Shown here: positions 1-64,000 of the stretch, piece by piece
Layout of the letters: every line of letters starts with the position of its first letter
How positions within the stretch are numbered: the stretch's first letter is position 1
Source of the DNA: Dongia rigui
GTDB lineage: Bacteria > Pseudomonadota > Alphaproteobacteria > Dongiales > Dongiaceae
Length of the DNA: 64,000 nt
Direction: 5' to 3'
Assembly (NCBI RefSeq): GCF_034044635.1
Contig: NZ_JAXCLX010000001.1
Coordinates: 310,001-374,000, forward strand
Notes under the pieces: model-generated
The model's database searches: none
Seen by the model: the letters and a program-made list of their open reading frames with translations, nothing else
Told to the model about the DNA's origin: nothing
Position numbers and translations under genes: made by a program

Positions 1-713
1 AGGCCAAGCTCCTGCGCGCGGTCCAGGAGCGGGTGATCGACCGCGTCGGCGGCTCGCAGCCGGTGAAGGTGGATATCCGCCTCATCGCGACATCGAACCG
101 CGACATGCAGGAGGAAGTGCGCAAAGGCACGTTCCGCGAGGATCTCTATTTCCGCCTCAATGTCATGTCGCTGGAACTGCCGCCGCTGCGCGAGCGGCCG
201 GGCGACATTGCACTGCTGGCCGAACATTTCATCCACAAATACGCCGCCGCCAACGGCGTCCATATCGACTCCATCGATCCGGACGTGATGGACATGTTGC
301 GGGCCCATGAGTGGCGCGGCAATGTGCGCGAATTGGAGAACACGATGCATCGCGCCGTGCTGCTGGCGCAGGGACCGATCATCCAGAAGGACGCCATCCT
401 CCTGACCGGCGGACGCGGGCTGCCCACCGTCGGCGCCGGCATGATCGCCGCCAGCAGCCCGACCGACAGTGCTGTCGCCAAGGCGGCGGCGGTCGCTGCG
501 GCCGGGACGACAGCGCTGGTCGGCCGCACCGTTGCGGCGGTTGAGCGCGATCTCATCATCGATACGCTCAGCCATTGCCTCGGCAACCGCACGCATGCGG
601 CAAATATCCTCGGTATCTCGATCCGCACGCTGCGCAACAAGTTGAAGCAATACAACGAGGAAGGCTTTGCCGTCCCGGCCGCCCATGGCGAGAGCGAAGC
701 CGCGAGCGCCTGA
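1..713 (+). CDS. flbD: Sigma-54-dependent flagellar regulator FlbD, C-terminal part (5' end outside window)
   Basis: The reading frame is open at base 3 and enters the window inside an NtrC-type AAA+ domain: the stretches RLIATSNRDM, REDLYFRLNV and PLRERPGDI are the conserved sensor and arginine-finger region of sigma-54 activators. A Fis-type helix-turn-helix follows near the C-terminus (ANILGISIRTLRNKLKQY). The short Ala-rich tail and the position 56 bases upstream of flhA identify it as FlbD, which in alphaproteobacteria activates or represses late flagellar promoters with RNA polymerase-sigma54. The receiver domain and the P-loop lie outside the window, so only the last 230 or so residues can be judged. 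The family is certain; the FlbD assignment rests mainly on context. Confidence 0.9.
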   Translation, partial: AKLLRAVQERVIDRVGGSQPVKVDIRLIATSNRDMQEEVRKGTFREDLYFRLNVMSLELPPLRERPGDIALLAEHFIHKYAAANGVHIDSIDPDVMDMLRAHEWRGNVRELENTMHRAVLLAQGPIIQKDAILLTGGRGLPTVGAGMIAASSPTDSAVAKAAAVAAAGTTALVGRTVAAVERDLIIDTLSHCLGNRTHAANILGISIRTLRNKLKQYNEEGFAVPAAHGESEAASA

Positions 714-769
714 CCCTCGGAACATTTCGAACTTTTGCAAGCCGGATTGAAACAAGGGGATAGCGGTCG

Positions 770-2884
770 ATGACCGATGCGGCGACGGGCAATGGCACTC
801 CAGGCGGCGGCATGCAGTCGCTCGGCCACGCACTCAAGTTCCTCAAGCGCGGCGAGATTGCGCTGGCACTGGGCCTCGTGTCTGTGCTGTCGGTGCTCAT
901 CTTCCCGATGCCGGCTTGGCTGCTCGATATCTCGCTAGCCTTCTCGATCACCATCTCAATCCTCATCCTGATGACGGTGCTGTTCATCGAGAAGCCGCTC
1001 GACTTCTCCAGCTTTCCGACCGTCCTCCTTCTGGTAACGATGCTGCGCTTGGCGCTCAACCTCGCCTCAACCCGCCTCATCCTTACCCATGGCCATGAAG
1101 GCACTGATGCCGCCGGTCACGTCATCCAGGCCTTCGGCGGCTTCATCATGGGTGGCAACTACGTCATCGGCATCATCGTCTTCGCCATCCTGGTGCTGGT
1201 AAACTTCGTCGTCATCACCAAGGGTTCGGGCCGTATCGCCGAAGTGTCGGCGCGCTTCAGCCTGGACGCCATGCCCGGCAAGCAGATGGCGGTCGACGCC
1301 GACCTGTCGGCCGGCCTGATCGACGAAAAGGAAGCCAAGGCAAGGCGCAAGAACCTCGAAGACGAAAGCAACTTCTTCGGCTCCATGGACGGTGCGGCGA
1401 AGTTCGTTCGCGGTGACGCCATCGCCGGCCTCATCATCGTCTTCATCAACGTCATTGGCGGCATCATCATCGGCGTGGCGCAAGAGGGCCTCTCGATGAG
1501 CGAGGCGGCCTCGACCTACACCTTGCTGACGGTCGGCGACGGCCTGGTTTCGCAGATTCCGGCGCTCATCGTTTCGACCGGCGCCGGCATGCTGGTCACC
1601 AAGGCAGGCGTTTCCGGCTCGACAGACAAGGCGCTCTTCAAGCAGTTGTCCGGCTATCCGGCGGCGTTGGGGCTTGCTGCCTTCCTGATGACGCTCATGT
1701 CGCTGATGCCGGGCATCCCAACCCTGCCTTTTCTCAGCTTGGCGGGACTGACCGGCCTCATGGCCTATCTGGTCATGCGCCATCAGAAGAAAGCCGCCGT
1801 TGTCGCGGTGCAACAGCAGGTGGCCGAGCAATCCCATGTGCCTGTCGCCGAAGAGCCGATTTCGACCGCGTTGTCGCTCGATGCCATCCGCCTCGAGCTC
1901 GGCTACGGGCTTCTTGGCCTCATCAATACGGAGCGCGGGCATCGCTTGACCGACCAGGTCAAGGCGCTGCGCCGGCAGCTCGCCGGCGAAATGGGCTATA
2001 TCCTGCCAGCCGTCCGCATCCAGGACAATTTGCAGATCCAGGCCAATTCCTATGTGATCCGCATCAAGGAAATCGAGGCCGGGCGTGGCGATTTGCGCCC
2101 CAACATGATCCTGGTGATGGATCCACGCGGCGACAAGATCAACATGTCCGGCGAGGAGACCACCGAGCCCACCTTCGGCCTGCCCGCCATGTGGGTTGAT
2201 CCCAGCGCCCGTGAGGAGGCACTCTTTCGCGGCTATACCGTTGTCGATCCGGCGACCGTCATCACGACACATTTGACGGAGCTGGTGAAGGACAACATGG
2301 CCGAGCTGCTGTCGCATGCCGAAACGCAGAAGCTGCTCGACGAACTGCCGAAGGAAAACCAGAAGCTGGTTGCCGATCTCATTCCCGGCCAGATTTCCGT
2401 GGGCGGCGTCCAGCGCGTTCTGCAGGCGCTTCTGTCGGAACGCGTCTCCATCCGCGACCTGCCGAATATTCTCGAAGGGGTCGCCGAAGCGGCCGGCTAT
2501 TCCCGCAACGTCAACGCCATCGTCGAGCATGTCCGCGCACGCCTCGCCCGCCAGATATCGGATGCCAGCAGCGACGGCTCCGGCGTGATCCCGCTGGTGA
2601 CGTTGTCGCCCGAATGGGAGCAGGCCTTCGCCAACGCCGTCCGCGGTGATGGCGAGGACCGGCAGTTGGTCATGGCGCCGAGCGACCTGCAGCAATTCAT
2701 CCAGAGCGTCCGCCAGACTTTCGAGCGTTTCGCCATCATGGGCGATAGCCCGGTCCTGCTGACCAGCCCCGGGATCCGCCCCTTCGTCCGGTCGATCGTC
2801 GAGCGCTTCCGCCCGGCGACAACCGTGATGTCGCAGAATGAAATTCATCCCAAGGCCAAGATTCGCACTCTCGGGCAGATCTGA
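770..2884 (+). CDS. flhA: Flagellar biosynthesis protein FlhA
   Basis: This 704-residue protein has the size and layout of FlhA, the large inner-membrane subunit of the flagellar type III export gate. The N-terminal half holds about eight hydrophobic segments and the FHIPEP-type cytoplasmic loop (FSLDAMPGKQMAVDADL). The C-terminal half, from about residue 360, is the soluble domain that docks export chaperones and the ATPase complex. The start at 770 follows the sequence AAGGGGATAG. The stop overlaps the flhF start by one base, so flhA, flhF, flhG and the next gene form one transcription unit downstream of flbD. No disrupted motif is seen. Confidence 0.97.
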   Translation: MTDAATGNGTPGGGMQSLGHALKFLKRGEIALALGLVSVLSVLIFPMPAWLLDISLAFSITISILILMTVLFIEKPLDFSSFPTVLLLVTMLRLALNLASTRLILTHGHEGTDAAGHVIQAFGGFIMGGNYVIGIIVFAILVLVNFVVITKGSGRIAEVSARFSLDAMPGKQMAVDADLSAGLIDEKEAKARRKNLEDESNFFGSMDGAAKFVRGDAIAGLIIVFINVIGGIIIGVAQEGLSMSEAASTYTLLTVGDGLVSQIPALIVSTGAGMLVTKAGVSGSTDKALFKQLSGYPAALGLAAFLMTLMSLMPGIPTLPFLSLAGLTGLMAYLVMRHQKKAAVVAVQQQVAEQSHVPVAEEPISTALSLDAIRLELGYGLLGLINTERGHRLTDQVKALRRQLAGEMGYILPAVRIQDNLQIQANSYVIRIKEIEAGRGDLRPNMILVMDPRGDKINMSGEETTEPTFGLPAMWVDPSAREEALFRGYTVVDPATVITTHLTELVKDNMAELLSHAETQKLLDELPKENQKLVADLIPGQISVGGVQRVLQALLSERVSIRDLPNILEGVAEAAGYSRNVNAIVEHVRARLARQISDASSDGSGVIPLVTLSPEWEQAFANAVRGDGEDRQLVMAPSDLQQFIQSVRQTFERFAIMGDSPVLLTSPGIRPFVRSIVERFRPATTVMSQNEIHPKAKIRTLGQI

Positions 2885-3861
2885 TGCGCCTGCGCACCTA
2901 CAACGCGCCCAGCATGAAGGACGCCATGGCCGCGGTGAAGGCCGAGCTGGGCGAAGATGCAGTCATTCTGAATGTCGAACAGATCGGGCAGGTGGTCAAA
3001 ATCACCGCAGCGCTCGATCGCGATGCGATCCTCGCTCAGCCGCCCGCCCCTGCCCAGGATCCGCTCGACGCCATAGCCCAGGCACTCGACTTCCACCGGG
3101 TCGCACCGACGCTTGCCGATCGGCTGACGCAGCAGGCGGCACAGGTACTGCTCGAGAACCCGCACCAGGCCCTGGCGGCTGCGCTGCGCCTGCGCTTTCC
3201 GAGCCAGCCGCTGACGGAGCGCCGCCCGGCCCGGCCGATCATGCTGGTCGGCCTGCCGGGCGCCGGCAAAACGGCAACGCTTGCCAAGTTGATCGCCCGC
3301 GCCAAACTGCGCAAGTGGCAGAGCGTCGCCATCACCTGCGACGTCGTCAAGGCCGGTGCCGTTGAACAGCTTGGCACCTATGCCAAGGCTTTGCAGGTGC
3401 AAGCCTTTCGGGCCGGCGATGCCGGTACGTTGAAGCGAGCAGTAGCCCAGGCACCCGCCGATGCGCTGGTCATCATCGACACCGTCGGCTGCAACCCACT
3501 GGAGGCCGGCGATCTGGCTCATCTCACCGACCTCGCCCAGGCGGTCAAAGCCGAAATGGTTCTGGTCATGGCGGCCGGCGGCTGCCCAGTCGAATCCGGG
3601 GAACTCGGCCAGCTATTTGCCGAAGCCGGGGCCAGCCGCCTTATCCCCACCCGCATTGACGCCGCGCGGCGCTACGGTGGTATCCTGTCGGCAGCTGAGG
3701 CTGGTCGGTTCGCTTTCGCGGAATTCGGTGTGTCGCCCGAAATCGCAACCGGGCTTGATATCGTCGGCGCGGATCGGTTGGCTGAATGGCTGTTGCAGAG
3801 CCGGCCAGATGCCGCGCCAAAGCGTGAACTGCCCCGTCAAGCATTTGGAACGAGATCATGA
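2884..3861 (+). CDS. flhF: Flagellar biosynthesis GTPase FlhF
   Basis: A 325-residue SRP-type GTPase. The visible G-motifs are G1 (GLPGAGKT, about residues 122-129), the substrate-binding loop KAGAVEQL, G3 (DTVG) and a G4 variant TRID in place of the usual TKLD. The N-terminus (MRLRTYNAPSMKDAM) is the conserved FlhF opening. FlhF sets the number and site of polar flagella and recruits FliF. At 325 residues it is shorter than many homologues; the linker between the N-terminal part and the NG domain is small. It overlaps flhA by one base and flhG by four, which indicates coupled translation. Confidence 0.93.
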   Translation: MRLRTYNAPSMKDAMAAVKAELGEDAVILNVEQIGQVVKITAALDRDAILAQPPAPAQDPLDAIAQALDFHRVAPTLADRLTQQAAQVLLENPHQALAAALRLRFPSQPLTERRPARPIMLVGLPGAGKTATLAKLIARAKLRKWQSVAITCDVVKAGAVEQLGTYAKALQVQAFRAGDAGTLKRAVAQAPADALVIIDTVGCNPLEAGDLAHLTDLAQAVKAEMVLVMAAGGCPVESGELGQLFAEAGASRLIPTRIDAARRYGGILSAAEAGRFAFAEFGVSPEIATGLDIVGADRLAEWLLQSRPDAAPKRELPRQAFGTRS

Positions 3862-4658
3862 ACGAGCAGGCACAGCGCGGCATCGCCGCCGTCAAATCCG
3901 ATAGTGCCGTTATTCCCGGCGCGATCGCGATCGCCTCGGGCAAGGGCGGTGTCGGCAAGACCTGGCTTTCCATCACCCTCGCCCAGGCATTGTCACGCAA
4001 TGGGGAGCGCGTCGTCCTGTTCGACGGCGATCTCGGCCTTGCCAATGTGGATATTCAGCTTGGCCTGACGCCGGCGATCGATCTCGGCACGGCAATCGAA
4101 CGGCAACTGCCGCTGGCCAGGGCCGTCACCCGCTCTGCGGCCGGATTTGATGTGATTGCCGGTCGCTCCGGCTCCGGCGGCCTCGCCAACATGCCCTTGC
4201 ACCGACTCTCTGCGCTGATCGCGGCGTTGCGCGACGTGGCGACACAATATGACCGCGTCATCATCGACCTTGGTGCGGGCATCGACCGACCGGTCCGCCT
4301 GCTCGCGGCGCAATGCGAGACGGCGCTTGTCGTCGCCAATGACGAGCCGACCACGCTCACCGATGCCTACGCGCTCATCAAGATGTTGACCTCCGACCAG
4401 GCGCCCTGCCGGGTGGGCCTGGTCGTCAATTCGGCGCAGGACACCATCCAGGGCCAGCAGACCTACGCCACGCTTTCAAAGGCCTGCCAGAATTTCCTGA
4501 AGCTGGATCCGCCGCTCCTTGGCATCATCCGCCGCGACCCAAAGGTGAAGGAGGCGATCCGCGCCCAAGCGCCGTTGCTCACACGCCATCCCGGCAGCAT
4601 CGCCGCGCAGGATGTGGAGGCGCTGGCCGGGCAGATCCCGCTCATCAACCTCACATGA
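3858..4658 (+). CDS. flhG: MinD/ParA-like flagellar number regulator FlhG (FleN)
   Basis: A 266-residue MinD/ParA-family ATPase with the deviant Walker A motif ASGKGGVGKTW (about residues 32-42), Walker A' DGDLGLANVDIQLGL, and a switch II/Walker B region at VIIDLGAGI. Proteins of this family next to flhF restrain flagellar number, acting with FlhF at the cell pole. A C-terminal amphipathic helix for membrane binding is plausible but was not verified. The four-base overlaps with flhF and with the downstream gene support one operon. Confidence 0.93.
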   Translation: MNEQAQRGIAAVKSDSAVIPGAIAIASGKGGVGKTWLSITLAQALSRNGERVVLFDGDLGLANVDIQLGLTPAIDLGTAIERQLPLARAVTRSAAGFDVIAGRSGSGGLANMPLHRLSALIAALRDVATQYDRVIIDLGAGIDRPVRLLAAQCETALVVANDEPTTLTDAYALIKMLTSDQAPCRVGLVVNSAQDTIQGQQTYATLSKACQNFLKLDPPLLGIIRRDPKVKEAIRAQAPLLTRHPGSIAAQDVEALAGQIPLINLT

Positions 4659-7054
4659 GCGACATCCTTAACCCGCTGGGCGGCCGCTTCGTCGGGCCTT
4701 CGGGCACGGTGGCGACGACCTCGGTGTTGGGGACGGTCGCCGATCCGCCGCGGGGCCTGCGCCAAGTCGACCCGGGCACGATCATCAAGGGCGTTGTACT
4801 CGGGCGGGAAAGTGACGGCCTTACCGCCATCGCCACCGACAAGGGTACGGTCCGTGTCGCCGCCAACGTCACTCTGCCAGCAGGCGCCCATGTGACGCTT
4901 GAGGTCCGACCGGCCGGTGACCGCCTGCAGGTCCTCATCCTGTCGAACGATTTGCTCGCGCGCCCGGCACCACCGACCACGGCCCAGACCACCGGAACAA
5001 GCCCCCCCACAGCGACACCTGTGCCGGCGGGGGGCACCCAGGCCGGCAGCACCGATGTGCGTCCGGGGGCGAGCGCGCCAGCGCCGGCACCGCCGCCACG
5101 CGTCGAGCCCAGCATCGAGTTCGTCGGGTCCAATTTGCGCGCCGTGGTGGTCCGTGAGCCGGCCCCTGCTGCATCTTCACCCTTGCCTGCAACAGCCTTG
5201 CCGCAGGTGCCGCCCGCGCCGCCCCCATCCTCACCGGCGGCAGTCCAACCTCCCCCGGTTCAACCGCCGCAGCCAGGGCCCGCGCCGGCTCAATCTACGC
5301 CAGCTCAATCTACGCCAGTTCAATCGGCACCAGTCCCGTCAACCCCAGCCCCATCTCCGCCGGCCCCATCTACGCCGGCCCAATTTCCACAGGTGCAATC
5401 GCCGCAAGCACCATCACCGGCACCGCCAGCGCCCACACCCACACCACCTTCGCCTGCGCCGGCTTCGCCGCCGGCAGCTGCGCCAGCCGGTATTCCACCA
5501 ACTGCACCGCCCCAAAGCGGAACTGGTGCTGGGATACCCGTACCTGGCGCGACAACCACAACGTTGCCGCCAGCGCCGCCTCCCACAGGGCAGAGTGGGG
5601 AGCTGCCACTGCCTGTCGGAGGCAACGTAACGCTGCCGTCGGCGCCGATCCTGGCCGCCGCCGGCGGCACCCCAGCACCGAGCATACCCGTCGGCCCCAT
5701 CTTGGTGGAGATCATACCCGCAGCCACGTTGACCAGCGCCGCGACAGTGCAAGCGGCACTGCTTGCCGCGGGTGCCGAGAAAAAGGACCGGACGAGCGTC
5801 ACCAGCGTCGGCACCCCTGCCCCGTCGGCATCATTGTCGCAGGTTGCAGTGCGTGACGGCGTGGCAGCGGCACCCATGCCGGACTTTCCTGAATCCAATG
5901 CGGCGTCCATCGGCGGAATTCCGGTTGAGAGCGCGCTCACGGCCGGTGCCAAGCAGCGCATCCTGGCGTTATTTGCAGCGGCCGGCGCCATGCCGGATCT
6001 GTCGGTCGACGAGATCAAGCCGGCCGGAACGCGGTCGACCGCACCCGGTCAGCCACTGCCGCTCGGCGCGGAATTGAAGCTGCGCGTATTGGCAGTCCAG
6101 ATGCAGGCCGGGCAGCAGATAACGTTCGATCCCATCGCGCTCGATCCCCATGACGCCCAGGGTCAGGTCATCTTTGGTCGCGTCGTCAGCGTGACGCCGG
6201 CCGGGCATGCCGTCATCCATACGCCCATTGGCGACATCATGCTGCAGCACCGTTCGGCCCTGGTGCCGGGCGCACAACTGGCGCTTGCGATCGATACGCT
6301 GGAAAGCGCCGGTCCGCCGGCGTTGCCGACGCCTGTCGTGCAGACACCGCAACAGGCACTGCTCACCCTCTCGCAAGGCTGGCCGACGCTTGCTGATCTC
6401 GTTGCCCTGTTGCAGGGGTCAAGCCCCGAGGCAACGCGCGCTGCGATCGATGCGGACACGGCACATCAGGCACTGGCAATGTTGCCGCATGCCGGCATTC
6501 GCCTCGGCGCTGGCCTCATGAGCGCCATGGCGGCGCTGCGCAGCGGTGACCTCGCCAAGCTACTGGGGCCCCTGCTCGCCAGCAAAGGAATTGGCGGCGA
6601 CAAGGAAGAATTGGTGAAGCGCCTCAAAGGCGAATTCGCGCAGCTTTCGGCACTCGCGCAGGATCGGCCGGAGGTGGATTGGCGCGCACTTTTCCTGCCC
6701 GTGATCGATGACAAGGGCCAAATCAGCCAGATCAACCTCTTCTATCGTCGCTCAAAGAAAGGCGAGGCGGGGGCAAATGAACGGGGCAGCGGTACGCGTT
6801 TCGTGGTCGAGGCGGACTTTTCGCGCCTTGGCCCATTCCAACTCGACGGCCTGATGCGCCCGCAGCGCTTTGACCTCATGGTCAGGAGCCGCCAGCGCCT
6901 GACCGAGCGCATGCGCCGCGAGATCGAAGCCATCTACGAGGAAACGCGCGGCCTTACCGGCTTTGCCGGCTCGATTGCATTTCAGACGGTCAATGAGTTT
7001 CCAGTGATCCCGCTCGACGACCTCAAAAAAGGCCGGCCAACCTATACGGTCTAG
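4655..7054 (+). CDS. Proline-rich protein of the flagellar operon, possible FliK-like hook-length control protein
   Basis: A 799-residue protein starting inside the flhG stop codon. It has a small beta-rich segment (about residues 40-97, including GTIIKGVVLGRE), then a long Pro/Ala/Ser/Gln/Thr linker (about 105-345) with five-residue repeats, then a second beta-rich segment resembling the first (about 500-550, with GQVIFGRVVSV). The more conserved C-terminus (about 640-799) includes RFVVEADFSRLGPFQLDGL. Two compact ends joined by a long flexible linker, the flagellar location and the 'LG-L-DG' C-terminal pattern are reminiscent of FliK, the secreted hook ruler. I cannot confirm FliK homology by eye, so the name is left open. 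It meets fliJ tail to tail with a four-base overlap. Confidence 0.8.
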   Translation: MSDILNPLGGRFVGPSGTVATTSVLGTVADPPRGLRQVDPGTIIKGVVLGRESDGLTAIATDKGTVRVAANVTLPAGAHVTLEVRPAGDRLQVLILSNDLLARPAPPTTAQTTGTSPPTATPVPAGGTQAGSTDVRPGASAPAPAPPPRVEPSIEFVGSNLRAVVVREPAPAASSPLPATALPQVPPAPPPSSPAAVQPPPVQPPQPGPAPAQSTPAQSTPVQSAPVPSTPAPSPPAPSTPAQFPQVQSPQAPSPAPPAPTPTPPSPAPASPPAAAPAGIPPTAPPQSGTGAGIPVPGATTTTLPPAPPPTGQSGELPLPVGGNVTLPSAPILAAAGGTPAPSIPVGPILVEIIPAATLTSAATVQAALLAAGAEKKDRTSVTSVGTPAPSASLSQVAVRDGVAAAPMPDFPESNAASIGGIPVESALTAGAKQRILALFAAAGAMPDLSVDEIKPAGTRSTAPGQPLPLGAELKLRVLAVQMQAGQQITFDPIALDPHDAQGQVIFGRVVSVTPAGHAVIHTPIGDIMLQHRSALVPGAQLALAIDTLESAGPPALPTPVVQTPQQALLTLSQGWPTLADLVALLQGSSPEATRAAIDADTAHQALAMLPHAGIRLGAGLMSAMAALRSGDLAKLLGPLLASKGIGGDKEELVKRLKGEFAQLSALAQDRPEVDWRALFLPVIDDKGQISQINLFYRRSKKGEAGANERGSGTRFVVEADFSRLGPFQLDGLMRPQRFDLMVRSRQRLTERMRREIEAIYEETRGLTGFAGSIAFQTVNEFPVIPLDDLKKGRPTYTV
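5288..5422 (+). repeat. Tandem 15-bp repeat array within the proline-rich gene
   Basis: Nine consecutive 15-bp units encode five-residue blocks of the type (S/P)-x-P-A-Q. The first two units (5288-5302 and 5303-5317) are identical (GCTCAATCTACGCCA); later units diverge at one to seven positions. The array keeps the reading frame, so copy-number change would shorten or lengthen the linker in steps of five residues. Confidence 0.85.
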
Positions 7055-7476
7055 CTCTCGCGCTTCATCTTGCGGCGATGCTGTTCGAGGCCCATTTCAT
7101 CGGTCGCGATCTGCTCGCGCCGTGCCGCCGCCTGGCGCTTACGCTCCTGGCGGTTCTGGATAGTCTGCTCCGTCTTCTTGATGTCGCCGAAGGTCTCGGC
7201 GATTTCCTCGCGCACGCGCTCGAGCTCCAAGGTGACATCGGCAACCGATTGCTCCAGCCGCTCGCGGCGTTTGGACATCATGTCGCGATAGCCCGGCAAA
7301 TGCCGGCTGGCTTCGAGGTCAGTGCGCGCGATCTCGATCTCGCGCGCGACATCTGCATCGAGCTTCGTAATATCACCCTGCAAGCGCTCGATCAGCGCCG
7401 TGAGATCTGCGGCCTGCCGTCGCTTCTCGTCGAGCGTCCATTTCTGCAGACGCAGCAGCTGGTCGAGGCCATTCAT
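7051..7476 (-). CDS. fliJ: Flagellar export protein FliJ
   Basis: A 141-residue, highly charged protein predicted to be almost wholly alpha-helical coiled coil, the usual size and composition of FliJ. FliJ sits in the centre of the FliI ATPase ring and links it to FlhA in the flagellar type III export apparatus. The start [11 protein letters not shown] and the Glu/Arg/Gln-rich heptads are typical. The gene overlaps the fliI stop by four bases, so both are read from the same minus-strand transcript. Confidence 0.88.
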
Positions 7477-8849
7477 TCGCTGGCAGCCTCGTCGCCAGTC
7501 ACGGCTGTATCATCCACAAGCCCTAGAATACCTGCCAATGTGCTGTAGCCGCTGGCAAGCGTCGACTGCTCCTCGCGCCGCTGGCCAAGGAACCGTTCGA
7601 TCTCCGGGTATAGCAGCAATGCCTGGTCGACCGCCGGATCGGTGCCGCGTTTATAGGCGCCGAGGCGAATGAGTTCGGCCATGTCCTCATAGACCGACAT
7701 ATGGCGCCGCGCCTCACGCACGATCTTGTTTTCGAACTCGTTGTTGCAGCCGGGCATGGTGCGCGACAGCGAGCGCAGGATATTGACTGCCGGATAGCGC
7801 CCGCGCTCGGCAATCGAGCGCTCCAGCACGATATGCCCGTCCAAGATTCCGCGGCAGGCATCGGCAATGGGTTCGTTATGATCGTCGCCTTCGACCAGCA
7901 CGGTGAAGAGGCCGGTGATCGAGCCGGATCCTGCCACGCCAGGCCCTGCCCGTTCCAACAATCGCGGCAGCTCGGCAAAAACCGATGGTGTGTAGCCTTT
8001 GGAGGCAGGCGGCTCGCCGATCGAAAGGCCGATCTCGCGCATCGCCATGGCAAAGCGGGTCACGGAATCCATCAGGCAAAGAACATCTTCGCCCTGATCG
8101 CGGAAGAGTTCCGCCAGTGCCAGCGTCATCTGCGCCGCCTGGCGCCGGAGCAACGGCGATTCATCCGAAGTCGCGACAACGACGACGCTGCGGGCCAAGC
8201 CTTCCGGCCCCAATTCGTCCTCGATGAACTCCTGCACTTCGCGGCCACGTTCACCGATCAGCCCGATCACGTTGATGTCGAGCGAGGTATAGCGCGCCAT
8301 CATCGACATCAGCACCGACTTGCCGATGCCGGATGCCGCAAAGATGCCAAGGCGCTGCCCCTTGCAGACGCTCGTGAAGGTGTTGATGGCCTTGATGCCG
8401 AGGTCGATCTTGCCCCCGACACGGACACGCGCATGGGCGGGTGGCGGTTGGTTGCGGATCCGGCAGGGTTCCGGCCCCTGCGGCAAAGGCCCCTTGCCAT
8501 CGATCGGTTCGCCGAAGGCATTGATCACGCGGCCCAGCCAGGCACGGGTCGGACGCACGACCGGCTCGCCGTCGATCAACACAACCTTGCTGCCCAGTCC
8601 CACGCCTTCCAGCGAGCCATAGGTCATGGCGAGTGCCAGGCCTTCGCGGAAGCCGACGATTTCGCACGGCACCTGGCGCTGGTTGCGGTCCACCAGCGCG
8701 CAACGCGCGCCGATCGAAAGCGCGCTTTCCATGCCGCTGATCTCGACCAGCATGCCGACGACGGCGGCGACGCGCCCATAGATACGTATTTCGGGCACGC
8801 GCGCGAGCTCGCGGTAGAACGCGTCGAAATCCTGCAATTTGGCGCTCAC
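7473..8849 (-). CDS. fliI: Flagellum-specific ATPase FliI
   Basis: A 458-residue member of the F1-ATPase-like type III secretion ATPases. Walker A lies at about residues 168-178 ([11 protein letters not shown]; the first Ala pair differs slightly from the usual AGSG). Further on are [13 protein letters not shown] and the Walker B segment [12 protein letters not shown], then the family-typical RLLERAG. FliI energises export of rod, hook and filament proteins. The first gene of a minus-strand fliI-fliJ unit, it is divergent from ctrA across about 300 bases, so its promoter should lie there. Confidence 0.96.
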
Positions 8850-9152
8850 CCCGCGGTCTTCCTTTTCATGCCGAGGACACTGCAGAGACCACCGCGACGT
8901 GGTTCTCCGGTCCTGAGGTTACCCTAACGCGGGGCTATTAAATAAGTGGTTAAGGCAGTCTTTATGGCCGAGTATTCGGGGCCGCGGTCGTTAAGACATT
9001 GGGCTTATTGGGATTTAGGCCCCTATTCCTGATCCAAAATTCCTCACCCTCCGTCATCAAAGTTAACGCCAAGTGCTTTACACAGGCCGCTATTAATGGT
9101 TAAGATTCATTGATCGATCGGCTACGGTCGAGAACCGGATGAGGTCCTTGCC
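8850..9152. other. Divergent intergenic region between fliI and ctrA
   Basis: A 303-base non-coding stretch, clearly more A+T-rich than its surroundings. It holds several TTAA half-sites (8938, 8950, 8991, 9063, 9093 and 9100) and one GANTC site (9104). No open frame with a credible ribosome binding site was seen on either strand. It must carry the promoters of fliI (minus) and ctrA (plus). Confidence 0.7.
9063..9108 (+). promoter_or_regulatory. Candidate CtrA/CcrM-controlled promoter region of ctrA
   Basis: Just upstream of ctrA, TTAA half-sites lie at 9063-9066, 9093-9096 and 9100-9103, the last two separated by only three bases. A GATTC (a GANTC methylation site) follows directly at 9104-9108. 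In Caulobacter, ctrA is autoregulated through TTAA-containing boxes and its P1 promoter is silenced by CcrM methylation at a GANTC. The exact TTAA-N7-TTAA spacing of a full CtrA box is not present here, so the assignment is tentative. Confidence 0.45.
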
Positions 9153-9866
9153 ATGCGCGTGCTAGTCGTCGAAGACGATTCCAACACCGCCCAAAGCATC
9201 GAGCTGATGCTGAAAGCCGAGGGCTATATCGTTGACACAACTAATCTCGGGGAAGACGGACTCGAGATCGGTAAGCTCTACGATTACGACATCATTATTC
9301 TTGACCTGATGTTGCCCGATATCGACGGCTACGAGGTCTTGCGCCGGCTGCGCGCCGCGCGCATTAACACACCGATCTTGATTCTTTCCGGCCTCTCCGA
9401 GCTCGACAGCAAGATCAAGGGCCTGGGCTTCGGTGCCGACGATTACCTGACAAAGCCGTTCGACCGGCGCGAACTGATCGCGCGTCTGCAGGCGATCGTG
9501 CGCCGCTCCAAAGGCCACTCGGATTCAATCATCAAGACCGGCCGCCTCACGGTTAATCTCGATACCCGCACCGTCGAGGTAGAGAGCCAACCGTTGCATC
9601 TGACCGGCAAGGAATACGGCATCCTCGAACTGCTGTCCCTGCGCAAGGGCACGACCCTGACCAAGGAGATGTTCCTCAACCATCTCTATGGCGGCATGGA
9701 CGAGCCGGAACTGAAGATCATCGACGTCTTCGTCTGCAAGCTGAGGAAGAAGCTGAGCACGGCGACCGGTGGCGAGAACTATATCGAAACGGTCTGGGGT
9801 CGCGGCTATGTGCTACGCGACCCGGAAGACAGCTCCCTGCCCGCCAAGACGGCCGAGAGCGCCTGA
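9153..9866 (+). CDS. ctrA: Cell-cycle response regulator CtrA
   Basis: A 237-residue OmpR-family regulator. The receiver domain has the acidic pocket VVEDD (residues 6-9), phosphoacceptor Asp51 (IILDLMLPD) and the KPF lysine motif. The C-terminal winged helix ends in [13 protein letters not shown]. The N-terminal half closely follows the CtrA pattern ([20 protein letters not shown]). CtrA controls the cell cycle, flagellar genes and motility in alphaproteobacteria and is phosphorylated by CckA through ChpT; chpT lies about 7 kb away in this window. A hairpin terminator follows, so ctrA is monocistronic. Confidence 0.97.
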
Positions 9867-9892
9867 GCTTTCGCGCCATATCGCTGCATAGG

Positions 9893-9920
9893 AATGCCCG
9901 GGCCAGTCCCGGGCATTTTC
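9893..9920 (+). terminator. Rho-independent terminator of ctrA
   Basis: A perfect 10-bp inverted repeat (AATGCCCGGG at 9893-9902, CCCGGGCATT at 9908-9917) with a five-base loop, ending in TTTT. It lies 26 bases after the ctrA stop. Confidence 0.9.
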
Positions 9921-10004
9921 CATTTCGGCGCGGGAAGCCGCAGCCCCAAACGATAACGGCCGGGTCATGACCCGGCCATCGCCTTCCGCCATGTGGCAGG
10001 GAAG

Positions 10005-10883
10005 CTATGCCCGCGGTGTCGCCGGGGCCGCACCGAAAGCGGTCGGCGCCTTGATGCCGCCGGTGAGCCCGTAGATGCCGCGCTGGCCGGGCAGCAACTG
10101 GAACTTGTCCGAGATGCCAAGCACGGTCTCGGCACCGCCAAGAAACAAAAAGCCATCATCGGGCATCTGCTTGGCGATACCGGCAAGGACCTTGGACTTG
10201 GTCGGCTGGTCGAAATAGATCAGCACGTTGCGGCAATAGACGATGTCGAACTTGCCCAAGGGCGCTGGGTCATTGAGCAGGTTCCACTCGCGGTACTGCA
10301 CCTTGTTGCGAATGGTGTCCGAAAGCTTCCAGCGATCGCCGGTCTGCTGGAAATATTTCACCAGCAGCGTGATCGGCAGGCCGCGCTGCACCTCGAACTG
10401 AGAGTACATGCCTTCCTTGGCGCGGTTGAGAATTTCCTGCGACAGGTCGGTACCAACAATGTCGATCTTCCAGCCATTGAGCTGCGCCCCCATCTCGGAC
10501 AGGATCATGGCCAGCGAATAGGCTTCCTGCCCCGACGAGCAGGCAGCCGACCAGATGCGAAGGGTTTTCTGCGCGGCACGTGCCTTGAGCATCGCCGGCA
10601 GGCAAATCTGCTTGAACTGATCGAAGGGCTTGGTGTCGCGGAAGAAGAAGGACTCATTCGTGGTCATCGCCTCGACCACGTCGCGGATGACCGCTTCGTC
10701 ATTCTTGGTCCGGATGAGACGCACGAGATCGTCAAAGGTTGCGAGCTTCCACTTGCGCGCGACCGGCAACAGGCGGCTCTCCAACAGATATGCCTTGTCG
10801 TTGGTCAGCAACAGGCCCGACCGGGTCTTCAGGATCTGGCAAATGAAGTCGAAGTCCGTGATCGTCATCGACGGTTGCCTCAT
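10005..10883 (-). CDS. cheR: Chemotaxis protein methyltransferase CheR
   Basis: A 292-residue S-adenosylmethionine-dependent methyltransferase that methylates glutamates of chemoreceptors. The N-terminal helical domain (TITDFDFICQILKTRSG) is followed by the SAM fold with LRIWSAACSSGQEAYSLAM and the FDIVYCRNVLIYF motif. The start at 10883 was chosen because its ATG overlaps the cheB stop by four bases; an internal ATG at 10868 (MTITDF) is the alternative. It is the last gene of the minus-strand cheB-cheR unit. A C-terminal receptor-binding pentapeptide question does not arise, because no MCP is in the window. Confidence 0.93.
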   Translation of the reverse strand: MRQPSMTITDFDFICQILKTRSGLLLTNDKAYLLESRLLPVARKWKLATFDDLVRLIRTKNDEAVIRDVVEAMTTNESFFFRDTKPFDQFKQICLPAMLKARAAQKTLRIWSAACSSGQEAYSLAMILSEMGAQLNGWKIDIVGTDLSQEILNRAKEGMYSQFEVQRGLPITLLVKYFQQTGDRWKLSDTIRNKVQYREWNLLNDPAPLGKFDIVYCRNVLIYFDQPTKSKVLAGIAKQMPDDGFLFLGGAETVLGISDKFQLLPGQRGIYGLTGGIKAPTAFGAAPATPRA

Positions 10884-12040
10884 GTCCCGCTGCGGAAGAT
10901 CGTCTTTTTGACGAATGGGCCGATATCGGCGAGCGGAAGAACCGCTGAACAAAGACCCGCAGTCGCCACGGCGCCGGGCATACCCCACACCACAGAACTT
11001 GGTTCGTCTTGGGCGATCACAGTTCCCCCAGCATTGGTCAGTTCCTGTGCCCCCTTCAAACCATCCTGCCCCATTCCCGTGAGCATGACAAACAATGTCT
11101 TGGCTCCGTAAACCTTGGCAATGGAACGCAGCATGGGATCGACCGCAGGGCGGCAGAAATTCTCAGGTGGGTTCTTGTTAAGTCGGACGACGCGCTGCAC
11201 CGCTGTACCTTCGACAACCATGTGATAGTCGCCGGGCGCCACATAGATGCGTCCTGCCACAACCGGTTCGCCATCCTTGGCTTCAGCCGATGGCATGCCC
11301 GCCGCCTGGCCCAGATGTTCAGCAAGAATGGTGGTAAAGGTTGCCGGCATGTGCTGTGTCACAAAGACCGGCAAATGCGTGATCTTGCCGACTGCCTGGA
11401 ACACCTTGAACAATGCCTGCGGGCCGCCTGTTGATGAACCGATAGCCAGGCAATCCGGCTTCAGCAAGGGCGGCATGTCGCGCAGTTTTACCGGCTGCGA
11501 GCCGTAAAGACGTTTCAGTGCGGTCGGTGCCGCGGCCCCGGGCTCGCCTGTCGGCGAAGGCGCCGCGATGCCGCGCTTGCGACGGCCGGCCTGGGCCCAG
11601 GATTTCACCTTCTCGACGAGGTCTGCCTTGAAATCGGTGGCGGCAGAAATGGCGCCAGTCGTGGTCGGCTTCGGCACATAATCGGAAGCACCCAGCGACA
11701 TCGCCTTCATCGACACCGACGCCCCTTTGAGGGTGAGCGTCGAGGCCATGATCACCGCGACGCCAGGCTTCGTTTGCAACAGGCGCGGCAGTGCCGTCAG
11801 GCCATCCATCACCGGCATCTCGATATCGAGCACGATGACTTCAATGTCATTGTCCGGGCGCGCCAGGGCGTCGATGGCCAACTGCCCGTTGCCGACCGTG
11901 GTGACCACTTTGATAGCCGGGTCGGATTCCAATGCGCGGGTCAGCAAGCCGCGAATGACGGCGGAGTCATCCACCACCATGACGCGATACGGTCCGGCCT
12001 TACCGCCGGCGCCCGCTGCTGCCGCTTTGAAGGGTGTCAT
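10880..12040 (-). CDS. cheB: Chemotaxis response regulator protein-glutamate methylesterase CheB
   Basis: A 386-residue protein with a receiver domain (DD at 24-25, phosphoacceptor Asp72 in VLDIEMPVMDG), a linker, then the methylesterase domain with catalytic Ser202 (AIGSSTGGPQ), His230 (VTQHMPATF) and Asp326 (TGMGQDG). It demethylates or deamidates chemoreceptors when phosphorylated by CheA and works against CheR, with which it overlaps. The 75-base gap to cheY may contain its own promoter. Confidence 0.96.
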   Translation of the reverse strand: MTPFKAAAAGAGGKAGPYRVMVVDDSAVIRGLLTRALESDPAIKVVTTVGNGQLAIDALARPDNDIEVIVLDIEMPVMDGLTALPRLLQTKPGVAVIMASTLTLKGASVSMKAMSLGASDYVPKPTTTGAISAATDFKADLVEKVKSWAQAGRRKRGIAAPSPTGEPGAAAPTALKRLYGSQPVKLRDMPPLLKPDCLAIGSSTGGPQALFKVFQAVGKITHLPVFVTQHMPATFTTILAEHLGQAAGMPSAEAKDGEPVVAGRIYVAPGDYHMVVEGTAVQRVVRLNKNPPENFCRPAVDPMLRSIAKVYGAKTLFVMLTGMGQDGLKGAQELTNAGGTVIAQDEPSSVVWGMPGAVATAGLCSAVLPLADIGPFVKKTIFRSGT

Positions 12041-12115
12041 TACGCCAACCTGTCCCAGTCTAAGTATTCAGCCCGCGCGGGCGGCTTTTCGAAAGTCGCC
12101 GCACAGCTGCCTCGC

Positions 12116-12481
12116 TCACAACAAACCGACCTGGGAGAACTTCGATTCGATGATCTCACTGTCGAACGGCTTCATGATGTACTCGTTGGCGCCCGCCGTG
12201 ATGGCCTCCTGGATGTGCTGGATGTCGTTTTCCGTCGTGCAGAACACCACGATAGGAGTCTGGCCGCCATCCATCTTGCGCAGCAAGCGCAGGAACTCGA
12301 TCCCGCTCATGACTGGCATGTTCCAGTCGAGCAGAATGGCGTCAGGCATTTCCTTGACGCACTCTTCCATGGCGAGTTTGCCGTTTTCGGCTTCGACGAT
12401 CTGGAAGTTGAGGCCCTCAAGAATCTTGCGGGCCACCATGCGGACGACTTTGGAATCGTCAACCACGAGGCAAGACTTCAT
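12116..12481 (-). CDS. cheY: Chemotaxis response regulator CheY
   Basis: A 121-residue stand-alone receiver domain: acidic pair DD at residues 8-9, phosphoacceptor Asp52 (LLDWNMPVMSG), the conserved Thr in VVFCTTEND and the Lys of IMKPFD. CheY carries the phosphate from CheA to the flagellar motor switch. The position between cheW and cheB matches alphaproteobacterial che clusters. A 197-base gap separates it from cheW and could hold a promoter; an imperfect hairpin sits at 12637-12652 there without a T-run. Confidence 0.92.
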   Translation of the reverse strand: MKSCLVVDDSKVVRMVARKILEGLNFQIVEAENGKLAMEECVKEMPDAILLDWNMPVMSGIEFLRLLRKMDGGQTPIVVFCTTENDIQHIQEAITAGANEYIMKPFDSEIIESKFSQVGLL

Positions 12482-12678
12482 TCAGAAACTCCGTTCGCCG
12501 AACGTATGCACCCGGACCGTTGCCAAACTTCGACGCCTGGCAGTGCCTTCGCGTCATTAGCAATAGTCAGCAACTGCTTGGTCCGTCAATTACTGTATCA
12601 GAACTTTTAGCCGAAATTCATCTATTTGCGGAAGGCGTTCTCGGCCAAGAACAATCCCCCCGGTTCGCGATTTTCTTC

Positions 12679-13182
12679 TTAGGCAACGTCCGAACGCGTA
12701 CCGAAGTCCAGCAAGGAGCCGACATTCAGGACGACCAGCAGCGACCCGTTGAGGCGATAGATTCCGTCCGAGAACTCGCGCAGGCGCGGGCTCAGGGTCG
12801 GCGGGTTGCGCTGGTAGTCGCGCGAATTGAGGCTCAACACCTCACCGACGCTGTCGACCAGCAGGCTGTAGAGTTCGCCGTCGTGTTCGACGACCACCGA
12901 CATCGCCGCCTTGCCGCCCTCGCGGGTCGCCAGGCCAAGGCGCGGTCGCACGTCGATCGCCGTTACGATGCGGCCGCGCAGATTGAGGCTGCCGGCCACT
13001 TCGGGCGGCGCCAGCGGCACACGCGCGATGTTCTGTGGCCCGAGCACGTCCTGGACGGTCAGCACCGGAATCCCGAACATCTGGTCGCCGATCGACATGG
13101 TCACGTAATCGCGCTGTTCGCCATTGTTGGTCGAAACAGTTGCGCCGAAATCCGACCCGGCGCCATTCGTCATCCCGCTCAT
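12679..13182 (-). CDS. cheW: Chemotaxis coupling protein CheW
   Basis: A 167-residue CheW/SH3-like protein. The core reads YVTMSIGDQMFGIPVLTVQD, GSLNLRGRIVTAIDVRPRLGL and LLVDSVGEVLSL, the usual order of the CheW fold. It couples chemoreceptors to CheA. About 18 residues precede the core. It overlaps the cheA stop by four bases, so the two are translationally coupled. Confidence 0.94.
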   Translation of the reverse strand: MSGMTNGAGSDFGATVSTNNGEQRDYVTMSIGDQMFGIPVLTVQDVLGPQNIARVPLAPPEVAGSLNLRGRIVTAIDVRPRLGLATREGGKAAMSVVVEHDGELYSLLVDSVGEVLSLNSRDYQRNPPTLSPRLREFSDGIYRLNGSLLVVLNVGSLLDFGTRSDVA

Positions 13183-16136
13183 GCGGCACCTCGCACTTCA
13201 GAAAGAGCTTCGTTGAGAATATGCACCAGGCCTTCGCGATCATACTTGGCGACGTAGTCGTCGAACCCGACTTCGCGGCCCTTGGCCAGTTCTTTCGGGC
13301 TGGCATGGGACGACAGGGCGATGATCGGCGTCTGCTGCCAGCGGCCGCTCTTCTTCACGGCCTCGCAGAAGGCAAAGCCATCCATCCCCGGCATCTCGAT
13401 GTCCGAGATGATAAGATCGAATTCCTCACCGGCTTCGGCCAGTTCCATCGCCTTGTCACCGCTGTCGACCGCTGTCACCGAGAAACCGGCCGCGGCCAGC
13501 TGCGGCGCCAGCAGATTGCGGAAGAAGGCACTGTCATCAACCATCAGCACGCGGCGCGCCTTGTCGCCCACCGAGTCTTCGCGGCGCGAGCCGAACCAAT
13601 CGGCAAATGCCTGCGACAGGAAGAAGCCGGTATCGATGATGTCGGTGGCCTGGCCGGCGATGATCGCCGAACCGATACGGCCCGGAGTCTCGGCGGCGAG
13701 ATCGACATTGAGCTTCGCTTCGACGATGTCGACGATCTCATCGACCATCAGCCCCATCGAATGCTCGCGGTCAGAGAAGACCAGGACCGGCTGACGGCCT
13801 TCCTTGCCACTCATATCCGGATAGCCTTCGAGCGGCACCAGCGGCATCAATTGGCCGCGATACTGCACGACGAGTCGATCGTTCGAACGTTCGATCGCCG
13901 TACGTTCGATTTCCTCGAGACGCGCGACCAGCGCCAATGGCACGGCCTTTGGGGCACCTTCGCCGGCACGGAACAACAGCAGCGGCACGGCTTCATCGCC
14001 ATGCGCCCGGCTGCGCAGCGCCTGCTTCTCGGCGGCATCGGCATCGCCCATGCTGATCTGGCCCGATGCGGCAGCGATACCGTTCGGATCCAGGATCATG
14101 ATGACCGAGCCATCGCCCAGAATGGTATTGCCGGAGAACACTTCGATATGGCGCAGGATCGGCGCCACTGGCTTCACAACGATTTCTTCCGTGTCGAACA
14201 CACGGTCGACCATGATGCCGAACTGATAGGTGCCGACCTGGGTCACGACGATGAAAGTATCGTCGCTGCTGCGGTCGGTCTCCGCCTGCAGCTTCAATTT
14301 CTCGCGCAGCGAGACCAGCGGCAACAGCTTGTTGCGAAGGCGCAGGATCGGCGTGTCGTTGATGCGCTCGACCTTCAGCTCGCCGGTCGGCGATGCGCGG
14401 ACGAGTTCGACAACGCTGATCTGCGGAATGGCGAAACGCTCGGCGGCGCATTCGACGACCAGCGCCGAGACGATCGCGAGGGTCAGCGGAATCTTGATCG
14501 AGAAGCTGGTGCCCTTGCCTTCGACCGAGCGCAGCTCAATGGTGCCGCCGATCTTTTCGATGTTGGTGCGCACGACATCCATGCCGACGCCACGACCAGA
14601 GACGCTGGTCACCTTAGCGGCAGTCGAGAAGCCGGCCTTGAAGATATACTGCTGGATCTGCTGATCCGACATGTTCTCCAGCTCGCCTTCGGTAGCGAGG
14701 TTGTTCTGGAGAATCTTCGCCTTGATCTTGTCGAGGGCGAGGCCTTTGCCGTCATCATTCACTTCGATGATGATGTGGCCGCCTTCGTGATAGGCGTTGA
14801 GCGTGATCTTGCCGGTTTCCGGCTTGCCCGCGCGGCGGCGCTCTTCCGGAATCTCGATGGCGTGGTCGGCCGAATTGCGCACCATGTGGGTGAGCGGATC
14901 CTTGATCATCTCAAGGACCTGGCGGTCGAGTTCGGTTTCCTGGCCGATCATGACCAGGTCGATCTTCTTCTTCAATTCGTGGCTAAGGTCGCGAATGATG
15001 CGCGGCAGCTTGGCCCAGGCATTGCCGATCGGCTGCATGCGCGTCTTCATGACGCCTTCCTGCAGCTCGGACGTTACGTGATTGAGGCGCTGCAATGGCG
15101 CCGCGAATTCGCTGTCCTTGTGCTTGCGCAAGATCTGCAGGACCTGGTTGCGGGTCAGCACAAGTTCGCTGACCATGGTCATCAGATTCTCGAGCAACTC
15201 GACATTGACGCGGATGCTTTGATTGGCGATCGCCGATTCCTTGGTATCGGCATCGGCCGTTTCCTTCTTGGCCGGAGCCGCCTTGACGGGCTTGGCTTCG
15301 ACCGGGGCGGGTGCCGCCTCGACAGCGGCCGGGGCAACGCCCGTCGCTTCTTCGCGCATGGCATAGACCATGCCCATGATCATCGCCGCGATCTGTTGCG
15401 GCACTTCCAGCGTGTTGAGCGCCGCCTGCAGATGGCCGCAGAGGGCATCAAACTGCACGTCCGACATGGCGCGGCCAGAGATTGGATGCGGCGCGGTAGT
15501 GGCTGGGCCACCGCACATCTGTGCCAGGTGGTCGCGCATGTAGCCTTGGACGTGATCGATGCTGTCGCCTTCGAACACGGTCTTCAGCCGGAGATCGCCC
15601 ATGATGCGGTTGAACATCACTTCGACCACGGCATCGACCGTGCCCATGCCGCCGATCTGCTCATAGATCGACGCGCCGGACTTGGCTTCCGCCGCGGCGG
15701 GTGCTGCGGGTGCTGCTGGCGCCGGGGCGGGCGCGGCTGCTGCGGCAGGTGCTGCCGCCTTGCCGTCGGCAAAGGCGTTGAGGCTCTTGATCAGTTCCGA
15801 GTCATCGCCTTCCGGCTCGGTGCCGGTCGCTTCGAGATCACCCATGATCGAGCGAATGCGGTCCAGACAGGCGAGAATGAGGGTTACCGCCTGGGCGGTA
15901 ACTTCCAGCTCACCATCGCGCACCTTGCCGAGGACGTTCTCGCCCGCATGCGCCACCGATTCGAGGCGCGGCAGGCCGAGGAAGCCGCAGGTGCCTTTCA
16001 CCGTATGCACCAGTCGGAAGATATTCGACAGCAAGTCGATATCGTTGGGATTTTGTTCGAGCTTCACGAGCTCGACATCGAGTACGGCGAGATTCTCGTT
16101 GGTTTCGGTCAGAAACTCGCTCAACAGATCGTCCAT
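13179..16136 (-). CDS. cheA: Hybrid chemotaxis kinase CheA with an embedded truncated-globin-like domain and C-terminal receiver
   Basis: A 985-residue CheA. Domains in order: P1 Hpt with phosphorylated His44 (RLVHTVKGTCG); an Ala/Pro linker (126-152); a truncated-haemoglobin-like domain (about 154-263: SIYEQIGG, then MCGGP, SGRAM, FDALCGHLQAAL); a second Ala/Pro linker; the P3 dimerisation helices from about 302; the P4 kinase with NSADHAIE (421-428), DDGKGL (461-466) and GRGVGM (514-519); a P5 CheW-like domain (about 550-690); a second, more divergent CheW-like domain (about 712-845); and a receiver domain (862-980) with Asp912. A standard CheA has about 650 residues, with the CheY-binding P2 where the globin-like domain sits here. 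It heads the minus-strand cheA-cheW unit. Confidence 0.95.
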   Translation of the reverse strand: MDDLLSEFLTETNENLAVLDVELVKLEQNPNDIDLLSNIFRLVHTVKGTCGFLGLPRLESVAHAGENVLGKVRDGELEVTAQAVTLILACLDRIRSIMGDLEATGTEPEGDDSELIKSLNAFADGKAAAPAAAAAPAPAPAAPAAPAAAEAKSGASIYEQIGGMGTVDAVVEVMFNRIMGDLRLKTVFEGDSIDHVQGYMRDHLAQMCGGPATTAPHPISGRAMSDVQFDALCGHLQAALNTLEVPQQIAAMIMGMVYAMREEATGVAPAAVEAAPAPVEAKPVKAAPAKKETADADTKESAIANQSIRVNVELLENLMTMVSELVLTRNQVLQILRKHKDSEFAAPLQRLNHVTSELQEGVMKTRMQPIGNAWAKLPRIIRDLSHELKKKIDLVMIGQETELDRQVLEMIKDPLTHMVRNSADHAIEIPEERRRAGKPETGKITLNAYHEGGHIIIEVNDDGKGLALDKIKAKILQNNLATEGELENMSDQQIQQYIFKAGFSTAAKVTSVSGRGVGMDVVRTNIEKIGGTIELRSVEGKGTSFSIKIPLTLAIVSALVVECAAERFAIPQISVVELVRASPTGELKVERINDTPILRLRNKLLPLVSLREKLKLQAETDRSSDDTFIVVTQVGTYQFGIMVDRVFDTEEIVVKPVAPILRHIEVFSGNTILGDGSVIMILDPNGIAAASGQISMGDADAAEKQALRSRAHGDEAVPLLLFRAGEGAPKAVPLALVARLEEIERTAIERSNDRLVVQYRGQLMPLVPLEGYPDMSGKEGRQPVLVFSDREHSMGLMVDEIVDIVEAKLNVDLAAETPGRIGSAIIAGQATDIIDTGFFLSQAFADWFGSRREDSVGDKARRVLMVDDSAFFRNLLAPQLAAAGFSVTAVDSGDKAMELAEAGEEFDLIISDIEMPGMDGFAFCEAVKKSGRWQQTPIIALSSHASPKELAKGREVGFDDYVAKYDREGLVHILNEALSEVRGAA

Positions 16137-16222
16137 AGCGCCTGCCCCACTCCGTTTGCCATCATCTTGGCCAGCGATTGAGCGGCCAGTGTGGGATCAC
16201 CCTGGCAGCCGTTTTCGCGAGC

Positions 16223-16244
16223 TAATCCTTGGCGAAAAGGATTA
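16223..16244. promoter_or_regulatory. Perfect inverted repeat between chpT and cheA
   Basis: TAATCCTT at 16223-16230 and AAGGATTA at 16237-16244 form an 8-bp perfect inverted repeat with a six-base spacer, about 90 bases upstream of the cheA start in the 214-base chpT-cheA gap. On the minus strand no T-run follows, so an operator for the che operon is more likely than a terminator of chpT. The binding protein is unknown. Confidence 0.45.
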
Positions 16245-16350
16245 ATTTTGCGTGAAGCCACCGAACGACCAGCAACTTCTTCCAAAAATTGGCAAATTTC
16301 GCCTGGATGGGTCCGACAGCGACACCTCGCTGGCGATCGAGGCCGATCTT

Positions 16351-16980
16351 TTAGAGGATGCGGAAATCTAGACGCCCGACACCGTGCTGGCTGGCTTCGA
16401 TCTTCAATTTCAGCCGGGTCGCCACCAGGCCGGTGAGGTAGGCCAGGACATTGCGGGCATCGAGGGGTGCCGCCCCCGAATCGCCGGACAGCAGCATCTT
16501 CACGTCATCGGCAAAGACGATCTGGCTACCTTCGGCCGTGATGGTGAAGCGAGCGGCCTCCCCCTCGCCGGTCACGCTTAGGGCCAGGTCGCCACCCCGC
16601 GGCAGGGTCTCGGACAACAGGATAACCCCCACCAGCAGCAGTTTGGACCAGCCGCCGGGCAAGTCGCTGGGCGACATGGCCGGCACGCCCGAGAGCGTCA
16701 CCCGCCCGCCCTCCAGGTAGTCGCGCGCGAGCTTTATGGCCTCGCCAAAGCCGAAACTGGCCTGATTGCCGGCATTGCCCAGGGCACAGCGATATGCCTG
16801 CAGCAGGATCGAAGCGCGCCGCGCAGACCTTGCCGCCAGCGCCCGGGCCTCGGCCACCAGTTCCGGGTCCTGCTCGTCCTCCAGCAATTCCAACCCGTTA
16901 TTGACAGCGCCGATCGGGCTGATCAGGTCGTGGCAAAGGCGCGAGCAGGTCAGTTCGAGGACGGCGAGGTCAATTTTCAT
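16351..16980 (-). CDS. chpT: Histidine phosphotransferase ChpT
   Basis: A 209-residue protein whose N-terminus carries the DHp-like helix CHDLISPIGAVNNGLELL with the phosphorylatable histidine at position 17, diagnostic of ChpT. The C-terminal part is a degenerate HATPase-like fold that does not bind ATP. ChpT moves phosphate from the hybrid kinase CckA to CtrA and CpdR. It lies upstream of cheA on the same strand, so it could be co-transcribed with the che genes. Confidence 0.9.
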   Translation of the reverse strand: MKIDLAVLELTCSRLCHDLISPIGAVNNGLELLEDEQDPELVAEARALAARSARRASILLQAYRCALGNAGNQASFGFGEAIKLARDYLEGGRVTLSGVPAMSPSDLPGGWSKLLLVGVILLSETLPRGGDLALSVTGEGEAARFTITAEGSQIVFADDVKMLLSGDSGAAPLDARNVLAYLTGLVATRLKLKIEASQHGVGRLDFRIL

Positions 16981-16994
16981 GTAAGTTCCCTGGC

Positions 16995-17186
16995 ATGAGC
17001 GAATCTACCGATCCGGCCACTCTCGCCCCTGGCGGCTTCGTGCGCAACCCGAACTGTCCGGAATGGGGCCTGGGGCGGGTCCAAAGCGTTGTGGGCAGCC
17101 GCGTCACGGTCAATTTCGAAGAGGTCGGCAAGGTCGTCCTCGACCTTGCCGCGGCGTCACTGGAAACAGTCGAGCCGGACCGGTAA
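16995..17186 (+). CDS. DUF3553-type small protein
   Basis: A 62-residue protein with a single SH3-like domain: PGGFVRNPNCPEWGLGRVQS followed by a hydrophobic strand and VNFEEVGK. This matches the DUF3553 family, small proteins of unknown role that share the 'W-G-x-G-x-V' core found in CarD/UvrD-tail-like folds. It is divergent from chpT with only 14 bases between the two starts, and its stop lies 10 bases from the arfB stop. No function is assigned. Confidence 0.75.
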   Translation: MSESTDPATLAPGGFVRNPNCPEWGLGRVQSVVGSRVTVNFEEVGKVVLDLAAASLETVEPDR

Positions 17187-17196
17187 TGCGCCACAC

Positions 17197-17616
17197 TCAG
17201 TAATCAGGTTTTCCCTGGCGAAGCTTCTTGACATTGCCGCGCTTCGATTTGCTGTCCATGCGCTTTTCCTTGGAGGCCCGGGTCGGCTTGGTCTTGCGGC
17301 GCACCTTGGGCACAATAGTCGCCTGGCGGATCAGGTCGACCAGCTTTTCCAGGGCGTCGGCGCGGTTCATCTCCTGGCTGCGGTGGCTTTGGGCGGTAAT
17401 GACAATCTCGCCGGTCAGCGTCAGCCGCCGCCCGGCGAGCTTCATCAAACGCTCGCGCACCCCTTCCGGCAGGCTGGGTGAGTTCTTCGCGTCGAAGCGT
17501 AGCTCGACCGCAGAAGATACCTTGTTGACATTCTGTCCACCCGGCCCGGAGGCGCGAATGAAGCTCTCCTGGATCTCTCGCGGGTCGAGTTGGATACGGC
17601 TGGTGATCTCGATCAT
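17197..17616 (-). CDS. arfB: Alternative ribosome-rescue factor / peptidyl-tRNA hydrolase ArfB
   Basis: A 139-residue class I release-factor-like protein. The GGQ catalytic motif is at residues 26-28 (ASGPGGQNVNKV), and the C-terminal tail is strongly basic (repeated KR/RK from about residue 110), as needed to enter the empty mRNA channel. ArfB hydrolyses peptidyl-tRNA on stalled non-stop ribosomes. The length matches the family and no codon-recognition domain is present, which separates it from RF1 and RF2. Confidence 0.92.
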   Translation of the reverse strand: MIEITSRIQLDPREIQESFIRASGPGGQNVNKVSSAVELRFDAKNSPSLPEGVRERLMKLAGRRLTLTGEIVITAQSHRSQEMNRADALEKLVDLIRQATIVPKVRRKTKPTRASKEKRMDSKSKRGNVKKLRQGKPDY

Positions 17617-17703
17617 GACGCCGAAGCTAGCAAAAAATGCATCCGTAATCGATCACCACGCCAGCGCGCCCCTGATTGCTCCCTGAAGGGGGCGATCCGG
17701 GGC

Positions 17704-18585
17704 CTATTCCGGCAGAGCGACCCCATGCTGGCGGCAGGCGGCGACCAGGGTCGAATGAAGCAGCATGGCGATCGTCATCGGCCCGACGCCACCCGGCACC
17801 GGCGTGATCGCCGAGGCCTTGGGCAGGCAGGACTGGAAGTCACAGTCGCCCACCAACTTGCCTTTGCCATCCTTCTCGATGCGGTTGATGCCGACATCGA
17901 TAACGACGGCCCCATCCTTCAGCCAGTCGCCCTTCACCATTTCGGGCCGCCCGACGGCGGCAATGACGATGTCGGCGCGGCGCACTTCGGCCGGCAGATC
18001 CTTGGTCTTCGAATGAGCGATGGTGACGGTGCAGCTTTCATTGAGCAGCAACTGCGCCATCGGCTTGCCAACGATGTTGGAGCGGCCGATGACCACGGCA
18101 TGCTTGCCGGCAAGATCGCCCAGTCGGTCCTTGAGCAGCAGCAGGCAGCCATAGGGCGTGCAGGGCACCAGGCCTTGCCCGCCGGTCGCCAAGCGGCCTG
18201 CATTCACGACATGAAAGCCGTCGACATCCTTATCGGGATCGATGGCGTTGATGACGGCCTGGGCATCGATCTGCTTGGGCAACGGTAGCTGCACCAGGAT
18301 GCCGTTGACCTGCGGATCTCTGTTCAGCTGGTCGATCAGCTTCAGCAGCGTCTCCTGCGAGGTCGAGGCATCGAGCTTGTGCTCGAAGCTGTTCATGCCC
18401 GAGGCCTTGGTCTGCTCGCCCTTGTTGCGCACATAGACTTTGGAGGCCGGATCTTCACCGACCAGCACAACCGCAAGACCCGGCGTGAAGCCGTTCTTCG
18501 ATTTCAGGGTCGCAACTTGGGCCGCGATCTTGCCGCGGAGCTTTTCGGCGAAGGCCTTGCCGTCGATGATCTTCTGCTCGCTCAT
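17704..18585 (-). CDS. folD: Bifunctional methylenetetrahydrofolate dehydrogenase/cyclohydrolase FolD
   Basis: A 293-residue protein of normal FolD length. Catalytic Tyr51 and Lys55 are in YVRNK, the folate-binding block is [10 protein letters not shown], the NADP-binding segment is [11 protein letters not shown], and the terminal motif is [14 protein letters not shown]. It interconverts 5,10-methylene-, methenyl- and 10-formyl-tetrahydrofolate in the cytosol. It lies six bases upstream of the stop side of yggU on the same strand, so yggT-yggU-folD is probably one operon. Confidence 0.97.
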
Positions 18586-18591
18586 GATGCC

Positions 18592-18927
18592 TCACGCCTC
18601 GTATTCAAGAATGGGAGATAGCCAGGCCTCGAGCGCTGCCACGAGTTCCGGCGGCCGGCCCCGAATGTCCACCAGCTTGCGCCGGTCTTTTGCCCCGGCG
18701 GCGACCGAAATCGCCGCTTTTGCGACAGGAAGATGCTTGGCGAGCAATGCCACGATGGCGGCATTGGCCTTGCCATCCTCGGGAGCCGCATTGATGCCGA
18801 GCTTCAGGGCCCAGCCACCCTCGGGCATCTCGACGAAACCCTGCGGCCCCTCGCGGCGCGACTTAGGCGTCACCCGCAAGCGCAGGCGAATACCCTCGGC
18901 CGTCACCTCGTGACAGGTGCGGCGCAT
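18592..18927 (-). CDS. DUF167 (YggU-family) protein
   Basis: A 111-residue protein of the YggU/DUF167 family: the core RLRVTPKSRREG, WALKLGINAAPEDGKANAAIVALLAKHL and a C-terminal alpha helix fit the small alpha/beta fold. The function is unknown. The start at 18927 (MRRTCHEV) is chosen because the upstream part of the frame has random composition and runs into yggT. Placement directly after yggT is a widespread conserved arrangement. Confidence 0.85.
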   Translation of the reverse strand: MRRTCHEVTAEGIRLRLRVTPKSRREGPQGFVEMPEGGWALKLGINAAPEDGKANAAIVALLAKHLPVAKAAISVAAGAKDRRKLVDIRGRPPELVAALEAWLSPILEYEA

Positions 18928-18953
18928 GTCAGGCCCAGGAGCACAGATGGAGA

Positions 18954-19238
18954 TCAGCGATAGATGACGTATTCCCACATCAGGTTGCGCAGGAATTGCA
19001 GCAACAAGATGAGGACGATCGGCGACAAATCGAGCCCGCCGACACTGGGGATGTATCGACGGATCGGCCGCAAGGCGGGTTCGGTAACCCGGTAGGTCAC
19101 CTCGCCCACCATGCGGACCAGCTGCTGGCGCGGATTGAGGATGTTGAAATGGATGAGCCAGCCCAGGGCAATGTTGATGATGAGGACCCAGGTAAAGATC
19201 CAAATGACCGTATCGATCAGAATTCCAATGGATTGCAT
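18954..19238 (-). CDS. YggT-family membrane protein
   Basis: A 94-residue protein with two hydrophobic segments (about residues 5-27 and 68-85) separated by the conserved stretch NPRQQLVRMVGEVTYRVTEPALRPIRRYIP, the hallmark of YggT. Family members are small inner-membrane proteins linked to osmotic and cell-division phenotypes. The start at 19238 (MQSIGILID) is preferred; the longer frame upstream would add an unconserved 41 residues. It is the first gene of the yggT-yggU-folD group. Confidence 0.85.
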   Translation of the reverse strand: MQSIGILIDTVIWIFTWVLIINIALGWLIHFNILNPRQQLVRMVGEVTYRVTEPALRPIRRYIPSVGGLDLSPIVLILLLQFLRNLMWEYVIYR

Positions 19239-19460
19239 AGTTTGATCCGTCGCCGCTGGTTGTCCCGCCCCGATTCCGCCGGGCGACGCTGCCCGTTGAG
19301 CGACCCGCAAGCTAAGCCAGCCCAACCCGCCTATCAAGCAGCACCCGACCCAGCGTATCACGCTGACACCGGCGGGATTCGCCCCGCACCCTGCCCCGTC
19401 CTACGCCAACGCTGTCGAAGATGGCTCTTTTTCCGCCGAATTCAAGGCATTAACCCAGGC

Positions 19461-19489
19461 TTGACAGCGCCCGCGCCCCCCACCATATT
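19461..19489 (+). promoter_or_regulatory. Sigma-70-type promoter for tRNA-Ala
   Basis: TTGACA at 19461-19466, a 17-base spacer and CATATT at 19484-19489 form a near-consensus housekeeping promoter 40 bases ahead of the tRNA. It lies in the 290-base gap after yggT, which shows no other clear feature. Confidence 0.7.
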
Positions 19490-19528
19490 CCGCCCGCTCC
19501 GGCCAATGCGCCGGATGCCCCAGCGGGT

Positions 19529-19604
19529 GGGCCCGTAGCTCAGTTGGGAGAGCGCCTCGTTCGCAATGAGGAGGTCGTCAGTTCGATTCTGATCGGGTCC
19601 ACCA
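19529..19604 (+). tRNA. tRNA-Ala (anticodon CGC)
   Basis: A complete 76-base cloverleaf. The acceptor GGGCCCG pairs with CGGGTCC, including the G3-U70 wobble that identifies alanine tRNAs. D-arm GCTC...GAGC, anticodon loop TTCGCAA with anticodon CGC (codon GCG), T-arm GTCAG-TTCGATT-CTGAT, and an encoded CCA at 19602-19604. Confidence 0.96.
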
Positions 19605-19636
19605 AAGCTTGCCATTTCGATCGATAGCCCTGGAAA

Positions 19637-19665
19637 GCACATGCAGTGAGGCATGTGTTCGTTTT
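19637..19665 (+). terminator. Possible terminator of tRNA-Ala
   Basis: A hairpin with arms at 19638-19644 and 19651-19657 (CACATGC / GCATGTG) and a six-base loop, followed by a TCGTTTTC stretch, lies 33 bases after the tRNA. The T-run is broken, so termination may be partial. Confidence 0.5.
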
Positions 19666-19681
19666 CATGAAAGGGCTACCG

Positions 19682-20041
19682 ATGTCTACAAACCAGAAAA
19701 CCATACCCACCGGCCATCTGTTCATCTCGCCGGAGTTGCTGACCGCTATCGAACAGCGACCGGCACTCGATAGCCGGATCAAGGCATGCCTGGAACGGCA
19801 TCGTGCCGGCGATGATGGGCTGATTACCGAGACGATACGATCACAAAACCGCGCTGCCTGCGATACGCGTGGCGCCGTGATTTCCGCCTATCAACTAGAC
19901 CCCACGACATCACGTGGCGAAGCCGGGAACAATCTCTTGTGGATCAAAACGCTGGCCGGCTGGGGAGAGACTTTCATCATGCTGCCCAGCGATCTGGACC
20001 GCGAAGCGGAATTGATCCTGTACCAGGAAATCGAGGACTGA
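19682..20041 (+). CDS. Hypothetical protein resembling small 'plasmid-related' proteins
   Basis: A 119-residue soluble protein. Its pattern of a Gly-rich start, SPELLTAIEQ, LERHRAGDDG, a conserved AVISAYQL and then LLWIKTLAGWGETFIMLPSDL resembles the small protein family often annotated 'plasmid-related' on integrated elements (pattern RHxxGDWG, SAY, LWIITE, LLP). The match is from memory and partial. The start at 19682 (MSTNQK) is preferred over an upstream ATG at 19646 inside the hairpin. It lies just downstream of tRNA-Ala, a common integration target, with no integrase nearby. Confidence 0.6.
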   Translation: MSTNQKTIPTGHLFISPELLTAIEQRPALDSRIKACLERHRAGDDGLITETIRSQNRAACDTRGAVISAYQLDPTTSRGEAGNNLLWIKTLAGWGETFIMLPSDLDREAELILYQEIED

Positions 20042-20153
20042 TCGGGCAACTCGACAAACGCCGTCAGCAAGCATGCTGGCGGCGTTTGGGAGCTTGCAGT
20101 TGCTGGGGTAACAAATCGCGCCTGTGAAAGCGATGGCTCAAACCTCGCCTTGC

Positions 20154-20291
20154 CTAGAAGAACTGTGCGAGCGTCGAGGCGCCAACGATCAGGAGCGCAA
20201 TTGCGCCAAAGAACGTCCAGCCGCTGCTGATCGGGTGGTGATGGACGTCGGCTTGCTGCAGGACGTCTGTGTAATCTACGGGACCAGGCAT
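20154..20291 (-). CDS. Small single-span membrane protein, 45 residues
   Basis: A short minus-strand frame from ATG at 20291 to TAG at 20154. The product starts MPGPVDYTDVLQQADVHHHP and then has one hydrophobic segment (WTFFGAIALLIVGASTLA) ending in QFF. A clean Shine-Dalgarno (GGAGG) lies five bases upstream of the ATG. Soluble N-terminus with a His-rich patch, one membrane helix and almost no tail: it looks like a small accessory subunit of a membrane complex, but I recognise no family. The ribosome binding site and coherent composition make it credible despite its size. Confidence 0.6.
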   Translation of the reverse strand: MPGPVDYTDVLQQADVHHHPISSGWTFFGAIALLIVGASTLAQFF

Positions 20292-20592
20292 GAAAGCCTC
20301 CGTCAAATGCCGTCGCTTCTCGGTTGGGCTCGATGCGGGCCATCGTGGCGCGGCGATGCTCTGCTAAGTGGGCTGGACCGGAAAGGGTTCAAGGGAAAGC
20401 GGAGGAGATGTGAGATCCGTCACAGGCCCAGTCTCCGATTCCGATTGGCTTGATGCGGATGCGATACATCTAAGTTATTGTTAATACGCATATTTCCTAA
20501 GACGCCCATCCATTACGGGGCAATTCGGAGGAACAGGGCGAGCCGGCAACCATTTCCTTGGCAGTGTGCACCCCGAAGATAAGGAGAGCGAG
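20292..20592. other. Intergenic region upstream of a secreted-protein gene
   Basis: A 301-base stretch between two divergent small genes. The right half is A+T-richer (around 20470-20510) and should hold the promoter for the gene at 20593. A frame across the left part (20124-20453, plus) lacks a ribosome binding site and overlaps the small membrane protein gene, so it is not called. Nothing else is recognisable. Confidence 0.5.
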
Positions 20593-20931
20593 ATGACACG
20601 TCGCTTCAGCCTGTCGATGGTGGCCCTGGCTGCCATGGTCGCCGGTTCCGCCCCCGCCCTGGCGCAGGAACAGCAAAACACGCCAACCGATCCGACCGCC
20701 CCTAGTGGCGGCACCTGCACGGGCTTTCCCGGCGATCCAGCCAACTGCCCGCGCCAAGATCAGCCGAATACGACGGTGCCAGAACAGCCGGACGATTCCG
20801 ATATCAACACCCAGTCGGGGCCGGAGCAAACGACGCCCCCAGAGCAAACGACGCCCGATGACAACAACACCTTGCAGCAGCCCAACGGAAGTAGCCCGGA
20901 CAACGGCGCCGCGAACCCCGCCGCGCCATAG
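20593..20931 (+). CDS. Secreted low-complexity protein
   Basis: A 112-residue protein with a clear Sec signal peptide (MTRRFSLSMVALAAMVAGSA, cleavage near ALA-QEQ at about residue 24). The mature part is rich in Pro, Thr, Gln, Asn and Asp, is acidic, and contains two cysteines in a CTGFPGDPANC block. The repeated QTTPPEQTTP segment is low-complexity. The start at 20593 is backed by AAGGAG six bases upstream. Probably periplasmic or surface-exposed and disordered; no function assigned. A strong terminator follows, so it is a single-gene unit. Confidence 0.7.
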   Translation: MTRRFSLSMVALAAMVAGSAPALAQEQQNTPTDPTAPSGGTCTGFPGDPANCPRQDQPNTTVPEQPDDSDINTQSGPEQTTPPEQTTPDDNNTLQQPNGSSPDNGAANPAAP

Positions 20932-20947
20932 CACGTCGGCGTCGCCA

Positions 20948-20986
20948 AGAGCCCTGTCCGTTCATACCGGGCAGGGCTCTTCTTTT
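20948..20986 (+). terminator. Rho-independent terminator
   Basis: AGAGCCCTG (20948-20956) pairs with CAGGGCTCT (20972-20980), extended inward by TCCG/CGGG, and is followed by TCTTTT. It ends the gene at 20593 and reaches the stop codon of the convergent chaC. Confidence 0.9.
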
Positions 20987-21707
20987 ATGGCTGGCGTGAC
21001 ATGATACGTGCGGCCACCAATTGCTGCAGACGCCACAGATGCCGGTCGTGGATTCCCTTGGCTTCGAGATGCGCCACGGTCTGATAGAGATACTCGGCGC
21101 AGGATCCCCAGTGACCGCAGGCCTCGGCCAGGATATTGGCGATTTCGTCCGGCGGCAGCTTTCCCATATAGCTCGGCGCCTTGCGGTTCATGACGAAGGC
21201 TATAGCCCTCACCCGCGCGCCCCCTTCTATAGCAACATTCACCCAGCGAGGCCGACAGTTCGGTGGCTTCACGGTGAACTCACGCCGGAAGAGCTTTTCG
21301 ACATGTGCCCTAAGGCCGTCATCCGGCAGACGATAGAGCATGCCGGTGCACCGCCCGCCGCGATCGAGCGCCATCATCAGACCCGGCGTCGCGCGCGTGC
21401 CGCGGAAGCGCACAACGCGGAAGCAGAAATCGCGGTGGAACCCCAGCGCCGTGCCGCGCATCTCATCCACATGCGGCACCTCAGGCTTCCAGATGAGCGA
21501 GCCGTAGGCGAAAAGCCAGCAGGGCGTACCGGGCTGGAGATCGGCCAGCATTTCCGCAGCGATCGCCGCATAGTCGGCATCGCTGTGGTAGGAGAGCATC
21601 GGATCCGGCCCTTCGTCGGCCAGCACGCGATGAACACGAGCCACCAATGCAGGTGTCAGATCCATGCGGCGCGGGGCCACCGCCCCCTTCTGTGCCTTTC
21701 GCGTCAC
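20985..21707 (-). CDS. Gamma-glutamylcyclotransferase ChaC family
   Basis: A ChaC-type gamma-glutamylcyclotransferase, which cleaves glutathione to 5-oxoproline and Cys-Gly in the cytosol. The substrate loop WLFAYGSLIWKP is the diagnostic YGSL motif, followed by RFRGTRATPGLMMALD and the C-terminal GKLPPDEIANILAEACG. The start is uncertain: a GTG at 21707 (preceded by GGGGA) is used here, giving 240 residues; an ATG at 21665 would give 226. The upstream frame to 21824 looks non-coding. Confidence 0.85.
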   Translation of the reverse strand: MTRKAQKGAVAPRRMDLTPALVARVHRVLADEGPDPMLSYHSDADYAAIAAEMLADLQPGTPCWLFAYGSLIWKPEVPHVDEMRGTALGFHRDFCFRVVRFRGTRATPGLMMALDRGGRCTGMLYRLPDDGLRAHVEKLFRREFTVKPPNCRPRWVNVAIEGGARVRAIAFVMNRKAPSYMGKLPPDEIANILAEACGHWGSCAEYLYQTVAHLEAKGIHDRHLWRLQQLVAARIMSRQP

Positions 21708-21867
21708 AGTTTCCCCGTTATTCGAATCGCTCGGGTCTGGTGCCCGCAAATAACGGCACCATGGTCGACTGCCCTCGGGTAGAACGACAAGTGACGATTT
21801 CTCACGGGCCTGGTGAGGCGGCAACGCCCCGCGGCCGGCTCATTTTTCCCCCATTTCAGGATTTTCG

Positions 21868-22527
21868 ATGAAAGCCGCCTTGCTGTTCGACCTCGATGGA
21901 ACCCTGGTCGACACCGATCACCTGCACCTTGACGCCTTCAACCGCCTGTTCGCCGAGCACGGCTTCCAGGTTGATCGGCCAACCTACACCGCCAAGATCA
22001 TGGGCCAGCCCAATGCGGGGATTGCCGAAACCTTCCTGCCGCATCTGGGCCGCGACGCGGCGCTGGCATTGCTGTCGCGCAAGGAAGAAGCCTATCGCGG
22101 CATGGTGCGGGATCTCACGCCCATCGCCGGCCTCATCGACCTGCTCGACTGGGTGAAGGCAGAAGGGATTCCCTGCGGCGTCGTCACCAATGCGCCGCGC
22201 GCCAATGCCGAACTGGTGCTGGAGGGCCTCGGTCTCGCCCACCGCTTTGAGACACTGGTGATCGGCGATGAACTGGCACAGGCGAAACCCCATCCCCTGC
22301 CCTACCTAACTGGCCTGGAACGACTGGGAGCCGATGCCCGCAAATCTGTCGCCTTCGAGGATTCACCTTCCGGCATGCAGGCGGCGCTTGGTGCCGGGTT
22401 GACGCTGGTGGGGCTTGCCACCTCGCTGCCGCCGGAAACGATGCAGGGTCACGGCGCCCATGTGGCGGTGAAGGATTACCACGACCCGCGCATCCGCGAC
22501 CTTATTGCGCAGCGACTGGCTGCTTAG
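21868..22527 (+). CDS. HAD-superfamily hydrolase, beta-phosphoglucomutase/phosphoglycolate phosphatase-like
   Basis: A 219-residue subfamily IA HAD phosphatase. Motif I is FDLDGTLVDTD (nucleophile Asp8, acid Asp10), motif II is GVVTNAP, the motif III lysine is in QAKPHPLPY, and motif IV is VAFEDSPSGM. A helical cap lies between motifs I and II. The substrate cannot be read from the sequence; candidates are sugar phosphates or phosphoglycolate. It ends tail to tail with the LysR gene, overlapping by 26 bases. Confidence 0.88.
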   Translation: MKAALLFDLDGTLVDTDHLHLDAFNRLFAEHGFQVDRPTYTAKIMGQPNAGIAETFLPHLGRDAALALLSRKEEAYRGMVRDLTPIAGLIDLLDWVKAEGIPCGVVTNAPRANAELVLEGLGLAHRFETLVIGDELAQAKPHPLPYLTGLERLGADARKSVAFEDSPSGMQAALGAGLTLVGLATSLPPETMQGHGAHVAVKDYHDPRIRDLIAQRLAA

Positions 22528-23377
22528 ACGCGATCTCGATCAGAGCGGCGACGGTGCGGCGCCGGCGGCGCGGCTTAAGATAGACCAGCATGTTGCGGTT
22601 TGATCCCCTCAGTTCGCGGATCGGCACGGCGACGCTGCGCGGATCAGCGTTCTTCTCGCGATCAAAAACAAAGCCAACGCCAATGCGACGCGACACAGCC
22701 TCGATCATCGCTTCGCGGCTGCCCACGGTGAGCACAGGGAAAAGATGCAGGCGTTGCTTGCGCAAGGCGCGCTCCAGCGTGCGCTGGGTATTGGACCCGT
22801 GCTCACGGAAGACGACCTTTTCGGCAACGATATCCTTCAAGGCAACCTCGCCACGTTTTGCCAGCGCATGGCCGCGCGGTACCAGCAGCATCATGTCCTG
22901 AACGGCGACCGGGAGTGCTGCAACGCGCGGATCCTCGGGCGGATTGGCCAACATGGCAATGTCCGCCGCTGATTGCAGCAAGGCATTCCATGTCTCCGTC
23001 GCATTTCCCAGAATGAGCTCGACCGTAACGCCAGGGTGACTGGCGCGGAAGGCGGCGAGCAGGTCAAGCGCGAGATGCGGCCCATCGGCGGCAAAGCGCA
23101 GATGGCCGCGCTGCAGCTTCAAGGAACTGCCGAGGAAATCCTCGATCTCGGCCTCGACCCCGAACATCTGGCGCGTCAGGCCGAACAGCGTAGCGCCATC
23201 CGCCGTCAGGCTGACCGTCGCACCTTTGCGCGTCAGGAGATCGGTACGGTAGGCCCGTTCGAGGGCCGCCACCTGCAGCGAAACGGCAGGCTGCGTCACC
23301 CCCAGCATGTCGGCGGCGCGCGAGAAACTTCCGGATCGGGCCACGGCATCAAACGCCCGCAATTGGCTGTAGCTCAT
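22502..23377 (-). CDS. LysR-family transcriptional regulator
   Basis: A 291-residue LysR regulator. The N-terminal winged helix-turn-helix is LRAFDAVARSGSFSRAADML, then GVTQPAVSLQVAALE; the co-inducer domain follows from about residue 90. The start at 23377 (MSYSQLRAF) fits the family; a longer frame adds 13 unconserved residues. It is divergent from the AllA-like gene across 110 A+T-rich bases with an inverted repeat, so that gene is its most likely target. The effector is unknown. Confidence 0.9.
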   Translation of the reverse strand: MSYSQLRAFDAVARSGSFSRAADMLGVTQPAVSLQVAALERAYRTDLLTRKGATVSLTADGATLFGLTRQMFGVEAEIEDFLGSSLKLQRGHLRFAADGPHLALDLLAAFRASHPGVTVELILGNATETWNALLQSAADIAMLANPPEDPRVAALPVAVQDMMLLVPRGHALAKRGEVALKDIVAEKVVFREHGSNTQRTLERALRKQRLHLFPVLTVGSREAMIEAVSRRIGVGFVFDREKNADPRSVAVPIRELRGSNRNMLVYLKPRRRRRTVAALIEIASKQPVAAQ

Positions 23378-23404
23378 GATGACAGTATAAGTTTTAATAA
23401 TATT

Positions 23405-23418
23405 ATATGCCAGCATAT
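23405..23418. promoter_or_regulatory. Candidate LysR operator
   Basis: ATATGC-CA-GCATAT is a perfect 6-bp inverted repeat in the A+T-rich divergent region between the LysR gene and the AllA-like gene, 28 bases upstream of the LysR start. Autoregulatory sites of LysR proteins commonly sit in this position. Confidence 0.45.
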
Positions 23419-23487
23419 CAAATTGGATTTATGTCATCAGGACGCGGAAACTGACGGGCCATTTCCTTCAGCCGGAGGGTTTCACCC

Positions 23488-24180
23488 GTGACTGTTACAT
23501 CCCCGATCCAGAACGCACCCAACCTGAAGCCGCTCGCCTCGGCGATGCCTGACAAGCCCGTGCACCGCATCCCGCTCATCAAGGCGACGCCGGAGAACCT
23601 CCAAGGTTATGGCGAGATCATCACCCAAGCCGACGCCAGGAAGGTCGAGATCGTGCGCTGGCCGTCGCTGGGCTGGCGGCAGGTTGAACCGGGGACCGGC
23701 GACCAGGGCGGCACGACCGAGGGCCTGTTCCGCTTCCAATGGCACGGGGACGTTCTGCGCGCGCGCAACGAAGCCGTCGACGACGATTACGTATTGGGCT
23801 GGACCTGCCAGCCCAGCCAGGCGCGGGAGGATCGCCAGACGGCGCCCCGCGACGCGTTGCTGTTGTGGCGCTGCAATTACCATCCCGATGGGGGCCAGCT
23901 GTTCTTTCCGCTGGAGCCTGGACCTTTTGTCACCACGCTTGCCTTGCCGGGCGACGACATCACGCCGGATAGCTTCGTTGCCTTCTATTCGGAGGGTGGC
24001 ACGGGGCTCTACATACATCCCGGCATCTGGCACGAGGCGCTATGCCCGGTGAATGACAGCTTCCGCTTCTTCGGTCGCCAGGGAAAGGTGCATGCCCGGG
24101 TCGGCGCCGATTTTCCGAATGAATTCGGATGTTATCTCTCGGTCTCATTGCGCAAGGAAGACGTGCGCGACCGGCTCTGA
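23488..24180 (+). CDS. Ureidoglycolate lyase (AllA)-like cupin protein
   Basis: A 230-residue protein starting at GTG, with GGAGGG about eight bases upstream. The middle and C-terminal parts resemble the AllA/ureidoglycolate lyase cupin fold: GQLFFPLEPGPFVTTLALPG, then YIHPGIWHEALCPV, which has the 'P-G-x-W-H' signature. It is longer than canonical AllA (about 160 residues), mainly at the N-terminus, and the window holds a second, standard allA at 56335. Its neighbours are a LysR regulator and choline sulfatase rather than allantoin genes, so a different substrate is likely. The family is supported; the reaction is not known. Confidence 0.75.
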   Translation: MTVTSPIQNAPNLKPLASAMPDKPVHRIPLIKATPENLQGYGEIITQADARKVEIVRWPSLGWRQVEPGTGDQGGTTEGLFRFQWHGDVLRARNEAVDDDYVLGWTCQPSQAREDRQTAPRDALLLWRCNYHPDGGQLFFPLEPGPFVTTLALPGDDITPDSFVAFYSEGGTGLYIHPGIWHEALCPVNDSFRFFGRQGKVHARVGADFPNEFGCYLSVSLRKEDVRDRL

Positions 24181-24188
24181 GGCTGGTC

Positions 24189-25691
24189 TCAACCTCTGCG
24201 GGGCAGTCGCAGCGCCGCGTCTGGATCGGGAAGATCGACGCCCCAATTTCGGTAATAGGTCGATGCCGCATCCTGACGCGGTTCGAAATCCCACGGCGCC
24301 AGGCGTCCCTTCACCAGGGCGTCATGCACCAGGCGGCGGCGGCGCTGGCTGGCAAGGACCGCGTCACGCAGATGAGCGAAGTTCCAGCGCGCATTGGCGG
24401 CCTCGGTGAAAGAGGCAACGTCAGCGGCGTGGGCCGGATCGGCTGCGAGATTCTTGAGCTCGCGCGGATCGGCGGCAAGGTCATAAAGCGTCGGGCCGTC
24501 GTCGGGCGCATAGGTGAATTTCAGCGATCCCACCCGCAGCATGATCGCCGGTTGTTCGTAACCCTCGCCCATGTACTCGGCGGCGATCCTGCCTTGCGGC
24601 TGGGCTTTGCCGGCAAGCACCGGCAGCAGGGATTGACCGTCCTGCAAAAGCCCATCCAGGCCACCACCCACCATGTCCGCGAAAGTCGACATGAGATCGA
24701 GATGCGAAACCGGCGGCGCGACGCGCTGTCCCTCCTTGATACCGGGGCCAGCAAAGACCAGCGGCACGCGGATCGCGCGGTCGAAGAACGTCATCTTGTA
24801 CCACATGCCGCGCTCGCCCAGCATGTCGCCGTGATCCGAGGTCACAATGACGATTGTGTTGTCGAGTTGGCCAAGCGACTTCAGCGTATCGACGAGGCGG
24901 CCGAGCAGCGCATCGCAATAGGAGATCATGCCGTAATAGGCATGGCGGGCGCGGCGGATCTGTTCGGAGGTGAGAGGAATCTCGCCGCGATCATAGAGCT
25001 GGTACATGCGCCGGCCGGCGGCATCGTCCTGTCGTGGCACCACCGGCATATCTATCGCGTCGTGCGCGTACATATCCCAGAATGGGCGCAATGCGAGATA
25101 AGGGTCGTGCGGATGCATGACCGAAAGCGTCAGCATGAAGGGCCGGCCATCCTTGGCGCCGGCATGCTGATGGAGCCATTGCCGCGCCTTGAAGGTCGCG
25201 TCCTCGTCATATTGCAGCGACAGCGAATAATCGCAAGGACCCGCCTCGGCGACGCTTTGCAGCGTGTGGTACCAGGGTTGAGCATCGCCGCCATGATCCC
25301 AATCCGGCGTCCAGCCGAGATCGGACGGCGACAGATCGGTCGTAAGCCGCTCCTCATAACCGTGCAACTGGTCCGCGCCCGTGAAATCCATCTTGCCCGA
25401 CAGGCAGGTGCGATAGCCGGCACGGCGCAGCACATGCAGGAAAGTTGGCATGCTGGATGGCAGTTCACTGGCATTGTCGAAGGCGCCGAAGCGCGAGGGC
25501 AGCAGGCCGCTCAGCATACCGAAACGCGACGGCGAGCAGAGCGGCGCCGCACAATAGGCATTCTCGAACAATGTCCCGCGCGCCGCCAAGGCATCGATAT
25601 GCGGTGTCTTGACCAGCTTGTGGCCGTAGGCCGGCAGCGAGAGCGCTGCCAGCTGGTCGAACATAACGAACAGGATATTGGGGCGGGACAT
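24189..25691 (-). CDS. betC: Choline sulfatase BetC
   Basis: A 500-residue type I sulfatase. Cys52 in CSPSR (residues 52-56) is the site converted to formylglycine; metal ligands are expected at Asp12/Gln13 (FDQL) and in TSDHGDMLGE. The segment SGKMDFTGADQLHGYEERL and the C-terminal block are typical of choline sulfatases, which release choline and sulfate from choline-O-sulfate, feeding glycine betaine synthesis. No betAB or choline transporter genes are in the window. It is preceded by the GlsB-type gene at 12 bases and converges with the AllA-like gene. Confidence 0.92.
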   Translation of the reverse strand: MSRPNILFVMFDQLAALSLPAYGHKLVKTPHIDALAARGTLFENAYCAAPLCSPSRFGMLSGLLPSRFGAFDNASELPSSMPTFLHVLRRAGYRTCLSGKMDFTGADQLHGYEERLTTDLSPSDLGWTPDWDHGGDAQPWYHTLQSVAEAGPCDYSLSLQYDEDATFKARQWLHQHAGAKDGRPFMLTLSVMHPHDPYLALRPFWDMYAHDAIDMPVVPRQDDAAGRRMYQLYDRGEIPLTSEQIRRARHAYYGMISYCDALLGRLVDTLKSLGQLDNTIVIVTSDHGDMLGERGMWYKMTFFDRAIRVPLVFAGPGIKEGQRVAPPVSHLDLMSTFADMVGGGLDGLLQDGQSLLPVLAGKAQPQGRIAAEYMGEGYEQPAIMLRVGSLKFTYAPDDGPTLYDLAADPRELKNLAADPAHAADVASFTEAANARWNFAHLRDAVLASQRRRRLVHDALVKGRLAPWDFEPRQDAASTYYRNWGVDLPDPDAALRLPRRG

Positions 25692-25703
25692 AGGGCCTCG
25701 GCC

Positions 25704-25952
25704 TCAGGCGCGAATGCGACGATAGATGAAGAGCAGCAACAGCGACCCGATGACCGCGATGATGAAGCTCTTGATATCGAAGCCGGTGATGTCGCCGAGG
25801 CCGAACATGGTGGCTAGCCAGCCACCAAGCATCGCGCCGACGATGCCGATGACCGTCGTGATGATGAAGCCGCCTGGGTCACGTCCTGGCATGATCCATT
25901 TGGCAATGATGCCGGCAACGAGTCCGAACACGATCCAACTAATCCAACCCAT
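25704..25952 (-). CDS. GlsB/YeaQ/YmgE-family stress membrane protein
   Basis: An 82-residue membrane protein with three hydrophobic segments and Gly-rich helices (GWISWIVFGLVAGIIAKWI, then IGIVGAMLGGWLATMFG), the pattern of the transglycosylase-associated GlsB/YeaQ family. GGAGG lies six bases upstream of the ATG at 25952. Expression of family members is often stress-induced. It is 12 bases upstream of betC on the same strand, so the two may be co-transcribed, which would fit osmotic stress. Confidence 0.88.
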   Translation of the reverse strand: MGWISWIVFGLVAGIIAKWIMPGRDPGGFIITTVIGIVGAMLGGWLATMFGLGDITGFDIKSFIIAVIGSLLLLFIYRRIRA

Positions 25953-26161
25953 GACAAACCTCCGACATTGGTGACGCGCAGACACTAGCGATGTTTCGGA
26001 CATTTCGCCACTGGTGACATGATCGTGAGAAGTCAAATCGACGCTCACATCCTTGTCACCGACAGCATGGAACGATCCCTCTCTGCACACATTTTTATGA
26101 TGTGCGGATGCGTCAACGCATGCCCGCGACGACGAATTAAAACTGAGCAAGGAGAGAGGTC

Positions 26162-26746
26162 ATGATGAAGCGTATTCTGCTGGCGGCCACCGTGGCGTCC
26201 CTGCCGATGGGGTATGCCCTGACCCTGCCCGCAATAGCCGATGACGCAACGACACTACCACCGGCACCGACCGATCAAGGCGTCGCCCCGACCACGCCAA
26301 GCGGCGAAGGCGTCGGCACAATCGCTGCCGAACCGGCGGCGGCCCCACCACCTGCCGAAGCCGTCATTCCCGCGCAGCGCGCCAATGAGGTGCGGGCCGA
26401 GAACCTGATCGGGACCACCGTCTTCAGTCCCGAAGGGGAGAAGGTCGGGGTGGTGAAGGATATCCTGTTCGATACCAGCGGCAAGGCGACCGGACTGGTG
26501 CTGTCGGTTGGCGGTATCATGGGCCTTGGCGCCAAATCCGTCGGCCTCACCTGGGATGAAGTCGACGTCCAGCCGGAGCCTAAGCTGCTGCAGGTGAACT
26601 ACACCGAAGAACAGCTGGAGGCAGCGCCGACTTTCAAGACCCAGGAGGCGCAACAGGCGGAATCCGAGGCGCAACAGATGCAGTCACAGCAGCCGGCGCA
26701 GCCGCCGGCACCGGCGAGCGCGCCTGCGCCGGCGGCGACCGAGTAA
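26162..26746 (+). CDS. Secreted PRC-barrel domain protein
   Basis: A 194-residue protein with a signal peptide (MMKRILLAATVASLPMGYA, cleavage near AIA-DD at about residue 27) and a Pro/Ala linker. A PRC-barrel domain follows at about 78-135 (ENLIGTTVFSPEGEKVGVVKD, then GLVLSVGGIMGLG). The C-terminal tail is Gln/Ala/Pro-rich. The start follows AAGGAGAGAGG. PRC-barrels are small beta-barrels that bind RNA, pigments or protein partners; exported versions are common in alphaproteobacteria but poorly characterised. It is divergent from the GlsB-type gene across 209 bases. Confidence 0.85.
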   Translation: MMKRILLAATVASLPMGYALTLPAIADDATTLPPAPTDQGVAPTTPSGEGVGTIAAEPAAAPPPAEAVIPAQRANEVRAENLIGTTVFSPEGEKVGVVKDILFDTSGKATGLVLSVGGIMGLGAKSVGLTWDEVDVQPEPKLLQVNYTEEQLEAAPTFKTQEAQQAESEAQQMQSQQPAQPPAPASAPAPAATE

Positions 26747-26760
26747 TTGCGTCCGTAACT

Positions 26761-28158
26761 TTAGAATGCTAGGGATCCTGGCTCCGGCTGGGATTCCCTC
26801 GTTGCCCGCAATGCATGCAGCGTGCGGCTCGGCGGGAATGTGACGGTCACCTTGGTCCCCTGGTTGGGAGACGAACTGACGGCAATCTGGCCGTTGTGTG
26901 CATCTACCAGCTTCTTGGTGATGGCGAGGCCCAGTCCCGTGCCGCCGTAGCGACGCGAAACCTTCGCGTCGACCTGATAGAAGGGCTGGAACAGCTTTTC
27001 TAGCGATGCCGCAGCAATGCCGATGCCGCTATCGCTGACGGCGATCTCCATACCGCCTTGTTTATTGAGCCCTGCAGTGATGCGCGTCGTCCCATTTTGC
27101 GGCGTGAACTTCACCGCATTGGACAGCAGATTGAGGACGATCTGCTTCAACGCGCGCTCGCCGCCCATCAATGGCGGCAGACCTGGCGCGATCTCCGTTT
27201 GCAATTCAACACCACCTGCGACTGCCTTCTGTTCCACCAAGCGGCGGCTGCTGGCGATGATGGCGGGAACATCAAGTTCCCGTTCCTCCAAATCGATCCG
27301 ACCGGATTCGAGCTTGGCCATGTCGAGAATATCGTTGATGAGCTGCAACAGCAGATGACCGCTGTCGTAAATGTCGGTCGCGTAACGGCGCATCACCTCC
27401 AGATCCGTCGCCAGGCGCTGGTCTCGGATGACTTCCGCAAAACCGAGAATGGCGTTGAGCGGCGTGCGCAGTTCATGGCTCATATTGGCCAGGAACTCCG
27501 ATTTCGCGCGATTGGCGATCTCGGCATCGTTTTTCGCGGTAATCAAGTCGCCTTCGAAGCGACGCTGCTCGGTGATGTCGAAGCCGATGCAAACGATGAG
27601 CGAGATGCGGCCCTTGGCGTCCTTCAGCGCCACATTGGACCAGCGCAGCAGGCGTTTCTCACCGGAACGATGCACCCAGTAGTTCTCATTGATGACCGGG
27701 TACTCATCGGCGCGGCGGCCACTGACGATCTCGACGACCCGGTCATAGTCCATTTCCGGCAGGATGTGACGCCAGGTCGCCGGGTCGAGCAGTTCGGCTT
27801 CGCTGAAGCCGGAAAGTTGCTCCGCACCCTTGTTGGCGCGCAGCAGGCGACCCTTGGCATCATAGACAGTGATCGCGGCATCGACGGAATCGAGGACCAG
27901 CGACATGAATGCCTCGGCATAGGCCGGGCCGCGTGCACGACGACGCCACGCATGCCACGTAAAGAAAAGATTGGCGATCAGTGTCAGGCCGGCGATCGCG
28001 CTGAGAACGCGCAAATTGCCCTGCTCCAGCGCGAACAGGCAGCCAACAACAAGCAAACCGCCTAGATTGAGCGCAAAGGCTATTGCCGCACCAAGGTCGC
28101 GGCCTGGCCGTACCCTGTCTTCCCCTGTCCTTGGTCTTTGCGTCACGCGGCCGCTCAC
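26761..28158 (-). CDS. PAS-domain sensor histidine kinase
   Basis: A 465-residue membrane kinase. Two hydrophobic helices (about 24-43 and 50-68) form a short hairpin, followed by a PAS domain with PAC segment (about 85-200), HisKA with phosphorylated His228 (FLANMSHELRTPLNAILGF) and an HATPase domain with DSGIGIA and YGGTGLGLAIT. There is almost no periplasmic loop, so sensing is likely cytoplasmic or membrane-borne through the PAS domain. No cognate response regulator is adjacent; it may be an orphan kinase. Confidence 0.92.
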   Translation of the reverse strand: MSGRVTQRPRTGEDRVRPGRDLGAAIAFALNLGGLLVVGCLFALEQGNLRVLSAIAGLTLIANLFFTWHAWRRRARGPAYAEAFMSLVLDSVDAAITVYDAKGRLLRANKGAEQLSGFSEAELLDPATWRHILPEMDYDRVVEIVSGRRADEYPVINENYWVHRSGEKRLLRWSNVALKDAKGRISLIVCIGFDITEQRRFEGDLITAKNDAEIANRAKSEFLANMSHELRTPLNAILGFAEVIRDQRLATDLEVMRRYATDIYDSGHLLLQLINDILDMAKLESGRIDLEERELDVPAIIASSRRLVEQKAVAGGVELQTEIAPGLPPLMGGERALKQIVLNLLSNAVKFTPQNGTTRITAGLNKQGGMEIAVSDSGIGIAAASLEKLFQPFYQVDAKVSRRYGGTGLGLAITKKLVDAHNGQIAVSSSPNQGTKVTVTFPPSRTLHALRATRESQPEPGSLAF

Positions 28159-28294
28159 TGCCCTGCTGTCCCGGCAGCGGCTGTCATAGCCACCGCACGC
28201 CTATCGGCGGCGAGTGTCCGGCAGATTGGTTAACAAAGCCTTCACGAGACGGGATTGTCGAACGACTGGGACAACTTAGGTTGCGTCTATGCGA

Positions 28295-29068
28295 TCACTT
28301 GTGATGCGCAGTCTGCAGGAATCCCCGCAAGCGGTCGGAACGCGGATTGGCAAAGACCTCGCGCGGGTTGCCTTCTTCCTCGATCCGGCCCTGGTGCAGG
28401 AAAATGACCTTGTTGGCAACCTCACGGGCGAAGCCCATTTCATGCGTCACGACCAGCATCGTGCGGCCTTCTTCGGCGAGTTGCCGCATCACGCGCAGCA
28501 CTTCGCCAACCAGCTCCGGATCGAGCGCCGAAGTCGGCTCGTCGAACAGCATCACCTTGGGCTCCATCGCCAGCGCCCGCGCAATCGCCGCACGCTGTTG
28601 CTGGCCGCCGGAGAGGTGGCTGGGATAGTGGTTGCGCTTGTCGGCAATGCCGACCTTGGCAAGAAGCTTTTCAGCGCGCTCGATCGCTTCCTTTTTCGGC
28701 AGCTTGAGCACATGGACCGGCGCCTCGATGACGTTCTCAAGGATCGTCATGTGCGACCACAGATTGAAACTCTGGAACACCATGCCGAGGGTCGAGCGAA
28801 TGCGGTCGACCTGCTTCCAATCCTCTGGCGTGGCATGCCCATTTTTGAGTGCCCGCATGCGGATGAGTTCACCGCTCACCGTGACTTTGCCGGAATCGGG
28901 CGTCTCCAACAGATTGATACAGCGCAAAAGCGTGCTCTTGCCAGATCCCGACGAGCCGATCATGGCGATGACATCACCCGTATGGGCGGTTACCGAGACG
29001 CCTTTCAGAACCTCGAGCTCGCCGAATCGCTTGTGCAGATCCTCAACCTGAAGCGCAAATTGCGCCAT
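28295..29068 (-). CDS. Polar amino-acid ABC transporter ATP-binding protein
   Basis: A 257-residue ABC ATPase of the HisP/GlnQ class: Walker [11 protein letters not shown], signature [10 protein letters not shown], Walker [17 protein letters not shown], switch [12 protein letters not shown]. The insertion between Walker A and the Q-loop and the ending FLQ fit the polar amino-acid uptake group. The start at 29068 (MAQFAL) has GGGGG upstream; the longer frame to 29560 overlaps another gene and is spurious. No permease or binding-protein gene lies beside it, so its partners must be encoded elsewhere. Confidence 0.9.
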
Positions 29069-29291
29069 TTTAGCCCCCTTGCCCTGTCGCTTTGGCGGGC
29101 CGGCTGATCTTGAAAAGAGCCGCCTTAGCCCAATCTTTCGACGAGTTAACCCCACTTTCCGGCGGATCGCCAAGAAAAATCGCGGCCGATCACCTGACCC
29201 ACAGCGGCTGGCAGTCTGCATTTGACGCGCCCCCCTGGCGTCGGCCAAAGTCGGGAGGGTCCTACCAGCAACTGAATCGGGAAAAACCTCA

Positions 29292-29849
29292 ATGATTTTG
29301 GCCTTTGCCTCCGGCGCGCAGCGACAGATGCTTTTCCTCGGCGCCTTGGCTGTCATCGGCCTTGGGCTGACGCTCAGCGGCACACGGGCGAGCCTGGCTG
29401 CCGACAACGAAGTCGAATGCAATTCCATCAAGATCCAGATGCAGGACGGTGGCTTCGACACGATCTGCGGTGAAGAAACCGTGTCGGACGTAACGATCGA
29501 AACGCTCGAAGCAAATTCGACCGATGGCAGCCATTTCTTGGTCGTCGCCGATCTCCACACGAATTACGGCTACATCTTCGACACAAGGGGCCTGCGCGAA
29601 TCCTTGGGCGACGTGTTCTCGGAGTTGACCTTTGAGCATTGGCGCGGCGGCAGTGGTGAACAGGGCCTCACCACGTCGGAATTCGACAGCGAGTACAAGA
29701 CCGTTCCGTCGGCCTGCGTGGGTTTCCAGAAGTATACCTCGCGCGATCAATGGGGCGGCTGGCGCCGTCATATCGTCGGTTTCGGCTGCAGCCGCACCGG
29801 CAATCGCGACCAAGTCTATAAGGCCCTGAAGCTGATTGATTTCCCCTGA
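29292..29849 (+). CDS. Secreted hypothetical protein with four cysteines
   Basis: A 185-residue protein with an N-terminal hydrophobic segment (about 13-29) and a likely signal peptide cleavage near SLA-ADN (about residue 37). The mature part has four cysteines (43, 59, 142, 166) that could form two disulfides, and aromatic/Gly-rich stretches ([13 protein letters not shown]). I recognise no family. It stands alone between the orphan ABC ATPase and glnD. Confidence 0.65.
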
Positions 29850-29906
29850 ACCCAGATCGGCGGTCGGCTGGCTTTCGCCGCCGCCTGCCGCCTGCTAAAT
29901 TGCACC

Positions 29907-32723
29907 ATGTTCGAAATCGACAATCAGCGGGCCATTCTCGACCGCCGGGCCCTCATGGCGGAACTCAATGCCCTGGCGGAGCGGGTTTCCGACCCGTCCA
30001 ATCCCGGGCCGGAGCTGGTCGAGATTCTTAAGCGCCATCTTCAGGCGGGACGCGACCAGATCCAGCGCCGGTTCCTTGGCAACAGTCGCGGCGCCCAGGC
30101 TGGGCTTACCAGCGCGCATGAGGCGAGCTTTCTGGTCGACCAGTTGCTGCGCGGCTTGTTCGATTTCACGACCCAGAGAGCCTTTCCACTGGGGAACCCG
30201 ACGGTCGCCGAGAGGCTGACCCTCATTGCCGTGGGCGGCTACGGCCGCGGTGAACTGGCGCCCTATTCCGACATCGACCTCCTGTTCCTGCTGCCCTACA
30301 AGATGGCGCCCTATTGCGAACAGGTGGTGGAGTTCATGCTCTATCGCCTGTGGGATTTGGGGCTGAAAGTCGGCCAGGCGGCGCGATCGGTCGAAGAATG
30401 CATGCGCCAGGCGGATTCGGACCTCACCATCCGGACCAATCTTCTTGAGGCGCGCTACATCTGGGGTGACCAGGGGCTCTACGACGAATTCCAGAAGCGT
30501 TTTGCCAAACAGATCGTCAAGGGCCATGCCGAACCCTTCTACCAAGGGAAGCTCGCGGAACGGAATGCGCGGCACCACAAGCACGGTGGCTCGCGCTATA
30601 CGCTGGAACCCAATATCAAGGAAGGCAAAGGCGGCCTCCGCGACCTGCAGACATTGCTGTGGCTGGCACGCTTCTGCTGCGGCGCCAGCAGCATGCAGGA
30701 TCTGGTCAAGAGCGGCATGCTGACCGCGGCCGAGCGCGCCACATTCGACAAGGCGCTCAATTTCTATTGGACCCTGCGCTATCACCTCCACTATCTGACC
30801 GGCCGCGGTGAGGAGCGACTGACCTTCGACCTGCAGCCCGAGATCGCTCGGCGCCTTGGCTATACCGATCACGCGGGCACCAAGGGTGTCGAGCGACTGA
30901 TGAAGCATTATTTCCTCATCGCAAAATCAGTGGGTGGCCTGACGCGCTATGTCTGCGCCGCGATCGAGGCACAATTCATCAAGAAGCCCATGTTGCGCCT
31001 GCCGGCCCTGGGCATTCTGAAGAAGGAACTGGGCGGATTTCCGATCGAGGGCGGGCGCCTGACCATTCCGCGTGCGGATCATTTCTCGCAACACCCCGGC
31101 GACCTGCTGCGCATATTCGCCGTTTCACAAAGGCACGACGTCGAGATTCACCCCACGGCGATGACGGCGATGTCACATTCCCTGCGCCTGGTGGACCGGA
31201 TCCGCGACGATCCGGCAGCCAATGCCCTGTTCCTCGATATGCTGACATCTGAAAAAGGCCCCGAGCAGACCTTGCGACGCCTGAGCGAAGTCGGCGTACT
31301 GGGGCGGTTCATCCCCGATTTCGGCCGTGTCGTGGCGCAGATGCAATACGACATGTACCACTCCTACACGGTCGACGAGCATACGCTCTTTGCCATCGGC
31401 ATCTTGACCCGCATCGAAAGCGGCGAGCTCAAGGATGAGGCGCCGATCGCCAGCCAGGTGGTCAAGGAAGTCATCTCGCGCCGGGTGCTCTATCTCGCCG
31501 TGCTGCTCCACGACATTGCCAAGGGCCGGGCAGGTGATCACTCGCTGTTGGGCGGTGACGTCGCCGAGAAACTCTGCCCGCGCCTGGGCCTTACTGCAGA
31601 AGAGACCGAACAGGTTGCCTGGCTGGTGCGCTATCACCTGCTGATGAGCAATACGGCCTTTCGCCGCGACATCGACGACCCGAAGACGATTGCTGATTTT
31701 GTCGATTTGGTGCAGTCGCCTGAACGCCTGCGTCTCCTTCTGGTGCTGACCGTGTCGGATATCCGCGCGGTTGGGCCGAAGACTTGGAACGGCTGGAAGG
31801 CGCAGCTGCTGCGCGAGCTTTATACACGTGCCTTTAACCAGATGATGGGCGGCCTCAACACAACCGAGGAAGACCGTGCCGCCTCGGTCATCAGTCTGTT
31901 GAAGCAGGAACTGCCCGACTGGTCGGATGACGATATCGCGTCCCACGCCGCGCGCGGTCATTCCGCCTATTGGCTGGCATTCCCACCGGCGGCTCTGGGT
32001 CGTCACGCGCGCATGATCCGCGCGGCGGAGATGGAGGAGCGGCCGCTCTCGGTCGAGTTCAATGTGGATCGCTGGCGGGCGATGACCGAGGTCACGATCT
32101 ATACCCCAGACAGGCAAGGCCTGTTCTCGCAACTCGCCGGTGCCATGGCGTTGTGCGGCGCCAATATCGTCGATGCCCGCATCGTCACCTTGCGCAATGG
32201 AAAGGCGATCGACACCTTCTTCGTCCAAGACGGCGAAGGCGGGCCGTTCGACCGACCGGCCCGCCTGGCCCGGCTTTCCAGCACCATCACGCGCGTCCTC
32301 GAAGCGCCGGACCAGACCCTGGCGCAGCTTCAGGATCTGCCGCCGCTCGCCAATCCGGCGGCGCTGAACTTTCCGGTCATCCCGCGTGTCCTCATCGACA
32401 ACAAGGCCAGCGCCACGCATACGGTGGTCGAGGTCAACGGTCGCGACCGGCGCGGCCTGCTCTATTACCTCACCGCTGCCCTCACCAAGCTCAACCTGCA
32501 GATATCATCCGCCAAGGTATCGACGTTCGGCCACCGTGCCATCGACGTGTTCTATGTGAAGGACCATTTCGGCCTGAAGATCGAAAGCGATCAGCGCCTC
32601 AAGGCGCTGCGCAGCACGTTGATGACCGTTCTGGCCGAGGCGGAAACGGGCGACGCTGCCCCCTCCCGCGCCGTCATGGTCGATTCCTGGCCACCGGTCG
32701 CCCCGTCGAGCGCGGCGCAGTAG
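29907..32723 (+). CDS. glnD: PII uridylyltransferase/uridylyl-removing enzyme GlnD
   Basis: A 938-residue protein of normal GlnD length. The nucleotidyltransferase motif GGYGRGELAPYSDIDLLF is at about 110-127, the HD hydrolase motif LLHDIAKG is at about 531, and two C-terminal ACT domains start near 728 and 837 (the latter with GRDRRGLLYYLTAAL). GlnD senses glutamine and adds UMP to, or removes it from, PII proteins GlnB/GlnK, setting nitrogen regulation. The gene is convergent with the ABC permease downstream, three bases apart. Confidence 0.97.
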   Translation: MFEIDNQRAILDRRALMAELNALAERVSDPSNPGPELVEILKRHLQAGRDQIQRRFLGNSRGAQAGLTSAHEASFLVDQLLRGLFDFTTQRAFPLGNPTVAERLTLIAVGGYGRGELAPYSDIDLLFLLPYKMAPYCEQVVEFMLYRLWDLGLKVGQAARSVEECMRQADSDLTIRTNLLEARYIWGDQGLYDEFQKRFAKQIVKGHAEPFYQGKLAERNARHHKHGGSRYTLEPNIKEGKGGLRDLQTLLWLARFCCGASSMQDLVKSGMLTAAERATFDKALNFYWTLRYHLHYLTGRGEERLTFDLQPEIARRLGYTDHAGTKGVERLMKHYFLIAKSVGGLTRYVCAAIEAQFIKKPMLRLPALGILKKELGGFPIEGGRLTIPRADHFSQHPGDLLRIFAVSQRHDVEIHPTAMTAMSHSLRLVDRIRDDPAANALFLDMLTSEKGPEQTLRRLSEVGVLGRFIPDFGRVVAQMQYDMYHSYTVDEHTLFAIGILTRIESGELKDEAPIASQVVKEVISRRVLYLAVLLHDIAKGRAGDHSLLGGDVAEKLCPRLGLTAEETEQVAWLVRYHLLMSNTAFRRDIDDPKTIADFVDLVQSPERLRLLLVLTVSDIRAVGPKTWNGWKAQLLRELYTRAFNQMMGGLNTTEEDRAASVISLLKQELPDWSDDDIASHAARGHSAYWLAFPPAALGRHARMIRAAEMEERPLSVEFNVDRWRAMTEVTIYTPDRQGLFSQLAGAMALCGANIVDARIVTLRNGKAIDTFFVQDGEGGPFDRPARLARLSSTITRVLEAPDQTLAQLQDLPPLANPAALNFPVIPRVLIDNKASATHTVVEVNGRDRRGLLYYLTAALTKLNLQISSAKVSTFGHRAIDVFYVKDHFGLKIESDQRLKALRSTLMTVLAEAETGDAAPSRAVMVDSWPPVAPSSAAQ

Positions 32724-32726
32724 TAG

Positions 32727-35273
32727 TCACTCGTTGCGCAGATAGGGGGCAGCGCGGGCGCCGAGCGCCCGCCAGGAGCCGGCAAAGCCCAGGCCCACAG
32801 CCAGCAGCAGGCTCAAGGCCAAGATACCCAGGATCAGCGGCAGGTCGAAGACCCAGCTGCTTTCCATGACCTTGGTCAGGAAGAAGTAGGCACCCGTGCT
32901 GCCGATCCCCAGGGCAAAAACCGCACTGAGGCCGGCGAGAACGGCGAATTCGGTGAGGTAGCCCAGGGCAACATCCCGCCTGGTACCGCCCAGCATCTTC
33001 AGCAGCACGGCCTCATAGATGCGGCGCTGCTGGCCGCTTGCCATGGCACCGGCAAGAACCAGCGCGCCGACGACAAGAGCAATGGCCGCTGCGGCCCGCA
33101 CGGCCCAGCCTACCGCATCCAGGATGCGGGTGGCGGTCGAAATTGCGTCCTTCACGCGGATGGCGGAGACATTGGGATATTTGCCGGCCAGATCCTTCAC
33201 CAATGCGCTCTCTCGGTCAGGCTCGACATGAACCGTGGCAATGTGGGTTTGCGGCGCGCCGGAGATCAGGCCAGGCGAGAAGACCATGACAAAATTGATG
33301 TCGAGCCGTGACCAGTCGATCTCGCGGAACGACGCGATCTTGCCGGTGATCTCGCGCCCCAGGATGTTGACCGTGAGGGAATCACCGATCTTCAGGCCGA
33401 GGCCCCGTGCCGTTTCGGCATCCAACGAGATCAGTGGCTCGCCATTATAGTCCTTGGGCCACCATTCGCCGGCCGTGATCTTGGCGCCAGGCGGCGGTTC
33501 CACCGACCAGGTGATGCCACGATCTCCACGCAAGACCCAGGCGATATCCGCCGGCGCATTCACTTTCTCCGACGGGACGCCGTTCACCTGCGATATGCGC
33601 CCACGCAGCATCGGCACATGCTCAAAACCCGTCGCGGTGGGATACTTGCCTATCTCATCGCTGAAACTTGCCAGTTGGCTGGGCTGAATGTCGATGAAAT
33701 AGAAGCTCGGCGCCTGCGCCGGCAAGGTTTCCGCGATATCGCGCGTCAAGCTGCGCTGGATGAGGCCGACCGCAACCAGGATCGTCAGGCCGAGACCCAA
33801 CGAAATGACGATGCCGGCGGCCGGGGCTTGCGGCCGCACCATCGCACCCAAGGCAAAGCGCAAGGATTGCGGCCATGCCTGGGCCTGCGCGCGCCTGCGC
33901 AGAATTGCAGCAAGATCACGTATGCCGATGGCAAGCAGGCGGAACAATGCCAGGGCGATGAGCGAAGCGATGATGAACCAGGTGCCGAGTACCTTGTCCT
34001 GGCTGCCCAGCAGGATGAGGCCAGCGAGCACGCAGCCGATGATGCCAAGAACGAGCGCGTCCACCTTCTTCACCGCCCCCAGTTCCATGGCCAAGGCACG
34101 GAAGAGCTGAGCCGGCCGGATGCGCTGCGCACGCAGCAATGGCAGCAGTGAGAAACTGGCGGCGGTCATCAAGCCGACCGCCGTCGCAAAGCCGAGCGGC
34201 AGGACATAAAGGCCCGGCAACAAGCGCAGGCCATAACTGCTCAAGGCCGATTGCGCCCCGAAAGGGAGGGCAATGCCAATCACCAGACCCACCAGGATGC
34301 CAATGACGGCCATGCCCAAAATCTGCATGCCATAGATGGCGAACAGCAGGCGCGACGTCGCACCGAGGCAGCGCAGGATCGCCAGCGATTGCGCGCGGCT
34401 TTCAAGATAGGCGCGCACCGCATTGGCGATGCCGATGCCGCCGATGAGAAGAGCTGCGAAGCCAACCACATTGAGGAACTGCGCCGTGCGGTCGAGGAAA
34501 CGTGTCGCCCCGGATGCTGCATCACCAAGGTCGCGAATGCGCCACCCGGCCTTGGGCAGGTCTTCCCGCAGTTTGTCGAGAAAGGCAGGACCGTCGAGCC
34601 CGGGCTTATAGGCAACGCGATAGAGATGATAGACAAGTGCGCCTGGCTGAAGCAGGCCAGAACGCTCCAGCGCTTCCGGCGACATCATCAGGCGGGGCCC
34701 CAGCGAGAAGCCACGCAAACCGCGGTCGGGCTCAAACTGCAGCAAGGATGTCAGGCGGTAGTCGGAATCGCCGATCGTGATCGTGTCGCCGACCTTGAGA
34801 CCCAGGCGATCTGCCAGGGCCGGCTCGCCCACGACCCCGAAGAGACCATCCGCCCCCTGACCCAGTGCGTCCTTCAACGGGATCGCCGGCGCCAGTTCCG
34901 GCGCGCCGTAAAGCGGGTAGGCATCATCCACCGCCTTGACCTCGGACAGGGTCGGCGTGCCATCGCCATCCTTGCGCTTGACCATGGCGCGCATTTCCAT
35001 GGCATGGGAGATCGCACCGCCTTCTGTCAGGGCCGCAATCTCGGTGGCGTCGGCAGCGCGATAGGCGAGGCGAAATTCCGCATCACCGCCAAGAATGGCG
35101 CGCGCGTCATTGGCGAAGCCAGCATCGATCGCGGCGGATAGCGAGCCGACGCCGGCAATGATGCCGACACCGAGCCCCAAGGCGGCGATAACAATGCCGA
35201 AGCGCTTGAGCCCACCGCGCATCTCACGCCGCGCAATGGTGAAGGCCAGCTTGATTTCACGCATGGACGTCAA
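32727..35273 (-). CDS. FtsX-like ABC transporter permease (YbbP type)
   Basis: An 848-residue membrane protein. An N-terminal helix precedes a large periplasmic MacB-type domain, then three hydrophobic helices near the middle (from about 265), several more, a second periplasmic domain, and a final FtsX block of three helices near the C-terminus. This double-FtsX layout of about 800 residues is that of YbbP. Together with the YbbA-like ATPase (four-base overlap) and tesA next door it reproduces the widespread tesA-ybbA-ybbP neighbourhood. The substrate is unknown; lipid or lipoprotein handling is suspected. Confidence 0.9.
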   Translation of the reverse strand: MTSMREIKLAFTIARREMRGGLKRFGIVIAALGLGVGIIAGVGSLSAAIDAGFANDARAILGGDAEFRLAYRAADATEIAALTEGGAISHAMEMRAMVKRKDGDGTPTLSEVKAVDDAYPLYGAPELAPAIPLKDALGQGADGLFGVVGEPALADRLGLKVGDTITIGDSDYRLTSLLQFEPDRGLRGFSLGPRLMMSPEALERSGLLQPGALVYHLYRVAYKPGLDGPAFLDKLREDLPKAGWRIRDLGDAASGATRFLDRTAQFLNVVGFAALLIGGIGIANAVRAYLESRAQSLAILRCLGATSRLLFAIYGMQILGMAVIGILVGLVIGIALPFGAQSALSSYGLRLLPGLYVLPLGFATAVGLMTAASFSLLPLLRAQRIRPAQLFRALAMELGAVKKVDALVLGIIGCVLAGLILLGSQDKVLGTWFIIASLIALALFRLLAIGIRDLAAILRRRAQAQAWPQSLRFALGAMVRPQAPAAGIVISLGLGLTILVAVGLIQRSLTRDIAETLPAQAPSFYFIDIQPSQLASFSDEIGKYPTATGFEHVPMLRGRISQVNGVPSEKVNAPADIAWVLRGDRGITWSVEPPPGAKITAGEWWPKDYNGEPLISLDAETARGLGLKIGDSLTVNILGREITGKIASFREIDWSRLDINFVMVFSPGLISGAPQTHIATVHVEPDRESALVKDLAGKYPNVSAIRVKDAISTATRILDAVGWAVRAAAAIALVVGALVLAGAMASGQQRRIYEAVLLKMLGGTRRDVALGYLTEFAVLAGLSAVFALGIGSTGAYFFLTKVMESSWVFDLPLILGILALSLLLAVGLGFAGSWRALGARAAPYLRNE

Positions 35274-35947
35274 GCCGCCAGCCGGTCGTCGCTAACAATG
35301 CGCCCGTCGGCCATTCGCAGGGTACGATCGCAGCGCCTGGCCAATGCCGGGTCATGGGTGATCAGCAACAATGTGGCGCCGACGCGTTCGCGCAGGCGGA
35401 ACAGCAATTCGATAATGCGCTCACCGGTATCATGATCAAGATTGCCGGTGGGTTCGTCGGCCAACAGCAATTTGGGCTGCGGTGCGATGGCACGCGCCAG
35501 GGCGACACGCTGCTGTTCGCCACCCGAAAGCTGCGACGGGTAGTGGCCCAGGCGATGCCCGAGACCAACTTCCTTCAGCGCATTTTCGGCGATGGGGAAC
35601 GCGTCGGTCATGCCGGCCAGTTCCAATGGCACCGCCACATTCTCGGTCGCCGTCATCGTCGGAATGAGGTGGAAGGACTGAAACACGATGCCGACGTTGC
35701 GGCGGCGGAACAGCGCCAAGGCATCTTCGCTCATGCCTGAAATTTGAGCATTGTTGATGCTGATCTGTCCGTTCGTCGCACTTTCCAGCCCGGCCAGCAG
35801 CAGCATCAGGCTGGTTTTGCCCGATCCCGACGGACCGACCAGACCCACCGTCTCGCCGGCAGCAATATGTAGGTCGATGCCATTAAGGATATTGACCTCG
35901 CCTGCGGCACTTCCCAGCTTAAGAGCGACTTGCGATAATTTAATCAT
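35270..35947 (-). CDS. ABC transporter ATP-binding protein (YbbA type)
   Basis: A 225-residue ABC ATPase of the LolD/MacB/YbbA group: Walker [11 protein letters not shown], signature [14 protein letters not shown], Walker [13 protein letters not shown]. The start at 35947 (MIKLSQVAL) gives family length. It is divergent from tesA, with the start codons practically touching, and overlaps the permease gene by four bases. Confidence 0.93.
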
Positions 35948-35966
35948 GTTCAGTCCTGGATTTCCG

Positions 35967-36599
35967 ATGCTTCGACGCCTGCTGGCAATTGTCGGCCTTG
36001 CCCTGTCTCTTTCCTTCGCCGCCAATTGCGGCAAAGCCATGGCGGCACCTGTCCGCATCCTGGCGTTCGGCGACAGCCTGACGGCCGGTTATGGGCTGCC
36101 TGAAGGTGATGGTTTCGTCCCCCAACTGCAGATGGCCCTGCAGAAGATGGGGCGTGAGGTCAGTGTAATCAATGGCGGGCTTTCCGGCGACACGACGGCC
36201 GGGGGCCTGTCGCGCCTCGATTGGATGCTGGCCGACAAGCCCGACATGGTGATCCTGGAACTCGGCGCCAACGACATGCTGCGCGGCCTGCCCCCCGCCG
36301 AAGCCCGCGCCAATCTGGACGCCATCATCCAGAGGATCAGGCAATCGGGGGCCAAGCTGCTGCTGGTCGGCATGCTCGCCGCACGCAATATGGGGGAGGA
36401 ATATCGTCAGCAATTCGACGCGATCTATCCCGACCTCGCCAAACAGCACAACGTGCCCCTCTACCCCTTCTTCCTGGACGGCGTTGCCGCGCGGCCCGAA
36501 CTCAACCAAGCCGATGGCCTGCACCCCACTGAGGAGGGCGTCGCCGTCATCGTCGAGAAAATCCTGCCGGCCGTCACCGCGCTGCTGGATGCGTCATGA
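35967..36599 (+). CDS. tesA: Periplasmic GDSL esterase/lysophospholipase TesA
   Basis: A 210-residue SGNH hydrolase. A signal peptide (MLRRLLAIVGLALSLSFAA) precedes block I AFGDSLTAGYGL with the nucleophilic Ser, block III GANDMLRG, and block V DGLHPTEEG with the catalytic Asp/His. TesA hydrolyses acyl-CoA, esters and lysophospholipids in the periplasm. The start could instead be ATG 35946, adding seven residues; no strong ribosome binding site decides. It overlaps the FIST gene by four bases. Confidence 0.93.
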   Translation: MLRRLLAIVGLALSLSFAANCGKAMAAPVRILAFGDSLTAGYGLPEGDGFVPQLQMALQKMGREVSVINGGLSGDTTAGGLSRLDWMLADKPDMVILELGANDMLRGLPPAEARANLDAIIQRIRQSGAKLLLVGMLAARNMGEEYRQQFDAIYPDLAKQHNVPLYPFFLDGVAARPELNQADGLHPTEEGVAVIVEKILPAVTALLDAS

Positions 36600-37738
36600 G
36601 CGTCCCGTTTGCCAGCGCCCAATTCGCAAGCGCCCATGCCAGCGGCACGCATTGGGCCGACATCACCCGCGCCTGCCTTGCCCAACTCGGTCCCCTGCCC
36701 CGGGCGAACAGGCTGGGCTTCGTCTATGCGACCGACCATCTGGCCGGCGACCTCGACGCCATCGTCGATCAATTGCGCCTTGGCACCGGTATCGAGCATT
36801 GGATCGGCACGGTCGGCATCGCCATTGCCGGACAGACCGCGACCGCGCCGGCAGAAGAATATATCGACGAGCCGGCGATCAGCCTGATGGTAGGTGAGTT
36901 CCCCTCAGACAGCTTCCGATTGCTCGAACCGGACGGCGGAGCCAGCAGGTTGCGCGCCTTGCAGGCGTGGCGACAGGCACACCATCCAAGCATCGCCTTG
37001 GTTCATGCCGACCCGCGCAATCCGCAATTGCCGCAACTGATGCAGCAGCTGAGCGAGGAGGCTGGGTTATACCTGATTGGCGGCCTCAGTTCTTCACGCG
37101 GCCCGCTGCCCCAGGTCGCGGGTCGGGTCGGCGAGAGCGGCATCTCAGGTGCGCTGCTCGCCGGCGAGATTCCGGTGGTCACGGCGCATAGCCAAGGATG
37201 CTCGCCGATCGGCCCGGTACATACCATCACCAGGGCGGAAGAGAATATCATCATGGAAATCGACGGGCGCCCGGCGCTCGACGTCTTCCGCGACGAGATC
37301 GGCGAGGTACTGGCACGCGACATGCGCAAGGTCGCCGGCTTCATCTTTGCCGCCCTCCCAGTCGCAGGCTCCGATACAGGCGATTATCTGGTCCGCAACC
37401 TCACTGGAATCGACAGCAACAAGGGTTGGATCGCCATCGCTGCCGAAATCGCCGCCGGCCACTCAATCCTGTTCACGCGGCGGGATCGCAACACCGCGCT
37501 GGCCGATCTCGAACGCATGCTGGAACGCCTCAAGCAACGTGTCGACCGGCCGATACGGGGTGGCCTCTATGTCTCCTGCATCGCACGCGGGCCGAATTTG
37601 TTCGGCTTCGATTCCACGGAGACGCGGCTGATCGCCAAGCATCTGGGGTCGTTTCCCTTGACCGGGTTCTTCGCCAATGGCGAGATCAGCCATGATCGGA
37701 TCTACGCCTATACCGGCGTCCTGACGCTGTTCCTGTGA
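36596..37738 (+). CDS. FIST-domain protein
   Basis: A 380-residue protein with a FIST N domain (about 30-200; GLYLIGGLSSSRG and TAHSQGCSPIGP are the visible core) and a FIST C domain (about 225-365; ends GFFANGEISHDRIYAYTGVLTLF). FIST domains are predicted small-ligand (amino-acid) sensors that occur with signalling proteins; this one has no output domain. It is translationally coupled to tesA. Confidence 0.9.
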   Translation: MSVPFASAQFASAHASGTHWADITRACLAQLGPLPRANRLGFVYATDHLAGDLDAIVDQLRLGTGIEHWIGTVGIAIAGQTATAPAEEYIDEPAISLMVGEFPSDSFRLLEPDGGASRLRALQAWRQAHHPSIALVHADPRNPQLPQLMQQLSEEAGLYLIGGLSSSRGPLPQVAGRVGESGISGALLAGEIPVVTAHSQGCSPIGPVHTITRAEENIIMEIDGRPALDVFRDEIGEVLARDMRKVAGFIFAALPVAGSDTGDYLVRNLTGIDSNKGWIAIAAEIAAGHSILFTRRDRNTALADLERMLERLKQRVDRPIRGGLYVSCIARGPNLFGFDSTETRLIAKHLGSFPLTGFFANGEISHDRIYAYTGVLTLFL

Positions 37739-37739
37739 T

Positions 37740-38129
37740 CTAGCCTTTTGACTTGTTGAGAGCCACGGCCGCACGTATCAGCGCCGCCAGCGCTTTCTCG
37801 TCGATTTCGCTACCCTCGTCGATGTCGATCGCGCGGCGGGTATTGCCTTCGAGACTGGCATTGAAGAGCTTCGCCGGATCCTTCAGCGCAGCCCCTTTGG
37901 CGAAGGTCAGCTTCACGACCTTCTTGTAGGTCTCACCCGTGCAGATGATGCCATCATGTTCCCAGACCGGCACGCCACGCCATTTCCAGGTTTCGACCAC
38001 GTCCGGATCTGCCGCCTTGATGATGGCCCGGACCCGCGCCAGCATCTGGCCCCGCCAATCGCCCAGTTCCTTGATACGTGCATCGATGAGTTTTGATGGC
38101 GACGTCGCTTGTGATTCCGCCTTTGCCAT
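37740..38129 (-). CDS. DUF1801 domain protein
   Basis: A 129-residue protein with the DUF1801/YdhG pattern: LGDWRGQMLARVRAIIKAADP, ETWKWRGVPVWEHDG, VKLTFAKGAAL. The family has no settled function; it has an iron-chaperone-frataxin-like fold and is often encoded with SRPBCC and ArsR genes, as here. It is the last gene of a three-gene minus-strand operon, 15 bases after the SRPBCC gene. Confidence 0.85.
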   Translation of the reverse strand: MAKAESQATSPSKLIDARIKELGDWRGQMLARVRAIIKAADPDVVETWKWRGVPVWEHDGIICTGETYKKVVKLTFAKGAALKDPAKLFNASLEGNTRRAIDIDEGSEIDEKALAALIRAAVALNKSKG

Positions 38130-38144
38130 GGTCGCTGCGCCTCC

Positions 38145-38555
38145 TCAACCCGGCCTTGCCAGGACTTGTTCCAAATTGGTGAAGAAGCGCTGCCAACCGA
38201 ACTTTGCGCCCTGATACGCCTGCTGCTGGTCTGGCTTGAAGCCCACCTGCTCCATGCGGAGGTGCGTGCCGTTACCGGTCGGCGTCAACGTCCAGGTAAC
38301 GACACTCTCCAGACCATGAGCGGCCCAGGTATAAGAAAGCGTCTTGTTCGGCACGACTGCCTGTACCTGGCAGTCAACCGATCCCCACTCCGCACTGAGG
38401 GTAAAGCGATGATCGGCCATCGGCTTGAAGTCGTTCTTCATCAGCCAGTCAGCGATGAGATGCGGATGGGTCAGCGCACGCCAGACTCTTTCGGCCGGAA
38501 AAGGCAGGTCGCGCTCGATGACAACGGCGCGTGTTTCGATCATGGTGTCGGTCAT
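38145..38555 (-). CDS. SRPBCC (AHSA1-like) domain protein
   Basis: A 136-residue START-like protein of the Aha1-C/AHSA1 group: ERDLPFPAERVWRALTHPHL, a central WGSVDCQVQ strand, and the C-terminal long helix GWQRFFTNLEQVL. Such proteins have a hydrophobic ligand pocket. It overlaps the ArsR gene by four bases, the common ArsR-SRPBCC pair; the ligand is unknown. Confidence 0.9.
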   Translation of the reverse strand: MTDTMIETRAVVIERDLPFPAERVWRALTHPHLIADWLMKNDFKPMADHRFTLSAEWGSVDCQVQAVVPNKTLSYTWAAHGLESVVTWTLTPTGNGTHLRMEQVGFKPDQQQAYQGAKFGWQRFFTNLEQVLARPG

Positions 38556-38875
38556 TGGTCCATCCTTTTGAGTAGATCTTCGAGCGCGTCAAAACGGTTC
38601 TCCCAGAACCCAGCCATCTGGCCGGTCCAGTCGACGAGCGGCGCCAGAGCGGCACGTTGGGCGCAGTAATGGATCTGCCGCCCCTCCTGCCGGTCACGCA
38701 CCAACCCCGCCTGTTTGAGCACGCCGAGATGCTTTGAAACGGCTGGCTGAGAGACGCCGGCGTGCTGTGTCAGAGCGCCCACCGTCTGCTCGCCCTCCCG
38801 ACACAAACGCTCAAAGATGGCGCGCCGGGTCGGGTCGGAGAGCGTTTTGAAGAGAACGTCCTGCAAGGTCGACAT
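38552..38875 (-). CDS. ArsR-family transcriptional regulator
   Basis: A 107-residue winged-helix regulator: FKTLSDPTRRAIFERLCREG, GVSQPAVSKHLGVLKQAGLV, RQIHYCAQ. The metal-binding CxC motif of ArsR/SmtB is absent, matching the ArsR subgroup paired with SRPBCC proteins. It heads the arsR-SRPBCC-DUF1801 operon and faces a repeat-rich region at 38881-38929 that is its likely operator. Confidence 0.93.
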   Translation of the reverse strand: MSTLQDVLFKTLSDPTRRAIFERLCREGEQTVGALTQHAGVSQPAVSKHLGVLKQAGLVRDRQEGRQIHYCAQRAALAPLVDWTGQMAGFWENRFDALEDLLKRMDQ

Positions 38876-38880
38876 GCGGT

Positions 38881-38929
38881 ATCCATAACTATCTGGCTAT
38901 GGATTATGTATAGCCAACCGGTTATGGAT
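38881..38929. promoter_or_regulatory. Repeat-rich operator candidate for the ArsR operon
   Basis: ATCCATA at 38881-38887 and TATGGAT at 38898-38904 form a perfect 7-bp inverted repeat. A further TATGGAT lies at 38923-38929, next to the palindrome AACCGGTT (38916-38923). The cluster begins five bases upstream of the arsR start and is ideally placed for autorepression; it may also affect the divergent aldo/keto reductase gene. Confidence 0.55.
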
Positions 38930-39015
38930 TGGTCAAGTGCAGAAAGCGCGCGCTTGCGGTGACGCGCCACCCCTCTGTAAACATCAGTCAGCATTTCATT
39001 TCTCGTGGAGTCCCC

Positions 39016-40056
39016 ATGGAATACCGGCGCCTCGGTCGCAGCGACATCAAGGTCAGCGTCATCTGCCTCGGCACCATGACCTGGGGCCAGCAGAATACCG
39101 AGGCCGAGGGGCACGAGCAGATGGATTACGCCCTCGACCACGGGGTCAATTTCTGGGATACGGCCGAGATGTATGCCGTGCCGCCGCGGCAGGAGACCTA
39201 TGGCGCCACCGAAACCATCATCGGCACATGGCTCAGATCGCGCGGCAAGCGCGATAAGATCGTCCTGGCCAGCAAGATCGCCGGACCGGACAAGCGCTTT
39301 CCCTATATCCGTGACGGCAAGCTGGCCTTCGATCGACGGAACATCGCTGCCGCGGTTGATGCCAGTCTGAAGCGGCTGCAGACCGATTACATCGATCTCT
39401 ATCAACTGCATTGGACGGAACGCACGACCAATGGCGCGGCGCGTCTGGGTTACGAGCATAAGGCCGATGAGACATTCACCCCATTTGCCGAAACGCTCGA
39501 GGCCCTGAACGAGCAGGTGAAGGCCGGCAAGATCCGCATGATCGGCCTGTCGAACGAGACCGCCTGGGGCACGATGCGCTGGCTCTCGGAATCGGAACGT
39601 CTGGGCCTGCCGCGCATGCAGTCGATTCAGAATGCCTATTCAATGCTGAACCGCAGCTTTGAGGTTGGCCTTGCCGAAGTGGCGATCCGCGAACAATGCG
39701 GCCTGCTCGCCTACTCCCCCCTCGGGATGGGGATCCTCTCCGGCAAATATATCGGCGGCAAGGCACCGGCCAGCGCCCGGTTGAACCAGTTTCACCAATT
39801 CGTCCGCTATCGTGGCCCGATCACGGAGAGCGCCGTCGAAAAATATGTCGCCATTGCCCGGCGCCATGGCCTGGACCCTGCGCAGATGGCTCTTTCCTAT
39901 GTCAATTCGCGGCCGTTCCTGACCGCCAACATCATCGGCGCCACGACCATGGACCAGTTGAAATCGAACATCGTCAGCATCGACATCAAGCTGTCACCGG
40001 AAGTGATTAACGAGATCGACGCGGTAAACAAGGAACACACCTACCCCTGTCCTTGA
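39016..40056 (+). CDS. Aldo/keto reductase, Tas-like
   Basis: A 346-residue NADP-dependent aldo/keto reductase. Catalytic residues are visible in FWDTAEMY (Asp and Tyr), ASKIAG (Lys) and QLHWTER (His). The N-terminus MEYRRLGRSDIKVSVICLGT and the 'MTWGQQNTEAE' segment are typical of Tas. The start at 39016 follows GTGGAG; the upstream frame is non-coding. The physiological substrate is unknown. Confidence 0.92.
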   Translation: MEYRRLGRSDIKVSVICLGTMTWGQQNTEAEGHEQMDYALDHGVNFWDTAEMYAVPPRQETYGATETIIGTWLRSRGKRDKIVLASKIAGPDKRFPYIRDGKLAFDRRNIAAAVDASLKRLQTDYIDLYQLHWTERTTNGAARLGYEHKADETFTPFAETLEALNEQVKAGKIRMIGLSNETAWGTMRWLSESERLGLPRMQSIQNAYSMLNRSFEVGLAEVAIREQCGLLAYSPLGMGILSGKYIGGKAPASARLNQFHQFVRYRGPITESAVEKYVAIARRHGLDPAQMALSYVNSRPFLTANIIGATTMDQLKSNIVSIDIKLSPEVINEIDAVNKEHTYPCP

Positions 40057-40162
40057 GACCCGCCCGGCCCCGTCCCATTTCGGGAGTTCCTTGGCCGGGG
40101 ACGGAGTTCGCTGGTATGATGACGAACGGTTCGATTCGGCCGTTTTCTTCGGCAGGTGAGTG

Positions 40163-40726
40163 ATGCGCCTTTTCGTGGCCATTTCGCTGCCCGACCAGGT
40201 GCGCTGGCAGTTGCGCCTGCTTTGCGGCGGCTTGCCGACGACCAAATGGGTCCCGCCGGAAAACTTCCATATTACCCTTCGCTTCCTGGGCGAACTTGAT
40301 GGCCGCGATCTGGACTATGTCGATGCCGCCCTTGCTGGCATTCGGGCGCCGACCTTCAGCCTGCGCCTTGCGGAAGTCGGCCATTTTGCCAGCGGCGGCC
40401 GGGTCAAGACGGTCTGGGCCGGCGTGCAGAAAGAGCCGGCCCTGATGCATCTGCGTGACAAGGTCGAATCCGCCGTGGTGCGGGCCGGGCTTGATCCGGA
40501 CGGGCAGAATTACAAGCCCCATGTCACGCTGGCGCATCCCAAGGATCCACCGCCGCACAAGGTTCAGCAATATCTTGCCATGCACAACCTCTTCCGCTCG
40601 GAGAGCTTCGAGGTGACGCATTTCACGCTGTTCTCCAGCCATATCGGCGGCGAGACGCCGATCTATCACGCGGAACGGTCTTACGATCTCTCAGCCAACC
40701 TGGTGCGCTACGCCGCCCACCGATGA
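40163..40726 (+). CDS. thpR: RNA 2',3'-cyclic phosphodiesterase ThpR
   Basis: A 187-residue 2H phosphoesterase with both HxTx motifs, His36-Ile-Thr38 (ENFHITLRFLG) and His120-Val-Thr122 (KPHVTLAHP). The opening MRLFVAISLP is characteristic of the ThpR/LigT family, which opens 2',3'-cyclic phosphates on RNA. A GTG three bases upstream is an alternative start; the ATG is preferred. It converges on the MFS gene. Confidence 0.92.
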   Translation: MRLFVAISLPDQVRWQLRLLCGGLPTTKWVPPENFHITLRFLGELDGRDLDYVDAALAGIRAPTFSLRLAEVGHFASGGRVKTVWAGVQKEPALMHLRDKVESAVVRAGLDPDGQNYKPHVTLAHPKDPPPHKVQQYLAMHNLFRSESFEVTHFTLFSSHIGGETPIYHAERSYDLSANLVRYAAHR

Positions 40727-40744
40727 GGCCCAGCGTCGAGAGAC

Positions 40745-41971
40745 TCAGTGCGCACCCTCGATGTGCCCCTTATCGGCCCAGCGGGTCACCAGCAGCGACA
40801 GGACGCCAAGGACCGAGAATCCAATGGCAAGCGGCATGATCGTGCCCTGATAGGCATGCCCGATAATGGCGCCGCAACCGACCGAGATGAAGGTCGTCAT
40901 CATGCCGATGACCGCGGCCCCCACGCCGGCGATATGGCCCAAGGGCGCCATCGCCATGGCGTTGAAGTTTCCGAACAACAGACCGATGAGGAAGAAGGCG
41001 CCCATCATATAGGCCATGAACACGAGGAAAGGCGGCTTGCCATCGACGTAGAAGGCGACAACGACGAAGACCAGCGAGAGGATGGTGTGCCCCAGCAGAG
41101 CGCGGTGCGACAGCTTTCGCATGCCAAAGCGCATGACCAGCTTCGCGTTGGTGAGCGATGCCGCGCCGAAGGTGATGGCCAGCGTGCCGAAGCAGATCGG
41201 AAACAGCTTCCCCATGCCGAACATCTCCTGAAAGATCTGTTGGGCGGAAGCGAGATATCCGATGAAGGCACCGAAAACGAGGCCTGTTGCCGTCATGTAG
41301 CCCAAAGCCACGCGGGTACGAAACGTTTCGATGATAGCGCGCAAGATCCGCGCCACTGAAAGCTCGCGGCGGCGTTCGCGCGGCAACGTTTCATCAAGGC
41401 GCAAAGCGAACCAGAGGGCGGTTACGACGCCGAGAACCAGCAGCATCCAGAAGATCGCGCGCCAATGCGCCACCAGCAGGATGCCCTGACCGATCGAAGG
41501 TGCGAGGACCGGCACCAGGATGAACACCGACGTCACCAGCGACATGATGCGCGCCATCGCCCTGCCTTCATAGCGGTCGCGCACCATGGCAACCGTGACC
41601 GTCCGCGGACCGGCAGCGCCAAAGCCCTGCAAGAAGCGCCCGATCAGCATGGTGGTGAAATCCTGCGACAGGATCGCCAGGATGCTGCCGGCGATAAAGA
41701 CGACGAAACCGGCATAGATCGCCGGCTTGCGCCCGACACTGTCCGATATCGGACCATAGATAATCTGCGCGATGCCGAAGCCGGCGAAAAGCACGGTGAT
41801 GACCATCTGTCGGTCGTTCGGATTGGTGACGCCAAGATCGGTTGCGATTTCGGACAGCGCCGGCAGCATCGAATCGATCGCCAGCGCCACCAGGGAAATG
41901 GTGAGCGCCAGGAGCACGATGAATTCGAGGCGCACTTGATCGGGTGCCGCGGCTTTGTTGTCAGTTGCCAT
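40745..41971 (-). CDS. MFS transporter, Bcr/CflA-type drug efflux
   Basis: A 408-residue, 12-helix major facilitator. Motif A after helix 2 reads GPISDSVGRKPAI, and motif C-like Gly/Pro residues (VLAPSIGQ) follow in helix 5, as in DHA1 drug/H+ antiporters of the Bcr/CflA group. DSMLPALSEIATDLG in helix 1 is the group's characteristic segment. The substrate is not predictable. Confidence 0.9.
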   Translation of the reverse strand: MATDNKAAAPDQVRLEFIVLLALTISLVALAIDSMLPALSEIATDLGVTNPNDRQMVITVLFAGFGIAQIIYGPISDSVGRKPAIYAGFVVFIAGSILAILSQDFTTMLIGRFLQGFGAAGPRTVTVAMVRDRYEGRAMARIMSLVTSVFILVPVLAPSIGQGILLVAHWRAIFWMLLVLGVVTALWFALRLDETLPRERRRELSVARILRAIIETFRTRVALGYMTATGLVFGAFIGYLASAQQIFQEMFGMGKLFPICFGTLAITFGAASLTNAKLVMRFGMRKLSHRALLGHTILSLVFVVVAFYVDGKPPFLVFMAYMMGAFFLIGLLFGNFNAMAMAPLGHIAGVGAAVIGMMTTFISVGCGAIIGHAYQGTIMPLAIGFSVLGVLSLLVTRWADKGHIEGAH

Positions 41972-42003
41972 GATCGCAATCGCAGAAAATGTGTGAAAGC
42001 AAG

Positions 42004-42031
42004 ACGGGCCGCCAAGTGATCGGCAGCCCGT
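42004..42031 (-). terminator. Possible weak terminator after the secreted-protein gene
   Basis: ACGGGC (42004-42009) and GCCCGT (42026-42031) pair, with additional GCC/GGC inside, in the gap between two minus-strand genes. On the minus strand only a broken T-rich stretch (CTTGCTTTC) follows, so its efficiency is doubtful. Confidence 0.35.
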
Positions 42032-42113
42032 TCTGAATGGTGAGGATAGTCTATAGCGCCCGATGACCTGCTTTCACCAGTCCCGCTGTGGAATAGGTGC
42101 TATGCGCGAGCGA

Positions 42114-42605
42114 TCAAGGGTTAACGCGCTTCATCGTATAGATCATGTTATCGAGCGCGAAGACGGCGGTGTCTTCATTGATGAGATCGAAATCCATCCC
42201 AATATCGGCGTCGCCCGAAATGCAGCCCATGCTGAGCTGCAGGATGTCGCCGCCCGTAAAGCCCAACTCCTTGGCCTGGCGGACGGGATCGGTCAGGCCG
42301 CCCTGGAAGAGAAATTCCGGTGGCACTTTGGCGATCTCGTACTTGGCTTTGTCACAATTGAGGAAGTCCGGCCCTTGGACGGAATCCGGCATGAAGGTGA
42401 TGCGCCCGCGGGCGATCTCTTCATTCACCGATGGCTTGTCGGGGGAATTTCCCTGCGTCCAGGGAGCTGGCTGCACATTGACCACGTCCCATGACCCCGC
42501 AAAGGCCTCCTGCGCCATGGCGGGACTGGTTTGCCAGGCAGCGACGGTGCCGACGACCGCGACGGCAAAGCATGTCGCGGCGATCGCTAAGTGAACTCGG
42601 TTCAT
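42114..42605 (-). CDS. Secreted hypothetical protein
   Basis: A 163-residue protein with a signal peptide (MNRVHLAIAATCFAVAVVG, cleavage near AMA-QEA at about residue 31). The mature start FAGSWDVVNVQPAPW has the G-x-W of lipocalin-like barrels, but the rest gives no clear family; Cys84 and Cys128 could form a disulfide. It stands alone between two MFS genes on the same strand with gaps of about 140 bases on each side, which show no gene. Confidence 0.65.
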   Translation of the reverse strand: MNRVHLAIAATCFAVAVVGTVAAWQTSPAMAQEAFAGSWDVVNVQPAPWTQGNSPDKPSVNEEIARGRITFMPDSVQGPDFLNCDKAKYEIAKVPPEFLFQGGLTDPVRQAKELGFTGGDILQLSMGCISGDADIGMDFDLINEDTAVFALDNMIYTMKRVNP

Positions 42606-42752
42606 CTCTCCGGTCTCCCGCCGACGACAATGGCCGGCGCTTCGTTTCTATCGTCCCCCGGAGAGAGGTCTACTCGGCCAACGCGTCGAGGGCAACGGCG
42701 CCAGCTGTGCGCGCCGTCACGCCTCGATCACATTTGCGGGAAATGCTCGGCC

Positions 42753-43970
42753 TTACCCGCGTCGCCGGCCAGCGACGTTCGGCAGAAATACAGCGAGCAG
42801 CCCCAGTGCAGGCAGGAAGGCACATAGCTGGTAGACGAAGGTGATGCTGGTGGCATCCGCCAGCTTGCCCAGAACCGCGGCGCCCACACCGCCCATGCCA
42901 AAGGCAAAGCCGAAGAAGAGGCCAGCGACCATGCCGACCTTGCCGGGTATCAGCTCCTGACCATAAACGACGATCGCAGCGAAGGCGGATGACAGAATGA
43001 GTCCGATGGGCACAGTGAGGACGATGGTCCAGGTAAGGCCGACATGCGGCAGCACAAGCGTAAACGGCAACACACCCAGGATCGAGCCCCAGATGACGCG
43101 CTGTGGTCCGATGCGATCGCCGATCGGCCCACCAAGGATCGTGCCCAAGGCGGCCGACCCCAAGAAGATGAACAGGTAGACCTGCGCATCCTGCATCGCG
43201 ACGCCGAAATGATCGATGAGATAGAAGGTGTAGTAGCTGCTGATGCTGGCCATGTAGAAATACTTGGAGAACAACAGCCCCAGCAATACGGCGATCGCCA
43301 GGAACACCTTGTTCCGCGGCAGTCGATTTGTGACGACTGGTGCTGGCCGCTTGGCGCGTGAAGCACGGTGCGCCTTGTACCACTGGCCGACGGTCGCCAG
43401 CAGGATCACCGCCAGCAACGCCGCCAGCGAGAACCACCCAACACTCGACTGGCCATGCGGTGCAATCGCATAGGCAGCGACCAGGGGGCCGATTGCCGAC
43501 CCGACATTGCCGCCGACCTGGAACAGCGATTGCGCAAAGCCATGCCGGCCGCCCGACGCAAGCCGCGCAATGCGCGAGGATTCGGGATGGAAGACGGAAG
43601 AACCCATGCCGACCAAAGCGGCAGCAACCAGCACCATCGGATAGCTGCTGGCAAAGGCCAGCAGCAAGAGACCGACCAGGGTGAAGCTCATGCCGACCGA
43701 GAGCGAGAAGTTCTTCGGGCTGCGATCGGTATACATGCCGATCAACGGCTGCAGCAGCGAGGCCGTTATCTGGAAGGTCAACGTGATGAGGCCGATCTGG
43801 CCGAAGCTCAATGAGAAGCCGGCCTTCAGCATCGGATAGATGGCGAGCAGCAGCGACTGCATCATGTCGTTGAGCATGTGGCAGAAACTGATGGTCAGCA
43901 GGACGCGGCGCGCTGCTCTTTCTTCGCGGCGGGCGACGTCCTGGAAATCGGTGTCGGTGGTTGCGGTCAT
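42753..43970 (-). CDS. MFS transporter, fosmidomycin resistance (Fsr)-like
   Basis: A 405-residue major facilitator. The segment SFCHMLNDMMQSLLLAIYPM in helix 1, GMYTDRSPKNF after helix 2 and GMGSSVFHPESSRIARLASGG in the loop after helix 4 are hallmarks of the Fsr group of exporters. The start at 43970 (MTATTD) is used; the upstream frame runs into the promoter region. It is divergent from an AraC regulator, its likely controller. Confidence 0.9.
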   Translation of the reverse strand: MTATTDTDFQDVARREERAARRVLLTISFCHMLNDMMQSLLLAIYPMLKAGFSLSFGQIGLITLTFQITASLLQPLIGMYTDRSPKNFSLSVGMSFTLVGLLLLAFASSYPMVLVAAALVGMGSSVFHPESSRIARLASGGRHGFAQSLFQVGGNVGSAIGPLVAAYAIAPHGQSSVGWFSLAALLAVILLATVGQWYKAHRASRAKRPAPVVTNRLPRNKVFLAIAVLLGLLFSKYFYMASISSYYTFYLIDHFGVAMQDAQVYLFIFLGSAALGTILGGPIGDRIGPQRVIWGSILGVLPFTLVLPHVGLTWTIVLTVPIGLILSSAFAAIVVYGQELIPGKVGMVAGLFFGFAFGMGGVGAAVLGKLADATSITFVYQLCAFLPALGLLAVFLPNVAGRRRG

Positions 43971-44013
43971 TTGGAGCTCGTTAAATCGATGGATTTCAGC
44001 AGGATACGCGACT

Positions 44014-44062
44014 AGATTGGGCCTGCATTCCATAATGGGTCATAGTTTTTCGAGATTGGGCC
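44014..44062. promoter_or_regulatory. Direct repeats between fsr-like and araC-like genes
   Basis: AGATTGGGCC occurs at 44014-44023 and again at 44053-44062, 39 bases apart, within the 92-base divergent region. AraC proteins commonly bind direct repeats, so these are candidate sites for the neighbouring regulator; the second copy abuts its start codon. Confidence 0.45.
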
Positions 44063-44836
44063 ATGGTACGAAACGTTCGGGGCTGGGAGTTGGATGGGGC
44101 GGAGCGACCGGTCGTCGCCTCTGGCAACGAATATCCGGCCGATCATGAGATCGCACCCCATCACCACCCGCATGGGCAGTTGCTGCACGGCGTTCCCGGC
44201 GTCATGACCGTGCGAACCGAACATGGCGCCTGGGTCGTCCCGCCGGACCAGGCGGTCTGGATCCCGCCGCAGATCGAGCATTCCGTCCGGATGATGGGGG
44301 ATGTGGAAACACGCTGCGTCTTCGTACACCCGACACATATCGAGGGCCTGCCAGCAAAATGCCAGGTCCTGAGCATGTCGCCGCTGATGCGGGCACTCAT
44401 TCAGGCAGCGGTCGAACTCCCCATCGATTATGCGCTGAGTGGCCGCGAAGGTGAGATCATGGCTCTGCTGCTGTCGGAACTGCGTGCGCTACCGGTTCTG
44501 CCCTTGTCACTGCCCTTCCCCGCCGACCCGAGGCTCGGTCAACGCTGCCAGCATTTTCTCAATGCACCACAAGCAAGTGAGACGATCGACGATTGGGCAG
44601 ATGCGCTTGGCATGAGCCGCCGCACATTCACGCGTCATTTCAAGCGCGAATGCGGCGTTAGCTTTGCCGTATGGCAGCGGCAAGCATGCCTCTTTGCCGC
44701 TCTGCCGCGTCTTGCCGAAGGCGAAGCGGTGACCAACATCGCTCTTGATCTGGGCTATGACAGCCCGGCGGCGTTCACCACCATGTTTCGAAAGACGCTG
44801 GGATTCCCGCCCAGCCGCTATCTCAAAGCGGCCTAG
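44063..44836 (+). CDS. AraC-family transcriptional regulator with cupin sensor domain
   Basis: A 257-residue regulator with an N-terminal cupin domain (HHHPHGQLLHGVPG, then PPDQAVWIPPQIEHSV) and a C-terminal AraC double helix-turn-helix (about 165-257: DWADALGMSRRTFTRHF and AVTNIALDLGYDSPAAFTTMF). The ligand is unknown. Divergence from the Fsr-like exporter gene suggests it controls that pump. It ends four bases into the convergent PhyH gene. Confidence 0.92.
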   Translation: MVRNVRGWELDGAERPVVASGNEYPADHEIAPHHHPHGQLLHGVPGVMTVRTEHGAWVVPPDQAVWIPPQIEHSVRMMGDVETRCVFVHPTHIEGLPAKCQVLSMSPLMRALIQAAVELPIDYALSGREGEIMALLLSELRALPVLPLSLPFPADPRLGQRCQHFLNAPQASETIDDWADALGMSRRTFTRHFKRECGVSFAVWQRQACLFAALPRLAEGEAVTNIALDLGYDSPAAFTTMFRKTLGFPPSRYLKAA

Positions 44837-45711
44837 AATCCCCGTAGCGGCAAGTCTGGACCGCGCCGCAGCCAATTATCGGCAGGATATCGCGCAGCAC
44901 CGTCGATGCAATGCAGCGTATAGGCATGACGCGACCGCGTCGAGCGGTTGGCCGAACTGTAATGCGGCAGCAGCCCATGAAGCACGATCAGCGATCCCTT
45001 CTTGGCGTCAAGGTTGACGGCCGGCCGATCGGGCCAAGGTGCGGGATCAAGCGTCTCGGTCACCAGTTGGTCGCCGTCAACATGCCGGAAGCGCTTGCGT
45101 AACGGCCCCTTATGGGCACCGGGCATGCCCAGCATGCCGCCATTCGTGCTGTCGGCATCCTCAAGCGCGAACCAGAAACCGATGCAGCTCATCGGCTCGG
45201 TATAGAGGTAGGTGGAATCCTGATGCCATGACACCTCGCCGCCGATCCCCGGTTGCTTGAAGATATACATCGATTGCAGCAGCAGCGGGTCGCTCAACAA
45301 ACCCTTCGCCAGTGAAGCCAGCCGCGGCTGGCGCGAGAAGGCCGAGAATGCCGGATCCAGGTCATGCATGGCATGACCCAGCTTGTTGACCGCCAACGCC
45401 TTCGGGCGCGTCAGGTGGCCATCGGCGTCGACCGCTTCCTCCTCGAGGAAGAAGCGGATCGCGTCGCCGGATTCCCGGAAGTAGCGGTCGGCCGCATGCG
45501 CCACCGATTTGGTCGAGAAAACCGTGCGATGCGCCTCGGCGTCAAAGCCCGCCACAAGTTCATTGGCGCGCGCGACCAGCCCGTCGCAAAGCTCGGTCGG
45601 CACAAAATTTTCGATCAGCAGGTAACCATCCGCCTCGAAGGCAGCACGCATATCAGGTGTGAGGCCGGTGTCGGTGGCGGCAAAGCGGCGCGGTGTCGTA
45701 TCTGTAGACAT
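44833..45711 (-). CDS. Phytanoyl-CoA dioxygenase (PhyH)-family oxygenase
   Basis: A 292-residue Fe(II)/2-oxoglutarate oxygenase. The H-x-D iron motif is in SWHQDSTYLYTEP, and the distal His and 2-oxoglutarate-binding Arg are expected in SRHAYTLHCIDG. The N-terminus (FEADGYLLIENFV) is typical of PhyH proteins. It lies 10 bases after deoB on the same strand and so appears to be the last gene of the nucleoside operon. The substrate is not known; a nucleoside- or base-related one would fit the context. Confidence 0.88.
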   Translation of the reverse strand: MSTDTTPRRFAATDTGLTPDMRAAFEADGYLLIENFVPTELCDGLVARANELVAGFDAEAHRTVFSTKSVAHAADRYFRESGDAIRFFLEEEAVDADGHLTRPKALAVNKLGHAMHDLDPAFSAFSRQPRLASLAKGLLSDPLLLQSMYIFKQPGIGGEVSWHQDSTYLYTEPMSCIGFWFALEDADSTNGGMLGMPGAHKGPLRKRFRHVDGDQLVTETLDPAPWPDRPAVNLDAKKGSLIVLHGLLPHYSSANRSTRSRHAYTLHCIDGAARYPADNWLRRGPDLPLRGF

Positions 45712-45720
45712 GATGACCGT

Positions 45721-46944
45721 TTAAAAGCAGGCGGTGCCATGGGCGAGCGGTGCCAGCCCAAGATGTTTGGCGATGGTCTGGCCCATATCGGCAAAACTTG
45801 TGCGGCGACCGAGCGAGCCGATCGGGGCGGACGGGCCAAAGAACAGGACCGGCACGAATTCCCGCGTGTGATCCGTTCCACCGGAAGTCGGATCGCAACC
45901 GTGGTCGGCCGTAATAAGTGCCAGATCGCCAGGACGCATGGCCGCGTGGAAATGCGGGATGCGCGCATCAAACGCTTCAAGCGCCGCAGCATAGCCCGCA
46001 ACATCGCGCCGATGGCCGAACAGCGTATCGAAATCGACAAAATTGGCGAAGGTCAGGCTGCCATCCGGGGCATTGGCCATCAATTCCAGCGTAACATCGA
46101 CGAGGGCCGTATTGTCCTCGCCCTTTACCTTCCGGGTCGGGCCGCGGCCGCCAAATATGTCGGCGATCTTGCCGACCGAAATGACCTCGCGGCCGGATGC
46201 CTGAAGACGATCGAGTAGCGTTTCCTCCGGCGGCGGCGTCGTGAAGTCGCGCCGGTGCGAGGTTCGCTTGAAGGCCCCTTTTCGCTCGCCGACGAAGGGG
46301 CGCGCGATGACGCGCGCAATGCGCAGTGGTTCCAGCAAGCGCTTTGCCACTTGGCACACGTCCAGCAGTCGATCGAGGCCGAAGTGTTGCTCATGGGCCG
46401 CGATCTGGAACACGGAATCGGCCGAGGTGTAGCAGATGGGCTTGCTGCTGCGGATATGTTCCTCGCCCAGCCGGTCGAGGACTTCAGTGCCAGAGGCATG
46501 GCAATTGCCGATGATGCCGGGAAGCGCGCAAAGTCGCACCAGTTCGGCCATGATCTCGGGCGGGAAGCACGGATCGGTCTTGGGGAAGTAGCCCCAATCG
46601 ACGGGAACCGGGCAGCCGGCCATCTCCCAATGACCGCTCGGCGTGTCCTTGCCGGCCGAAAGCTCGGCAGCGGCGCCAAAGGCACCTGTCGCCGGCAGCT
46701 TTGTGAACCCGGCCGGAAGTTGCCCCGTGGCCAACTCGGCAGCAAGACCCAACCCCACTTGTTCGAGATTGGGCAGACGCAGCGGGCCGGAACGCAGACC
46801 AGGCCTGTCGGCCTTCCCAGCCATGCAAAAGGCAGCGATATGGCCCAGGGTGTCGGCGCCCAGATCACCGAAACGACCGGCGTCCGGTGCCGCCCCGATG
46901 CCGAAGGAATCCATGACCAGAATGAAGGCGCGCCTTTCGCTCAT
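45721..46944 (-). CDS. deoB: Phosphopentomutase DeoB
   Basis: A 407-residue alkaline-phosphatase-superfamily mutase. The N-terminal metal site is [17 protein letters not shown]; further ligands are in [20 protein letters not shown]. It interconverts (deoxy)ribose 1-phosphate and 5-phosphate in the cytosol, using the sugar phosphates released by DeoA and the PNP encoded just upstream. It overlaps deoA by four bases. No deoC aldolase is in the window, so deoxyribose-5-phosphate must be handled by a gene elsewhere. Confidence 0.97.
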
Positions 46945-48257
46945 CGCAACTCCTCCATCACGACCGGTCCCGTGCGGCTTTCGCCGACCAGGCGAATGGC
47001 GCGGCGCAGGCTGCTTGCGGCCATGCCGGCTGACGCCTCGTCAGCGGCATGAATGAGGGCGATCGGCTGGTCGGGGCCGACCGGTTCACCCAGTCCGACG
47101 ATGTCGGTGAGGCCGACACGGTGATCGATGCCATCGCTGGGGTTGGTCCGCCCGCCGCCCAGGGCCACGATGGCCATACCGATTGCCCGGGTATCCATGA
47201 CGCGGACAACACCGGCTTCCTCTGCAAAGCAGGGCTTCACTACCGGCGCTTTGGCGAGGTGCTGTTCGGGCCGCTCAAGGATATCCGCCGGCCCACCAAG
47301 GCCAACGACCATGCGCTGGAAATGTTCCGCCGCTTGCCCACTTTCAAGTGCCCGCTCGGCCAGACGCCGCCCCTGCGCCGCATCATCCGCTTTGCCGCCG
47401 ATCACCAGCAGCTCGGCCGAAAGCGCCAGTGTGACATCAAGGAGACGCGGCTCGGTCTTTTCGCCCTTGAGGCATTGGATAGATTCCAGCATCTCCACCG
47501 CGTTGCCAGCGGTGCGACCCAGGACCTGGTTCATGTCGGTGATGAGGGCGCTGGTCTTCACACCCGCGCCATTGGCGACCCGGACGATGGAATCAGCCAG
47601 TTCCCGCGCCATCTTGAGCTCGGCTGCAAAGGCGCCAGAGCCGGTCTTCACGTCCATCACCAACCCTTGCAGGCCCGCCGCCAGTTTCTTTGACAAGATC
47701 GAGGCGGTGATGAGCGGTACGGATTCAACCGTCGCCGTCACGTCACGGATGGCATAGAAGCGCCGGTCGGCAGGCGCCAGATCCGCCGTCTGCCCGATAA
47801 TCGCGCAACCCGTCTCCTTGACCACCTGACGGAAAGTATCGAGAGCAGGGGCTGTTTGGTAGCCCGGGATGGCGTCGAATTTGTCGAGCGTTCCACCGGT
47901 GTGGCCCAGGCCGCGGCCCGAAATCATCGGCACATAGCAGCCGCAGGCCGCAACGATCGGCCCCAGGATGAGCGATGTCTTGTCACCGACACCACCGGTC
48001 GAGTGCTTGTCGACAATCGGACCGTCGAGCCGCAGCGATGTCCAGTCGAGCACCGTACCGGAATGCATCATGGCGCGCGTCAGGGCGACCCGCTCGGTCA
48101 TGTCCATGCCGCGAAAGAAGACTGCCATGGCAAAGGATGCAATCTGGCCTTCGCTCACGGCACCGGAACTGATGCCGCTGACAAAAAACTCGATCTCGGC
48201 GGGCGTCAGACGCTGGGCGTCCCGCTTCTTGCGGATAATTTCCTGCGGCAGCATCAT
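46941..48257 (-). CDS. deoA: Thymidine phosphorylase DeoA
   Basis: A 438-residue pyrimidine nucleoside phosphorylase of normal length. The phosphate-binding region is [15 protein letters not shown] and the family signature [18 protein letters not shown] follows. It phosphorolyses thymidine (and deoxyuridine) to base plus deoxyribose 1-phosphate. It overlaps both the PNP gene and deoB by four bases, so the salvage enzymes are translated in series. Confidence 0.96.
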
Positions 48258-49054
48258 GGCCTGGCGCCCAGCAAACCCAGCAGCAGTCGAGTCAGTTTGT
48301 CAGAAGCGGTTTTCATCTGCTGCATCGTGTGCTCATGGCTCAGGCTCTCGCGGCTCATCCCGGCACCCATATTGGTGACGGCGCTGATGGCCGCAACCTT
48401 CATGCCGAAATAACGCGCCAGGATCACGTCCGGCACTGTCGACATGCCGACAGCGTCAATCCCAAATCGACGCAGCCCTTTGATTTCGGCTGGCGTCTCG
48501 AATTGCGGGCCGGCGAGCCAGGCGTAGACCCCCTCCTTCAACGGGATCTTCAGCTTCGCCGCCTGTGTCTTGAATGCCTTGCGTAGGCCCGCATCATAGG
48601 CGCCCACCATGTCGACGAAGCGCTGATTACCGGTCAAACCGAACAGCGGCGATTCCTGAACGTAATTGACATGATCCTTGATGAGGATCAGTCCACCCGG
48701 CTTCACGCTCGGCATCAGGCTGCCAGCCGCATTGGTAAGGAGCAGGGTCTCGCACCCCAGGCCGTGCAATGTCTCAAGCGGCACCTTCATGGCGCCTGCA
48801 TCACCGCGTTCGTAGTAGTGAATACGCCCTTGCAATACCGCGACAGACTTGCGCCCGATACGCCCAAGCACCAGGCGGCCGGCATGGCCGCTGACGCCCG
48901 ATTGCTCGAAGCCCGGCAAGTCGGCATAGGGAAAGACGATCGGATCCGCGACATGCGCGGCGAACTCGCCCATCCCGGAACCAAGGACCAAGCCGATCTC
49001 GGCACGGAACCCCTTGGCCTTGCGCGCAATGGTCTTCAGCGTCGCAGCGCTCAT
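48254..49054 (-). CDS. Purine nucleoside phosphorylase (trimeric class)
   Basis: A 266-residue PNP of the trimeric NP-II class: phosphate loop [11 protein letters not shown], then [21 protein letters not shown] and the purine-binding [11 protein letters not shown], with [16 protein letters not shown]. It converts inosine, guanosine and their deoxy forms to base plus (deoxy)ribose 1-phosphate. Four-base overlaps with cdd and deoA keep it in the nucleoside operon. The bases released could enter the allantoin route divergently encoded at 54423. Confidence 0.93.
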
Positions 49055-49443
49055 GACAGGTGATCCTTGCCGAACGAGGCGGGCAGCAAATCGGCCAGCT
49101 TGAACGTGCGCCGCAACCCTTCCGGCCCGCAGACATGGACCGGCGTATCCGGTGCAGCGAATTCAGCGATACGCTGGCGGCAGCCACCGCAGGGCGTGGT
49201 GAGGTTGACACCCTCGCCCATCACAACGATCTCGCGGATCTTCTTCGCACCGTTGCTGACCATGGCGCCAATGGCACTGGTCTCGGCGCACCAGCCCTCG
49301 GGGAAGGAGGCATTCTCGACGTTGCAGCCGGCATAAACGCTGCCATCATCCGCCAGCAAAGCGGCTCCGACATGATAGTTCGAATAGGGCGCATGGGCAT
49401 GTGTCATGGCGCGGCGCGCGGCTTCGAGCAGCCGGGGATCCAT
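49051..49443 (-). CDS. cdd: Cytidine deaminase Cdd
   Basis: A 130-residue homotetramer-type cytidine deaminase. Zinc ligands Cys52, Cys85 and Cys88 and catalytic Glu54 are in WCAETSAIG and TPCGGCRQ. It deaminates (deoxy)cytidine to (deoxy)uridine. Three consecutive ATGs (49449, 49446, 49443) are possible starts; the last is used because AAGGAG lies eight bases upstream of it. The first would overlap the permease stop. Confidence 0.94.
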   Translation of the reverse strand: MDPRLLEAARRAMTHAHAPYSNYHVGAALLADDGSVYAGCNVENASFPEGWCAETSAIGAMVSNGAKKIREIVVMGEGVNLTTPCGGCRQRIAEFAAPDTPVHVCGPEGLRRTFKLADLLPASFGKDHLS

Positions 49444-49445
49444 CA

Positions 49446-50420
49446 TCATCTCTCCTTGATATAGGGATAGCCCAGTGCCTTCGGCGCGACCGCCTTGCCG
49501 ATAAACCCGGCCAGCAGCACGACGGTGAAGAGATAGGGCGATGCCTGAATGAGTGGCACCGGCACCTGGCCAATGCCTGGGATGGCGACACCTTGCAGGC
49601 GGATCGCGATCGCATCCAGGAAACCGAACAGCAGGCAGGCAAAGAAGGCCGGCCACGGCCGCCATTTGCCGAATATCATGGCGGCAAGTGCAATGAAGCC
49701 GCGGCCCGCCGTCATCTCCTTCTGGAAACCGGCATTCTGCGATATCGACAGGAACGTGCCGGCGATGCCACAAAGGGCACCCGCCATCATCACCGCCATG
49801 TAGCGCAGGCGCAGCACCGGAATACCGGCCGTGTCGACCACCGCCGGGGCCTCGCCGGCCGCGCGCAGCCGCAGGCCGAAGCGCGTGCGGTAAAGGACGA
49901 ACCAAACGGCGGGCACGATCGCGACCGCCAAATAGGTCAGCAGGCTGTGGCCGCTGACGATGTGAAAATAGATCGGACCGATCACCGGCACGTCGCGCAA
50001 GATATCGGCGCCCGGCAGCGTGATCGGCATCAGCCGTTGTTCGGGCGCCAGATCCGGCGTGTTTCCGCCGCGCCCGAACCAGGCATGCCCCAGCACCACG
50101 GTCAGCCCAGCCGCGGTGATGTTGATCGCAACCCCGGACACCACCTGGTCGCCGCGATGGGCGATGCAGGCATAGCCATGCACCAGCGACAGCAGCACCG
50201 CCACCACGATCGCCGCCCCAAGAGCGATCAGCGGAGAGCCGGTCTCGGCCGCGACGACGGCCGCGGCAAAGGCCGCCGCCAGCATCTTGCCTTCAAGGCC
50301 GATATCGATGACGCCGGAACGTTCCGAAAAAATGCCAGCCATCGCGCAGAAAATGAGCGGCGTCGCCATGCGGATGGTCGCGGCGAGTGTCGAAAGCGCC
50401 AGGACGAAGACGTCATCCAT
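49446..50420 (-). CDS. Nucleoside ABC transporter permease (NupQ-like)
   Basis: A 324-residue membrane permease with about eight to ten helices and the branched-chain-type permease pattern: FSERSGVIDIGLEGKMLAAA near the N-terminus, then GDQVVSGVAINITAAGL and a late RFGLRLRAAGEAP cytoplasmic loop. This matches the second permease of BMP-dependent nucleoside importers. It overlaps the other permease by eight bases. Confidence 0.92.
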   Translation of the reverse strand: MDDVFVLALSTLAATIRMATPLIFCAMAGIFSERSGVIDIGLEGKMLAAAFAAAVVAAETGSPLIALGAAIVVAVLLSLVHGYACIAHRGDQVVSGVAINITAAGLTVVLGHAWFGRGGNTPDLAPEQRLMPITLPGADILRDVPVIGPIYFHIVSGHSLLTYLAVAIVPAVWFVLYRTRFGLRLRAAGEAPAVVDTAGIPVLRLRYMAVMMAGALCGIAGTFLSISQNAGFQKEMTAGRGFIALAAMIFGKWRPWPAFFACLLFGFLDAIAIRLQGVAIPGIGQVPVPLIQASPYLFTVVLLAGFIGKAVAPKALGYPYIKER

Positions 50421-51543
50421 GGGACGATGCCTCTCGCACCTTCGCCGCCATCAGGCGCAGATAAAGCCGCTCGACCCAGGGACGATTCATATACGCCAGC
50501 GCGCCAGAGAACAGGATGATAAGGCCCTGGATGGTGATAATCATCTCGCGCGTGATCGTCGGAATCTCGAAGGCCAGTTCCGCACCGCCTTGATAGAGCG
50601 CGCCGAACAGCAGGCTGGCGAGCACAATCCCGAAAGGATGATTGCGGCCCATCAGCGCCACGGCGATGCCGGTGAAGCCGGCACCAGCGACAAAATCGAG
50701 CAGCAGGCGGTGCTGCACACCCAGGATTTCGTTGACACCCACCGAGCCTGCCAACGCCCCCGAGATCGCCATGGCGATCATGACGATGCGCCCCGGTTTG
50801 ATGCCGGCATAGATCGCGGCGCGCGGCGCCAGGCCGGTCGCCCTTATCTCGTAGCCGAGGCGAGAGCGCCAAATGAAGATCTCAACCAGCACGCAACAGA
50901 TCAACGCCCAGATCAGCGAGAGGTTGAGCGGTGTCGAGGACATCTTGATGCCGAACCATGCGAAAACAGTCGCCATCTCCGGCAGGGTCGCGTTTTCGGT
51001 AAAGGTGCGACTCTGGGTCGACATCTGCCCGGGATCGCGAAAGACGTCGACCAGCAGATAGACCATCAACGAGGCGGCAAGGAAATTGAACATGATCGTC
51101 GTAATGACGATATGGTTGCCGCGATGTGCCTGCAGATAGGCGGGCACGATCGCCCAGGCTGCACCGAAGCCCGCAGCTGCCAGGATGGCGAGCGGCACCA
51201 GAAGCGGGGCCGGCAGAAAACCGTCGCAGGCGAGTGCCACCACGCCGGCGCCCAGGCCGCCAATATAGGCTTGTCCCTCGCCGCCGATGTTGAAGAGCCC
51301 GGCGTGGAAGGCCACTGCCACGGCAAGCCCGGTAAAGATGAAGCTCGTCGCGTAATAGAGCGTGTAGCCCCAGCCATACCCGCTGCCAAAGGCACCCTCG
51401 ATGAGGATGGCGATGGCATCAAACGGATTGGCGCCGATGGTCCACAGGATGAGGCCGGCAACGACGAGCGCCATCAGCACGTTGATGACGGGTAGAACGC
51501 CGATCTCGAGCCAGCGCGGCAATTGGCTGGGGCGGGTACTCAC
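50413..51543 (-). CDS. Nucleoside ABC transporter permease (NupP-like)
   Basis: A 376-residue permease with about nine to ten helices. The landmarks are AFHAGLFNIGGEGQAYIGG, HRGNHIVITTIMFNFLA and SRLGYEIRATGLAPRAA, the first-permease pattern of the BMP-family nucleoside importers. It is coupled to the ATPase gene (four-base overlap) and to the second permease. Confidence 0.92.
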   Translation of the reverse strand: MSTRPSQLPRWLEIGVLPVINVLMALVVAGLILWTIGANPFDAIAILIEGAFGSGYGWGYTLYYATSFIFTGLAVAVAFHAGLFNIGGEGQAYIGGLGAGVVALACDGFLPAPLLVPLAILAAAGFGAAWAIVPAYLQAHRGNHIVITTIMFNFLAASLMVYLLVDVFRDPGQMSTQSRTFTENATLPEMATVFAWFGIKMSSTPLNLSLIWALICCVLVEIFIWRSRLGYEIRATGLAPRAAIYAGIKPGRIVMIAMAISGALAGSVGVNEILGVQHRLLLDFVAGAGFTGIAVALMGRNHPFGIVLASLLFGALYQGGAELAFEIPTITREMIITIQGLIILFSGALAYMNRPWVERLYLRLMAAKVREASSHG

Positions 51544-53135
51544 GACGCCACGCGCAGCGTCTCGGCGCTGCCGGTCATCATCAGGCCGAGTTGTCGCTCG
51601 TCCGCATCCGCGCCCGCGATCTCCCCGACAATGCGCCCCTGATTCATCACCAGGATGCGATCGGCCAGCGCCAGAATCTCATCGAGTTCGACCGAAACCA
51701 GCAGAACCGCAACGCCACGATCGCGCAGGGCAATGATCTCGCGATGGATGAATTCGATCGCGCCAATGTCGACCCCCCGCGTCGGCTGACCGATCAGCAG
51801 AACGCGCGGCTGGCAGGCCATTTCGCGCGCCAGAATGAGCTTCTGCTGGTTGCCGCCGCTGAATTTCGCGGACCCCAATTGTGGCAACGGCGGGCGCACG
51901 TCAAAGCCCTGCATCAGTTTTTCACAGCGCGCCGTCATGGCTGTTCGATCGAGCAGGAAGCGACCGCCAAGATCGGGATCACGCTGATAGCCGAGCACCG
52001 AGGATTCCCAGGCCGGAAAGCCGGTGACGATGCCAAGGCGATGCCTGTCTTCCGGCACATGCGCCAAACCCAGCGCCCGCATGGCGGCCGGATCGCTGGG
52101 CTGGGTCGCCATGACGACAGCGTCTTGCAGCCGGATGCGGCCGCCGCTGGGATGGCGGATGCCGGCAAGCGTCTCCAGCAGTTCGCTTTGCCCGTTACCC
52201 GACACGCCGGCAATGCCGACGATCTCACCGGCACGGAGATCGAACGTGATGTCATGAAGGCGGGTGACGCCGCGATCGTCGACAAGCGAAAGTCCTTCGA
52301 CGGCAAGCTCGACGTCGCGCGGAGATGCCGGGGTCTTGTCAAGCTCGAGGCGCACCTTGCGCCCGACCATCAGTTCGGCCAATTCCTGCGCATCTGTATC
52401 AGCGGTCCGGCGATCGGCAACAACCGCGCCACCACGCATGACGGTGACGTTATCGGTGATGGCCAGGACTTCCTTCAGCTTGTGGGTGATGAGAAGCACC
52501 GTGACGCCACGCGCCTTCAAGGCCGACAGGATGCGAAACAGTTGATCCGTCTCCTGCGGCGTCAACACGCCGGTCGGCTCATCCAGAATGAGGATGGAGC
52601 AATGACGAAAGAGCGCCTTCAGGATCTCGACGCGCTGCTGGTCACCCACCGGAAGATCGGCGATGCGGGCATCTGGGTCGACAGTCAGGCCGAATTCCTG
52701 GCCAAGTCGCAGTAATTCGGCCCGTGCCTTGTCCTGGCCTTCCTTCAGCAGGGCGCCACCTTCGGCACCCAGCATCACGTTCTCCAGGACCGAGAAACTT
52801 TCCACCAGCATGAAGTGCTGGTGCACCATGCCAATGCCGGCAGCAATGGCATCAGCGGAATTGCGGATAGCCACCTTGGCGCCGTCAATCCTGATCTCGC
52901 CGCCGTCGGCCTCATAGAAGCCGTAGACGATCGACATCAGAGTCGACTTGCCGGCACCGTTCTCGCCGATGATGCCGTGGATCGTGCCTTTCCCGACACG
53001 CAAGGACACGTCACGATTGGCTTGAACCGAGCCGAAACGTTTATTGATTCCGACCAACTCGATGGCAGGCGGCGGCGCCCCGGGGAACGCCGCCGCTGTC
53101 ATCGCCTGGTCCGACCCATAGGGGGCGGCCGACAT
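51540..53135 (-). CDS. Nucleoside ABC transporter ATP-binding protein (NupO-like, two ABC domains)
   Basis: A 531-residue protein with two ABC cassettes in tandem. The first has Walker A GENGAGKST, LPVGDQQRVEILKAL and LILDEPTGVLTPQE. The second has a degenerate Walker A region GVSGNGQSEL and a signature FSGGNQQKLILAREM. This asymmetry is normal for sugar/nucleoside importers of the RbsA/YufO type. The start at 53135 (MSAAPYGSD) follows the BMP gene by 34 bases; 53102 is an alternative. Confidence 0.92.
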   Translation of the reverse strand: MSAAPYGSDQAMTAAAFPGAPPPAIELVGINKRFGSVQANRDVSLRVGKGTIHGIIGENGAGKSTLMSIVYGFYEADGGEIRIDGAKVAIRNSADAIAAGIGMVHQHFMLVESFSVLENVMLGAEGGALLKEGQDKARAELLRLGQEFGLTVDPDARIADLPVGDQQRVEILKALFRHCSILILDEPTGVLTPQETDQLFRILSALKARGVTVLLITHKLKEVLAITDNVTVMRGGAVVADRRTADTDAQELAELMVGRKVRLELDKTPASPRDVELAVEGLSLVDDRGVTRLHDITFDLRAGEIVGIAGVSGNGQSELLETLAGIRHPSGGRIRLQDAVVMATQPSDPAAMRALGLAHVPEDRHRLGIVTGFPAWESSVLGYQRDPDLGGRFLLDRTAMTARCEKLMQGFDVRPPLPQLGSAKFSGGNQQKLILAREMACQPRVLLIGQPTRGVDIGAIEFIHREIIALRDRGVAVLLVSVELDEILALADRILVMNQGRIVGEIAGADADERQLGLMMTGSAETLRVAS

Positions 53136-53169
53136 GTCTGTCAAAAGTCCGATCGCTTGGCCAAACCGC

Positions 53170-54162
53170 TTAATAGCTGCAGGCGTTGTCAGCCATGTAA
53201 TCATGCACCTTGATCTTGCCGGAGATGATGTCGGCCTTGGCGGCCTCGACCTTCGCCTTCATGTCGTCGGTGATAAGCGACTTGTTGTTGTCGTCGAGCG
53301 CCCAGCCGACACCTTCATGGGCAAGATCCATGACCGTGACACCGGCCTTCCAGCTGCCATCCTTGGCGGCCTTGGCTGAATTGTAGACGGCCACATCGAC
53401 GCGCTTGACCATCGAGGTCAGCATGGTACCGGGATGCAGATAGTTCTGGTTGCTGTCGACACCGATCGCCAACTTGCCGGCATCCTTGGCGGCCTGATAG
53501 ACGCCGGTGCCGGTGCCTCCCGCCGCGGCGAAGATGACATCGACACCTTGGTCGAACTGGCCCTTGGCAAGCTCGGTGCCCTTGGTCGGATCGTTCCACG
53601 CCGCCGGGGTGGTGCCGGTCATGTTGGCCGTGACAGACGCATCCTTGTTGGCGTATTTGGCGCCCTGTTCGTAGCCGCATTCGAAACGGCGAATGAGCGG
53701 GATATCCATGCCGCCAACGAAACCAACCTTGGCCGACTTGCTCGCCATCGAGGCCAGCATGCCGACCAGGAACGAGCCTTCGTGTTCGTTGAAGACGATC
53801 GATTGCACATTCGGCAGATCGACCACCATGTCGATGATGGCGAAGTGCTTGTCGGGGAACTCCTTGGCAACCTTGGCCAAGGCGTCAGCCTGGCTGAAAC
53901 CGATGCCAATGATCGGGTCGGCACCCTTCTCCGCCATGCGACGAAAAGCCTGTTCGCGCTGCGCGTCGGTCTGCACCTCGAACTCGAGATAGGAATCGCC
54001 CGTCTCGGCCTTGTATTTCTCCATGCCGTTGAAAGCGGCTTCGTTGAACGATTTGTCGAATTTTCCGCCGGCGTCATAGACTACGGCTGGTTCGGCCATG
54101 GCAGCACCCGCTGCAAACATTACCGCCATCGCCGTCGCTGCGCGGAGCAAAAGCTTGTTCAT
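53170..54162 (-). CDS. BMP-family nucleoside-binding protein
   Basis: A 330-residue periplasmic binding protein with a signal peptide (MNKLLLRAATAMAVMFAAG, cleavage near AMA-EPA). The landmarks VYDAGGKFDKSFNEAAFNGM, NVQSIVFNEHEGSFLVGMLA and FECGYEQGAKYAN define the BMP/PnrA family, which binds purine and pyrimidine nucleosides. No lipobox is seen at the cleavage site. It is the first gene of the operon; GGGAG lies seven bases upstream of its ATG and partly inside a hairpin. Confidence 0.94.
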   Translation of the reverse strand: MNKLLLRAATAMAVMFAAGAAMAEPAVVYDAGGKFDKSFNEAAFNGMEKYKAETGDSYLEFEVQTDAQREQAFRRMAEKGADPIIGIGFSQADALAKVAKEFPDKHFAIIDMVVDLPNVQSIVFNEHEGSFLVGMLASMASKSAKVGFVGGMDIPLIRRFECGYEQGAKYANKDASVTANMTGTTPAAWNDPTKGTELAKGQFDQGVDVIFAAAGGTGTGVYQAAKDAGKLAIGVDSNQNYLHPGTMLTSMVKRVDVAVYNSAKAAKDGSWKAGVTVMDLAHEGVGWALDDNNKSLITDDMKAKVEAAKADIISGKIKVHDYMADNACSY

Positions 54163-54172
54163 CTCACGTCTC

Positions 54173-54190
54173 CCAAAAGTGGCCTTTTGG
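54173..54190 (-). promoter_or_regulatory. Hairpin at the ribosome binding site of the nucleoside operon
   Basis: On the minus strand CCAAAAG-GCCA-CTTTTGG forms a perfect 7-bp hairpin at 54190-54173. The Shine-Dalgarno GGGAG (54174-54170) shares its first two G residues with the hairpin. This could limit translation of the BMP gene or mark a regulatory 5' leader. No known riboswitch pattern was recognised in the remaining 54191-54422 region. Confidence 0.5.
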
Positions 54191-54422
54191 CCGTTTCTTT
54201 TCATCAGCGGACGCGGGCCTGTCGGACCTGTCGCCTTGCCCGCGATAATGCTGACCCTTTGGACAGGAATCAACCGCGATATCCCTGCGAACGGGCAGGA
54301 TGAGCCGGGGGACGGCGATTTTCAAAGAAAGATTTGTAAAGTTTCGCGCCATATCCGATCTGCCCAGATCGCCGGGTGGCTGGTGTAAGCTCTAGCTCGG
54401 AAAACGTGGGAAATGACCGGCT

Positions 54423-55343
54423 ATGGCTGATAAATCCTATCCGCGCGATCTTGTCGGCTATGGCCGAGAGCCGCCCTACGCCGATTGGCCTGGCGGCGCC
54501 CGGATCGCCGTTCAGTTCGTCCTCAACTATGAAGAGGGGGGTGAGAACTGCCTCCTGCATGGCGACCCTGCCTCGGAAGCGTTCCTGTCGGAGATTGTCG
54601 CGGCACAGCCAGTTCCCGGCGCTCGTCACATCAGCATGGAATCGATCTATGAATATGGCAGCCGCGTCGGTGCCTGGCGCGTCCTGGATCTCTTCCGTCG
54701 CCATCAGCTGCCGCTGACGATCTTCGCCGTCGGCATGGCCGCCGAACGTCACCCCGCCATCATTCGCGCCATGTACGATGCCGGGCACGAGATCTGCAGT
54801 CACGGCTATCGCTGGATCAATTACCAGAGCGTCGACGAGGCGACCGAGCGTGACCATTTGCAACGTGCGATCGAGGCGATCCGCGCGGCCACGGGAGAGC
54901 GGCCGCTCGGCTGGTACACCGGTCGGACCGGCCCCAATACCCATCGTTTGGTCGCAGCCGAAGGCGGCTTCCTCTACAATGCCGATGACTATAGCGATGA
55001 CCTGCCGTTCTGGTCGACGCTCCACGGCCCGCCCCAACTGATCGTGCCCTACACGCTCGATGCCAATGACATGCGCTTTGCCTCGCCCCAGGGTTTCAAT
55101 AGCGGCGATCAGTTCTTCAGCTATCTGCGCGACAGCTTCGATGTCCTTTACGCCGAGGGCGCCACGACGCCGCGCATGATGTCGATTGGCCTGCATGGCC
55201 GGATCGTCGGGCGTCCCGGCCGTCTTAGGTCGCTGCAAAGGTTCATCGAACATGTCATGAGCCACGACAAGGTCTGGGTATGCCGGCGCATCGACATTGC
55301 CCGTCACTGGCGCGAACGCCACCCCTTTGGAGAACACGCATGA
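54423..55343 (+). CDS. puuE: Allantoinase PuuE (polysaccharide deacetylase family)
   Basis: A 306-residue NodB-fold protein: [20 protein letters not shown] and [14 protein letters not shown] are the PuuE signature, with [13 protein letters not shown] supplying metal ligands. PuuE opens allantoin to allantoate without sharing ancestry with classical amidohydrolase allantoinases. It is the first gene of puuE-alc-allA, overlaps alc by four bases, and is divergent from the nucleoside operon. Confidence 0.95.
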
Positions 55344-56338
55344 GCAGCCATGACGCCGCACCGCATCCCTTTGGCGCCGCCGCCATCAACCTTCTCGATC
55401 CACGCCTGGGTGCCGCAGCACTATCGGCCAGCGATGAGTTCTTCGCGCCGAAGGAACGCATGCTCAATCCCGATGTCGCCGTTTTTATTCCAGGGAAATA
55501 TGACGACAACGGCAAATGGATGGATGGCTGGGAGAGCCGGCGCAAACGCGTGGCGGGCCACGATCACTGCATCTGCCGCCTCGCCTTCCCCGGCCGCATT
55601 GCTGGCTTCGACATCGACACCAGTCATTTCACTGGCAATTTTCCACCCGCCGCCTCCATTGACGCCTGCCGGATCGACGGCGATCCCGACACCGCCACTG
55701 CCTGGCAAACGATCGCTCCCGCCACGTCGCTGACGGGCAACAACCACCATTTTATCGCCAGCGACAGCGATGATGTGTTCACGCATGTTCGCCTCAACAT
55801 CTATCCCGATGGCGGTGTCGCCCGTTTGCGTGCCTATGGCCGACCGGTCACGGACTGTACCAGGCTACGCGGTCAGCGTGTCAACGTCGCCGCCGTCGAA
55901 CTTGGCGCTTATGCGGTTGCCTGTTCGGACCAGCACTATGGATCGCCTATGCGCGTGCTTTTTCCCGGCCGCGGAATCAATATGGGCGACGGATGGGAAA
56001 CAAGGCGGCGGCGCGAGCCTGGCAACGATTGGTGCATCTTGGCCCTCGCCCAACCGACCGCGATCGACGAGATCGAGATCGACACCGCGCATTTCAAAGG
56101 CAATTTCCCAGACCGTTGCTCCATCCAGGCGGCCATGGTGACGGCGGCAACGGACCAATCCATCGTCACACAATCGATGTTTTGGCAGATGCTGCTGCCA
56201 GAACAGAAAATGGCGATGGACAAGCAGCATGTCTACAAAGGCGAGATCGGCGGCATCGGTCCCGTCAGCCATGTCCGGCTGAATGTCATTCCCGATGGCG
56301 GCGTGTCACGGCTGCGTCTGTGGGGCCGTGTCGCATGA
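55340..56338 (+). CDS. alc: Allantoicase Alc
   Basis: A 332-residue protein built of two homologous allantoicase jelly-roll domains: the first has [20 protein letters not shown] and [15 protein letters not shown], the second [20 protein letters not shown] and [15 protein letters not shown]. It splits allantoate into ureidoglycolate and urea. The start at 55340 overlaps the puuE stop. The next gene, allA, uses its product. Confidence 0.96.
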
Positions 56339-56823
56339 AACTGAAAATCGAGCAACTCGACCGGGGCGCCTTTGCCCCCTTTGGCGACGTCATCGCATGC
56401 GACGGCAGCCGGCATTACCAGATCAATGATGGGTTTGCAGAGCGCTATCACGACCTCGCCAAGGTCGACATCGCAGCCGATGGCGGCCGCCCGCTTATCA
56501 ACATCTTTCGCGCCAAGCCACGGACCTTGCCGCTTCAGATCGCAATGATGGAACGTCATCCCTTGTCGTCGCAGGCCTTCATGCCGTTAATGCCACGCGC
56601 GTTCCTGGTCGTGGTGGCCGCAGCCGGGACCGTGCCGACAGCAGAGGATCTCCGATGCTTCCGCACTCATGGGCTGCAGGGCGTCAATTATGCCCCGGGC
56701 ACCTGGCATTTTCCGCTGATCGCGCTGGAGACAGAACAGGATTTCCTGGTCGTCGATCGCGGTGGTCCGGGCAGGAATTGCGACGAGGTCGCCATTGCCG
56801 GCGACGTTTTCGTCGTCGACTGA
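56335..56823 (+). CDS. allA: Ureidoglycolate lyase AllA
   Basis: A 162-residue cupin of standard AllA length: [41 protein letters not shown] and [13 protein letters not shown]. It splits ureidoglycolate to glyoxylate and urea, the last step of the operon's pathway. The start overlaps the alc stop by four bases. It converges with the histidine kinase gene, five bases apart. Confidence 0.96.
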
Positions 56824-56828
56824 CGAAC

Positions 56829-58313
56829 TCAGTTCGCCAACGGCAGGCTAATCGTCACTTCGAAGCCGCCTTCTGGCCGATTGCGCGCCGCGACGCGCCC
56901 ACCCATCAGTTCGATGTTGCGGCGAACGATCGCCAATCCCAAGCCGAAATGCGGACCGCCGGCAGCACCGCTGCCATTGGCCGGCCGATGCGATACATGC
57001 CGCTCGAAGATCGCCGGCAACAAATCGACCGGCACGCCCGGCCCCTGATCGATCACGGCAAGGCGCGCGCGTCCGCCACCCTGCTTCAGTTCAAGGCGCA
57101 CGGTTGACCCCTGCGGCGCGAAGCTCACGGCATTGTCGACCAGATTCTCGATCGCTGTTTCCAATGCCTCTTCGCTGGCGGCCACCTTGATGCCGGGTTC
57201 AACCGTTGCAACGATTTTCACGTTGCTGCCATGAGCCTCGGCAAAAGCGCGCGCGGTGTTCTCGACCATCGGCGACAATTTGATCGGCGATGCCGGCGCG
57301 TCGATCATCTCCGCGATGGCTTCATCGATCCGCCGCGCCGACGCCACCAGATCCTCCATACGTTCCAGCGCCCGCTCGATCGTCTCTACCGCGCGTTTGG
57401 CCCGGTCGTCATTGGCGGTGTTGGCGATACGCCGGATCGGCTCGACGGCCTGCGCCATCGCGGCAATCGGCGCCTTCAGCGCATGGGCGTTCTCTTCCGC
57501 CGCCTCGCGGATCGACCGCGCAGAGGTCTCCAGCGTCGTCACCAGGCTGTCGAACTCAACCGCGACAGGCTTTAGCTCGGGCACTGGCGTCGCATTGGCA
57601 AAGCTGATCTGCCTGCGCCCGGGTGTGTGACGGATGATGCGCGCCAGCCTGGCAAATCGGCTGAGGCCCAGCGTCACCGAGACGGCGACTGCCAGGATGA
57701 GCAAGGCCATCATCGCGTAAAAGATACCGGCCCAGCGCACTTCTGGCGCCGACGCAAAGGGCCGAGCCAAGGTCGTGCCGGCCGGATCATTTTCGGCATA
57801 GGCCGTGATCACGGCCCAACAGCCGACTTCGGTATGGAAGGGCGAGATCGAGGTTAGAATTTCGGTGGCACCACTCGGCCCCGTGAAACTTTGGCTGAGG
57901 CTGCGATTGCCGGCGCAGCTTTCCTCGACCTTGCCAAGGATGCCGGTCGCCACGAGGGCGCGCCGCTCGGCATCGAGATAGGCGGCATCAACCGTCGGGA
58001 ACGCCGCCACGTAATAGAAGCTCTGCTGCTCTCCGGTGGGGCGCATCAATAATTTGATGCGGAGACTGCTGGTGCCCAGGCGCGCGACCCATCCCGTTGC
58101 CGCAACCGGGGCCTTGGCCCCCTCGGCGCGCAAGGCCAACTCCAAACCTTGCGCCAACAGATAGCCCTGGTTCTGCAAATTGCTCAACAGCAATTGCTGA
58201 CGCTCTTCATCGACGGTCGCGAAGCGGGCATAGAGAATCATCGGCACGCTGAGGAACACCAGCCCCAGTAGTACCAGCTTGACCAGAACCGATCCGAATA
58301 TCGCGCGCAGCAT
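56829..58313 (-). CDS. Membrane sensor histidine kinase
   Basis: A 494-residue kinase with TM1 (about 8-28), a periplasmic domain (30-193) containing two cysteines (133 and 165), and TM2 (194-215). A dimerisation/phosphotransfer segment with His278 (ENAHALKAPIAAM) and an HATPase domain (ENLVDNAVSFAP, DQGPGVP, FGLGLAIVRR) follow. The H-box is of the HxLKxP type rather than HELRTP. Paired with the response regulator 27 bases upstream on the same strand. The signal is unknown; the adjoining surface-protein genes are possible targets. Confidence 0.92.
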   Translation of the reverse strand: MLRAIFGSVLVKLVLLGLVFLSVPMILYARFATVDEERQQLLLSNLQNQGYLLAQGLELALRAEGAKAPVAATGWVARLGTSSLRIKLLMRPTGEQQSFYYVAAFPTVDAAYLDAERRALVATGILGKVEESCAGNRSLSQSFTGPSGATEILTSISPFHTEVGCWAVITAYAENDPAGTTLARPFASAPEVRWAGIFYAMMALLILAVAVSVTLGLSRFARLARIIRHTPGRRQISFANATPVPELKPVAVEFDSLVTTLETSARSIREAAEENAHALKAPIAAMAQAVEPIRRIANTANDDRAKRAVETIERALERMEDLVASARRIDEAIAEMIDAPASPIKLSPMVENTARAFAEAHGSNVKIVATVEPGIKVAASEEALETAIENLVDNAVSFAPQGSTVRLELKQGGGRARLAVIDQGPGVPVDLLPAIFERHVSHRPANGSGAAGGPHFGLGLAIVRRNIELMGGRVAARNRPEGGFEVTISLPLAN

Positions 58314-58340
58314 CCCCGTCCCCCGCGGTCGAACGCCGCC

Positions 58341-59099
58341 TTACGCGTCCTTGCTGGCGGCCCGCCAGCGATAGCCGAAGCCCGGAAAGTTCTCGATCGC
58401 GTCGAAACTCGGATCGACGGCAATGAACTTCTGCCGCACGCGCTTGATCAGGGCACGGACATTGGCACGGTAGCCGTCCGGTCCCTGGCCCGCCGCAAAG
58501 TTCTCGCCGCGCAACGCGTCGTAGATCTCGCGGTAGCTGACGTCGCGGCCAGCCCGTACCATCAGCGCCACCGACTTGAACTCGCCAAGCGTCAGACTGA
58601 CCGGGCGCTCGCGCCATGTGACGGCATGTGATCCGGCATCGAGCAGAAGCGGTCCGGTCTGCAACACGCCATCGGACCCCACTTGGCCGTCGCTGCCCGC
58701 TTCAACCGGCTCGCTTCGACTGAGCGCCAGTTCGATGCGGCGCTGCAGAATGGCAAAGCTGCGTGTCTTGCCGACGAAATCGATGGCACCTGCCTTCAGT
58801 GCCGCCTCTTCGTAGATGACGTCATCGAGCGAGGTGAGAAAAATGGCAGGCGTCATCAGGTTGATCTGGCGCAGGCGCTGCAGCAGTTCAAGGCCGGTGA
58901 GGCCCGGCATTTTCCAATCCAGGATGAGCAGGTCGATCGTGACGTCCTGCGCCACTGCATCGGCACTGAGAGCCTCCAGAGCGACGTCTGGCGCCGCGAA
59001 TTCGCGCACGTGGAAGCCCGCTTCGGTCAGATTGCCAACCAGCATCGGCCGAAATAGATCGTCGTCATCGACAACGACAATGCGCGTCGCCTCAGCCAT
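58341..59099 (-). CDS. OmpR-type response regulator
   Basis: A 252-residue regulator with a receiver domain (acidic cluster DDDD at 11-14, phosphoacceptor Asp61 in LLILDWKMPG, with 'FVGKTRS' at the lysine position) and a winged helix ending in FPGFGYRWRAA. It precedes the histidine kinase gene on the same transcript. A spacer of about 20 residues rich in Gly and Ser separates the domains. Confidence 0.92.
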   Translation of the reverse strand: MAEATRIVVVDDDDLFRPMLVGNLTEAGFHVREFAAPDVALEALSADAVAQDVTIDLLILDWKMPGLTGLELLQRLRQINLMTPAIFLTSLDDVIYEEAALKAGAIDFVGKTRSFAILQRRIELALSRSEPVEAGSDGQVGSDGVLQTGPLLLDAGSHAVTWRERPVSLTLGEFKSVALMVRAGRDVSYREIYDALRGENFAAGQGPDGYRANVRALIKRVRQKFIAVDPSFDAIENFPGFGYRWRAASKDA

Positions 59100-59119
59100 T
59101 CTGGCCGTTCCTCTGATGA

Positions 59120-59773
59120 TTATGGTACATGATGCGCCTCCTTGAGCGCCTTATAGCAAGACTGGACAGCGGCATCTTCAGCGCCCTCAGGCTGCATTTC
59201 ATAGCTGAGCGCCCGCCGCTGATTGTCGGCAACGTCCAGGAAGAAATAGACGTCGAGAGAGCAAGTTCCGGCGCGATAGGTCCAGATCGTGCCGGTACCT
59301 TCGCGCCGGGTGGCGACCGGACGCCCCAGCAAAGTGGCCACTTCCGATTCCGCCTTGCTCTTCAATTCCTCGGGTGTCGACGCCGACAAGGCAATCGGCT
59401 CTGGCTCGGCCGCCATGACGGCGGGTGCGGGCACGGGTGCGATCTCCGGCGTGGCGGCATCCTTGTCGCGCGCCTCATCGACGCCGTCAGGGCGGCCGAT
59501 CAACAGTTGATGCGCGTCGGTCCCGGCCGGAAGATCCGCAGCTGTGGCCGCCGCGGGCTCGGCCTCGGTCAACTTGGGTGATGCGGGCGCGCGTTTGGGC
59601 GTCTTTGGTTTCAACTTGGGAATGATCGGTTCTTCCGGCACGATAGCCTTCACGGCGGGCTTTGCCGCAACCGCGACAGGCTTCTTGGCATTCTGCGCCG
59701 CACCAGCGCAGGCCGAAAGGAGCATTGCAGCGACAACTCCGTTAACTAAATGGGAAAGCAGGCGTCGTATCAT
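59120..59773 (-). CDS. Lipoprotein of unknown function
   Basis: A 217-residue protein with a lipoprotein signal (lipobox LLSAC, Cys22), a long Lys/Pro/Ala-rich linker (about 30-130), and a compact C-terminal domain (about 138-217) with GRPVATRREGTGTIWTYR and two cysteines (CSLDVYF and QSCYKAL). The C-terminal domain resembles small SmpA/OmlA-like beta folds, but I cannot assign it. It lies 20 bases upstream of the response regulator on the same strand and probably shares its transcript. Confidence 0.7.
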   Translation of the reverse strand: MIRRLLSHLVNGVVAAMLLSACAGAAQNAKKPVAVAAKPAVKAIVPEEPIIPKLKPKTPKRAPASPKLTEAEPAAATAADLPAGTDAHQLLIGRPDGVDEARDKDAATPEIAPVPAPAVMAAEPEPIALSASTPEELKSKAESEVATLLGRPVATRREGTGTIWTYRAGTCSLDVYFFLDVADNQRRALSYEMQPEGAEDAAVQSCYKALKEAHHVP

Positions 59774-60060
59774 TTCTTCACTCGTGGGCGTCGCCGGGGC
59801 TGCCTTTCGGCAAATGAGGCCTGCTGATAGCGACCCCTACCGTACTCTACAAGATAGTGATCAGGCCAAAATCGTGCTGCAACATAAGAATAGGCGGGAG
59901 TCGTCAATTTTTAGTCGCCCTCAATGCACACTCAACAACCCAGGCTTCTATAAATGTCACAGAAATCACACCGGGCGATGATATAGCCAGATATTCTTAT
60001 CTCCGAAGAAATGCGGAAGTTCCCCGCGTCCCAACAATAATTCGTGGATTTAGTAGACCG

Positions 60061-62448
60061 ATGGCACTTGGCCATAAGACCCTCAACGCCCTGGCTGCGT
60101 GTTTGTTCCTTTTGCTCGCTGCTTGTGATTCACCTGCCGAACGCGAAGCAGCCCATGTCGCCAGGGGGAAGGAACTCCTGGCGGCCGGCGACCCGGTGAA
60201 AGCAGCGCTGGAATTCCGCAACGCCCTGCAGATCAACCCGGTCGGTGCCGAAGCCACCTTCATGTTGGCCAAAATCGCCGAAGATGCGGGCGATTATCTG
60301 GCGGCACTCCGTGGCTACCGGGCTGTTGCCGACCAGAATGCCGGTAATCTCGACGCACAGTTGAAGGCAGGCAGGCTGGAGCTCTATTCGGGCGACCCGC
60401 TCAGCGCCATCTATCGTGCCGAAAAGGTCCTGTCCACGGCGCCCACCCAGCTTGAGGCGCGCACGCTCAAGGCGGGCGCACTGCGCCTCGAAGGCAAGCT
60501 CGATCAGGCGAGCAAGGAGCTGGACGCCGTGCTGGCGCAGGACGCTAACCATGCCGACGCCCTGGGCCTGCTGGCTGAAATCAAGCTGGCGCAAGGAAAG
60601 GCGGCGGAGGCTGCAACGCTGGTGGACCGTGGGTTGCAGGCAGTCCCTGGCAGCATCGAGCTGACAACGCTGCGCCTCACTATATATCGGCGGCAGCAGG
60701 ACAAGGACGGCATCTATGCGATGCTGAAAAAGCTGGTAGCGCTGCAGCCGGACAATCCCGAATACCTCGCCAACTACGCCGGTGAACGCGCCGACGAAGG
60801 CGACCTCCTCGGCGCCAAGGCGTTGTTCGAGGACGCGATCGCCAAGAACCGTGGTGGCGAGGCGATCATCGCCCGCTATGCCGCGTTCCTGGAGCAGCGT
60901 GTCGGCCTTGATGGCGCCTATCAGGAATTGATGACGCCCGTCGCCGGGGCGTCGCCGGGGCCGGCACAGAAACTCCTTTTGGCGCAGCTCTGTCTGCGCT
61001 CGGGCGCCCTGGACAAGGCCGAAGCCGCGTTCGAGGACGTCGTGAGTTCAGCCCCCAAGGTCAGTCAGCGTCATGAGGCACAGGCCGGCCTCGCCCAATT
61101 GGCCCTGCTGCGGCACGACAATGCGGCCGCCGAGGCGATTGTCGCCGCCATTCTGCAAGAAGATGCGCATCAGCAGGGGGCCCTGCTCATCAGGGCCGGC
61201 CTGCGTCTCGCCGCCCAGAAATTCGATGCGGCCATCGCCGATCTACGCATGGTGCTGCATGGCGATCCGGACCAGCCAACGGCATTGTCCCTGCTGGCGC
61301 GCGGCTACATGGCGCAGGGCGACAGGGAACTCGCCGGCCAGACGCTGCGCCAGCTGCTTGAGGTCGATCCGCGCGATGTGCAGGCACATCTCGACATGGC
61401 CAGTCTGCTGGCGGCGCGGGCGCCGGCTGAAGCGCTCGAACATCTTGATGCGGCCATCGCCCTGAAGCCACATGCCAGCGAAATTCTGGCGCAAAAGGCC
61501 CTCTATCTGGTCACGCTGGGAAAGCCTGACATGGCGGAGCTTATCGGGCGCGACATCATCAAGGCCGATGCGAAGGACCCTTTGGGCCATCAGGTACTCG
61601 GTGAAGCCGCCGCCGCCCGCAAGGATGAGACAATCGCCTTGGGGGCCTTCATCTCCGCGCTCGACAACGGCGGCGATTTCAAGGTGCTGGGGCCGAAGAT
61701 CGTCCAGGCCTATGTCGATGGCGGCAAGCTTGCCGATGCCATTGCATTCCTCAGCCAGCGCCTCACACGCGATCCTGACGATGCCACCTCGCTGGTGCTG
61801 CTGGCAACGCTGCGCCAAGGGGTCGGCGATGGCGGCGATGCCATTCAGTTGCTGGACCGGGCCATGGCCGTGGCGCCAGGCGAGCCGGCAGCCTATCTCG
61901 TCAAGGCGCGATTGCTGGGTGCGGCCGGACGCTACAGCGATTCCGCCCAGGTCATGGCCATCGCCACCGCCAAAATGCCGGGCAATGTCGATGTGGCGCT
62001 CGCCGCGGCGGCGGCACTGGAAGCAAGCGGCGACGTCGATGCGGCCCGCGTGGGCTATGAGCGGGTGCTGGCCCTTGCGCCCAACAATCTCGTCGCCATC
62101 AACAATCTGGCAACCCTGATCGCCGATTCCTGGGCCGAGGACAGCGTGCGGCTGAGCCAGGCGAGAAACCTCGCCGAACGCTTCCGGGCCAGCAACAACG
62201 CCACACAGCTCGACACTTTGGGCTGGGTCCTCACGCGCCAGGGCCAATTCGACGACGCCCTGCCCGTTCTTGCCCGGGCGGTAGCCCTGCAGCCCGATAA
62301 CCAGGGCATCCAGTATCACTATGCCGTCGCCCTGGACGGCAAGGGCCTCGGCGACAAGGCGAGGGCCGCCATCACACTGGCAATTCAGGGCGAGCCGCGC
62401 TTCCGGGGGGTGGCGGACGCCCGGCGCCTTGCGGAACGCATTCGTTAA
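60061..62448 (+). CDS. TPR-repeat lipoprotein, PrsT-like
   Basis: A 795-residue protein starting MALGHKTLNALAACLFLLLA with a lipobox at LLAAC (Cys22), followed by about twenty TPR-type helical repeats through the C-terminus; the recurring 'LxxGxxxxAxxxYxxxLxxxPxN' pattern is plain (e.g. AARVGYERVLALAPNNLVAI). Length, lipoprotein anchor and TPR content fit PrsT, the TPR protein of PEP-CTERM/exosortase exopolysaccharide loci. The start at 60061 is chosen over the 59857 frame because it begins at a proper lipoprotein signal. No exosortase is in the window, so the link is inferred from architecture and the next gene. Confidence 0.82.
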   Translation: MALGHKTLNALAACLFLLLAACDSPAEREAAHVARGKELLAAGDPVKAALEFRNALQINPVGAEATFMLAKIAEDAGDYLAALRGYRAVADQNAGNLDAQLKAGRLELYSGDPLSAIYRAEKVLSTAPTQLEARTLKAGALRLEGKLDQASKELDAVLAQDANHADALGLLAEIKLAQGKAAEAATLVDRGLQAVPGSIELTTLRLTIYRRQQDKDGIYAMLKKLVALQPDNPEYLANYAGERADEGDLLGAKALFEDAIAKNRGGEAIIARYAAFLEQRVGLDGAYQELMTPVAGASPGPAQKLLLAQLCLRSGALDKAEAAFEDVVSSAPKVSQRHEAQAGLAQLALLRHDNAAAEAIVAAILQEDAHQQGALLIRAGLRLAAQKFDAAIADLRMVLHGDPDQPTALSLLARGYMAQGDRELAGQTLRQLLEVDPRDVQAHLDMASLLAARAPAEALEHLDAAIALKPHASEILAQKALYLVTLGKPDMAELIGRDIIKADAKDPLGHQVLGEAAAARKDETIALGAFISALDNGGDFKVLGPKIVQAYVDGGKLADAIAFLSQRLTRDPDDATSLVLLATLRQGVGDGGDAIQLLDRAMAVAPGEPAAYLVKARLLGAAGRYSDSAQVMAIATAKMPGNVDVALAAAAALEASGDVDAARVGYERVLALAPNNLVAINNLATLIADSWAEDSVRLSQARNLAERFRASNNATQLDTLGWVLTRQGQFDDALPVLARAVALQPDNQGIQYHYAVALDGKGLGDKARAAITLAIQGEPRFRGVADARRLAERIR

Positions 62449-62616
62449 AAGAGCGTCAGAATGCTTCGCGACTGCGGCAAAAAAGATAGTTAACAGGAAT
62501 TTTATCAAATTTAACCAAATTGTGTGACTTTTGTCGCGATTCTGGGCTTTCGCTTCGCTAAGTCGCTGCTCTAAAGTGCAAACCATTGAACATTCGACTT
62601 TTGGGGGCTGAAGAAA

Positions 62617-63795
62617 ATGAAGGCAAACACCGGTAAATCAACCACACGCGCACTCGCATTGGCATGCTGCGCCGCACTCTCGCTGGCGGCAGCACCGGCC
62701 AAGGCCGAGCCGGTCAGCGCCAACGCCATTCTGGACAGCTACAACCTCATCGTCTTCGGCGATTTGACCAGTTCGTCCCATGTTGATGGGAAGACCTTCG
62801 TCAGCGGGAACGTTACCGGCGGCGATTACGGCCAGCATTACAGTGAACTGCCGGTTGACGGCGTCCCGACCCTGACCGTCGGCGGTGACCTCAAGGGCAA
62901 CGTCAACATGAACGGCTCGGGCCTGACGGTTGGCGGCAATATCGCCACCAACAACCTCAACCTGAACAAGGGCGGGGACATCAAGGTCGGCGGCAATATC
63001 ACCTCGAACCTCAATGCCAATTTCAACGGCAATGGCGACCTCTACGCCAAGGGGTCGGTGACGAACAATGCCAACGTCAACGCCAATGGCGGCGACATCT
63101 ATCTGGGCGGCACGGTCCAGTCCGGCAATGCCAACGCCAATGGCGGCGGCCAGAAGTTCGTCAACTCCGCCGTACCGGCCACGGTGGTACCGGACGTCGC
63201 CAGCGAGGCAGCGACGATCAAGGAAACGCTGACGACCTATTCCAGCTATCTCTCCAACCTGGTTGCCAACAGCGCCACCAGCGGCACCGGCAAGGTGACG
63301 TTCGATGCGGCGCCAGGCGCTGATGGCGTCGCCGTCTTCAACATCTCCGACGCCGTTGCCTTCTTCGGTGGCGCCAACGAGTTCCAGTTCAACCTCAACG
63401 GCGCCAAGTCGATCGTCATCAATGTGAGCGGCGCTGCCGGCTCGCTCATCACCATCGCCGCAAACTTCCTCGCTGGCATCGCGACCGAGCTTGCCGATAA
63501 CACAGTCTGGAACTTTGTCGACGCGACCGACATCGTCATCAACAACCAGTTCGGCGGCTCGATCCTGGCCCTTCTCGCCCATGTGACGAACAACGCCAAC
63601 ATCGAGGGCACGCTGGTGGCGGGCAAGGTCACGCAGAATGCCGAGATCCACTACAACGGCGGCAAGGACCTGCCCCCCGTGACCAAGACGCCGATCCCGG
63701 CCGCCCTGCCGCTCTTTGCGGCGGCGCTGGGTGGTCTCGCCTATGCCCGCCGCGTACGCAATCGCCGCGGCCAGTCGACGCGGGCCGCCGCCTGA
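62617..63795 (+). CDS. Choice-of-anchor A family surface protein with PEP/VPLPA-CTERM-like tail
   Basis: A 392-residue exported protein. The signal peptide ends near AKA-EPV (residue 31). The body opens with ILDSYNLIVFGDLTSSSHVDG and continues with Asn/Gly-rich repeats of the type 'VGGNIxxNxN', the choice-of-anchor A domain. The C-terminus is a sorting signal: TPIPAALPLF, then a hydrophobic helix and an Arg-rich end (ARRVRNRR), close to the VPLPA-CTERM pattern recognised by exosortases. It is preceded by a 168-base A+T-rich gap and followed by a strong terminator. Probably a cell-surface or matrix protein. Confidence 0.88.
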   Translation: MKANTGKSTTRALALACCAALSLAAAPAKAEPVSANAILDSYNLIVFGDLTSSSHVDGKTFVSGNVTGGDYGQHYSELPVDGVPTLTVGGDLKGNVNMNGSGLTVGGNIATNNLNLNKGGDIKVGGNITSNLNANFNGNGDLYAKGSVTNNANVNANGGDIYLGGTVQSGNANANGGGQKFVNSAVPATVVPDVASEAATIKETLTTYSSYLSNLVANSATSGTGKVTFDAAPGADGVAVFNISDAVAFFGGANEFQFNLNGAKSIVINVSGAAGSLITIAANFLAGIATELADNTVWNFVDATDIVINNQFGGSILALLAHVTNNANIEGTLVAGKVTQNAEIHYNGGKDLPPVTKTPIPAALPLFAAALGGLAYARRVRNRRGQSTRAAA

Positions 63796-63818
63796 ACGCT
63801 GGCGCCCTGCTGAAAGGC

Positions 63819-63852
63819 AAAAAGGCCTGTCCCATGGGGGCAGGCCTTTTTC
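63819..63852 (+). terminator. Rho-independent terminator of the surface-protein gene
   Basis: AAAAAGGCCTG (63819-63829) and CAGGCCTTTTT (63841-63851) form an 11-bp perfect stem, with the loop including CCCATGGGG. The T-run is part of the stem. Symmetrical, so it could work in both directions. Confidence 0.9.
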
Positions 63853-63888
63853 ATTGCGCTGTCCGCACCACAAGAAGCAGCAACCCTA

Positions 63889-63912
63889 TCTGGTTGCCGT
63901 TCTGGTTGCCGT
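63889..63912 (+). repeat. 12-bp tandem duplication
   Basis: TCTGGTTGCCGT occurs at 63889-63900 and again, identical, at 63901-63912, in the short non-coding gap before the tRNA-Lys remnant. On the minus strand one frame would read GNQNGNQ and end at a stop near 63853; this resembles tails of some phage integrases but is too short to call. Confidence 0.7.
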
Positions 63913-63945
63913 TGCCGGGCAGACTTTCATTTCGCGGAAAGAGAA

Positions 63946-63992
63946 TGGTGGGCGCAGTAGGACTCGAACCTACGACCCGCTGATTAAGAGTT
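63946..63992 (-). tRNA. 3' portion of tRNA-Lys (CTT): truncated gene / attachment-site remnant
   Basis: On the minus strand the sequence reads anticodon loop CTCTTAA, then the 3' anticodon stem, variable loop, T-arm GTAGG-TTCGAGT-CCTAC, acceptor TGCGCCC, A and CCA (63948-63946). The visible bases upstream of the loop (63991-64000) do not pair with the 3' anticodon stem and do not match a tRNA-Lys 5' half. Such a 3' fragment is what site-specific integration into a tRNA leaves at the far end of an element. The window ends here, so the rest cannot be seen. Confidence 0.7.
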
Positions 63993-64000
63993 AGGTGGAA

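What the first reader, a model, noticed from the sequence alone, without database searches (positions are those of the whole stretch)
15348..15677. Truncated-haemoglobin-like domain embedded in CheA in place of P2
CheA residues 154-263 align along most of their length with group I truncated haemoglobins: the opening SIYEQIGG, the helix B pattern VMFNRIMGD, the CD/E region ending MCGGP, and the G helix FDALCGHLQAAL. The segment is framed by two Ala/Pro linkers between the Hpt domain and the dimerisation helices, exactly where the CheY/CheB-docking P2 domain normally lies. Seen: the sequence pattern and position. Known: trHbs bind haem and O2/NO; P2 docks CheY. Inference: the kinase may sense a gas, haem or redox signal directly, bypassing receptors, or the fold has become a docking module. 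I know of no described CheA of this kind, but could not search.
Basis: partly seen in the sequence, partly recalled or inferred. Interest (0 to 1): 0.8.

Follow-up and report, generated by a model that had tools for sequence, protein, structure and literature searches.

The report
Haem-less globin inside chemotaxis kinase CheA
The chemotaxis kinase CheA of this bacterium carries a globin-fold domain that appears to have lost its iron-haem ligand, and related CheA proteins in several other bacterial families carry the same domain, some with the haem ligand kept, which suggests that a haemoglobin was built into the chemotaxis kinase and later reused without haem.

Summary
CheA (985 aa, window 16136-13179, minus strand) has a Pfam Bac_globin domain at residues 156-264. 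Its closest solved structures are group I truncated haemoglobins, by sequence and by AlphaFold2 model plus Foldseek. The haem reading is unlikely for this protein: the F-helix stretch is shortened and the proximal F8 histidine is gone, as are B10 Tyr, E11 Gln and the basic E10. The domain is still under purifying selection. "In place of P2" fits by position only: Pfam finds no P2 in 10 of 10 globin-free relatives.

The wider picture is more interesting. The insertion occurs in 16 of 17 genomes of the window's order. Of 385 sampled Alphaproteobacteria, 133 have a strong CheA match; 19 of these carry it, in 10 families. F8 His is kept in 16 of 31 embedded domains and in 30 of 30 free-standing globins. 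Two CheAs carry a second globin inside the CheW/P5 domain; one CheW and one chemoreceptor are fused to globins. Most likely a haem globin was recruited into CheA, became a regulatory module of the P1-P3 linker, and lost haem three to five times, including here.

The parts
13179..16136 (-). cheA, 985 aa: Hpt-globin-H_kinase_dim-HATPase_c-CheW-CheW-REC; the only H-kinase_dim protein found in the genome
   Evidence: one H-kinase_dim match in the whole genome
15849..16130 (-). P1 (Hpt), residues 3-96
   Evidence: Pfam PF01627 E 1.1e-16
15678..15761 (-). Ala/Pro linker 1, residues about 126-153
   Evidence: translation; identity 57-88% between species
15345..15671 (-). group I truncated-haemoglobin-fold domain, residues 156-264
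15462..15503 (-). shortened F-helix region (residues 212-225, ATTAPHPISGRAMS) in which the F8 proximal His is missing
   Evidence: alignments
15534..15548 (-). E-helix residues 197-201 (Q-G-Y-M-R): Gln E8 and Arg E12, shared with most CheA-embedded globins; E8 Gln is absent from all 30 free-standing ones collected
15225..15344 (-). Ala/Pro/Lys linker 2, residues 265-304
   Evidence: translation; identity 53-94% between species over residues 266-300
15042..15224 (-). P3 dimerisation domain, residues 305-365
   Evidence: Pfam PF02895
14481..14900 (-). P4 ATP-binding domain, residues 413-552
   Evidence: Pfam PF02518
14073..14465 (-). P5, CheW domain, residues 558-688 (Pfam counts a second CheW stretch in the protein, position not printed)
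   Evidence: Pfam PF01584, 2 stretches
13221..13550 (-). C-terminal receiver (REC) domain, residues 863-972
   Evidence: Pfam PF00072
12679..13182 (-). cheW
   Evidence: Pfam CheW
12116..12481 (-). single-domain response regulator (cheY-like)
   Evidence: Pfam Response_reg
10880..12040 (-). cheB
   Evidence: Pfam CheB_methylest + Response_reg
10005..10988 (-). cheR
   Evidence: Pfam CheR
16351..16980 (-). histidine phosphotransferase (HPTransfase family, ChpT-like; the ChpT name is recalled)
   Evidence: Pfam PF10090

Best explanation
The segment is a genuine group I truncated-haemoglobin fold inserted in the P1-P3 linker of an alphaproteobacterial CheA that probably already lacked P2. It descends from a haem-carrying globin recruited into CheA. 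In the window's genus the F-helix region was shortened and the haem ligand lost, while the fold stayed under purifying selection. It most likely works today without haem, as a folded regulatory or docking module on the arm that carries P1: it limits or orients P1's swing to the P4 ATP site, or offers a protein-binding face, for which the E-helix Gln(E8)/Arg(E12) patch is the best candidate. As the genome has one CheA, the module would act on the whole pathway rather than as a private receptor. Shown: identity, position, distribution, loss of F8, purifying selection. Inferred: haem-free state, contact face, effect on P1.
For: Fold and family. F8 lost: the 7-residue gap against F8-bearing relatives in A1 and the residue table; in the window B10 = F175, CD1 = F188, E10 = Y199, E11 = M200. 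His status: free-standing 30 of 30 keep F8 His, CheA P1-P3 globins 16 of 31. Nearest His H217 is Asn in G003/G004 and Ser in G005. Purifying selection: dN/dS in the globin 0.03-0.17 for G000 against four sister species, 0.32 against G005, and 0.18-0.27 for four pairs that keep F8 His. Distribution: 16 of 17 genomes of the order; 19 of 133 genomes with a strong CheA match, 10 families. Shared face: Gln at E8 in 27 of 31 CheA globins against 0 of 30 free ones, and, counted from the printed rows, in 14 of 15 that lack F8 His; Arg at E12 in 25 of 31. No Pfam P2 in 10 of 10 globin-free relatives. One CheA, 40 MCP-signal matches, 38 over the cut-off.
Against: No experiment. A globin without F8 ligation may still bind haem otherwise: a globin with swapped proximal and distal sites and Lys-His ligation is reported (PMC4476040, title and abstract start seen in the listing). 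The domain evolves faster than the kinase core (dN/dS 0-0.11 in P1, P3, P4, P5 and REC in the same comparisons), which also fits a loosely constrained spacer. G007 of the same family has a CheA frame (561 aa) without the globin (a very long branch, so perhaps not the orthologue), and two CheAs show decayed globins (L157, L187), so the domain can be lost. The E8/E12 counts are not corrected for shared ancestry, and exposure of these residues was inferred from helix numbering, not measured. One origin of all CheA globins is not rejected (p-AU 0.246) but not shown. P2 was tested by HMMER alone.
Confidence: 0.6

Rival explanations
1. Direct haem/gas sensor: the CheA globin binds haem and O2, NO or CO and gates the kinase from within, so the pathway senses gas without a receptor. 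In the window's protein another residue would have to ligate the iron.
For: Haem pocket looks intact in some relatives: F8 His, B10 Tyr and CD1 Phe (or Tyr) together in 8 of 31 P1-P3 domains and in both P5 inserts. Group I fold. A chemoreceptor with an N-terminal globin of the same kind exists in the class (L116).
Against: In the window F8 His is gone, with B10 Tyr, E11 Gln and basic E10; no His of the F region is conserved among the seven genomes of the genus. F8 His is missing in 15 of 31 embedded domains.
Confidence: 0.12
2. Functional replacement of P2: the globin is a docking site for CheY or CheB and speeds phosphotransfer from P1.
For: Same position as P2; E-helix residues conserved in F8-bearing and F8-less forms; globin-fold domains without haem are known in other signalling proteins such as RsbR (named as non-heme globin in PMC9237108, passages).
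Against: Globin-free relatives have neither globin nor Pfam P2 (10 of 10), with linkers of 65-154 residues in 93 of 94 parsed globin-free cases (median 112). The kinase has its own C-terminal receiver domain.
Confidence: 0.2
3. Passive spacer or evolutionary relic: a folded insert that only sets linker length and is slowly decaying.
For: Absent from the CheA frame of G007, decayed in G153 and G336; faster evolution than the kinase core.
Against: dN/dS below 1 in all 14 pairs computed (0.03-0.34); present in 16 of 17 genomes of the order; confident fold after loss of the F region.
Confidence: 0.15

Closest known systems
Group I truncated haemoglobins (Pfam PF01152; HbN-type)
   Same: Globin fold with TM-score 0.89 and about 30% identity to HbN, the two GG motifs, CD1 Phe
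   Different: Embedded in CheA; F8 His missing and F region shortened; B10 Phe; E10 Tyr; E11 Met
CheA of the F5 class (two CheW domains, receiver domain, majority of receiver-bearing CheAs without P2), as described in Berry, Andrianova and Zhulin 2023, PMC10782961 (abstract and sections 9, 11 and 15 read)
   Same: Same core architecture: Hpt, P3, P4, two CheW stretches, REC, no Pfam P2
   Different: An additional globin domain between P1 and P3; 'globin', 'heme' and 'haem' do not occur in the main text of that survey
Globin-coupled sensors (HemAT and relatives; protoglobin, PF11563)
   Same: A globin domain linked to the chemotaxis machinery
   Different: Those have an N-terminal sensor globin on an output domain (PMC13401364, passages); here a truncated-type globin sits inside the kinase. 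PF11563 only at E 0.14, below cut-off
RsbR family of the stressosome (haem globin in Vibrio vulnificus, non-haem globin N-domain in the Bacillus type; PMC9237108, passages)
   Same: A globin-fold module present with haem in some members and without haem in others of one signalling family
   Different: Protoglobin in the Vibrio-type protein rather than truncated; no kinase; no homology claimed

Membership tests
Group I truncated haemoglobin | truncated (2-over-2) globin fold | tested here: met
   AF2 pLDDT 90.9, six helices (A, B, C, E, G, H by my assignment; no helix in the F region); the 50 Foldseek rows printed of 296 are truncated-type haemoglobins
Group I truncated haemoglobin | two Gly-Gly motifs (between A and B; end of helix E) | tested here: met
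   G162-G163 and G209-G210; motif definition from PMC4720485 passage, alignment
Group I truncated haemoglobin | strictly conserved HisF8 haem ligand (hallmark in PMC4720485, passages) | tested here: not met
   F region shortened by 7 residues against F8-bearing relatives, no His at F8
Group I truncated haemoglobin | basic E10 residue supporting haem (PMC4720485, passages) | tested here: not met
   Y199
Group I truncated haemoglobin | distal-pocket B10 Tyr and E11 Gln of HbN (residue names from the PDB titles; role recalled) | tested here: not met
   F175 and M200
Group I truncated haemoglobin | binds haem | not testable with these tools
   needs spectroscopy
CheA, F5-like architecture | Hpt, H_kinase_dim, HATPase_c, two CheW, C-terminal REC | tested here: met
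CheA, F5-like architecture | placement in the F5 class by phylogeny | not tested
   only architecture compared with the published description
P2 / CheY-binding domain | match to Pfam P2 or CheY-binding model | tested here: not met
   no such family up to E 1 in the window CheA; profile-profile comparison not run
Globin-coupled sensor | N-terminal protoglobin-type domain (PF11563) on an output domain | tested here: not met
   E 0.14, 12.6 bits against cut-off 25; domain is internal

The most novel reading that the evidence does not exclude
Across several alphaproteobacterial families CheA itself is, or was, a haemoglobin: a truncated globin on the P1 arm reads O2, NO or redox state directly and sets the gain of the whole chemotaxis pathway without any receptor. 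The window's genus and at least two other lineages have since turned the same domain into a haem-free allosteric module that responds to another ligand or a partner protein.
Probability: 0.35. Interest if true: 0.9.

Novelty: new variant of a known kind. Interest (0 to 1): 0.74.

Why it matters
CheA is described as the histidine kinase that lacks a sensor domain and depends on receptors (abstract of PMC10782961). A haem-type sensor fold built into CheA in at least 10 alphaproteobacterial families, with related globins on a CheW, inside P5 and on a chemoreceptor, would mean that a signal can enter at the kinase itself. The family also holds natural examples with and without the haem ligand, so the question whether a globin can regulate a kinase without haem becomes directly testable.

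Tried and rejected
Own-genome standalone globin: the second Bac_globin match of the genome (L002, C2:794578-794892, 23 bits, 207-aa frame) did not match the CheA-globin profile A1; it gave no sign of being the source.

Plasmid search for named carriers outside the order (69 records, 30 listed): the 12 Azospirillum records listed and two others near the top matched the P1 part only; other rows matched free group 1 truncated haemoglobins or P1. One row, the CheA of Methylosinus trichosporium OB3b, spanned 88% of the query; I fetched it and found no globin by Pfam or by my profile (-2.9 bits). The 39 unlisted records were not looked at.

Phylum-wide Bac_globin scan (398 genomes): of the matches printed, the five outside the class in frames over 300 aa were fetched and read; none is a CheA (four free-type globins at the end of long frames, one tandem pair). 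Two long frames inside the class (G533, G700) were not fetched, and the list of matches was cut, so this is not exhaustive.

Literature: (listings) showed no paper describing a globin in CheA; the term also matched names such as Cheatham. The 2026 aerotaxis review PMC13401364 (passages) has no occurrence of 'truncated' or 'hemoglobin'. A paper on multidomain truncated haemoglobins (recalled) is not held and was seen only as a term inside two other papers' listings; supplements of PMC10782961 were not read.

The second structure model (L068, F8 His present) was less confident (pLDDT 81.2) and was not searched. Single origin against several origins of the insertion: not decided.
Full report
WHAT IS THERE. 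The window's genome has no name here, but its genus code g1 includes G006, whose contig (914,064 bases) has the length of the Dongia mobilis contig of L062, so the window most likely lies in the genus of Dongia mobilis. NCBI places Dongia in Alphaproteobacteria, family Dongiaceae. The nearest named contig is a metagenome genome, 96% identical over the domain (L061). On the minus strand, 16136-13179, is a 985-aa CheA with Hpt, Bac_globin, H-kinase_dim, HATPase_c, two CheW stretches and a receiver domain. Downstream follow cheW, a single-domain response regulator, cheB and cheR; upstream a histidine phosphotransferase. The genome has one H-kinase_dim match and 40 MCP-signal matches, 38 over the cut-off.

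IS THE GLOBIN REAL. Yes. Pfam Bac_globin at residues 156-264 (E 1.2e-9; 43.1 bits for the segment alone); 26 of 28 PDB sequence hits at E <= 1 are truncated-type globins, HbN first; a profile from 17 CheA globins outside the order gives 90 bits against 7.5 for the best of 1000 shuffles; AlphaFold2 mean pLDDT 90.9, with no helix in the F region; Foldseek hits HbN with TM-score 0.89.

IS IT STILL A HAEMOGLOBIN. Probably not. With HbN numbering as (offset 142), the window has Phe at B10 (F175), Phe at CD1 (F188), Val at E7, Tyr at E10 (Y199), Met at E11 (M200), and no His at F8: seven residues of the F region are missing against F8-bearing relatives. H217 lies near the place but is Asn in G003 and G004 and Ser in G005. 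Within the family the state varies: F8 His present in G008, G009, G011, G012, G013, G015, G016; Lys in G010 and G014; lost in all seven genomes of the window's genus. So the ancestral insert most likely had the ligand. In all, F8 His is present in 30 of 30 free-standing globins collected, 16 of 31 P1-P3 globins, 2 of 2 P5 inserts, 2 of 2 globins joined to PAS/MCP proteins and 0 of 1 CheW fusion. The free set was chosen by matches to Pfam and to my profile, which favours regular globins. Read off the trees, the loss happened three times (globin tree) to five times (if the window's genus, g5, f87, f104 and the second CheA of G241 are separate).

IS IT MAINTAINED. dN/dS in the globin between G000 and G001, G003, G006, G002 is 0.029, 0.166, 0.122 and 0.134, at dS 0.55-0.91; against G005 it is 0.316. 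Four pairs of genus g4 that keep F8 His give 0.18-0.27. The kinase domains are more constrained (0-0.11); the linkers are less constrained in five of seven computable comparisons (0.06-0.36) and more in two, at saturated dS. Loss of the ligand was not followed by obvious relaxation.

HOW WIDESPREAD. The window's order (17 genomes held, all of one family): 16 of 17. The exception, G007, has a 561-aa CheA frame with a short linker; it is a very long branch on the CheA tree and may not be the orthologue. Class sample: 385 genomes, of which 133 have a CheA match at E <= 1e-140. The N-terminal parts of 130 of these 133 were looked at (tally): 19 of the 133 carry a clear P1-P3 globin, in families f1 (5 genomes), f59, f81 (2), f87 (3), f91, f95, f102, f104 (2), f113 and f123 (2), that is 10 families. 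G071, G084 and G355 were not inspected this way; seven fetched stretches were searched only as open frames because my pattern did not find P3, and in three P1 was not seen, in some because of contig ends. G241 has a second CheA with a degenerate copy (L178); G153 and G336 have decayed remnants (domain E 1.9e-6 and 7e-4 in the set; 1.4e-4 and 0.063). G074 and G096 carry a second globin inserted within the first CheW domain, P5. G391 has CheW-globin and G300 a globin-PAS-MCP protein; G208 has the globin-PAS part of a like protein, cut by the contig end.

WHERE IT CAME FROM. The nearest free-standing relatives are group I truncated haemoglobins of the same class, one of them in a genome of the same family (L034, G011). 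In the globin tree (50 rows; 16 group II-type free rows left out beforehand) all 31 P1-P3 globins stand outside a supported group (95/95) of seven free globins, the MCP-type globins and one P5 insert; holding the 31 together is not rejected (p-AU 0.246). Six rows have long branches there and one join (CheW fusion with the P1-P3 globin of G096) is flagged as doubtful. On the CheA core tree (53 rows, 30 with globin) presence needs 7 changes, at least 2 forced. Gln at E8 (27 of 31 against 0 of 30) and Arg at E12 (25 of 31) mark the CheA globins; this fits one origin with many losses, or a common contact face, and the two are not separated here. Against the window domain itself, the best matches outside the order are CheA globins (33% identity to that of G138), but free globins follow closely (32%). 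Pfam shows no P2 or CheY-binding match in 10 of 10 globin-free relatives; HMMER is known to miss many P2 domains (PMC10782961), so this is not final.

HOW IT MAY WORK. P1 must travel to P4 to receive phosphate (recalled). A 110-residue folded body on that tether can change how often P1 reaches P4 or CheY. In F8-bearing relatives the state of the body could depend on haem ligation; in the window's genus the same body remains without the ligand, so the retained part should be a surface or its steric effect. The E8/E12 pair is the only CheA-specific signature I found that survives ligand loss (Gln E8 in 14 of 15 F8-less domains, counted). Precedents for globin folds that signal without haem: RsbR of the stressosome (PMC9237108, passages) and ethanol binding by HemAT without its haem (PMC7542364, abstract start in the listing).

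WHAT IS KNOWN. The 2023 survey of CheA architectures (PMC10782961; abstract and sections 9, 11 and 15 read) describes P2 loss in more than half of CheAs, receiver domains, CheC/CheX fusions and a 50-residue insertion in CheW, and says that CheA lacks a sensor domain; 'globin', 'heme' and 'haem' do not occur in its main text; its supplement was not read. Ten literature searches showed no account of a globin in CheA. Most subscription papers are not held, so absence from print is not shown.

VERDICT. Observation confirmed; interpretation partly supported. The window's domain is most likely a haem-less derivative, but it opens a family of CheA-embedded truncated globins that appears undescribed in the literature searched.

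Mended: the PDB count (26 of 28), the G007 caveat, the second MCP (cut by the contig end), the P2 caveat, the Methylosinus hit (no globin) and the tally of genomes inspected.

Noticed in passing
L121 (G074:C32) residues 709-827 and L122 (G096:C12) residues 658-776 of the CheA frames: A second truncated globin, with F8 His kept, is inserted inside the first CheW (P5) domain of CheA, splitting the Pfam CheW match.
   Followed up: partly
L128 (G391:C1), residues 283-402 of a 402-aa frame: CheW with a C-terminal truncated-globin domain that has no F8 His.
   Followed up: partly
L116 (G300:C127) and L129 (G208:C18): Proteins with an N-terminal truncated globin (not protoglobin) followed by repeated PAS-like units; L116 ends in an MCP signalling domain, L129 is cut by the contig end.
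   Followed up: partly
CheA linkers of L210, L228, L231, L238, L244 (by eye also L024, L025): A short motif close to FPVAAELLAE, twice in L228 and L244, recurs in the P1-P3 linker of some globin-free CheAs (5 of 103 linkers by pattern; L024 and L025 seen); possible docking motif.
   Followed up: no
L006 (G004:C54): The CheA frame of this genome is interrupted by TAA near the end of the globin; assembly error or broken gene, not resolved.
   Followed up: no
L272 (G589:C275): Two truncated globins in tandem in one 316-aa frame outside the class.
   Followed up: no
L275 / L178 (G241:C391): A second CheA in the same genome with a strongly diverged globin without F8 His, beside a CheA (L124) with an intact one.
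   Followed up: partly
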